From Mariniphaga sp. (GTDB taxonomy: Bacteria; Bacteroidota; Bacteroidia; Bacteroidales; Prolixibacteraceae), in assembly GCA_010906965.1 (NCBI GenBank), contig JAAFHB010000028.1, positions 1 through 33,531 on the forward strand: DNA of 33,531 nucleotides, in the 5' to 3' direction. This document shows, piece by piece, positions 1 to 33,531 of the stretch; position 1 is the first letter of the stretch, and each line of letters opens with the position of its first letter. A program made the translations under genes and the position numbers. The notes beneath the pieces are model-generated. The model made no database searches. It was not told the origin of the DNA and saw only the letters and a list, made by a program, of their open reading frames with translations.

Positions 1-2
1 AG

Positions 3-329
3 ATCAAGGCCAGTAAAATTGAGAAAGTAAAAATTGATTTCATATTAAGCAAAAACCTGACAGCAAAACGCGGAGCAAAGAATATCTATGTAAGAATTCA
101 ACGACCGGACCAGATTCTGCTGATGAAGTCTGATAAAGATATTTTCAAATTTGAAGATATGAAAATACCCTATTCAGTGATGCGTGAGGTAGAGTACGAA
201 GGGAATGATATACCTGTTAGTATTTACTGGGATAACTCAAATGAATCACCTCTGATTCCCGGCAAATATACCGTCGATGTTTTTGCCGATGGCAGAAATA
301 TTGGAACGACGGTCTTCGAGGTGAAATAA
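3..329 (+). CDS. C-terminal part of an unrecognised protein (5' end outside window)
   Basis: The frame is open from the first bases of the window to a TAA at 327-329, so the ATG at 123 is internal and about 108 residues of a longer protein are visible. The visible part is hydrophilic at first (many K and N), then forms what looks like a small beta-rich domain: a segment reading NIYVRIQRPD followed by alternating hydrophobic strands and ending GKYTVDVFADGRNIGTTVFEVK-like (immunoglobulin-like in character). Similar C-terminal modules follow coiled coils in some uncharacterised Bacteroidota proteins as far as I recall, but the N-terminal part is missing, so no function is assigned. It is co-oriented with the methyltransferase 33 bp downstream. 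That the reading frame is real is fairly sure; its identity is not. Confidence 0.6.
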   Translation: MKASKIEKVKIDFILSKNLTAKRGAKNIYVRIQRPDQILLMKSDKDIFKFEDMKIPYSVMREVEYEGNDIPVSIYWDNSNESPLIPGKYTVDVFADGRNIGTTVFEVK

Positions 330-362
330 AACCTTTCAACAAATTCCTTTTACATTTTCAGG

Positions 363-1082
363 ATGTATCAGCTCTCCGAATTGCAGAAATATCTGAAACG
401 GATCAATGCCGGACATTTACTCGATGTAGCAACAGGCGAGGGCGATTTTCTGTTGTATCTGCTCGAATCGTTCAGTTCGTTTGATTCAGCGACGGGACTC
501 GATATCAATAATGAAAATCTTAAGATCGCCAGAAATAAAATCGGGCGGCAAAAAGTTGACTTTATCCATGGGAACATCCGAAAAATTCCTTTTGAGGATC
601 ATTTTTTCGACACAATCACCGTTTCTAATTCTCTACATCACTTCGACAATCCCGTAAAGGCAATTCAAAGCATGTTGCGCGTACTTATTCCCGGAGGTCT
701 GGTCGTTATCAATGAGATGGTCAACGAACATTTAAACCCCGCACAACAGACACATTTCGAATATCATTCTTTGAAGGCAGAAATTGACACTGCAGCGGGT
801 GGGTATCACCATAAAATCTATACCAGGGATGAATTAATGGAGATCATTCGTGAAAGTGCACTTGAACCTGCCCTCTTGATCACTTCTGAAGATCCGCCAA
901 TTATTTTTTCGCACGAAAAAATGTGGCAGTTTTTCCATAAACTCGATGATTTTGTGAATAATGCAAGCCATCTTCCTAACGGACTGATATTTGAACAGCG
1001 CGCTCAACGAATCAAGGAAATGATTGAGACGTGCGGATTTCAAAAGCCGCCACAGATCGGTATACTTGCTTACAAAGATTAG
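363..1082 (+). CDS. class I SAM-dependent methyltransferase
   Basis: This is a 239-aa Rossmann-fold methyltransferase of the Methyltransf_11/25 type that transfers a methyl group from S-adenosylmethionine to an unknown acceptor. Motif I is LLDVATGEGDF at residues 19-29. The acidic residue that binds the ribose hydroxyls is D47 in GLDIN. A motif with N71 (HGNIRKIPF) and the following SNSLHHF at 88-94 are typical of the UbiE/ubiquinone-like branch, and PGGLVVINE marks the post-motif strand. There is no signal peptide, so it acts in the cytoplasm. The N-terminus begins only about 18 residues before motif I, which is short but allowed in this family. It follows the upstream partial gene by 33 bp and could be co-transcribed with it. 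The substrate cannot be read from the sequence. Confidence 0.85.
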   Translation: MYQLSELQKYLKRINAGHLLDVATGEGDFLLYLLESFSSFDSATGLDINNENLKIARNKIGRQKVDFIHGNIRKIPFEDHFFDTITVSNSLHHFDNPVKAIQSMLRVLIPGGLVVINEMVNEHLNPAQQTHFEYHSLKAEIDTAAGGYHHKIYTRDELMEIIRESALEPALLITSEDPPIIFSHEKMWQFFHKLDDFVNNASHLPNGLIFEQRAQRIKEMIETCGFQKPPQIGILAYKD

Positions 1083-1191
1083 TCATTCTCATTGCCATTG
1101 GTTTAACCTTCCTCCTATTTGAAAAAACCATAATCGATTAAAAACCACTTAATTTCTTTTCAATTATTTTACAATTCTTTAACCTAAAAAA

Positions 1192-1223
1192 TTTGGTGAG
1201 TGTTATCAGGAGCCCTATATTTG
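1192..1223 (+). promoter_or_regulatory. near-consensus Bacteroidota sigma-ABfr promoter with no gene behind it
   Basis: TTTG at 1192-1195 and TATATTTG at 1216-1223 are separated by 20 bp, matching the TTTG-N19-21-TAnnTTTG housekeeping promoter of the phylum. Transcription would start at about 1228-1231. No credible protein-coding start follows for nearly 400 bp, and the next gene (1614) has its own promoter-like element. Confidence 0.65.
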
Positions 1224-1229
1224 TTATAC

Positions 1230-1317
1230 ATTTTTTTTCATAAGTTTAGGTTTAGTTAGGTTAGTTAGTTTGGTTAGTTTTAGTAAAAGGATGGAACCGC
1301 CCGGTTCTGTCCTTTTC
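1230..1317 (+). ncRNA. candidate small RNA or orphan leader
   Basis: The predicted start of the promoter at 1192-1223 and the hairpin at 1285-1316 delimit a transcript of about 90 nt. Its 5' part is an unusual low-complexity run built of TTAGT/TTAGG/TTTGG units (about 1243-1284) with no ATG. I do not recognise an RNA family. Read-through past the hairpin to about 1445 is possible, and that region contains two related TACTTCG-bearing segments (about 1360 and 1395). The existence of the transcript is inferred from promoter plus hairpin only. Confidence 0.35.
1285..1316 (+). terminator. hairpin, possible intrinsic terminator of the orphan transcript
   Basis: AAAAGGA pairs with TCCTTTT and GAACCG with CGGTTC, with a symmetric TG/TG internal loop between the two stems. 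The 3' arm carries the T-run and is followed by CAATTTT. The A-run/T-run arrangement means it could act on either strand, but only the + strand has an obvious promoter pointing at it. Confidence 0.45.
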
Positions 1318-1523
1318 AATTTTAATAAAGTCCATGGCCGCTGGATTCGTTTATTTACGGTACTTCGCAACTGAAAACGATTCCAGTTTTTGATACTTCG
1401 TGCAGCCAAAAAACACAAATTTTAAATCCAAACAGCACAAAATATGTTTTAAAACACAAATTAATCTTATCTTATTATAATACAGCAATATAATGAGATA
1501 TAAAGCATTACATACCATAAATA

Positions 1524-1565
1524 TTAGCGTGAATTTTTATGGTTAACCGTAATAATTCACGCTAA
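1524..1565. repeat. 42-nt near-perfect palindrome upstream of the DUF4143 ATPase gene
   Basis: The outer arms TTAGCGTGAATT (1524-1535) and AATTCACGCTAA (1554-1565) are exact inverted copies. The core TTATGGTTAACCGTAA (1537-1552) shares the same centre (between 1544 and 1545) and is palindromic except for one T/G position. Only the T/T pair 1536/1553 also fails to match. A further copy of the core half-site, TTTACGGTTGATA, follows at about 1568-1580 and overlaps the predicted -33 element. This could be an operator, a cruciform or a mobile-element end; the function is unknown. Confidence 0.75.
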
Positions 1566-1567
1566 AA

Positions 1568-1599
1568 TTTACGGTTGATACTAAATTTTTATATATTTG
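1568..1599 (+). promoter_or_regulatory. promoter of the DUF4143 ATPase gene
   Basis: TTTA at 1568-1571 (one base off TTTG) is followed after 20 bp by TATATTTG at 1592-1599. The start point would fall at about 1605, leaving a leader of only about 8-10 nt before the ATG at 1614. The -33 element lies in the extra palindrome half-site, so a protein bound to the palindrome could control this promoter (inference). Confidence 0.5.
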
Positions 1600-1613
1600 A
1601 AGAAAATTAAAGC

Positions 1614-2753
1614 ATGACAATTTCCAGATATATAGAAAGCCAATGTCTTGAACATCTTTCGACGAGTGGAAAAATAATACTTATTTACGGGCCTCGGCAG
1701 ACTGGAAAAACAACATTGGTAAAGGAACTCGGAAAAAATTCCGGGCTAAAGTCGTTATATCTTTCGGCTGACCTTACTAAAAACGAAAACCTGTTGATGC
1801 AACGCGACCTGAAAACACTTTCGGATTTAACCGAAGGCTACCAGTTGCTGATAATCGATGAAGCACAACGAGTGCCCGATATTGGACTGGTTTTAAAAGT
1901 ACTTTATGATGAAATGCCTCATTTAAAGGTGATAGCTACAGGCTCGTCATCGTTTGATCTGGCGAATAAAACAGCAGAACCCTTAACTGGCCGCAAGCAG
2001 GTATTTCACCTGCTCCCGTTTGCGCTGGGTGAAATCGTACAAGGGTTGAACAACTACGAACTTGACCAGAAAATAGAAGATGTTCTTGTTTATGGGCTAT
2101 ATCCTGAAGTGTTTACAAGCAGTACCAGTCAGAAGCGCAATATACTGGGTGATATCTGCGAATCATACCTGTTTAAGGATGTACTCCAGCTAACCACTGT
2201 AAAATACACAGCCAAAATCAGAGATTTGCTACGCTTACTGGCCTTTCAGGTAGGACAACAGGTTTCGGTGAATGAGCTTACGCAAAAATTGTCGTTAAAC
2301 AGGGAAACGGTCGAACGCTATATCGACTTGCTTGAGAAATCGTTTGTCATTTTCAGGCTTCCGGCTTATAGCCGGAATTTGCGTAATGAAGTCTCAAAAA
2401 TGGATAAAATATTTTTCTATGACACTGGAATCCGCAATTATCTGATAGACAATTTAAAACCGCTCGATCAACGAATTGATACCGGCAATCTGTGGGAAAA
2501 TTTCATTGTTGCGGAACGACGAAAACAACTATTTTACCGTCAGAAAAACGTGCAATGCTATTTTTGGCGCACATATACAGGTTCTGAAATCGATTATGTG
2601 GAAGAAGGCGAAAACGGATTAAATGGTTTTGAAATTAAAATATCAAAGACAAAAGCCCGGATCCCTAAATTATGGCAAGATGAATACAACGGTGGTTTTC
2701 AGTTGATCAACCGTAGCAACTACCTTGATTTACTGATGGAAGGGATGCGATAA
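1614..2753 (+). CDS. AAA ATPase with DUF4143 C-terminal domain
   Basis: This 379-aa protein has an AAA_14 ATPase core followed by DUF4143. The Walker A motif GPRQTGKT is at 26-33 and Walker B LLIIDEAQ at 78-85; a sensor-like ATGSSSFDL follows. The middle contains a winged-helix-like segment (SLNRETVERYIDLLEKSFVI, about 230-250). The C-terminal part has E (about 293, WENFIVAE), then GSEIDY (about 325) and EIK (about 340), an arrangement like the E/D/ExK metal-binding set of PD-(D/E)XK nuclease folds, which this family is thought to share. These ATPases are usually multicopy and sporadic, and their biological role is unsettled. There is no signal peptide. The gene stands alone, preceded by a large palindrome and a near-leaderless promoter, and converges on PUL1. 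Confidence 0.85.
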   Translation: MTISRYIESQCLEHLSTSGKIILIYGPRQTGKTTLVKELGKNSGLKSLYLSADLTKNENLLMQRDLKTLSDLTEGYQLLIIDEAQRVPDIGLVLKVLYDEMPHLKVIATGSSSFDLANKTAEPLTGRKQVFHLLPFALGEIVQGLNNYELDQKIEDVLVYGLYPEVFTSSTSQKRNILGDICESYLFKDVLQLTTVKYTAKIRDLLRLLAFQVGQQVSVNELTQKLSLNRETVERYIDLLEKSFVIFRLPAYSRNLRNEVSKMDKIFFYDTGIRNYLIDNLKPLDQRIDTGNLWENFIVAERRKQLFYRQKNVQCYFWRTYTGSEIDYVEEGENGLNGFEIKISKTKARIPKLWQDEYNGGFQLINRSNYLDLLMEGMR

Positions 2754-2817
2754 GTTACTAATATCGTTAAACGAATGATCCATTCAGGATTTTACACCTG
2801 TTTATTGAACAAACTAA

Positions 2818-2866
2818 AAGGCTGTATTAAAGCGCTGATTTTTCAATCAGAGCCTAATACAGCCTT
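2818..2866. terminator. bidirectional terminator-like hairpin between converging genes
   Basis: AAGGCTGTATTA (2818-2829) is the exact reverse complement of TAATACAGCCTT (2855-2866). A second inner stem is formed by CTGATT (2835-2840) and AATCAG (2845-2850). It lies between the converging ATPase gene and PUL1. T-runs on either side are modest, so termination strength is uncertain. Confidence 0.6.
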
Positions 2867-2888
2867 CCTATATTTAACTCAGGATTTT

Positions 2889-2978
2889 TTAATACCCTGT
2901 GTTCTGAACAAGTTTCGGATTCCGCTGAATTTCGTCATTTGGGAACGGTAACAGAAGGTTGGGTTGAGAATATAAAAA
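2889..2978 (-). pseudogene. relic of a SusD C-terminus
   Basis: On the minus strand this stretch reads in one frame as LLLPFPNDEIQRNPK followed by LVQNTGY and a TAA stop. That is the signature C-terminus of RagB/SusD proteins (P-x-P-x-x-E-I-x-x-N-P-x-x-x-Q-N-x-G-Y). An in-frame TAG at 2979-2981 closes the frame upstream, so only about 29 codons survive. It begins 8 bp after the stop of the GH106 gene. It is not a copy of the C-terminus of the intact PUL1 SusD (which ends QNPGWTR), so it comes from another susD gene. Confidence 0.8.
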
Positions 2979-2986
2979 CTATCAGT

Positions 2987-5900
2987 CTATCTCAAATTTT
3001 GCTGATCAGCCATCCTGATTTTTACCGGACCGAGTAAACCTGATTCCCGAAGAAAGCTTTCGGCATCGGGACCATTGAATTTATTGATATTTGTTTTGGT
3101 TAAACGTTTATCTTTAGGCAACTTGCTGTCTCCAATTAATCTATTGGGCCACATGTTTACAACCTCAACCTCCAATTCGTTGGTTCCTGTCCGGACGAAA
3201 GGAGTGATATCGAACTGAAAAGGAGCACTCCACATGACCTGCAATTGCTGCCCATTGATTTTCACGGAAGCCATCTCCTGCACATTGCCCAGATCGAGCA
3301 TCAGCAATTTTCCGCTGATATCTTTCGCAGTCAGTGAAAACGACTTCAAATAAGTGGCTGTTCCTGAATAGTATTTGATACCAGGCTCATCAAATTTGAT
3401 CCATGATTTCAATTCATTGATCTCCACTTTTTCAGGCGCACCCCATTTCAGATCAAAGTGCAGCACCCATTTCCCTGAAAGGATTATTTCGGCCGGAGAT
3501 TTCTCTGCCTGAACTACTTCCGTTTTACCATCCGACCAGGTTAACGTGTATTTTCCCTGCTCATTAATGGTTGCAACTTTCTTTTCACCTTGATTATACA
3601 GATCGATTAACACCGATTCCTTTGTTTCATATTGATTGCCAGGGAACCAGTTTCTCCCGTCTTTCTGAATTGCTGTAACATGGTTCTGAGCCGGTGCATC
3701 TTTGAAAACCACAAATACTGAACCTTCAGGTTCGAGATGAAGCGAAACGACGGTTTGTCCGTTTTCTTCGCTGTAAGTAAGTATCTCCTTCATTTCACCT
3801 GTTTTTGGATCCCAGAGTTGCGGAATCATTCCACTTACCCTAAACGAACATTCAACCTGTTCGTACCTGTCGGGCAAATTGGTCAGGTACCTGAATTCGA
3901 AATCGTTGATCCCCTTGCGCGCAAACCGGTTGGCAACGAAATAAATTTCTTCTGTCTTTGTAGAACGATGAATGTAATCGAGCGCTGTCTTTTCCTGATT
4001 GCTTTTGAATCCAAAATCGGGTCTGACATTCATTGCGGCCAAAACATCGTTGATATTCTGTCCCCAAATGACACGCCCTTTGCCTACATTATTCTCGGTT
4101 ATATTTTTCCCATCTATTTTGCCCCAAAGGCGGTCTGCGATCGCTTTTAATTCCCGGTCACTCTCCGGAAATCCTGTCAATCCGGTTACTTCTTCCGGAC
4201 GAGGAGAAATAACGGTCATCCCGGCATTCACAAGCAGTTCAACCTTTTTCAGCACATTCAGATCGATTGCTTTTTCGGGCGTAAGCATCAGCAAACGATA
4301 ACTCATTCCATCTGGCAAAACTATTTTTTTGCCGTCAAATGATACCCTGTTCAGGATGACATCTTTGGAACATTTATCCCAATCGTAACCAAAGTTCAAT
4401 TCCGGAAAGTCTTCTTTCAGAAATACGAAATTAGGGACATCGTCACCATAATAATAAAGTACATCTGCAACAAACAGACCCTGCTGAAGCATATAAGAAC
4501 CCCGATTGAGATAGCTGATAAAATCCTTCGATTGTTTCCACCAGGTGACATTCGGATTCAGATGTGTACCAGCGAAATACTCGTTTCCAGGCAACCCGAA
4601 TTCTTTGGGTGACGAAGTAAATGTATGCCATACTATCCGGTTGACGCCTGAGCAAAAAACACGGTCGATATTCCCTTTCAGGTCTTTGGGTGACCGCTCC
4701 CACTGCGGACCAATACTGGTCGGTCCTTCGGCTGCCACAAATCGTTTGCCGTTGGTATGAGCAACGCTTGCACTTTGCCGGACCGAAAGGCGCTCATCGT
4801 CTTTAACACGGTGCGTGTTGGCCACTGCCCAAAATTCACCTTGTGGAAAATCACTTATCCCCATTACCTTCAGTGCATCCACCGGCGCCGAATGCGGTCC
4901 GCCCGATTCGGGATGAATACCCATTCCATACTTATGTGCCAGGTTGTAAAATAGTTGATAATGGTATTCGGCGACACAGTCGCCCACTGTTTTGCGAAAA
5001 TCGTGCAAAAAACGATTGGTCTGATCACGGTTTTCAACAATCCGACCGGCTAAAGCGGGCATGTATTTTTGAAGATCGTACCCCCTGAACTTCAGGAACT
5101 CTTCAGGAAAACGATCGGTCCAACTTACGAGGTCCATCTCCCAGCTGTCGGTTTGCAGGAATCTGACACTTTTGCCAACTGACTGTGCCGTTTCTATCAG
5201 CGGAATAATGACTGTATTGCTGAAAAGTTCGAATGCTTTGGGGCTCAGATGATCAACCGAGAGACCTTCCCAACCATCGCTACTGGTTGAAGTGCGGGCG
5301 CCGGTACAGGTATATCCGTAACGGATGATCGTCCAGTTTCCTTTAGGAGCATTCCATTCCAGTTTTCCATTTTTAAAACTTCCCGTAAGGTCAATGATTT
5401 CGTCTTTTTTGACTGCCTGTTCGGTGCCCTCTCCGGGATAATCATCTCTGAGGTCATTGAGTGGATAAACACCCTTCCAACCAATTTTTTCGTTAAATGA
5501 TTTTTTCTTCCAGTTCTTAATAACTTCATTTTCAACAAGTGCTCCTACCTTTTTAGGAATTGCCTGCACAATTATATCCTCGTACATCAATTTCTTTTCG
5601 GGCTGCGGCAATTCCATACTGATCGCCTTTCCACCAGTAACATCGACTTCTGACCAAACAATTTTCTTCATTGCAAATTCGGGCGTGATCGATGGTGCGC
5701 CAGGATTCCATCCGCTCTGAGCATTTACACTTAATTCAATACCAATGCGATCGGCCTCTTTTACGGCATGTTTATAAAGCTCCATCCATTCGGCGCTCAT
5801 AAAAACCGGTCCGGCAGTAGTTTTTAAGGCCACCTGGTAGTTTGAACTTCCTGCATCAACCAACGAAGCTCCTCCGTAACCTTTATCCTTCATTTCCTCA

Positions 5901-6106
5901 AGATCGCGCGTAATTGATTCTTTGGTTGCCATGCTGTTGAGCCACCACCAATAACAGCGCAGACGTGATTCTGAAGGAGGATTTGCAAAACCAGACTTAA
6001 GTTGAGAATAGTTAACCGTCGGATCGGTCAGGATTGTATTTTTTGGTTGTCCCTGCAAAACGAGACTTACCAGCAAAACAAAACCCAATAAGTTATTTTT
6101 CAGCAT
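2987..6106 (-). CDS. GH106-type alpha-L-rhamnosidase, secreted
   Basis: This 1039-aa protein has an N-terminal signal peptide (about residues 1-19, hydrophobic VLLVSLVLQ). It fits the Glyco_hydro_106 family: the opening SRLRCYWWWLNSMATKE followed by DLEEMKDKGYGGASLVD (about 46-82), the segment TDSWEMDLVSWT (about 318-330), HPESGG (about 399) and AAEGPTS (about 459), each with acidic residues typical of the catalytic (beta/alpha)8 barrel. Which Glu are catalytic cannot be fixed without alignment. The last about 130 residues form a GH2-like beta-sandwich (LMLDLGNVQEMASVKING, then WPNRLIGD). Known GH106 enzymes remove terminal alpha-L-rhamnose, for example from pectic rhamnogalacturonans. It lies 66 bp after the GH78 gene, so the two probably act together in the periplasm. 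Length is close to that of characterised members. Confidence 0.88.
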   Translation of the reverse strand: MLKNNLLGFVLLVSLVLQGQPKNTILTDPTVNYSQLKSGFANPPSESRLRCYWWWLNSMATKESITRDLEEMKDKGYGGASLVDAGSSNYQVALKTTAGPVFMSAEWMELYKHAVKEADRIGIELSVNAQSGWNPGAPSITPEFAMKKIVWSEVDVTGGKAISMELPQPEKKLMYEDIIVQAIPKKVGALVENEVIKNWKKKSFNEKIGWKGVYPLNDLRDDYPGEGTEQAVKKDEIIDLTGSFKNGKLEWNAPKGNWTIIRYGYTCTGARTSTSSDGWEGLSVDHLSPKAFELFSNTVIIPLIETAQSVGKSVRFLQTDSWEMDLVSWTDRFPEEFLKFRGYDLQKYMPALAGRIVENRDQTNRFLHDFRKTVGDCVAEYHYQLFYNLAHKYGMGIHPESGGPHSAPVDALKVMGISDFPQGEFWAVANTHRVKDDERLSVRQSASVAHTNGKRFVAAEGPTSIGPQWERSPKDLKGNIDRVFCSGVNRIVWHTFTSSPKEFGLPGNEYFAGTHLNPNVTWWKQSKDFISYLNRGSYMLQQGLFVADVLYYYGDDVPNFVFLKEDFPELNFGYDWDKCSKDVILNRVSFDGKKIVLPDGMSYRLLMLTPEKAIDLNVLKKVELLVNAGMTVISPRPEEVTGLTGFPESDRELKAIADRLWGKIDGKNITENNVGKGRVIWGQNINDVLAAMNVRPDFGFKSNQEKTALDYIHRSTKTEEIYFVANRFARKGINDFEFRYLTNLPDRYEQVECSFRVSGMIPQLWDPKTGEMKEILTYSEENGQTVVSLHLEPEGSVFVVFKDAPAQNHVTAIQKDGRNWFPGNQYETKESVLIDLYNQGEKKVATINEQGKYTLTWSDGKTEVVQAEKSPAEIILSGKWVLHFDLKWGAPEKVEINELKSWIKFDEPGIKYYSGTATYLKSFSLTAKDISGKLLMLDLGNVQEMASVKINGQQLQVMWSAPFQFDITPFVRTGTNELEVEVVNMWPNRLIGDSKLPKDKRLTKTNINKFNGPDAESFLRESGLLGPVKIRMADQQNLR

Positions 6107-6172
6107 GTTAATATTGTATTTAAATTCATCAAACGTACGATTTATTTAAGCCGTCTAAAAAGCGGATTCCGG

Positions 6173-8482
6173 TTATTTGGTTACCTCGAAGACATTACTG
6201 CCGGAGCCAATTCCTTCTACAACTACATAGTTCCCTGTCTTACGAAACGAAACCGCAGATCCATTCTGAGTCACCTTTTGTGATTTCGACCAGAATGGAA
6301 GGTAAACATCCGAAGTAGTATTGGCCGGAATCGTAATATTCAGTTTAAAAGACTGATTAGGTTTATTTTGAAACGACACAAATACATCGCCCCGAATGGT
6401 CGGGTATTTGATTTCAGCATGCTCAAGTGAAGCAGGTTGTGGTTTGATGCGTATTTTCCGGAAGCCGGGTTCGAGCGGTTCAATGCCCATCAATTTACGT
6501 GGAATGATATTAGCAGGAACAGCGCCCCAGGCATGGTTCCAATCCTGGTTTGGCTTGTATTTATTGTCCCATGCTTCGAGCGAAATAGTCGAACCAACCC
6601 GGATCATGTTGTACCAGCTACGGTCAGAAGTTGATGTAAGTAAAGCCAATCCATAATCCGCGTTATTGCTGTCATAAACAGCATCAAGCAGAAACTGCGA
6701 GCCATAAACGCTGCAAGCCATTCCGCGTGACTGAACAAATTGACTGATTTTTTCTGTATGTTTCTCAGGCGATAGTCCAAATGCAAGGGGAAACATATTG
6801 CCATGTAATGAAGCATGATCCGTTCCAATTCCATCCAAATAAACACCACGTTTTTTATCCAGCAGCTTTTCATTAAAAGAGGTCTTCAGTTTTTGCGCTT
6901 GTGCAACAAACAGTTTTTCATCAACTGATTCACCTAATACTAAAGCAATTTTACCCATCAACTCCAATGCCCTGAAATGGTAAGCATTTACAACCGAGTT
7001 TACATTTTGAAATACAAATCCATCGGTTTCCCCAGGTTCATTCTTTCCCAGACCTAAGATACCGGTTTGCGGCCAATCCACAATGTCTTTCAGGGTTCCA
7101 TTGAAATGGATGGATTTTAAAACTTCAGGAGTCACTTTGCCCGTTCTGGTGCTAATAAAACCCGAATTGTCAGCCAATGATAAAAGCGTTTTCGCTTTCA
7201 GATCGGTATAAAAATGTTCGAGCGATAATTTATTGCCGGTGTAGAGGTAATCGTTCCATGCCATCAGCACTGATTGTAAAATCCACTCTATTGGCCAGGT
7301 TGGCCGGCGAATGAGGTATTCCTGCGAATAACGTGCCATGCTGTATTCGCGTGCAACACCGTAATGTCCAAGCTGATTGATGTAAGCATCGGCTTCATAT
7401 GGAATGCGCTCGCGATCGCCATCGACATAAACACCGGTAAATGAGGTGGCTTTAATTGAATATTTGCACAATTCCCAAACCTGATTGAGTACTGTATCCG
7501 AACTTGAAAAATAGGAATCTGTCTCATCGAACGGATAAAATACCGTTTCCTGAACGATTTGAGTTTCACCAAGAGTTCCTTCATATCCTTCCAGTTCGCA
7601 GTACCTGAAAGGGGTTATTTCTCCAATATAATCAGGCATCAGAATGGCTTGCGGTCCGGTATTCCGTTTATCCTTTGAAATAACAATCGTGTAAGTATTC
7701 CAGCCACGAAGTAATACAAGCTTGTAAACCGAATATCGGATCGTGCCACCGGGATTTCTGTTAATTCTTCCGGCTTTTTGCGCTTCACCCAGGTGAATGA
7801 GAATAGTGTCATGTTCTGCTTTTCCCATTAATGTCAGGCGAATACGGCCGAAAGCAGCTTTCCCGAAATCGATGAATGACAAAGCCGGGGAAATGGTTTT
7901 TATTGTAAGCGGCGAAATATCCTGCTTTTGTAATGGATACCGGGCAGTTGCATAATCGACCAATATCGCCGCAGTTTTAAATTGCGAAACGATCGAAAAT
8001 GGTGATGCTGCACCATGATTGTCCCAGGTCTTCACTTTCCAAAAGTAAGCAGAACCGGCTTTAAGTATTTTTCCGGAATAGATAATATTGACCGACTGAT
8101 CGGTAATGGTCTTCCCTGAATCCCAGCAATCGCCAAGATCATTCCTGATGTTTTCGAGGCTCGAGGCCACTAATACCTGGTAAGCAGTTTGCAGTGTATT
8201 ATTTTGACTTGAATTGACGATCCAACCGAAAAAAGGCTGCTTTTGAGCCATCTCAGGAAACTGAAAATTTTCAGAAAGCGCATTTGCCTGGTATAATGAA
8301 GTATTTACAGGATAACCATTCAAAGAAACCTGTCCGGCATGCGCCAAAAAATTAATGGTAAGGCCGGAAGGCTGATCTTTTTCAGGAGTGGCGCTTTGAG
8401 CCCTAAAATTCCATCCACAGAAAAAAAGAAGTAAAAGCATTCCAAGACTAATTTCACGCATTGATCTTAAAAATTGGTTCAT
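6173..8482 (-). CDS. GH78-type alpha-L-rhamnosidase, secreted
   Basis: This 769-aa protein begins with a signal peptide (SLGMLLLLFFCGWNFRAQS, about 11-30). The N-terminal beta domains carry the familiar YQVLVASS and W-D-S-G-K segments of bacterial rhamnosidases. The (alpha/alpha)6 catalytic domain contains VDGDRERIPYEAD at about 353-366, which matches the D-x-x-R-E-R segment carrying the general acid Glu, and TISLEAWDNKY at about 633-643, which carries the probable base Glu. The C-terminal beta domain follows (RKIRIKPQPASLEHAEI). It is shorter than many GH78 enzymes (commonly 900 or more residues), apparently lacking an extra carbohydrate-binding module. It lies between the susD gene and the GH106 gene on the same strand; the susD terminator precedes it, so it may be expressed at lower level or from its own weak promoter. 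Confidence 0.88.
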   Translation of the reverse strand: MNQFLRSMREISLGMLLLLFFCGWNFRAQSATPEKDQPSGLTINFLAHAGQVSLNGYPVNTSLYQANALSENFQFPEMAQKQPFFGWIVNSSQNNTLQTAYQVLVASSLENIRNDLGDCWDSGKTITDQSVNIIYSGKILKAGSAYFWKVKTWDNHGAASPFSIVSQFKTAAILVDYATARYPLQKQDISPLTIKTISPALSFIDFGKAAFGRIRLTLMGKAEHDTILIHLGEAQKAGRINRNPGGTIRYSVYKLVLLRGWNTYTIVISKDKRNTGPQAILMPDYIGEITPFRYCELEGYEGTLGETQIVQETVFYPFDETDSYFSSSDTVLNQVWELCKYSIKATSFTGVYVDGDRERIPYEADAYINQLGHYGVAREYSMARYSQEYLIRRPTWPIEWILQSVLMAWNDYLYTGNKLSLEHFYTDLKAKTLLSLADNSGFISTRTGKVTPEVLKSIHFNGTLKDIVDWPQTGILGLGKNEPGETDGFVFQNVNSVVNAYHFRALELMGKIALVLGESVDEKLFVAQAQKLKTSFNEKLLDKKRGVYLDGIGTDHASLHGNMFPLAFGLSPEKHTEKISQFVQSRGMACSVYGSQFLLDAVYDSNNADYGLALLTSTSDRSWYNMIRVGSTISLEAWDNKYKPNQDWNHAWGAVPANIIPRKLMGIEPLEPGFRKIRIKPQPASLEHAEIKYPTIRGDVFVSFQNKPNQSFKLNITIPANTTSDVYLPFWSKSQKVTQNGSAVSFRKTGNYVVVEGIGSGSNVFEVTK

Positions 8483-8565
8483 AAACAGTTGGTAACTGAT
8501 GGTTAAAATACACTTTTTGAAAAACCTGATCTATTTTAAGGAGGGAAATGGTGCCCCTTTTGCAA

Positions 8566-8601
8566 AAACAGGGACAGCCTTCATTAAAGATGTCCCTGTT
8601 T
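8566..8601 (-). terminator. intrinsic terminator after susD of PUL1
   Basis: AAACAGGGACA (8566-8576) and TGTCCCTGTTT (8591-8601) form an 11-bp perfect stem. Read on the minus strand the stem is followed by TTTTT then GC. It sits 23 bp after the susD stop and 84 bp before the GH78 start, so it probably attenuates transcription between the susCD pair and the enzyme genes. Confidence 0.8.
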
Positions 8602-8623
8602 AAAAGTCAAAAATAATATTTAT

Positions 8624-10408
8624 TTATCGTGTCCAACCTGGATTTTGTTCCAGCTTTTGATCCTTATTGGTATCAATCACCGTTTGCGGAATCGGCCACA
8701 AGTTGTAATTAAAAGTTAAGGTTGCAGCTGCCTCAGGCCAGTATGCATACTTTTTGATTCGGTCAACCGCAATTGTTCCGCCCATTCGCAACAAAGTGTT
8801 CCAGCGACACTCTTCGTAAACAAGCTCACGTGTACGTTCGTCAAGAATTGTGTTGAAGTTATCATCCATATCACCGGCAGTTACCAGATAAGTGCATTGA
8901 GCACGGGTGCGAAGCAGATTGATATCAGCTGCTGCACCAGCTTTGTCGCCGCTACGTTGTTTGGCTTCTGCACGAAGGAGGATTGTTTCAGGTAGCCGGA
9001 TAAAATAATCGTCGCGGAACAAATTACTCCGGTTTTCGCCATCGGCTAATCCAGTATAGCTATCAGTAGCAATCTTGCAGGAAATCGGAAAGCAAAGACT
9101 TTTGTTGTTAGCATTGGTTGTCGCATCCGTACTTCCATTGTACATTTCACTCCATGGAACATCCTTTTTGAAATAAGCTGATGTAGCAACATTACCTTTA
9201 AATCTTCTTCGGTATACAGCATCAGAGTTCCGCATATCAGCACCCCATTTATCAGCGTAGATTGCATCCCTTGTATAAACCGTTGGCATGATTTGTACAA
9301 TACCGCGCCCTCCAACATCTTCAAGAGTTCCTGTAAGATGGTTCTTTACGCCGTCTCTAAAATCAGCACCATAGGTTCTGGAATACGGCAATTTTGAACT
9401 TTTATCTTCCGCTTTATAGGCCGCATAATCAACCTGCATAGCCCAGATGCACTCTGTATTTCCATCCTGAAAGTTGACATTACCTTCCTGAAACATGTCC
9501 CAGTAATAATTGGTATTCTGTTTTAAGGTATCAACCGGGGTGGCTGTATTACCAGCCTGATATACAGGAAATGAAATTGTGGATAAACTCTTTCGGGTAC
9601 CAAACCTCGACTTGATTAATGAATAAGTTCCCCCATCAATAACCTTACTTGCAAAAGTGATTGATTTTGTGAATGCTGCAGTAGCCTCACCCGCTTTACC
9701 ATCAACTCCCAGTTGAGTTCCCATTGCAAGATAGAGTTCACTAAGGTTATGCTGACACGCACCCTTGACAAGACGGCCTCCGATCGTACTCTTTTCAGGA
9801 AGATCAGCTTCAATTGCTTCAAGTTCAGTAATTGCAAACTGATAGGTTTCAATCCTTGTTGCACGTTTATAATCATACTTTGGGGTTGTAGAGATATCGG
9901 TAACGATTGGCACACCTCCAAAGAGTTCAGCCAGACTACGATAAGCAAAAGCACGGAAAAATCTCGCCTGAGCAACAGCGTAAGCTTTCTCGGCTGGCGA
10001 CGACCATGCAATCTGAGGCAATTCAGCTGCATACAGTGCAAGGTTGGCGCGCGAAATCACATAATACCAGGTAGTATAATTTTCGTAGAAGTTCGAATGG
10101 TCAGGATTGATTAAACCATAGTTGTTAAAGGTACTTCCTTTACGGATACTGGCCACATCAAACATATCGGTTCCATTACCCCTGAACACAAAGATCCATC
10201 CGGCTTCATTCGGATTCGCCCATAAATCCCGTAAATGGGAGTAGATTGAAACCAGCACCTGATCAACCTGAGCTGAAGTCGAGAAAGCATTATCAACGGT
10301 GTAAAATGTAGACGGTTGTTCTTTTAGAAAAGCATCGTCTTTACAGCTAAATAAACTGACAGACAACAGCAGAATCCAAATTCCAGCTATATATTTTATC
10401 TTTTTCAT
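8624..10408 (-). CDS. SusD/RagB-family outer-membrane glycan-binding lipoprotein (PUL1)
   Basis: This 594-aa lipoprotein has a signal ending in the lipobox LFSC with C22 as the acylated residue, so it should sit on the outer membrane facing outward. The body is TPR-like: LREAKA-type helices (AEKAYAVAQARFFRAFAYRSLAELFGGVP, about 140-170), the segment FRDDYFIRLPETILLRAEAK, and the ILDERTRELVYEECRW box typical of the family. The C-terminus LWPIPQTVIDTNK ending QNPGWTR is the usual SusD tail. SusD proteins cap the SusC barrel and capture the glycan. The gene starts 23 bp after susC on the same strand, and a strong terminator follows it. Substrate is inferred from neighbouring rhamnosidases, not from this protein. 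Confidence 0.93.
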   Translation of the reverse strand: MKKIKYIAGIWILLLSVSLFSCKDDAFLKEQPSTFYTVDNAFSTSAQVDQVLVSIYSHLRDLWANPNEAGWIFVFRGNGTDMFDVASIRKGSTFNNYGLINPDHSNFYENYTTWYYVISRANLALYAAELPQIAWSSPAEKAYAVAQARFFRAFAYRSLAELFGGVPIVTDISTTPKYDYKRATRIETYQFAITELEAIEADLPEKSTIGGRLVKGACQHNLSELYLAMGTQLGVDGKAGEATAAFTKSITFASKVIDGGTYSLIKSRFGTRKSLSTISFPVYQAGNTATPVDTLKQNTNYYWDMFQEGNVNFQDGNTECIWAMQVDYAAYKAEDKSSKLPYSRTYGADFRDGVKNHLTGTLEDVGGRGIVQIMPTVYTRDAIYADKWGADMRNSDAVYRRRFKGNVATSAYFKKDVPWSEMYNGSTDATTNANNKSLCFPISCKIATDSYTGLADGENRSNLFRDDYFIRLPETILLRAEAKQRSGDKAGAAADINLLRTRAQCTYLVTAGDMDDNFNTILDERTRELVYEECRWNTLLRMGGTIAVDRIKKYAYWPEAAATLTFNYNLWPIPQTVIDTNKDQKLEQNPGWTR

Positions 10409-10431
10409 ATCTATGTCGTTTTAAATATTGA

Positions 10432-13400
10432 TTAGAAACTAATATTGGCACCAATCGAATAAGTTGAAGGGACCGGGAAGGTATTTGCACGAACCGGAGT
10501 TCCCATTTCAGGATCTCCGCCAAACCAGTTTGTCTTAGTTGCAAGGTTCTTGGCGCTTATAAAGACTTTCAATGAATTAATGTTTGCTGCTTTAATCCAA
10601 GGCTGACGAAATGTATATGCCAATGATACGTCCTGCACCCTCACAAATCCGCGTGACTGAAGTGCCTGATAGCGTCCATCACCCGTAAAATACGCTGAAG
10701 GATAAACATTGCTGTTGTTTTCAGGTGTCCAGTAAGGTTTCGAGGTCATATTGTCATTGAAACGCCCTGTTCCTGAAGTCATATAGGCAGCTGTGTTACT
10801 CTTCAGAAAGTAATTATTTCCTCCAAATGTTCCGGTAACCATCGCATAGAATTCGAAATTTTTGTAGCTGACAGTGTTACTCATATTTAATTTGAAGTTT
10901 TCCATGGTATAACCCAGGATCTTTCTGTCAGCAGAAGTTATTCCGGCAACTCCGTCAAGGTCTTTGTATTTTGGAGCACCTGGAGCAGCACCGGTCAATG
11001 CGATGTAATCGACATCTGTTGCCTGAACAATACCATCCTGTTCGAAACCATAAATAGCGCCAAGCGATTTCCCTATAAATAAAGAGTTGGAAATATCGTC
11101 ATCTTCCTTCCCGTCACCGTTCTTATCTTCACCATAAAGATGTACCAGCTTATTGCTGTTCTTCCAGTATGTAACCGAAGTATTCCATGTCAAATCCTTA
11201 GTTTTTACGTTGACCGATCGTATTGTCAATTCAATACCTGAATTATTAACCTGACCCATTGAAGCAAGGATTGTTTTAAATCCTGTCATTACAGGAATAT
11301 TCCGTGTGAAAATCTGATTCGTAGTTTGCGAACCATAAAGATCAAAATCGACGAAAAGCCGGTTGTTTAACCAGGCTGATTCAAAGCCGGTGTTCCAGGT
11401 TTCGGTTGTCTCCCATCCAAGATCTGAGTTTCCCAATGTATTCTGGAACAAGCCATAGTTGATTTTACCCTGTGCATCTGAATATTCATACCGGATACCT
11501 CCTGAAGTCCCGTTGGCAATCTTTGACAAAGTTTCATAAGGCCCAATACCCTGGTTACCATTCTGACCCCAAGAAAGTTTTAATTTCAAGCTGTTCAGCG
11601 GCTTAAAACTTTTCAGGAACGATTCGTTCGAAATTTTCCATGCTCCGCCAAATGCAGCAAAGTCGGCCCATTTGTTATTAGCGCCAAAAACTGATGCACC
11701 ATCACGACGATAGGAAGTAGTGAAAAAGTATTTGTCATTAAATGAATAACTTAAACGACCCAAATACCCAATATTGGCACGTTCGTCTATGTTTACATTC
11801 ACTTTTTGAACGGTTGCCTTCGCAAGACCCCAAATTCCAAGTGTTGTATTTCCGTTGGCAGCAAAATCCGATCCGGTTGAATTAACCTGCTCGTAGCGTC
11901 GGTAATCCCTGGTAGCCACCAATGTTGCTTCAATACTTTGTTTTTTGAACGTATTTTTATAATTAAGGATGTTATCAAAGACATAACTAAAAGTCTTATT
12001 ATTGTCAATATTCCCATTGGCACCCGCCAATAAGCCCACAACAACGGCAGGTGTATATCTAGCCAAACCTTCACCCTCCTTAATAAAGTAGTTTTCGTTT
12101 GTAAAGTTTCCGGATTGATTCTGATCGAGGTTCGTCAGCACATTCAACCGGTAATTCAGTCCTTTAACCCATGGACAATCGATTACAGCATAGGCATTCA
12201 ATCGGAAATTGTTACGCACATCCTTGTTGTCGCGTGTTCCATCCTGAACACCCCACATCGGATTTAGGGAAGATTGCGTATATGGATATTTTTCAAGATT
12301 CCCAAGTTCGTCGCGATAATTCACTCCATAAGGAGACATGGTTTGGGCTTCGCCGACATTGGCCGCGAAACCTGAATAATCTCTTCTCGAATAGCTGCCA
12401 TCTATTCCGATTTTCAGCCAATTGGTAATTGTCGTATTTACTTTACCTAACAAAGAAATCCGGTTGAAATCGTCACCGTTCACAATTCCTTTATTGTTGT
12501 TGTAAGATGTAGAAAGGTAGTAATTTACGTTTGTGGTGGCTCCCGATACCGCTATTTGATAGTCCTGAATCACCCCGGTACGCGTAACCTGATCAAGCCA
12601 ATTGGTTTCAGTTCCTGCAGCCAGATTGGCCAATTCTCCGGTTTTCATCCAGTTGGTCGAACCCTCTGCGTATTTATTACGTGCATTGACGACACTAATC
12701 CATTCTGTGCCTTTCATCATCTGAGGCTGACTTTGCCAGGTTTGAACGCCGGCAGAAGTATTAAATGTGATAATAGGTTTACCAATTGCACCTTTCTTAG
12801 TAGTGATTGCAATTACGCCATTGGCCGAACGTGAACCATAAGCAGCAGCAGAAACGGCATCTTTCAGAATATCAAAAGTGGCAATATCATTGGGGTTAAT
12901 ATCACCCAAACTTCCAAGATAAATAACACCGTCGAGCACAACCAAAGGGTCGTTAGAACCACTTATTGAATTCTGCCCCCGGATATCCATTGAAGGCTGA
13001 CCTCCCGCACTATTTGTAGCACCGATACTCAAACCGGCCACATTTCCTTTCAATGACTCGAGTGCATTGAGATTCGGAGCCAATGACACCATTGAATTTT
13101 CCATTTTTAACGAACTAACCGAACCAGTATAATCCTGACGTTTAGCGGTTCCATAACCAATGACAATTACCTCATCAATGGCCAGCTTATCTTCTTCCAA
13201 TAGAACATCAATGGTTTGTTTGCCCTGAACTGCAATTGTCTGGGCCTTCATACCCACGAACGAAAACTGCAATGTTGCATTTTCAGGGATGTTGGTTATT
13301 GAATAATTTCCGTCAGTATCTGTGATTGTTCCGTTAGTGGTTCCTGTTACAACAACGGAAACACCGGGAAGTGATGCACCAGTCTGATCAGTTACTTTAC

Positions 13401-13809
13401 CCTTGATTTTACGTTGGGCATCCTGAGGAAGCTTCATATCAATAGGTGAGATCACAATCTGCCTGTCGTAAACTGCATATTTGGCTTCCTTATTTGCGAA
13501 TAAACGGTCAAGGACAGAATTAATCTGTTCGTTGTTGGCCAGAATATCAACTTTTCGCTCAACATCAATCAGATCGTTGTTGTACAAAAAATAAAATTCA
13601 CTCGAGCGCTCAATTTCCTTGAGTACTTGTTTTACTGACGTTTGGTTTAATTTTAGTGATACCCGTGCAGTTTGGGAATAGGTACCGGTTGCCAAAAGGT
13701 TGAAAGTTGAAAACAGGATCAGTATCAGTGTAATTTTCATAGCAATTAATCCTTTCTTTAATACGGCACATCTGTTGCCGTCCGGAGAATATAATCCGAA
13801 TTTTTTCAT
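10432..13809 (-). CDS. SusC/RagA-family TonB-dependent transporter with STN signalling domain (PUL1)
   Basis: This 1125-aa outer-membrane transporter starts with the positively charged extension and hydrophobic signal (MKITLILILFSTFNLLA, from residue 24) common in long SusC proteins. Residues about 50-115 are an STN domain (QTSVKQVLKEIERSSEFYFL...ERKVDI...ILANN), which contacts a FecR anti-sigma factor. Then come a carboxypeptidase-D-like beta domain (KIKGKVTDQTGASLPGVSVVV), a TonB-box region DEVIVIGYGTAKRQD, the plug (LVVLDGVIYLG, DILKDAVSAAAYGSRSANG) and the 22-strand barrel ending in YSIGANISF. It imports oligosaccharide by TonB energy and reports substrate to the adjacent FecR/sigma pair. 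I kept the first ATG (13809) because the extension before the signal is normal in this subfamily. Confidence 0.94.
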   Translation of the reverse strand: MKKFGLYSPDGNRCAVLKKGLIAMKITLILILFSTFNLLATGTYSQTARVSLKLNQTSVKQVLKEIERSSEFYFLYNNDLIDVERKVDILANNEQINSVLDRLFANKEAKYAVYDRQIVISPIDMKLPQDAQRKIKGKVTDQTGASLPGVSVVVTGTTNGTITDTDGNYSITNIPENATLQFSFVGMKAQTIAVQGKQTIDVLLEEDKLAIDEVIVIGYGTAKRQDYTGSVSSLKMENSMVSLAPNLNALESLKGNVAGLSIGATNSAGGQPSMDIRGQNSISGSNDPLVVLDGVIYLGSLGDINPNDIATFDILKDAVSAAAYGSRSANGVIAITTKKGAIGKPIITFNTSAGVQTWQSQPQMMKGTEWISVVNARNKYAEGSTNWMKTGELANLAAGTETNWLDQVTRTGVIQDYQIAVSGATTNVNYYLSTSYNNNKGIVNGDDFNRISLLGKVNTTITNWLKIGIDGSYSRRDYSGFAANVGEAQTMSPYGVNYRDELGNLEKYPYTQSSLNPMWGVQDGTRDNKDVRNNFRLNAYAVIDCPWVKGLNYRLNVLTNLDQNQSGNFTNENYFIKEGEGLARYTPAVVVGLLAGANGNIDNNKTFSYVFDNILNYKNTFKKQSIEATLVATRDYRRYEQVNSTGSDFAANGNTTLGIWGLAKATVQKVNVNIDERANIGYLGRLSYSFNDKYFFTTSYRRDGASVFGANNKWADFAAFGGAWKISNESFLKSFKPLNSLKLKLSWGQNGNQGIGPYETLSKIANGTSGGIRYEYSDAQGKINYGLFQNTLGNSDLGWETTETWNTGFESAWLNNRLFVDFDLYGSQTTNQIFTRNIPVMTGFKTILASMGQVNNSGIELTIRSVNVKTKDLTWNTSVTYWKNSNKLVHLYGEDKNGDGKEDDDISNSLFIGKSLGAIYGFEQDGIVQATDVDYIALTGAAPGAPKYKDLDGVAGITSADRKILGYTMENFKLNMSNTVSYKNFEFYAMVTGTFGGNNYFLKSNTAAYMTSGTGRFNDNMTSKPYWTPENNSNVYPSAYFTGDGRYQALQSRGFVRVQDVSLAYTFRQPWIKAANINSLKVFISAKNLATKTNWFGGDPEMGTPVRANTFPVPSTYSIGANISF

Positions 13810-13822
13810 ATTTTTGCTTTGT

Positions 13823-13911
13823 TAAATGTTCGTTAATTATTTTTTTGTGTTGAATAGAAGACATTTAATCTTAACGGGGAGTGCGCCAACACTTTCCCGT
13901 TATTTTTTTTT
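13823..13911 (+). ncRNA. candidate cis-antisense sRNA opposite the susC leader (DonS-like)
   Basis: A strong + strand terminator (13873-13911) stands in the FecR-susC gap, where all annotated genes run on the minus strand. A TATTTTTG element at 13809-13816, overlapping the susC start codon, could be its -7 box (no clear TTTG 20 bp upstream), which would give an RNA of about 90 nt complementary to the susC 5' leader. In Bacteroides, sigma/anti-sigma-controlled PULs carry such antisense RNAs (DonS being the studied case) at precisely this position, and they repress the PUL. The transcript itself is inferred. Confidence 0.42.
13873..13911 (+). terminator. intrinsic terminator on the strand opposite to susC
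   Basis: AACGGG plus AGTG pairs with CACT plus CCCGTT (13873-13901, one small bulge), followed on the + strand by A and nine T (13903-13911). Read on the minus strand the hairpin is preceded by the A-run and followed by AAGATTAAATG, which is no terminator. The polarity is therefore antisense to susC. Confidence 0.7.
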
Positions 13912-13956
13912 ATTTCATTTATACCATAGGCTACGTGTTTAAATTTTATCTTTTTG

Positions 13957-14988
13957 TTAGTTAAAAATAATCTCCCGTTTCGAATACGAATTATCTGAAA
14001 GCCGTTTAGCTTGCTTAATCTGATATCGAATCGGAGATGATTTACTTAGTAGATCAAGCACTTGCTCGATTGGTTCATCCGTAAAGGTAGCCGTAAACCG
14101 ATACTCATTTAGTTCAGTATTGTTGATTTTAACAGTCACATTGTACCAATTTCCCAACTTATCGGCCACATTTTCAATCGGATCGTCGAAGAAAACCAAT
14201 TTACCGTCTTTCCAGCCAATAAATTTATCGAGGTCTTCTTCTGTAGATATATTGATTGCTTTATCTTTTGCATTAAACACGGCATGATCCGATGGCTTTA
14301 GTTCTGCCAATTGTTTTAAAATCCCTGCAGATTCCGTTTCCAGAATGACTTTTCCATGAACAAGGGTGGTGCTGATCTCTTCTGATTCGGGATAAGCCTG
14401 AAGATTGAATGAAGTTCCCAAAACCTTAATATTAAGATCGTTCGTCTTGACAATAAATGGTTTGGAAGGATTTGGTGTAACCTCAAAAAAGGCCTCCCCC
14501 ACCAGTTCCACTTTTCGGATTTCGCCTGTAAATTGAACAGGAAAAATCAGTTTACTACCCGAATTAAGGTAAACCGTCGTACCGTCGGGAAGTTGAAACT
14601 TCGACCGGGTGCCGAATATGGCAGAAACTTCCTGCATCATCGAAGGCTGTTCACTATTGACAAACTTTGGCACAGAGGTGTAGTAATAGATATACGTTGC
14701 CGAAAATAATCCTGCCAATATAAATACTGCTGCAACCCTTTGTAAGATGTTGAATATATTCGATTTTCGGGTGAACAACCGATACTTGGTTTTTTTCAGC
14801 GCGCTTTCAATATCAATTGGTACTGAATCAGTTTTTTGTTCCGATTCCTTCCAAAGCAGCTGGTAATCTTCAAATATTTTACGGTCAATATGATTCAATT
14901 CCAGGTGGCTTTTCAACTCCAGGCGTTCAGATTCTGTAAGTGTGCCACTAAGATATCCAGTCATCAATAAGTGAATGTTCTCCTGCAT
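13957..14988 (-). CDS. FecR-family anti-sigma factor (PUL1)
   Basis: This 343-aa inner-membrane protein regulates the ECF sigma factor encoded divergently. The N-terminal about 80 residues are cytoplasmic (MTGYLSGTLTESERLEL, a DUF4880-like sigma-binding helix region). A single transmembrane helix spans about 84-103 (RVAAVFILAGLFSATYIYYY). The periplasmic FecR domain follows (FGTRSKFQLPDGTTVYLNSGS, about 128-150; VELVGEAFFEVTPNPSKPF). The C-terminal about 75 residues are the DUF4974/STN-like domain (LVFFDDPIENVADKLGNWYNV) that interacts with the SusC STN domain. It precedes susC by 147 bp on the same strand. In known systems glycan binding by SusC/SusD relieves FecR restraint of the sigma factor. 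Length and domain order are typical. Confidence 0.93.
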   Translation of the reverse strand: MQENIHLLMTGYLSGTLTESERLELKSHLELNHIDRKIFEDYQLLWKESEQKTDSVPIDIESALKKTKYRLFTRKSNIFNILQRVAAVFILAGLFSATYIYYYTSVPKFVNSEQPSMMQEVSAIFGTRSKFQLPDGTTVYLNSGSKLIFPVQFTGEIRKVELVGEAFFEVTPNPSKPFIVKTNDLNIKVLGTSFNLQAYPESEEISTTLVHGKVILETESAGILKQLAELKPSDHAVFNAKDKAINISTEEDLDKFIGWKDGKLVFFDDPIENVADKLGNWYNVTVKINNTELNEYRFTATFTDEPIEQVLDLLSKSSPIRYQIKQAKRLSDNSYSKREIIFN

Positions 14989-15175
14989 ATTTATTGCCTA
15001 AATAATTTGTTTCTTGTAAGGTTTTCACAAACACGGGTAAACTTCCCCGAATTTGCAGACACATTTAATTCATTTTTTATTAAGACGTATTTTCTCTCCT
15101 GATACCCTATATCATTTAAGAATCTTTTTCAGAATTTTAATTAAACCGGAATATGTTGTTTACATTGCCTATTAA

Positions 15176-15206
15176 ATTGTAACCTCAAAAAAACGTTCTA
15201 TTTTTG
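15176..15206 (+). promoter_or_regulatory. promoter of the ECF sigma gene
   Basis: ATTG at 15176-15179 (one base off TTTG) and TATTTTTG at 15199-15206 are separated by 19 bp. Transcription would start at about 15212, 20-odd bases before the TTG start codon at 15235. No equivalent housekeeping element was found for the divergent FecR gene in the 246-bp gap 14989-15234, which otherwise is AT-rich and featureless to me. Confidence 0.55.
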
Positions 15207-15234
15207 CAACGATTAAAACTAACACACCGGAAAC

Positions 15235-15813
15235 TTGAAAATAAAGTATGAAAATGAGGGAAATGACCAATTCTTATTTACTCAGATGCAACTGGGGAAA
15301 GAGGAATCTTTCGATTTCATTTTCAGAAAGTATTACAAAGTTTTAGTGGTTCAGGCAATACGGTTTGTACACGATCAGGATTCTGCACAAAGCCTTGTGC
15401 AGGATTGTTTTATAAGATTTTGGGAAAAAAGGTTTGAGTTATCCGATTTTGGGAATATTTATTCCTATTTGTTTTTTATGGTACGCAACCGGTGTATTGA
15501 CCATTTGAGGGAGCAGCATCGGAATAATCATTTTCTGATTACCAGTCAGACAGATATTCCGGAGTACATTGCTGAGGAAAAGATTGATGCCAACGATCTC
15601 AGTTCCCATTTATGGCAGGAAATTGCCAAACTCCCCGATCGCTGTCGTAAAGCATTCGAATACAGCAGAATCGACGGATTGACTTATCAACAGATTGCCA
15701 AAAAAATGGGGATTTCCAACAAGGCAGTTGAAGCACTTGTAAGCAGGGCTTTGAAATCATTACGCGCTAATCTTATTGACTTCCTTGCTATTGTGATACT
15801 GTTTTTTAGATAA
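15235..15813 (+). CDS. ECF sigma-70 factor of the Bacteroidota SusC-linked type
   Basis: This 192-aa extracytoplasmic-function sigma factor shows region 2 (EESFDFIFRKYYKVLVVQAIRFVHDQDSAQSLVQDCFIRFWEK in sequence, about 22-66; core DSAQSLVQDCFIRFW) and region 4 (LPDRCRKAFEYSRIDGLTYQ then IAKKMGISNKAVEALVSRA, about 128-175). Start choice: an in-frame TAA at 15220-15222 limits the frame, and the only in-frame ATG (15286) would remove the residues NDQFLFTQMQLGKEE that align with the conserved N-terminus of the family, so the TTG at 15235 is the more likely start. It is transcribed away from fecR rather than ahead of it, a less common arrangement. Its job is probably to activate the PUL1 susC promoter once FecR releases it. 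Confidence 0.9.
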   Translation: MKIKYENEGNDQFLFTQMQLGKEESFDFIFRKYYKVLVVQAIRFVHDQDSAQSLVQDCFIRFWEKRFELSDFGNIYSYLFFMVRNRCIDHLREQHRNNHFLITSQTDIPEYIAEEKIDANDLSSHLWQEIAKLPDRCRKAFEYSRIDGLTYQQIAKKMGISNKAVEALVSRALKSLRANLIDFLAIVILFFR

Positions 15814-15905
15814 AAGTCGGAAGGTAGGAGACGGAATTCCGGAGAAGCCGCAAGTCGCCAGATACCAATAACATACCGTTTCCCACGATGATATAGCGTT
15901 CATAA

Positions 15906-15936
15906 TTTGTATTCCCTTGCAAAAAAGCTACTTTTG
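15906..15936 (+). promoter_or_regulatory. promoter of the threonine/cysteate synthase-like gene
   Basis: TTTG at 15906-15909 and TACTTTTG at 15929-15936 are separated by 19 bp and both match the phylum consensus exactly. The start point would be at about 15942, only about 14 nt before the ATG at 15956. This makes the gene a separate unit from the sigma gene 142 bp upstream. Confidence 0.75.
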
Positions 15937-15955
15937 AAGAATCAAAATTATAGTC

Positions 15956-17245
15956 ATGACAAGTTTTACAAAAACGAAATACCATCTTCAATCTCTCTGC
16001 TGCGGAGAACGTTTCGAGGACAAAAACTGGGAATTGAATTGCCCAAACAACGACGAACCCAGCCTCATCCGTGCGATCTACGACAACAAACAATTGAAAG
16101 TCGATGAATCATTGTCTGGATTGTACAAATTTGCCTCATGGCTTCCAATTTCGAAAACACTGACAGGCTCTGGTGCTCCTGTAACATACAAGAGTACAGG
16201 TCTGGCGAATCAATTAGGCTTGACCAACCTTTACGTCACTTTTAACGGTTACTGGCCCGAAAAGGGGGCACTGATGGAAACCGGCACTTTTAAAGAGTGT
16301 GAAGCTTATTCTGTTTGTGCCCGTCACAATGCGAATACCAAAGGGGTGATGGTTGTGGCATCGGCAGGAAACACGGCTCGCGCTTTTGCAAAAGTCTGCT
16401 CAGACAATAAAATACCCGTATTAATCTGTGTTCCAAAGGATAATTTAAATGCCTTGTGGTTCTCGAAGAAAATCGATCCTTGCGTGAAACTGATTGCTGC
16501 AGAATCGGGAGGTGACTATTTTGATGCGATACACTTGTCAAATCTGGCCTGTCATATCGAAGGATTTTATCCCGAAGGGGGCGCTAAAAATGTAGCCCGT
16601 CGCGATGGAATGGGAACCACTGTATTATCAGCGGTTACATTTATAGGAAAGATTCCTGATCTCTATTTCCAGGCTATTGGAAGTGGAACAGGAGCCATTG
16701 CTGCCTGGGAAGCGAATCTGCGGTTTCTCGAAGACGGACGTTATGGAACAACGAAAATGAAACTCATGTTATCGCAGAATGCCCCGTTCCTTCCGATCAA
16801 AGAGGCCTGGGATGCCGATTCGCGGCAGATGCTCCCTATGAATGACGAAGAGGCACGGAAACAGGTAGAAGAGATCGATGCCAAAGTTTTATCGAACAGA
16901 AAACCACCATACAGCATCATTGGAGGATTGTTTGACGCGATGAAAGATGCCGGAGGAGAAGTTTTTGCTGTAACGAATCAGGAAGCAGCAGATGCGGCGA
17001 TAATATTCCTGGAAACAGAAGGGAATGACATAGAACCAGCTGCAGCAGTTGCCGTTGCATCACTCGTTCAGGCAGTAAAAGAGGGTAATATCGATAAAAA
17101 TGCCACAATCATGCTGAATATCACAGGTGGTGGAATAGAAAAATTCAAACTTGAGAACAAAATAACCTATTTAGAGCCACTATTGGTTTTTCCGCTTAAT
17201 CCCGAACCGCATTCGGTATTCGAAAAAATTAAACAGCTATTTTGA
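15956..17245 (+). CDS. PLP-dependent threonine synthase-fold enzyme, probable cysteate synthase
   Basis: This 429-aa cytoplasmic enzyme is a fold-type II PLP protein. The N-terminus carries a degenerate zinc-ribbon (C15, C16, C29). The PLP Lys is probably K113 in METGTFKECEA; ASAGNTARAF (135-144) supplies the Asn that contacts the cofactor, and GSGTGA (242-247) holds its phosphate. Several segments (APVTYKSTGLANQLGL, NLYVTFNGYWPEKGA) resemble, as I recall them, cysteate synthases, which make L-cysteate from O-phosphoserine and sulfite, more than housekeeping threonine synthases with a SFKDR lysine motif. In Bacteroidota cysteate is the precursor of sulfonolipids (capnines). The alternative is a divergent threonine synthase. 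It has its own consensus promoter; neighbours give no pathway support. Confidence 0.72.
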   Translation: MTSFTKTKYHLQSLCCGERFEDKNWELNCPNNDEPSLIRAIYDNKQLKVDESLSGLYKFASWLPISKTLTGSGAPVTYKSTGLANQLGLTNLYVTFNGYWPEKGALMETGTFKECEAYSVCARHNANTKGVMVVASAGNTARAFAKVCSDNKIPVLICVPKDNLNALWFSKKIDPCVKLIAAESGGDYFDAIHLSNLACHIEGFYPEGGAKNVARRDGMGTTVLSAVTFIGKIPDLYFQAIGSGTGAIAAWEANLRFLEDGRYGTTKMKLMLSQNAPFLPIKEAWDADSRQMLPMNDEEARKQVEEIDAKVLSNRKPPYSIIGGLFDAMKDAGGEVFAVTNQEAADAAIIFLETEGNDIEPAAAVAVASLVQAVKEGNIDKNATIMLNITGGGIEKFKLENKITYLEPLLVFPLNPEPHSVFEKIKQLF

Positions 17246-17258
17246 TGCAACCGTTGGA

Positions 17259-17366
17259 TCAGTTTTGATAAGCATCACTATGAACGAATGACGGTTGTAC
17301 GGTTTTTATGCGCTCCATCGGACAGTATACATAAATCAACCCATATTCCGTTGCTTTTTCTCTTTT
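17259..17366 (-). pseudogene. C-terminal relic of a paralogue of the 243-aa gene at 29234
   Basis: On the minus strand this reads KREKATEYGLIYVYCPMERI, then KTVQPSFVHSDAYQN and a TGA stop. The intact protein encoded at 29234-29965 ends KREKATEYGLIYVYRPMERI, KTVQPSYVSSDVFLN. Only 35 codons are left; similarity stops abruptly at about 17368. A longer open frame that overlaps it (17278-17538) is a different frame and not the preserved one. Confidence 0.88.
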
Positions 17367-17368
17367 GA
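17329..17368 (+). repeat. direct repeat, left copy (brackets PUL2)
   Basis: These 40 bases are identical to 29304-29343 in the same orientation. The similarity continues leftwards with seven mismatches over the preceding part (17291-17328 against 29267-29303 region) and ends sharply at 17368. It lies in the C-terminal coding part of the relic. Confidence 0.88.
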
Positions 17369-17489
17369 TTGATTAATTCACTCCCGACAAAATACCATAT
17401 CAATAACTTCGGTTCCCAAAAACCTGAATATCCCTGAATAAAATATTTTTGGCTACCTATTTTAACCTCAATAAAAGATAATATTTTAC

Positions 17490-17539
17490 ATTGCAAAACG
17501 ATTAAAACTATCCCATTAAGGATTAAATCATTTTGCAAT
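17490..17539. repeat. imperfect inverted repeat
   Basis: ATTGCAAAACGATTAA (17490-17505) is matched inversely by TTAAATCATTTTGCAAT (17523-17539) with one mismatch and one extra base; the loop is 17 nt. It could be an old transposon end, an operator or a weak hairpin; nothing else identifies it. Confidence 0.45.
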
Positions 17540-17649
17540 TAATGACAATTCCCGATGCCTAAGGTTTAAAACCAAAATAAATGTTATTAAACATGTTTTT
17601 AAAACAGGCTATTATATATCTAATTGTTTATTAGTTCATTATAAAAATA

Positions 17650-17661
17650 GCAATCGATTGC
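17650..17661. promoter_or_regulatory. palindromic candidate operator upstream of PUL2
   Basis: GCAATCGATTGC is a perfect 12-bp palindrome with a central CG, the form of site used by LacI-type repressors. A related imperfect site CAATAATCGATCGTTG lies about 37 bp downstream. Both are 140-195 bp before the first PUL2 gene. Regulatory use is a guess; no regulator gene lies nearby. Confidence 0.3.
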
Positions 17662-17844
17662 AAATCTTCCTTCCCACCAAATAACAATAATCGATCGTTG
17701 GGGCTAATAAAAATACAGTAATTTCACCGTGTGCCTGAACGAAACTAAGGCAAATCATTAATTACTGAATATCAAATACATAAACCGACAATACGATTAT
17801 GAATGATTACGAATTATTAACGAAAATTAACTAAATGGACATGT

Positions 17845-20800
17845 ATGAAAAATGATGCGATGCAAATCTTTTTTCTAAAGAGACGTTTTCTTCTCTTTGA
17901 AATTCTTTTAATAGTTGGGCTTTCCTTTTTATCCCCGCTATGTGCTTCAGCACAACAGAAAACCATTTCAGGTACAGTTATCGGCGACGATAAAGTACCA
18001 ATTCCGGGTGCCTCAATTGTAATAAAAGGAACAACCATCGGAACAGTTACCGATTATGACGGTAAATTTTCACTGAAGATACCTGTTTCATCCAGAACAC
18101 TGATATTTAGTTTCGTGGGACTTACATCCAAAGAGATTGAGATTGGTACTACAACTGTTTTTAATGTGGTACTCTCTGAAAGCAGCGTCGGCATCGATGA
18201 GGTTGTGGTTGTTGGTTACGGAACCCAGAAGAAGGAGAGTGTGGTTGGTGCAATCACACAGGTAAATAATACTTCACTGATGCGCTCAGGCTCTTCGAAT
18301 GTTACCAATGCAATTACCGGTAAACTTTCGGGCGTATTAACCATTCAGCAGACGGGTGAACCGGGTGCCAGCAGTTCTGAAATCGTCATCCGCGGTCTTT
18401 CGAGCTGGAACGGTTCGGCTCCGTTAGTATTGGTTGATGGTGTTGAACGTGATTTCAATACGTTAGACCCGAACGAAATCAATACGATATCGGTTCTGAA
18501 AGATGCTTCGGCCACCGCCGTATTCGGTGCCAAAGGTGCAAACGGGGTTATCATCGTTACTACAAAACGTGGTAAGGTTGGAAAACCACAATTAGACTTC
18601 TCGGCCTCTTACGGAATTCAGAAAGCAACCAGGATCCCCGACCATATCAGTTCCCACACAACAATGTCTATGTATAACGTGGGATTAATGAATGGGTCAA
18701 AATTCCAGGATTTGCTGCCTCAGTCAGTGCTTGACCAGTATCAGAATCCTTCATCACGTATCAATGCATTACGTTATCCGAACGTCAACTGGTTTGACGA
18801 GGTGACCAGGGAATATGCGCCTACAATCAATGCCAACTTTAACGTCAGCGGGGGAACAAATTTCGTAAAATACTTCTGCTCTCTGGGATATTTTAACGAG
18901 GGCGATTTCTTTAACGCGAAAAAGGATGGCTTTTACGACCTGAGTTACAAATACAACCGCTTTAACTACCGCACCAATGTCGATTTTCAGTTGACAAAAT
19001 CGACCACCTTATCCTTCAACCTGGGCGGTGAAACCGGCATCAAAAATTCGCCGAACGACAATCCTTGGAGGAACCTTTATTCTACAGGTCCGGCCCGTTA
19101 CCCCGCCTATTTTCCGTCATGGGTACTCAATGAGGTTCCCGACACCGATTATCCCGCAGATTCAGGGATACGTCTTGCCGCAAATTTCGGGGAGTATACA
19201 GGTAACCCCTATACCAGTCTGAATACAGGACAGTTTAACCAGAATCTTGATACCAAACTGTTTACCGACGTAATACTGGACCAAAAACTGGATTTCATTA
19301 CCAAAGGATTATCCTTCGGAGGGAAAGTCGCTTTAAGTACCTATTATGTGAACAGAATACTTACAGCCTCGCAAACTTTTCCCGAATACCAGCTTAACTA
19401 CGGCGATATCGGGAAAGCGGGCGTAAATCCGTGGAACAGGATCACAGCAGCCGGTAATGAATATTATAAAATGTCACCGCTCGACATCAATGTGGGTGGC
19501 TTGCAGGGTGGCTATTACCGTGACCTTCATTATGAATTCGGATTTAATTATTCCAATACATTCGGCAAGCACTCTGTTAGCGGACTTGCATTGATGACCC
19601 GTGATCAGAAGAACAAGGAAACTCAGTTTGCCTATTATAACGAAGGACTTGTCGGCAGGGCAACCTACGATTTCTCTCACAAATACTTGTTTGAGGCCAA
19701 CGTCGGGTACACCGGTTCAGAACGTTTTGCACCGGGAAACCGTTTCGGTTTTTTCCCTTCTGGCGCTATTGGCTGGGTTGTTTCGGAAGAGAGATTCTTT
19801 AAAAATGCAGTTCCATGGATGAATAAATTAAAACTCCGATATTCAGACGGTTTAACCGGTAGCGACAATGCAGACAGCAGGTGGCTATACAATAGTGGCT
19901 TTTATGCTGACAATAATACCACTGCCAATCTTGGTGGTCCTTTCCTGCATGAAGAACTTGGCGCCAATTCTACTGCACAGTGGGAAGAGGCACGTAAGAG
20001 AGACTTAGGTCTTGAACTGGGATTCTTCAAGAATACCCTAACCGTGAATGTTGATATTTTTGATGAACACCGCGACAAAATGTTGCTTACCCCGCGAAGC
20101 GTAACAATGCTGGTTGGTAATTCATTCAAAGACCTTAACCTGGGAAAACTCAAGAAACAGGGATTTGAACTGGAAGTTGAATACAATAAAACAACGCCAA
20201 CTGATCTGAATTATTTTGTGAAAGTAATTTTCGGGTACAACGAAAACAGGATTGTTTTTAAAGACGACCCTCCATATGCCCCTGATTACACAAAAAATGC
20301 CAATAAGCCGCTCGGTTCTCAGTTGAATGGCGTGGAATTGACAGGCACAGGTTATTACACCTCAGTTGACGATATTCACAACAACCCGTCGCCGATAGAT
20401 CTTTACAAGGTAAATGTGGGTGACTACAAATTCCTCGACTACAAGGTTGATGGTAAAATTACAAGTCTTGACAAATATCCAATCGCCGGATCCACCTTTC
20501 CCCCGATCACTTATTCAGTTTCGAGCGGATTTTCATATAAGAAGTTTGATTTCAACTTTATGTTCCAGGGGAACAAGGGAAAATATGTCGACTACAACCA
20601 GACCTACGAGGTTGAGTTTATCAAGGGTGACTGGCGTGTACACTCCTCTCAGCTGGATTACTGGACCCCTGTTAATGGAGCTGCCAATCATTCCACGCTT
20701 CATTACAGCGGTAGTTCAAGTGCCGATATCCTATTCTGGGGTGGTGGCGAGGCCGACAGAGGTTACCAGATCGCGGTTGAAAACCGTTTCTGGAGAAAAG

Positions 20801-21021
20801 CTGATTACCTGCGACTGAAAGAGGTTTACCTGGGTTACAACATGGCATCCAAACTGCTGAACCGCCTTGCGGGTGTTACCAATGTAACAGTTTATGCAAC
20901 AGGAAATAACCTTTGGACATTGACCAACCTTATTGAAGGTGACCCGGAGCGGAAGGATTTCAATCAGGGTTTCTATCCCCTGATGTCGTCTATCAAATTT
21001 GGTGTTAAAGTTGCTTTTTAA
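17845..21021 (+). CDS. SusC/RagA-family TonB-dependent transporter, first of PUL2
   Basis: This 1058-aa outer-membrane protein has a signal peptide (LLFEILLIVGLSFLSPLCASAQ, ending about residue 37), then directly the carboxypeptidase-D-like domain (ISGTVIGDDKVPIPGASIVI, about 40-60), the TonB-box region DEVVVVGYGTQKKES, the plug (LVLVDGVERDF; VLKDASATAVFGAKGANG) and a barrel ending in IKFGVKVAF. It lacks the STN domain present in the PUL1 SusC, so it should not signal through a FecR. It would import an oligomer with its SusD partner, encoded 20 bp downstream. The start at 17845 places a charged stretch before the signal helix; the ATG at 17860 (MQIF) is an alternative. Confidence 0.94.
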   Translation: MKNDAMQIFFLKRRFLLFEILLIVGLSFLSPLCASAQQKTISGTVIGDDKVPIPGASIVIKGTTIGTVTDYDGKFSLKIPVSSRTLIFSFVGLTSKEIEIGTTTVFNVVLSESSVGIDEVVVVGYGTQKKESVVGAITQVNNTSLMRSGSSNVTNAITGKLSGVLTIQQTGEPGASSSEIVIRGLSSWNGSAPLVLVDGVERDFNTLDPNEINTISVLKDASATAVFGAKGANGVIIVTTKRGKVGKPQLDFSASYGIQKATRIPDHISSHTTMSMYNVGLMNGSKFQDLLPQSVLDQYQNPSSRINALRYPNVNWFDEVTREYAPTINANFNVSGGTNFVKYFCSLGYFNEGDFFNAKKDGFYDLSYKYNRFNYRTNVDFQLTKSTTLSFNLGGETGIKNSPNDNPWRNLYSTGPARYPAYFPSWVLNEVPDTDYPADSGIRLAANFGEYTGNPYTSLNTGQFNQNLDTKLFTDVILDQKLDFITKGLSFGGKVALSTYYVNRILTASQTFPEYQLNYGDIGKAGVNPWNRITAAGNEYYKMSPLDINVGGLQGGYYRDLHYEFGFNYSNTFGKHSVSGLALMTRDQKNKETQFAYYNEGLVGRATYDFSHKYLFEANVGYTGSERFAPGNRFGFFPSGAIGWVVSEERFFKNAVPWMNKLKLRYSDGLTGSDNADSRWLYNSGFYADNNTTANLGGPFLHEELGANSTAQWEEARKRDLGLELGFFKNTLTVNVDIFDEHRDKMLLTPRSVTMLVGNSFKDLNLGKLKKQGFELEVEYNKTTPTDLNYFVKVIFGYNENRIVFKDDPPYAPDYTKNANKPLGSQLNGVELTGTGYYTSVDDIHNNPSPIDLYKVNVGDYKFLDYKVDGKITSLDKYPIAGSTFPPITYSVSSGFSYKKFDFNFMFQGNKGKYVDYNQTYEVEFIKGDWRVHSSQLDYWTPVNGAANHSTLHYSGSSSADILFWGGGEADRGYQIAVENRFWRKADYLRLKEVYLGYNMASKLLNRLAGVTNVTVYATGNNLWTLTNLIEGDPERKDFNQGFYPLMSSIKFGVKVAF

Positions 21022-21040
21022 ACGCTAAAACAGATCAATA

Positions 21041-22894
21041 ATGAAAAAATATATCATTTTAATTGTTAGTATTATTCTTTTCCCGGTACTCTTTTCATCT
21101 TGCCTGGAGAGCTACCTGGATAAGTCACCCGAATCGGGACTTACCAAGGATGACGTTTTTAAGAAACTGGATAATTTCAAAAAATTCTTCCTCGATGTTT
21201 ACGAAGGGCGTCAGTTAGACGGACCCACATGGCGGGATTGGAATATCAAGATGGGATTCCCCTTCTATTTTGGCCAGTGGGATCAGAAATATACATGGGA
21301 AGGCTTAACAGACGCAGCCGACATGGGCCGCTACATGGAGGGACAAACCTTTAAAAGCGGGCAGGTTTCAGCCTTTGTGAACAAGTTCACTTACGACAGG
21401 GCCCGCCGCCCGATTTTGGGTTCGATGTTCACGGCGATCCGCATCTGCAATATGACGCTTGAAAATATTAAATTATTGCAGGCCGACCAGGTTACCATTG
21501 ATGATTATACGGGCCAGGCACATTTTGTAAGGGCGTTTGCCCATTTCGAACTTTTCAGGATTTGGGGTCCAATGCCTTACATTACCAAAGTATTAGGACC
21601 TACCGATCAATGGGACATCCCTCGTTTATCAAAGCATGAGACGCTGTTGCGCATTGCAGCCGATATGGATACCGCAGCTACTTTTTTCGCAAAAGCGGAT
21701 TTGATGCGTCGCGACAATCCTACTCCGGGGGCGCCGGGTAATCTGACTAATGTCGATCAGGCTCGTCCGAATGGTGTAGCCGCAAAAGCTTTTAAAGCAC
21801 GCGCTTTACTCTATGCCGCCAGCCCGCTTAACAATGAACTGGGGGTAAAAGACTGGGAAAATGCAGCCATTGCCAATTGGGAAGCAATTACCCTGGCCAA
21901 AGCGAATGGTTACGATCTGCAAACTGCAGCGAAATACAAAGACAATTATGTAGGCGTCACCTACACAAACGAACAACTGTGGGGATATAACTACGGAGGC
22001 TGGAATGAAACGAACGGAAACCAGCAGGGAATGATCAATGGCGTTTTTGGCAACAGCAAGTCCAGCTGGTCAGGAGAGTGCCCGACACAGAATTTTGTGG
22101 ATAAATTTGAGACAAAGGATGGTTACCCGCTCAATACGCAGACGGAGCGCGATGCAGCAATTGCTGCAGGCAAGTTCAAGGATCAGGATCCTTACGCTAA
22201 CCGCGATCCCCGATTCTACATCGATATTATCCACAACCAGGCCTCCAATCTTATTGGCTGGACAAATTCCAAGGCCCAGATCTATTACACAATGACAAAT
22301 GGTGCTGCCGTTTATTCTGAATTGCTCGACCCATCCTATTTAGGAATTACAAGGACTGGTTATTATATGCGGAAACGCTGGAGCGAAATGAGTGTTAAGA
22401 ATAAGGGCTCCAAAAATATAACAGATCCTATCATCCGGCTTGGTGAACTCTACCTTAACTATGCAGAGGCAGCCAATGAAGCTTACGGACCTTCAGGCGC
22501 TGCGCCCGGAACATCAATGACGGCAACTGATGCCATTAACGTGATTCGGACAAGAATCGGAATGCCTAACGTGCTGGCTCAGTATACCGCTTCAAAAGAT
22601 GCATTCAGACCACGTATCAAAAACGAGCGTAACATCGAACTTTGTTTTGAGGGTCACTACTATTTTGATATCCGCCGCTGGAAAGATGCACCAGCTGCCT
22701 ATGCCGGCCCTTTAATGGGAGTTGATATCGAAAAAGTGGCTGTTAGCACTTCCTATCCCACTGGTTTTAAATATACCCGTTATGCCCTTTCATCTGACCG
22801 GCAGTCCAACTGGAAAGAGGCGATGTATTATCTCCCTTTTAATACGGAGGATACTTATAAGATGAGAGCATTTGTGTCAAACGAAGTTTGGTAA
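21041..22894 (+). CDS. SusD/RagB-family lipoprotein, first of PUL2
   Basis: This 617-aa lipoprotein has a signal ending LFSSC, with C21 as the acylated residue. Family features are the early helix KKLDNFKKFFLDVYEG, AHFVRAFAHFELFRIWGPMPY (about 160-180) with its TPR-like AHF-RAF motif, KDQDPYANRDPRFY, ITDPIIRLGELYLNYAEAANE and ERNIELCFEGHYYFDIRRWK, which together are diagnostic of the RagB/SusD family. The tail is DTYKMRAFVSNEVW rather than the usual Q-N-x-G-W/Y ending. It lies 20 bp after its susC and 14 bp before the next susC, so the genes are clearly one operon. Its ligand is unknown. Confidence 0.93.
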   Translation: MKKYIILIVSIILFPVLFSSCLESYLDKSPESGLTKDDVFKKLDNFKKFFLDVYEGRQLDGPTWRDWNIKMGFPFYFGQWDQKYTWEGLTDAADMGRYMEGQTFKSGQVSAFVNKFTYDRARRPILGSMFTAIRICNMTLENIKLLQADQVTIDDYTGQAHFVRAFAHFELFRIWGPMPYITKVLGPTDQWDIPRLSKHETLLRIAADMDTAATFFAKADLMRRDNPTPGAPGNLTNVDQARPNGVAAKAFKARALLYAASPLNNELGVKDWENAAIANWEAITLAKANGYDLQTAAKYKDNYVGVTYTNEQLWGYNYGGWNETNGNQQGMINGVFGNSKSSWSGECPTQNFVDKFETKDGYPLNTQTERDAAIAAGKFKDQDPYANRDPRFYIDIIHNQASNLIGWTNSKAQIYYTMTNGAAVYSELLDPSYLGITRTGYYMRKRWSEMSVKNKGSKNITDPIIRLGELYLNYAEAANEAYGPSGAAPGTSMTATDAINVIRTRIGMPNVLAQYTASKDAFRPRIKNERNIELCFEGHYYFDIRRWKDAPAAYAGPLMGVDIEKVAVSTSYPTGFKYTRYALSSDRQSNWKEAMYYLPFNTEDTYKMRAFVSNEVW

Positions 22895-22907
22895 CTAAAT
22901 CCTAAAA

Positions 22908-25900
22908 ATGAGAATAATGAGATTTCATAATATAATATTCAAGTACAGGGCGATCGGAGTGATGCTGCTGTGCGTTTTACTGTCGGGATCCCTGTCGGCG
23001 CAGGATAAGAAAGTAGCAAAGAAGGCGAAAACGATCAGTATTAGCCTGAAAATCACCGATGAAAACGGAAACGCAATGCCAAAGGCCCAGGTCGTGGTCG
23101 GTGAGGGGATTATACATGCCGAAACCGACGAAAACGGATCCTTCACCTTCAAGGGATATCCCGATGACTATGTATCTGTTACATCAAACGGGTACGAAAA
23201 AAATGTGGTCCTCGCCGAGGACCTGTTAACGAATGGAACGATAAAACTCGTGAAGTCGAAACTGGAAATGGCAGGCAACGATGATGTTCCGCTCCCTTTT
23301 ACAAGCTTCAAAAAGAGAAATATAACTGGATCAGCGGTGGTATTAAATTCATCACAGTTGGAGAGATATCCGACTACCGATCTTCGTAATGCACTCACAG
23401 GTTTAGCCGCCGGTGTTGAGGTTAGAGAACAAAACGGGCAGCCTGGTATTAGTGCAGAAGAGTTTACATCACGAAATGGTTTCTCGCAAAAGGTGGGTGT
23501 CGGTGCACGTGGCTTTAATATGATGTACATTATTGATGATGTCCCGACCGATATCACCGAAATGCCGCTCGATCCCAATGAAATCGAATCGGTTACCATT
23601 GTTAAGGATATCGTGGGAAAAGCAATGTTTGGTCCCGCCGCCGCCAATGGAATCGTATTTATCAAAACCAAAAGGGGGAAAAAGAATGAAAGAATCCTTA
23701 ACGTAAACATTGAATCGGGTGTCGAAGCAGTCGACCGGATGCCGGGATGGGTTGACGGTGCAGGGTATGCCTCCCTTAACAACCAGGCACGCACAAACGA
23801 CGGTTTAACACCTCGTTACACGGATGCCGATATTGCCGCTTACGCCAAAAACGACCCTTATGACTATGCCCATCCGAGTGTCAATTATAAGGAGATGATG
23901 CTTAAAAACACGATGTCATTCACAAGGTTCAACCTCTCCTCATCCGGAGGTAACGACAAAGTGCAGTACTTTGCCTACCTGGGTTACAGCGGCGATGGTG
24001 ATATTATGAAAATAGGACCAAAAGCCGACTACAACCGTTTAAATGCAAGGTCGAATATCGATATTAAGATCAATGACTATATTAAGGTGCAGTTCGATTT
24101 CTTCGGCGGACTTTCGTACCGTCGTTCTCCAAACTATGGTTATAATACCAATTATACCAATCAGGATGCCGGTACCAATACGGTTTTAACGGGTATAGAG
24201 TTCCCCTCCATTATTAGCGATATTACCTCCATTCCCCCGGTTGCTTTCCCTGTTTACGCCGCACCTTACGATCCGGCTTCGGGAAACCCTCCTTACTTTG
24301 GTGTAACCTCTGCATATGGTCAAAACCCGATCGGAAACCTTACATCAAATGGTTACTATACAGAATCCGGACGTACTGGAACAGCCAACGTGGCACTTGA
24401 CTTCGATATGAAAAGTATTCTCGAAGGGTTAAAATCGAGAACTTACCTGGGCTTTAATGCCTTTAACCAGTTGCGTATCGGTAAAGCTCAGAATTATTAT
24501 GCCTATATCGCCACACCAGCCTTTACTGCAGGCGGAGCTGACACCATCCTTTTGGCAAAAGCACACGACGGTACCCAGATGGATGACCAGGTGCTGCTGA
24601 ATGAATATTATTACCAGCGAATGACCATCTATGAAAACCTGAGTTACACCAAAACATTTGGCAAAAACGATGTCCAGGCAGGTGTAACTTATTTTAATGC
24701 CAAAGTGGCCCGGAGTAAAACCGAGGAACCTCAGCGGACTCAAAATGGGGTACTGACAACCAGGTATTCTTACGACAATAAGTACATTTTCAACGGCGTT
24801 TTAAATTACAGCGGAACTTCCGGTTTTGACAAGGGAAAACGTTACGGCTTTTTCCCTACGGCAGGTTTGGCCTGGGTGATCTCAGAAGAGAATTTCCTGA
24901 AAGATGTGAAGTGTATCAATTACCTGAAGTTACGTGCCGAAGGCGGTATCCTCGGCTATGAGAGCTTTATGGGGCCATTTGCCTACCGCGACAGGTGGAA
25001 TAACAATAACAACGGAACACTGTTTGGACCCGCCTCCACGAACCAGTGGTTTGGAAATACAACCGAGTCCATTGTTTACAGGGTTTCGCCAAACCGCACC
25101 GGTAATCCTGATATTGGCTGGGAGAAACGCAAAGAATTCAGTGCAGGTCTGGACGGGATGTTTTTTAACCAGAAGCTCTCGCTACAGCTCACCTATTATA
25201 ATAATCTTCGCGAAGGTGTGATCTCACAGGTTTCGAGCCGTGTTCCCAATATTGCCGGTATTAATAGTGCGCTTCCCCGTTTTAATTACAATAATTACAG
25301 GTTTACAGGTGTTGAAATGGGCCTCCAGTATACCGATAAAGCCGGTAAATTTGAATATTCCTTTGGAGGAAATGCAACGATACAGAATTCTAAAGTCGAA
25401 AAATACGATGAGCCGCAATATCGCAATGATTACCAGATTCGTACCGGAAAAGCGACCGATCTCATTTTAGGACAGACTTATCTAGGCAAGTTTGAAAGTG
25501 ATGCTGAGGCTTTGGTTGTTCCCCAACTCTTCGATCAGGCACTTCAGAAAGGTGATTTAAAATACAAGGATATGAACGGCGACGGCTTTATTGACGAAAG
25601 CGACCAGTCACCTATCGGGCACAGTACTCCGCGCCTGTTTTATGCCGTTAATTTAAGACTCGCTTACAAGGGCTTCGAATTGTATGCACTTGGAACAGGC
25701 CGTGCATTTTACGATATCATGCTCAATAACCAGTATTTCTGGAATGGCTGGGGTGATAACACCTATTCTGATTTTGTAAAGGACAATATCGGGGGTGCCT
25801 ATCCAAGGCTTACCTACAACAAGGTAAACAACAATTTCGTAGGTTCCGAATTCTGGATGGTCAAAGGCGGATTTTTCAAGGTGCAGAATGTTGAATTATC

Positions 25901-26084
25901 CTACACCCTGCCAGCCAATGCGCTGAAAATTATTGGTTCACGCGGAACAAAATTCTTTGTCAGGGGCGCGAACCTGTTGACCATATCAAAAATAAAAGAT
26001 GTTGATCCCGAATCAATCGATTCAGGAGTGGAAAACTACCCGTTGTTCAGCACCTATTCAGTCGGAATTAAATTAACCTTTTAA
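22908..26084 (+). CDS. atypical SusC-family TonB-linked outer-membrane protein, second of PUL2
   Basis: This 1058-aa protein has a signal peptide (IGVMLLCVLLSGSLSAQ, to about residue 32), a lysine-rich linker, then a beta domain (ISISLKITDENGNAMPKAQVVVGEG, about 43-68) that stands in for the carboxypeptidase-D-like domain. Where SusC proteins have DEVVVVGYGT this one reads DDVPLPFTSFKKRN. The plug is still clear (YIIDDVPTDITEMPLDPNEI, ESVTIVKDIVGKAMFGPAAANG) and the barrel ends YSVGIKLTF. The equal length to the first SusC of this operon is chance: the sequences differ throughout. It probably transports with the SusD encoded directly after it. The altered TonB-box region may reflect a separate SusC subfamily. 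Confidence 0.9.
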   Translation: MRIMRFHNIIFKYRAIGVMLLCVLLSGSLSAQDKKVAKKAKTISISLKITDENGNAMPKAQVVVGEGIIHAETDENGSFTFKGYPDDYVSVTSNGYEKNVVLAEDLLTNGTIKLVKSKLEMAGNDDVPLPFTSFKKRNITGSAVVLNSSQLERYPTTDLRNALTGLAAGVEVREQNGQPGISAEEFTSRNGFSQKVGVGARGFNMMYIIDDVPTDITEMPLDPNEIESVTIVKDIVGKAMFGPAAANGIVFIKTKRGKKNERILNVNIESGVEAVDRMPGWVDGAGYASLNNQARTNDGLTPRYTDADIAAYAKNDPYDYAHPSVNYKEMMLKNTMSFTRFNLSSSGGNDKVQYFAYLGYSGDGDIMKIGPKADYNRLNARSNIDIKINDYIKVQFDFFGGLSYRRSPNYGYNTNYTNQDAGTNTVLTGIEFPSIISDITSIPPVAFPVYAAPYDPASGNPPYFGVTSAYGQNPIGNLTSNGYYTESGRTGTANVALDFDMKSILEGLKSRTYLGFNAFNQLRIGKAQNYYAYIATPAFTAGGADTILLAKAHDGTQMDDQVLLNEYYYQRMTIYENLSYTKTFGKNDVQAGVTYFNAKVARSKTEEPQRTQNGVLTTRYSYDNKYIFNGVLNYSGTSGFDKGKRYGFFPTAGLAWVISEENFLKDVKCINYLKLRAEGGILGYESFMGPFAYRDRWNNNNNGTLFGPASTNQWFGNTTESIVYRVSPNRTGNPDIGWEKRKEFSAGLDGMFFNQKLSLQLTYYNNLREGVISQVSSRVPNIAGINSALPRFNYNNYRFTGVEMGLQYTDKAGKFEYSFGGNATIQNSKVEKYDEPQYRNDYQIRTGKATDLILGQTYLGKFESDAEALVVPQLFDQALQKGDLKYKDMNGDGFIDESDQSPIGHSTPRLFYAVNLRLAYKGFELYALGTGRAFYDIMLNNQYFWNGWGDNTYSDFVKDNIGGAYPRLTYNKVNNNFVGSEFWMVKGGFFKVQNVELSYTLPANALKIIGSRGTKFFVRGANLLTISKIKDVDPESIDSGVENYPLFSTYSVGIKLTF

Positions 26085-26093
26085 TTGAAAACA

Positions 26094-27929
26094 ATGATGA
26101 AAACAAAGACAATATTACTGTTAGGAGGTATTCTGGCTCTGTTCGGTGCATGCACCAAGTACCTCGATCCCTATCCAAACGGAGACCGGTCAAGTGAAGA
26201 TATCTGGCTGTACCAGGATATGGTACAAGGGCTTGTAGGGCAGTGCTATGATAACATGTCACGAAACTACAACGATAACGAAGGGGTTTTTCTGGATATA
26301 GCAACTGACGACGCAGTATCAACCGACCCTACACAAAGTTTACGCCGTTTAGCTGTTGGTTCGTTAACGACTTCAAATTCTTCCAATGTTGGTACTGGAG
26401 GCACCACCGGAGGTGATCCCTATTCAACTTACTGGACGCGTGATTATAATTCCCTCAAGTTGGCGAATATGTTTCTGAAAGACCGTCGCGGGATCAATAC
26501 CAAATTTATAATCAAGCCCAAATGGAACGACCAGGTGCGCTTTCGCCTGCAAGGCGAAGCATTTGCGTTGCGTGCATGGTTTCACTGGGACCTGCTTCAA
26601 AAATTCGGAGGTAAAGGGCTTACCAGCGGTAAAATGATGGGCATCCCGCTTGTACTTGAACCGGTTGATTATACCAAAGAGATTAACCTGGCCCGTAATA
26701 CTTACGATGAGTGTGTTAAGCAGATCATTGCCGATTGCGACTCAGCACTCAGCTACCTGCCGATAGCACACCGCGACTTTCTTGTTAAGGATGGCGACAT
26801 TGCTTATGCCGGTGGTAAATATTGGGGGAGATTAGATGGTATCACGATGAAAGCGATTAAATCGAATGCTTACCTCACATGGGCCAGCCCGTTGTTCAAT
26901 CCGAATAATGATATCTCAAGATGGGACAGCGCAGCTTTTAATGCTAAAAAAGTAATCGATTTCAAACTAAATGTTGACAATGTGACCAACGGCTTTAATC
27001 CTACCAAGCTGGTTAACTGGTTTGATCCCAACTCACCGGAGATTGTCTACTCGGCACGTTTCCAGGGAACGAATGATTTCATGGAGAAGTTATACTACCC
27101 CGGCGGATTCCAGGGTATCGGCGCAGTCGGAGCTACACAGGAACTTGTTGATGCCTTCCCCATGAAAAACGGCTATCCTATAACCGATGCCAGGAGCCTT
27201 TACAGTGCGGCAAATCCTTATCTTAATCGTGACCCAAGGTTTTACAGCAATATTTTTTACAATGGGGTGCAGGCCAAAAAGAACAACACAGGTGCGGTGA
27301 TGTACACGTTTGAAACCTTTTCAAATGGGGGTAAGGATGCTGCGGGGGTTAAATCGACCAACAGCCTCACCAATTACCATATCAAGAAGGACGTTTATAT
27401 GGGACTCAACTGGGCTGATGCTTCAATCACTAAGGTGTCGCACACCAAGATGTTTATCCGCTGGACACATATGGTACTCAACTTTGCAGAAGCTGCCAAT
27501 AAAGTGGTAGGACCAACCGATGCTTCAAAATATGGTCTTTCGGCCAAGGCAGCAATGGCATATATCCGCAACCGGCCAACTTACGACAATATTGCACTTT
27601 ACACCACTGCTACTGATCTGTACCTTACAGAATCTGCTGCAGACGCTGCGAAATTCAACGATTTCGTCAAAGTTGAACGTAGAATTGAGACTTGTTTCGA
27701 AGGGATGCGTTTTTATGATCTCCGCCGCTGGTCAACAGGTCTTACCGATCTGAATAAATCGGTTCATCGCGTTGAGATCCTGAAAAATGCAGACGGAACA
27801 TTCACATATGACTTTACAAAGGAAGCCGAAGCAAGGGCCTATAAATCTTTATATTTGCCGATTCCTTACGTCGAGATCCTCCGGATGAGTAAGCTGGAGC
27901 AAAATGAAGGTTGGGATGGATGGAAATAG
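26094..27929 (+). CDS. SusD/RagB-family lipoprotein, second of PUL2
   Basis: From the ATG at 26094 this is a 611-aa lipoprotein; the open frame extends back to a TTG at 26085, but ATG-ATG at 26094/26097 directly ahead of KTKTILLLGG is the natural start. The signal ends FGAC, with C20 acylated. SusD features: FRLQGEAFALRAWFHWDLLQKFGG (about 145-165), YLNRDPRFYSNIFYNG, MFIRWTHMVLNFAEAANKV, VKVERRIETCFEGMRFYDLR and the C-terminal PYVEILRMSKLEQNEGW. It starts 9 bp after the preceding susC stop. It should partner that atypical SusC at the cell surface. Two complete susCD pairs in one operon suggest two uptake complexes made together. Confidence 0.93.
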   Translation: MMKTKTILLLGGILALFGACTKYLDPYPNGDRSSEDIWLYQDMVQGLVGQCYDNMSRNYNDNEGVFLDIATDDAVSTDPTQSLRRLAVGSLTTSNSSNVGTGGTTGGDPYSTYWTRDYNSLKLANMFLKDRRGINTKFIIKPKWNDQVRFRLQGEAFALRAWFHWDLLQKFGGKGLTSGKMMGIPLVLEPVDYTKEINLARNTYDECVKQIIADCDSALSYLPIAHRDFLVKDGDIAYAGGKYWGRLDGITMKAIKSNAYLTWASPLFNPNNDISRWDSAAFNAKKVIDFKLNVDNVTNGFNPTKLVNWFDPNSPEIVYSARFQGTNDFMEKLYYPGGFQGIGAVGATQELVDAFPMKNGYPITDARSLYSAANPYLNRDPRFYSNIFYNGVQAKKNNTGAVMYTFETFSNGGKDAAGVKSTNSLTNYHIKKDVYMGLNWADASITKVSHTKMFIRWTHMVLNFAEAANKVVGPTDASKYGLSAKAAMAYIRNRPTYDNIALYTTATDLYLTESAADAAKFNDFVKVERRIETCFEGMRFYDLRRWSTGLTDLNKSVHRVEILKNADGTFTYDFTKEAEARAYKSLYLPIPYVEILRMSKLEQNEGWDGWK

Positions 27930-27951
27930 AAATTTTAAAAAACAGACAGAG

Positions 27952-28923
27952 ATGAAAAAAATATTGATCGCTTTAACCCTCGCTGTAGCTATCGTTTCAT
28001 GCTACCCCGATTATATTAAAGACTTTGACTACGATGGCATTTATTTTCCATACCAGACCGACGTCCGTACTTTCGTCGTTGGCGAGGGGATGAAAATAGA
28101 GGTTGGAGCTGCCCTGGGCGGTGTCAGGGATAACAACATAGACCGGACGGTTTCCTTTACACTCGATAACACGCTTGTTTCTCCAGCCACGCTAACCCTG
28201 ATGAAGGGTGGGGCGCAGTATATTAAAGATGCGCTTGCACCAGTCACTACACTATTGCCGCTTCCTGCAAATTATTACACGTTAAGCGACAACAGCAAAA
28301 TGGTGATAAAAGCCGGGACACATATGGGTTCTGTGGTGATGAAGGTTGACAGCGCTCTTTTTCTGGCCGATGCAAAGACCTTGTTTGCCAATTACGCCAT
28401 ACCATTCTACATGGCAAGCGCCGATGCTGACACGATCCTGAGTACGAAACGATCAGCGGTTATCGGGGTTAAATATGAGAACATGTTGTTTGGAAACTAC
28501 TGGCACGGAGGAGTTACCATCCGGAAAACCGCTGCTGGCGTAGTCGTCGACACGCTTAAATATTACACTGCTGTAAATCAGCCGGAGAATAAAATCTGGA
28601 AACTGAAAACCGTTGCTCCGAATGCATTGGTTGCCAATGGAATCAGCGATCAGACTTCTTCGAAGGAAGAGATGCTTTTGACCCTTGATGGAACCAATAT
28701 TGCGGTTAGTACAAGGACAGGTTCTACATTTCCTGTGGTTGCTGATGCAGCCAGCACCTTTAACAGGGCTAAGTTATTGCAAAACAGGAAGATTATATTG
28801 AATTACAAATACGTCAATGCAGCCGGAAATACATGCGTTGCTCAGGATACACTCACATTCCGCAACAGGGTTCGTGACGGTATCAACGAATGGCAGGATG
28901 AAAATCCGGCAAATTACAAATAG
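27952..28923 (+). CDS. surface lipoprotein with DUF1735-like domain, last gene of PUL2
   Basis: This 323-aa lipoprotein begins MKKILIALTL with lipobox IVSC (C17). The open frame reaches back to an ATG at 27904 inside susD, but the ATG at 27952 gives a normal lipoprotein signal 22 bp after the susD stop. After the signal comes a BT_3987-like DUF1735 region (YFPYQTDVRTFVVGEGMKIE, about 28-48; GGVRDNNIDRTVSFTLDN) with beta-sandwich character, then a second beta domain (NYWHGGVTIRKT, DTLTFRNRVRDG). Proteins of this kind follow susD in many loci and are thought to be surface glycan-binding proteins. No catalytic motif is visible, so it is not expected to be an enzyme. The operon ends with a strong terminator just after it. 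Confidence 0.82.
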   Translation: MKKILIALTLAVAIVSCYPDYIKDFDYDGIYFPYQTDVRTFVVGEGMKIEVGAALGGVRDNNIDRTVSFTLDNTLVSPATLTLMKGGAQYIKDALAPVTTLLPLPANYYTLSDNSKMVIKAGTHMGSVVMKVDSALFLADAKTLFANYAIPFYMASADADTILSTKRSAVIGVKYENMLFGNYWHGGVTIRKTAAGVVVDTLKYYTAVNQPENKIWKLKTVAPNALVANGISDQTSSKEEMLLTLDGTNIAVSTRTGSTFPVVADAASTFNRAKLLQNRKIILNYKYVNAAGNTCVAQDTLTFRNRVRDGINEWQDENPANYK

Positions 28924-28943
28924 TCAGTTCCATATAAGTTATA

Positions 28944-28977
28944 AAGGGTGGGCAACTTCGGTTGTCCACCCTTTTTT
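28944..28977 (+). terminator. intrinsic terminator of PUL2
   Basis: GGGTGGGCAAC and GTTGTCCACCC form an 11-bp stem (one G-T wobble) closed by a TTCG tetraloop, followed by TTTTTT. It lies 20 bp after the last stop codon. This is the clearest intrinsic terminator in the window. Confidence 0.95.
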
Positions 28978-29233
28978 AAAAAATATATATGCGATTGGAA
29001 GTTTTCTCCAAGAAACACGAACTCACATCAACCCGGATGAACATCTATTAAATGTGCATCATATGGAAATCTTTAAAATAGAAGGAGTAGTTCAGACAGT
29101 AGTTATACGCAATCCTAAGAGAGAAATCGAAAGAATTGTAATCATTACATAACCCAATTAGCCATACCAAACGTCACAAAACCATAATAAACAATTAATC
29201 AGCAGGAACGGTTCCTGTCATAGCTTTTCCGAT
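28978..29233. other. short gap with an unassigned open frame
   Basis: A + strand frame running through 28981-29152 ends with MEIFKIEGVVQTVVIRNPKR then EIERIVIIT and TAA. Its amphipathic beta-like composition looks protein-like, but it has no start or upstream signals of its own and its upstream part runs through the terminator and the end of the preceding gene in another frame. It may be the tail of a lost gene. Nothing else is visible. Confidence 0.25.
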
Positions 29234-29965
29234 TTAATTCAGAAAGACATCACTACTGACATAAGATGGTTGAACAGTTTTTATGCGCTCCATTGGACGA
29301 TAGACATAAATCAACCCATATTCCGTTGCTTTTTCTCTTTTGAGATCATCTGGTAAAGCGGAGTATGTTTCTTCGACTTCATTCCAGATGTCCAGAATGA
29401 TTTCATCAGCCTCTTTTCGTAATTCAGCTACCTTTGTAGTCCACCTGGCGGTGTTATTCTGCAATGTTTTCTGAAAGTGATACATATCTGCGAACTGATC
29501 GAATTTTACTTTTACAAGAGCGATAGAAGGGTTATAAAGCGGATTACCACCGTTACTGATGCGTTTGTGTTCGCCTTCAATAATTTTCTTTCCCCATTCC
29601 AGCACTTCAGAATCGAGAATCAGCGAAGGTGATTTTTTTTCACTAAACCCGTAAAACTCTCTGATATTGGGTTTCATATCACCGCGTTGAATTGAAAAAT
29701 TCAAAACCTGAATAAAGTGTGATAAGTATAACCGGGCTTTTCTAACCGTTTCAAGATAAGCGCTGCTACTCTTCTCCTGCTGAGTTCTGGCCAATTTATG
29801 ATGGATAATCGTGCCCTCGAAACTTGTATAAAACGACCTGAGGTGATTCAGTGACTTAGCTGAAAAGGCAAGCTCTTCAGTTTCCATCTTTTGACCCATC
29901 TTTACGGCAGTTTGAAGGGCTCTTAATCTTGCCTGATCTGTATTAGGAAGTCTTCTATATGGCAT
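29234..29965 (-). CDS. conserved protein of unknown function, 243 aa
   Basis: I do not recognise a named family. The protein is soluble, rich in charged residues and mostly helical; it opens MPYRRLPNTDQARLRALQTA and has several long amphipathic stretches (TVRKARLYLSHFIQVLNFSI, about 70-95; TTKVAELRKEADEIILDIWN, about 180-205). There is no signal peptide, transmembrane helix or obvious catalytic motif. The C-terminal tail is KTVQPSYVSSDVFLN. A truncated paralogue of this gene (C-terminal 35 codons) lies at 17259-17366 in the same orientation, on the other side of PUL2, so it belongs to a family with at least two copies here. It runs opposite to PUL2 and towards its terminator. Whether it is linked to mobility or is a genuine repeated family cannot be told. 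Confidence 0.8.
   Translation of the reverse strand: MPYRRLPNTDQARLRALQTAVKMGQKMETEELAFSAKSLNHLRSFYTSFEGTIIHHKLARTQQEKSSSAYLETVRKARLYLSHFIQVLNFSIQRGDMKPNIREFYGFSEKKSPSLILDSEVLEWGKKIIEGEHKRISNGGNPLYNPSIALVKVKFDQFADMYHFQKTLQNNTARWTTKVAELRKEADEIILDIWNEVEETYSALPDDLKREKATEYGLIYVYRPMERIKTVQPSYVSSDVFLN
29304..29343 (+). repeat. direct repeat, right copy (brackets PUL2)
   Basis: Identical over 40 bases to 17329-17368 and in the same orientation, 11,975 bp away. It lies inside the 3' coding part of the intact 243-aa gene. The block between the two copies contains all of PUL2. Confidence 0.88.
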
Positions 29966-30083
29966 ACTCTCAAGTTTAAAACTATTTATCCGTCTGCTGC
30001 GAATTTATACATAAACTTGTTTTTTAAGTTCTTCGCAATGTGAAATCCAGAAATAGTTATCAACCAATATATGTTAACAACAA

Positions 30084-30111
30084 GAAAGCGTGGCCATACG
30101 ACCACGCTTTC
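30084..30111 (-). terminator. terminator of the sdhCAB operon
   Basis: GAAAGCGTGG and CCACGCTTTC form a perfect 10-bp stem with an 8-nt loop. It lies 26 bp beyond the sdhB stop on the minus strand, followed there by TTGTTG. Confidence 0.75.
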
Positions 30112-30136
30112 ATTTATGTAAAAGTCTGATAATAAA

Positions 30137-30898
30137 TTAATCAGCCATTTTTGCTACAAGATATTCCCGGTTTAACCTGGCAATATGAGCGATCGAAATA
30201 CTCTTGGGACAAGCCAATTCGCAGGCTCCGGTGTTGGTGCATCCTCCGAATCCAAGTTCATCCATCTTGGCAACCATTGCTTTTGCGCGTCGTTTTGCTT
30301 CTACCTGACCCTGAGGTAACTTGGCAAACTGCGATACTTTAGCTGCCAGAAACAACATTGCAGAAGAATTTTTGCAAGTTGCAGCACAAGCACCACATCC
30401 GATACATGCAGCAGCATCCATCGCCTCTTCAGCATCATCCTGCAAAATAGGAATTGCATTTCCATCGGGTACACCACCTGTATTTACAGAAACGAAACCG
30501 CCTGCCTGCTGTATTTTTTCAAATGCAGTACGATCGACCATTAAATCTTTGACAACAGGGAAAGCACCTACACGCCATGGTTCAACGGTGATGGTTTGAC
30601 CTTCGTTAAACCGGCGCATATGCAACTGACAGGTTGTCACCATTGTATCAGGGCCGTGTGCATAACCGTTGATATAAAGAGAGCACATTCCACAAATCCC
30701 TTCACGGCAGTCGTGGTCGAATGCAATCGGATCTTTTCCTCCAAGAATGAGCTGGTCATTCAGGATGTCGATCATTTCGAGGAAAGAGGTTCCCTGCGAA
30801 ATATTTTCAACGGTGTAGGTCTCAAAACGACCCTTGGCCTTTGGGCTGTTTTGCCTCCAGACCTTAACATATATTTTTTTGAGAATTATATCAGCCAT
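30137..30898 (-). CDS. sdhB: succinate dehydrogenase/fumarate reductase iron-sulfur subunit
   Basis: This 253-aa subunit carries three iron-sulfur clusters that pass electrons between the FAD subunit and the membrane quinone. The [2Fe-2S] ligands are C64, C69, C72 and C90 (CREGICGMC). The ferredoxin part has C165, C168, C171, C175 ([11 protein letters not shown]) and C220, C226, C230 ([11 protein letters not shown]), the usual pattern for the [4Fe-4S] and [3Fe-4S] clusters. It is the last gene of the operon, 41 bp after sdhA, and a terminator follows. Whether the complex runs mainly as succinate dehydrogenase or fumarate reductase cannot be told from sequence; Bacteroidota of this type often use it as fumarate reductase. 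Confidence 0.96.
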
Positions 30899-30939
30899 TT
30901 TTATCGATATTAAATATGAGCTACTAAAATAGGAGTCAT

Positions 30940-32880
30940 TTATTTATAACTTCTCTGGGTTAATGCAATCGTTTCAAAAACCAAATCTTCTTTATGAAGA
31001 ACAGGCTCTGAATCAACGCCTTTAAATTCCCAGGCCGCAACATAAGCGAAGTTTTCATCATCACGCTTGGCTTCACCTTCGTCGGTTGCTGATTCTTCAC
31101 GGAAGTGTCCGCCACACGACTCATTGCGATTGAGTGCATCGCGCGCCAATAACTCACCAAGTTCAAGAAAATCTGCAACTCTACCCGCTTTTTCAAGCTC
31201 TGGATTCACATTTTTCATTTCGCCCGGAACAAGAAGATCTTTATAGAACTCAACACGTAACTCCTGGATCTCTTTAATTGCTTTTGTCAATCCTTCGGCA
31301 TTACGAGCCATTCCTACATTGTCCCACATGATCTGACCCAATTTCTTATGGAAATGGTCAACAGGTGTTTTTCCATTGATATTAAACAGTTTTTCCAATT
31401 TACCAGTTGCCTGTTTTTCAGCTTCGATAAATTCCGGAAGATTGGTGTCTATCTTTGGTATCATAATTTCACCGGCCAGGTAATCGCCGATAGTATAAGG
31501 CAATACAAAATAACCATCTGCCAATCCCTGCATCAACGCAGAGGCACCAAGCCGGTTCGCACCATGATCAGAGAAATTGGCTTCCCCAAGGGCATAAAGT
31601 CCGGGGATCGTCGTCATCAGGTTATAATCAACCCAGGTTCCGCCCATTGTATAATGGATAGCCGGATAGATCTGCATTGGATTCGTATAGGGATCGGTAT
31701 CCGTAATTTTTTCATACATCTGGAAAAGATTACCATACCTTTTTTCGATGGTAGAACGACCTAAACGCTCGATTGAGTATTTAAAATCGAGATAGACCGC
31801 TTTCCCTTCGGAATTAACGCCGAATCCTGCATCACATCTTTCTTTGGCTGCACGCGAAGCAACATCGCGAGGTACAAGATTTCCGTAAGAAGGATAACGC
31901 CTTTCGAGGTAGAAGTCACGATCAGGGTCTGCAATATCATTTGGATTCAATTGTCCCTTACGTATTTTTTCGGCATCTTCTTTCTTCCTTGGAGTCCATA
32001 CACGTCCATCGTTCCTCAACGACTCCGACATCAGCGTCAGTTTCGATTGCTGTGATCCGTGAACCGGAATACAGGTTGGATGGATTTGAACAAAACATGG
32101 ATTGGCAAAAAATGCACCTTTCTTATAACAAACCCACGATGCAGAAGCGTTACATCCCATTGCATTGGTCGAGAGGAAGAATACATTGCTATATCCGCCC
32201 GATGCAATAACAACAGCATGTGCTCCGAATCGTTTAATCTCGCCGGTTACCATATCACGGGCGATAATTCCCCGGGCTTTTCCATCGATGGTAACAAGAT
32301 CAATCATTTCGTGACGAGTATACATTTTCACACCACCCTCAGCAATCTGACGGTTAAGCGCCGAATAAGCTCCTAACAAAAGCTGCTGACCTGTCTGTCC
32401 ACGTGCATAAAAAGTACGGCTTACCAATACGCCGCCGAATGAACGGTTCGAAAGCAAACCTCCATACTCGCGTGCAAATGGTACGCCTTGTGCAACACAT
32501 TGATCGATAATATTTGGCGACACTTCAGCTAAACGATGAACATTCGCTTCGCGTGAACGATAGTCACCACCTTTGACAGTATCGTAAAATAATCTGTATA
32601 CAGAATCATTGTCGTTCTGATAATTTTTGGCAGCATTAATACCACCCTGAGCCGCAATTGAATGTGCACGACGCGGACTGTCCTGATAACAGAAAACCTT
32701 TACATTGTAACCTAATTCCGAAAGCGAGGCAGCAGCTGATGCTCCGGCCAACCCTGTTCCGATTACAATTATTTCGAGTTTCCGTTTGTTATTCGGACTA
32801 ACAACTTTAATTTTTGCCTTATGATTGGACCATTTTTGTGCAATTGGTCCTTCAGGTATCTTTGAATTTAAGATGCTCAT
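30940..32880 (-). CDS. sdhA: succinate dehydrogenase/fumarate reductase flavoprotein subunit
   Basis: This 646-aa catalytic subunit interconverts succinate and fumarate. The FAD-binding dinucleotide motif is GTGLAG at 41-46, and H73 in [10 protein letters not shown] is the His for covalent FAD attachment. Further conserved parts are [27 protein letters not shown] with the active-site His, and [18 protein letters not shown] with the substrate-binding Arg. The protein faces the cytoplasm and binds SdhB. It is the middle gene of an sdhC-sdhA-sdhB operon, 23 bp after sdhC. The length and the SRSFGGV-type insert match the Bacteroidota/Bacillus-like form that works with a single cytochrome b subunit. 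Confidence 0.96.
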
Positions 32881-32903
32881 ATTGTTGGATCTTTTTATTT
32901 CAA

Positions 32904-33531
32904 TTAGAATTTAATAAGAAAATAGAGCGGGATAGATGAAAATCCGATAGCAAATACAAAACCTATAAGGTTTGCAACAAACTTCAACCGTTTCATCCAG
33001 GTGATATTGCTAAATCCAATTGTCTGGAATGCACTCCAAAACCCGTGCGTAATATGCAAACCCACCAAAATTCCACTCAGTACATAAATCACATCATACA
33101 GAGGATAATTGATGAACAAATTGGAAACCAAAGCATAAGCATTTTCCATTTCACCGCCTGCTCCGGTAGCCTGATCTAGAAGCGGATCGCCGGTAATTTT
33201 AATCTTAACCCAGAAGTTAAAGAGGTGGAGTACCAGGAAGACAAGGATCATACCTCCAAGTATAAACATGTTTTTGGAAGGCTCCCACCATTTTAGCTGT
33301 TGATCGCCTGAAGCATAACCAATGGGGCGAGCTCTCATGTTCTCGAGGGTAATCCATCCAGACCAAATGATGTGAATTATGAAACCCAACGCAAGCAATG
33401 GCTCCATTACCTTGATAATTGGATTTGTTGCCATAAAATGGGCTGCGTTGTTAAAAAGAATACCTGAATCGTCGAAAATCAGAAAAAGATTCAGCGTCAG
33501 GTGAATAAATAAAAATGAGATAAGGAAAAGT
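32904..33531 (-). CDS. sdhC: succinate dehydrogenase/fumarate reductase cytochrome b subunit (5' end outside window)
   Basis: The frame remains open to the window edge. Codons upstream of the ATG at 33434 encode [19 protein letters not shown], a transmembrane helix belonging to the protein, so that ATG is internal and about 208 residues are visible. The remaining helices are clear ([68 protein letters not shown]). His residues in IHLTL, GFIIHI, LVLHLF and GLHITH are the candidate axial ligands of two haems b, as in the single-subunit dihaem anchor. It anchors SdhAB to the inner membrane and reacts with menaquinone. It is the first gene of the operon; the promoter lies outside the window. Confidence 0.93.

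Follow-up and report, generated by a model that had tools for sequence, protein, structure and literature searches.

We predict that a short transcription unit lies antisense to the leader of a susC gene in Mariniphaga sp.: from a promoter box set on the susC start codon, the housekeeping sigma factor would transcribe as far as a terminator about 100 bp upstream of the gene, and we think it likely that the resulting antisense RNA of about 90 nt represses susC. As a conserved transcription unit the element is well supported by comparison of related sequences; its start, its expression and its repressive effect are what we infer from them.

Organization of the locus

The window, by which we mean the whole 33,531-nt stretch of DNA that was analyzed, carries the following features around the 147-bp gap between fecR and susC.

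10432..13809, minus strand: susC, the probable target, with STN, carboxypeptidase-regulatory-like and SusC/RagA domains; its ATG is at 13809
13809..13816, plus strand: predicted -7 box TATTTTTG (TAnnTTTG) of the antisense RNA, an exact match
13821..13911, plus strand: predicted antisense RNA of about 88-91 nt, from folds and a putative start 5-7 nt past the box
13821..13869, plus strand: 5' hairpin, 13821-13830 paired with 13860-13869 around a variable loop
13872..13911, plus strand: intrinsic terminator, a hairpin (13872-13902) followed by T9 (13903-13911), from the fold, paralogues and orthologues
13924..13931, minus strand: sense motif GCCTATGG, probably part of the susC ECF-sigma promoter, present in 7/7 orthologues
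13957..14988, minus strand: fecR, anti-sigma factor (PF04773 and PF16344)
15235..15813, plus strand: ECF sigma factor gene, divergent from fecR (PF04542, PF08281)

On the minus strand, 3' of susC, lie susD and two alpha-L-rhamnosidase genes, one GH78-type and one GH106. The ECF sigma and FecR genes adjoin susC, and this pair probably controls the PUL. According to PMC11697453, PULs for host glycans are as a rule governed by an ECF sigma factor with its anti-sigma partner. Because the ECF sigma gene is on the plus strand, the earlier description of all neighboring genes as minus-strand has to be amended. A second in-frame ATG of susC is found at 13740, 23 codons past the first, and the signal peptide seemingly begins there; many STN-type susC genes likewise have a second in-frame ATG some 20 codons on, at the apparent start of the signal peptide.

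The antisense terminator and the predicted RNA

The original prediction began from a plus-strand hairpin followed by nine T, antisense to the susC leader, and this we confirm: the stem consists of 12 pairs between 13872-13883 and 13890-13902, with T13893 bulged and a loop at 13884-13889. We ruled out the hairpin as a sense terminator of fecR, as the minus strand has no T run after it. The 89-nt plus-strand RNA 13823-13911 folds with a z of -2.88, and none of 200 shuffles was as good, versus a z of -1.24 for its complement, with 20/200 shuffles as good. The 5' part of the window RNA, taken alone, folds no better than shuffles (z -0.2). At the gathering threshold, Rfam gave no match in either the window or the 10 related loci that were searched; at E values up to 5 there were two matches, both senseless and set aside, and no DonS family was among them.

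A simple terminator scan of 8 kb found five terminator-like sites, versus 6.9 in shuffles, and so shows no excess. The bare terminator pattern could thus be explained by chance, and it is the sequence comparison with paralogues and relatives that settles the matter.

A predicted promoter box overlapping the start of susC

The box TATTTTTG overlaps the susC start codon (CAT at 13807-13809), T13809 lying opposite the A of ATG. A half-matched promoter had originally been placed at 13809-13816; the position holds and the half-match does not, for TAnnTTTG is matched exactly, on the start codon. The remark that there was no clear -33 element agrees with our results, in that no -33 TTTG stands out among 53 such units. 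The -33 motif was not found in Flavobacterium johnsoniae, according to PMC7366714.

Read in the sense direction, the box appears as CAAAnnTATG. Among the 16 gene starts in the window, susC alone has a start context of the TATTTTTG type. Near the starts of 19 STN-susC genes of this genome, [CT]AAAnnTATG occurs 19 times in all frames, 18 of them in the susC frame, from which it follows that the box and the genuine start codon coincide in a fixed register. We asked whether CAAAnnTATG could be a mere translation context and ruled this out: it is present at 1/25 of the other susC starts and 1/16 of the window starts, and its co-occurrence with the terminator in other taxa (below) also opposes that explanation.

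Recurrence within the genome

The original prediction had called for a search of other fecR-susC gaps in the same genome. A FecR_C profile gave 30 matches, of which 24 read as FecR genes and the remainder are STN domains of susC, and TIGR04056 gave 56 susC matches. For 50 of the susC matches we inspected the start region, and likewise for two further susC found beside FecR (C275, C60); six susC at contig edges, and C60, were dropped for want of a usable start, and 45 were left to be scored. Twenty of these have an STN domain, each beside a FecR gene, and 25 lack it. For C88 and C406 the second in-frame ATG was chosen by hand, by which C406 alone gained an exact box. A terminator was called strong at a score of -12 or lower.

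The outcome speaks strongly in favor of the unit. A strong antisense terminator precedes 19 of the 20 STN-type, fecR-linked susC genes, and 17 of the 20 carry the exact CAAAnnTATG, aligned with the ATG in an identical way; in C486 and C88 a T replaces the C. Among the 25 non-STN genes, by comparison, one (C241) has both features and 24 have neither. Sense-facing terminators at the same threshold number 0/20 in the STN-susC set and 0/25 in the other. The estimated contamination of this genome is 7.93%, and a few of the paralogues counted here might therefore stem from another organism. It is clear that the unit is not particular to the PUL at which it was first proposed (PUL1), being common to most fecR-linked susC genes of this genome and to some in other Bacteroidota.

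Four individual cases deserve comment. The fecR-linked susC C24 (L034) has neither the box nor a sound terminator, retains GCCTATG, and is a natural loss of the antisense unit. For C241 (L067), FecR is absent from the 1.2 kb fetched, where a different type of reading frame, of greater length, lies upstream. C180 (L006, L038), counted among the 25 non-STN genes, is a fecR-linked susC with a misplaced start; its susC reads as frameshifted, yet the leader retains the antisense unit. In the true leaders of both C180 and C60, box and terminator are present.

Conservation in the genus

We compared 17 other genomes of the genus, six of which gave a full match to the region. All seven sequences (the window and six orthologues) retain CAAAAATATG and with it the -7 box, GCCTATG and the terminator hairpin. 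The two arms of the 5' stem are likewise kept in all seven; on the sense strand they read ATTAAATG and ACATTTAAC. The loop between these arms differs in sequence and length across orthologues; the stem is kept in 7/7, with two inner pairs broken in one orthologue, and the T run of the terminator is interrupted in one (G012). RNAalifold returned two hairpins from the orthologues, with a compensatory change in 1/23 pairs and most pairs invariant.

A probable sense promoter

Just upstream of the antisense terminator we observed (T)AACCTT and, after a spacing of about 12 nt, GCCTATG, in the window (about 13924-13934) as well as in L141, L156, L213, L219 and others. Of the 78 gaps that have an antisense terminator, 22 show GCC[TA]AT[GA] no more than 60 nt upstream of the A run on the sense strand, where plain shuffles averaged 0.67; TAACCTT is likewise frequent. 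We read these motifs as probably part of the ECF-sigma promoter of susC, in which case susC transcription would begin close to the point where the antisense RNA ends.

Other Bacteroidota

FecR searches yielded 12 named loci, and six of their genomes were followed. The survey sample consisted of 76 FecR-downstream stretches, a subset of those present in these genomes, and 24 loci from plasmid records; we left out L225, L226 and L233, in which no susC follows, and of the 97 remaining stretches three had no downstream reading frame, so that 94 were scored. The plasmid records OY7257xx-OY7260xx, labeled B. finegoldii, P. massiliensis and P. distasonis, hold many PULs and resemble pieces of chromosome. 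Terminators were sought in the 200 bp upstream of the chosen start. Both features were found in 35 gaps, the box only in 5, the terminator only in 20 and neither in 34 (Fisher p 7e-7). The choice of start among the first three in-frame ATGs gave preference to one with the exact box, which biases these counts toward the box. The exact box is absent from 20/55 terminator-bearing gaps of these taxa. Gaps with box and terminator were distributed as follows.

Sunxiuqinia: 14/19
Parabacteroides (P. distasonis): 5/12
Phocaeicola massiliensis: 3/7
Bacteroides: 3/8
Sphingobacterium puteale: 6/20
Dysgonomonas: 4/16
Segatella (1 gap), Prevotella (1), Cytophagales (4), Crocinitomicaceae (4) and Saprospiraceae (2): 0/12, one of these gaps having a terminator alone

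We also took a blind approach, using a covariance model built from 22 terminators of this genome (C24 excluded), which has 10 pairs, nine of them with at least one compensatory change. Against its own genome the best 19 matches are training sites, and six others have E values of 0.95 or worse. Run against 296 genomes of the phylum at E 0.01, the model matched 22 sites beyond its own genome, spread over 19 genomes. Thirteen of them (12 genomes) are antisense in a gap that separates a FecR gene from an STN-susC, both genes being identified by two HMMs built here, and the remaining nine are located elsewhere. At the 13 sites an exact box stands near the start in four and a T-for-C variant in another four, the exact box thus missing from 9/13.

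Strand on which the fold is selected

The hairpin could alternatively act in the sense mRNA, as a structured susC leader that controls translation or stability, the T run being a by-product of an A-rich leader. The complement does fold (with the z of -1.24 given above), and susC leaders are A-rich. We therefore compared the strands by a symmetric stem search, in which G.T and A.C were treated alike and the stem had to adjoin an antisense T run. A stem passed in 82 of 114 regions, and in the antisense reading these stems hold 92 G.U versus 16 A.C pairs (p 4e-14); the corresponding counts in the control, 24 sense-facing stems found by the same search, are 12 and 20. Folding was better on the antisense strand for 65 of the 82 and on the sense strand for 17. 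This stem search is a looser test, and 4/25 non-STN regions also passed it. The excess of G.U over A.C indicates that folding is selected on the antisense strand and argues against a sense leader, as does the antisense -7 box that accompanies the hairpin. The antisense T run was itself selected by the search, yet sense-facing terminators are rare, occurring in 8 of the 94 surveyed gaps. We regard a function in the sense leader as very unlikely.

A different role for the terminator would be that of a guard, halting antisense transcripts that arise in or near susC before they reach fecR and leaving the short RNA without a job. This would account for the terminator without a regulatory RNA, and antisense promoters are common in AT-rich genomes, a point of caution raised in PMC7366714. 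Against it stand a box dedicated to the unit, whose position relative to the start codon is fixed, the conserved 5' stem and the 24/25 non-STN susC genes that have no such guard. Further, in 57 comparable units (median length 94, range 73-148) the 5' parts, with the last 40-45 bases removed, fold better than shuffles at a mean z of -1.9. We consider a guard alone quite improbable.

That the hairpin is a functionless accident beside T-rich DNA would agree with the finding that the bare pattern is no commoner in the region than in shuffles; it is contradicted by the recurrence at paralogous and orthologous places, and the survey of other taxa, the blind search and the strand comparison also go against it, so that we give it hardly any credence.

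Proposed mechanism

When the glycan is absent, the housekeeping promoter would make the antisense RNA, which would pair with almost all of the susC 5' leader, stopping about 12 nt short of the ATG. Pairing may block translation or hasten the decay of stray susC mRNA. Once the ECF sigma factor is released, transcription in the sense direction, driven by the GCCTATG promoter, would overrun and outweigh the antisense promoter, and this overrun could give the system the character of a threshold switch.

It is also conceivable, if unlikely, that transcription itself acts, through polymerase collision or promoter occlusion, and that the RNA product does little. The two promoters are indeed face-to-face, with the antisense box on the start codon and inside the sense unit. 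The conserved 5' hairpin and the strand-specific folding of the terminator nevertheless indicate a stable RNA, and a unit of 90 bp leaves little room for collision.

Relation to known RNAs

DonS of Bacteroides fragilis and the PUL antisense RNAs of B. thetaiotaomicron (Cao 2016, as cited in PMC7366714, PMC10994844 and PMC11697453) offer the closest description. According to these sources, DonS-type RNAs are 78-128 nt and antisense to susC (PMC7366714); B. thetaiotaomicron has ten more of them, five seen on northern blots (PMC7366714), and 32 annotated PUL-associated antisense RNAs, for which the correlations are negative and, in some pairs, positive (PMC10994844); and the mechanism of DonS repression is stated to be unknown (PMC11697453). 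The element at about 13821-13911 is best read as a DonS-type cis-antisense RNA, with transcription and repression predicted. The DonS-like unit of the original prediction is supported, since the element agrees with it in position and strand, in size, and in having both a terminator and a promoter box; the predicted length of 88-91 nt, both ends being predictions, falls inside the range of DonS-type RNAs.

As described there, DonS and the B. thetaiotaomicron RNAs share with the window unit a short length, a divergent orientation antisense to a PUL susC leader and a proposed repressive role, and the box-and-terminator unit itself also occurs in Bacteroides (3/8 gaps) and Phocaeicola (3/7). DonS, however, belongs to an N-glycan PUL and the window unit to an alpha-L-rhamnosidase PUL, and expression has been shown for DonS-type RNAs whereas the window RNA is predicted. 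GibS and FopS of Bacteroides are also short RNAs with sigma-ABfr promoters, and the susC-type mRNAs that they repress are targeted close to the start codon; according to PMC11697453 they act in trans through a shared seed, unlike the window unit, which would act in cis and is complementary to its own susC leader. The available text of PMC9723704 does not name such an RNA in Flavobacterium psychrophilum. In the literature we searched, we found no description of an antisense promoter overlapping a susC start codon, nor of a box-and-terminator unit outside Bacteroides, though either may be in print.

Implications

DonS-type RNAs have been described in Bacteroides. The sequence rule that emerges here (a box on the start codon, two hairpins, and a terminator near the sense start) allows them to be predicted from genome sequence only, and its reach covers Bacteroidales and Sphingobacterium, which makes the question of how they repress testable over dozens of natural units. 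The start region of susC would be under a double constraint, from translation and from the promoter that faces the other way. A broader reading, to which we give slightly less than even weight, is that each sigma/anti-sigma PUL across the Bacteroidota has its own antisense RNA, with a housekeeping promoter fixed on the susC start. Such a promoter, locked on the start codon, would be a brake built into every such PUL, to be overcome by transcription in the sense direction, and glycan use might thereby become all-or-none. A private brake of this kind would be present in most of the sigma/anti-sigma PULs of this genome.
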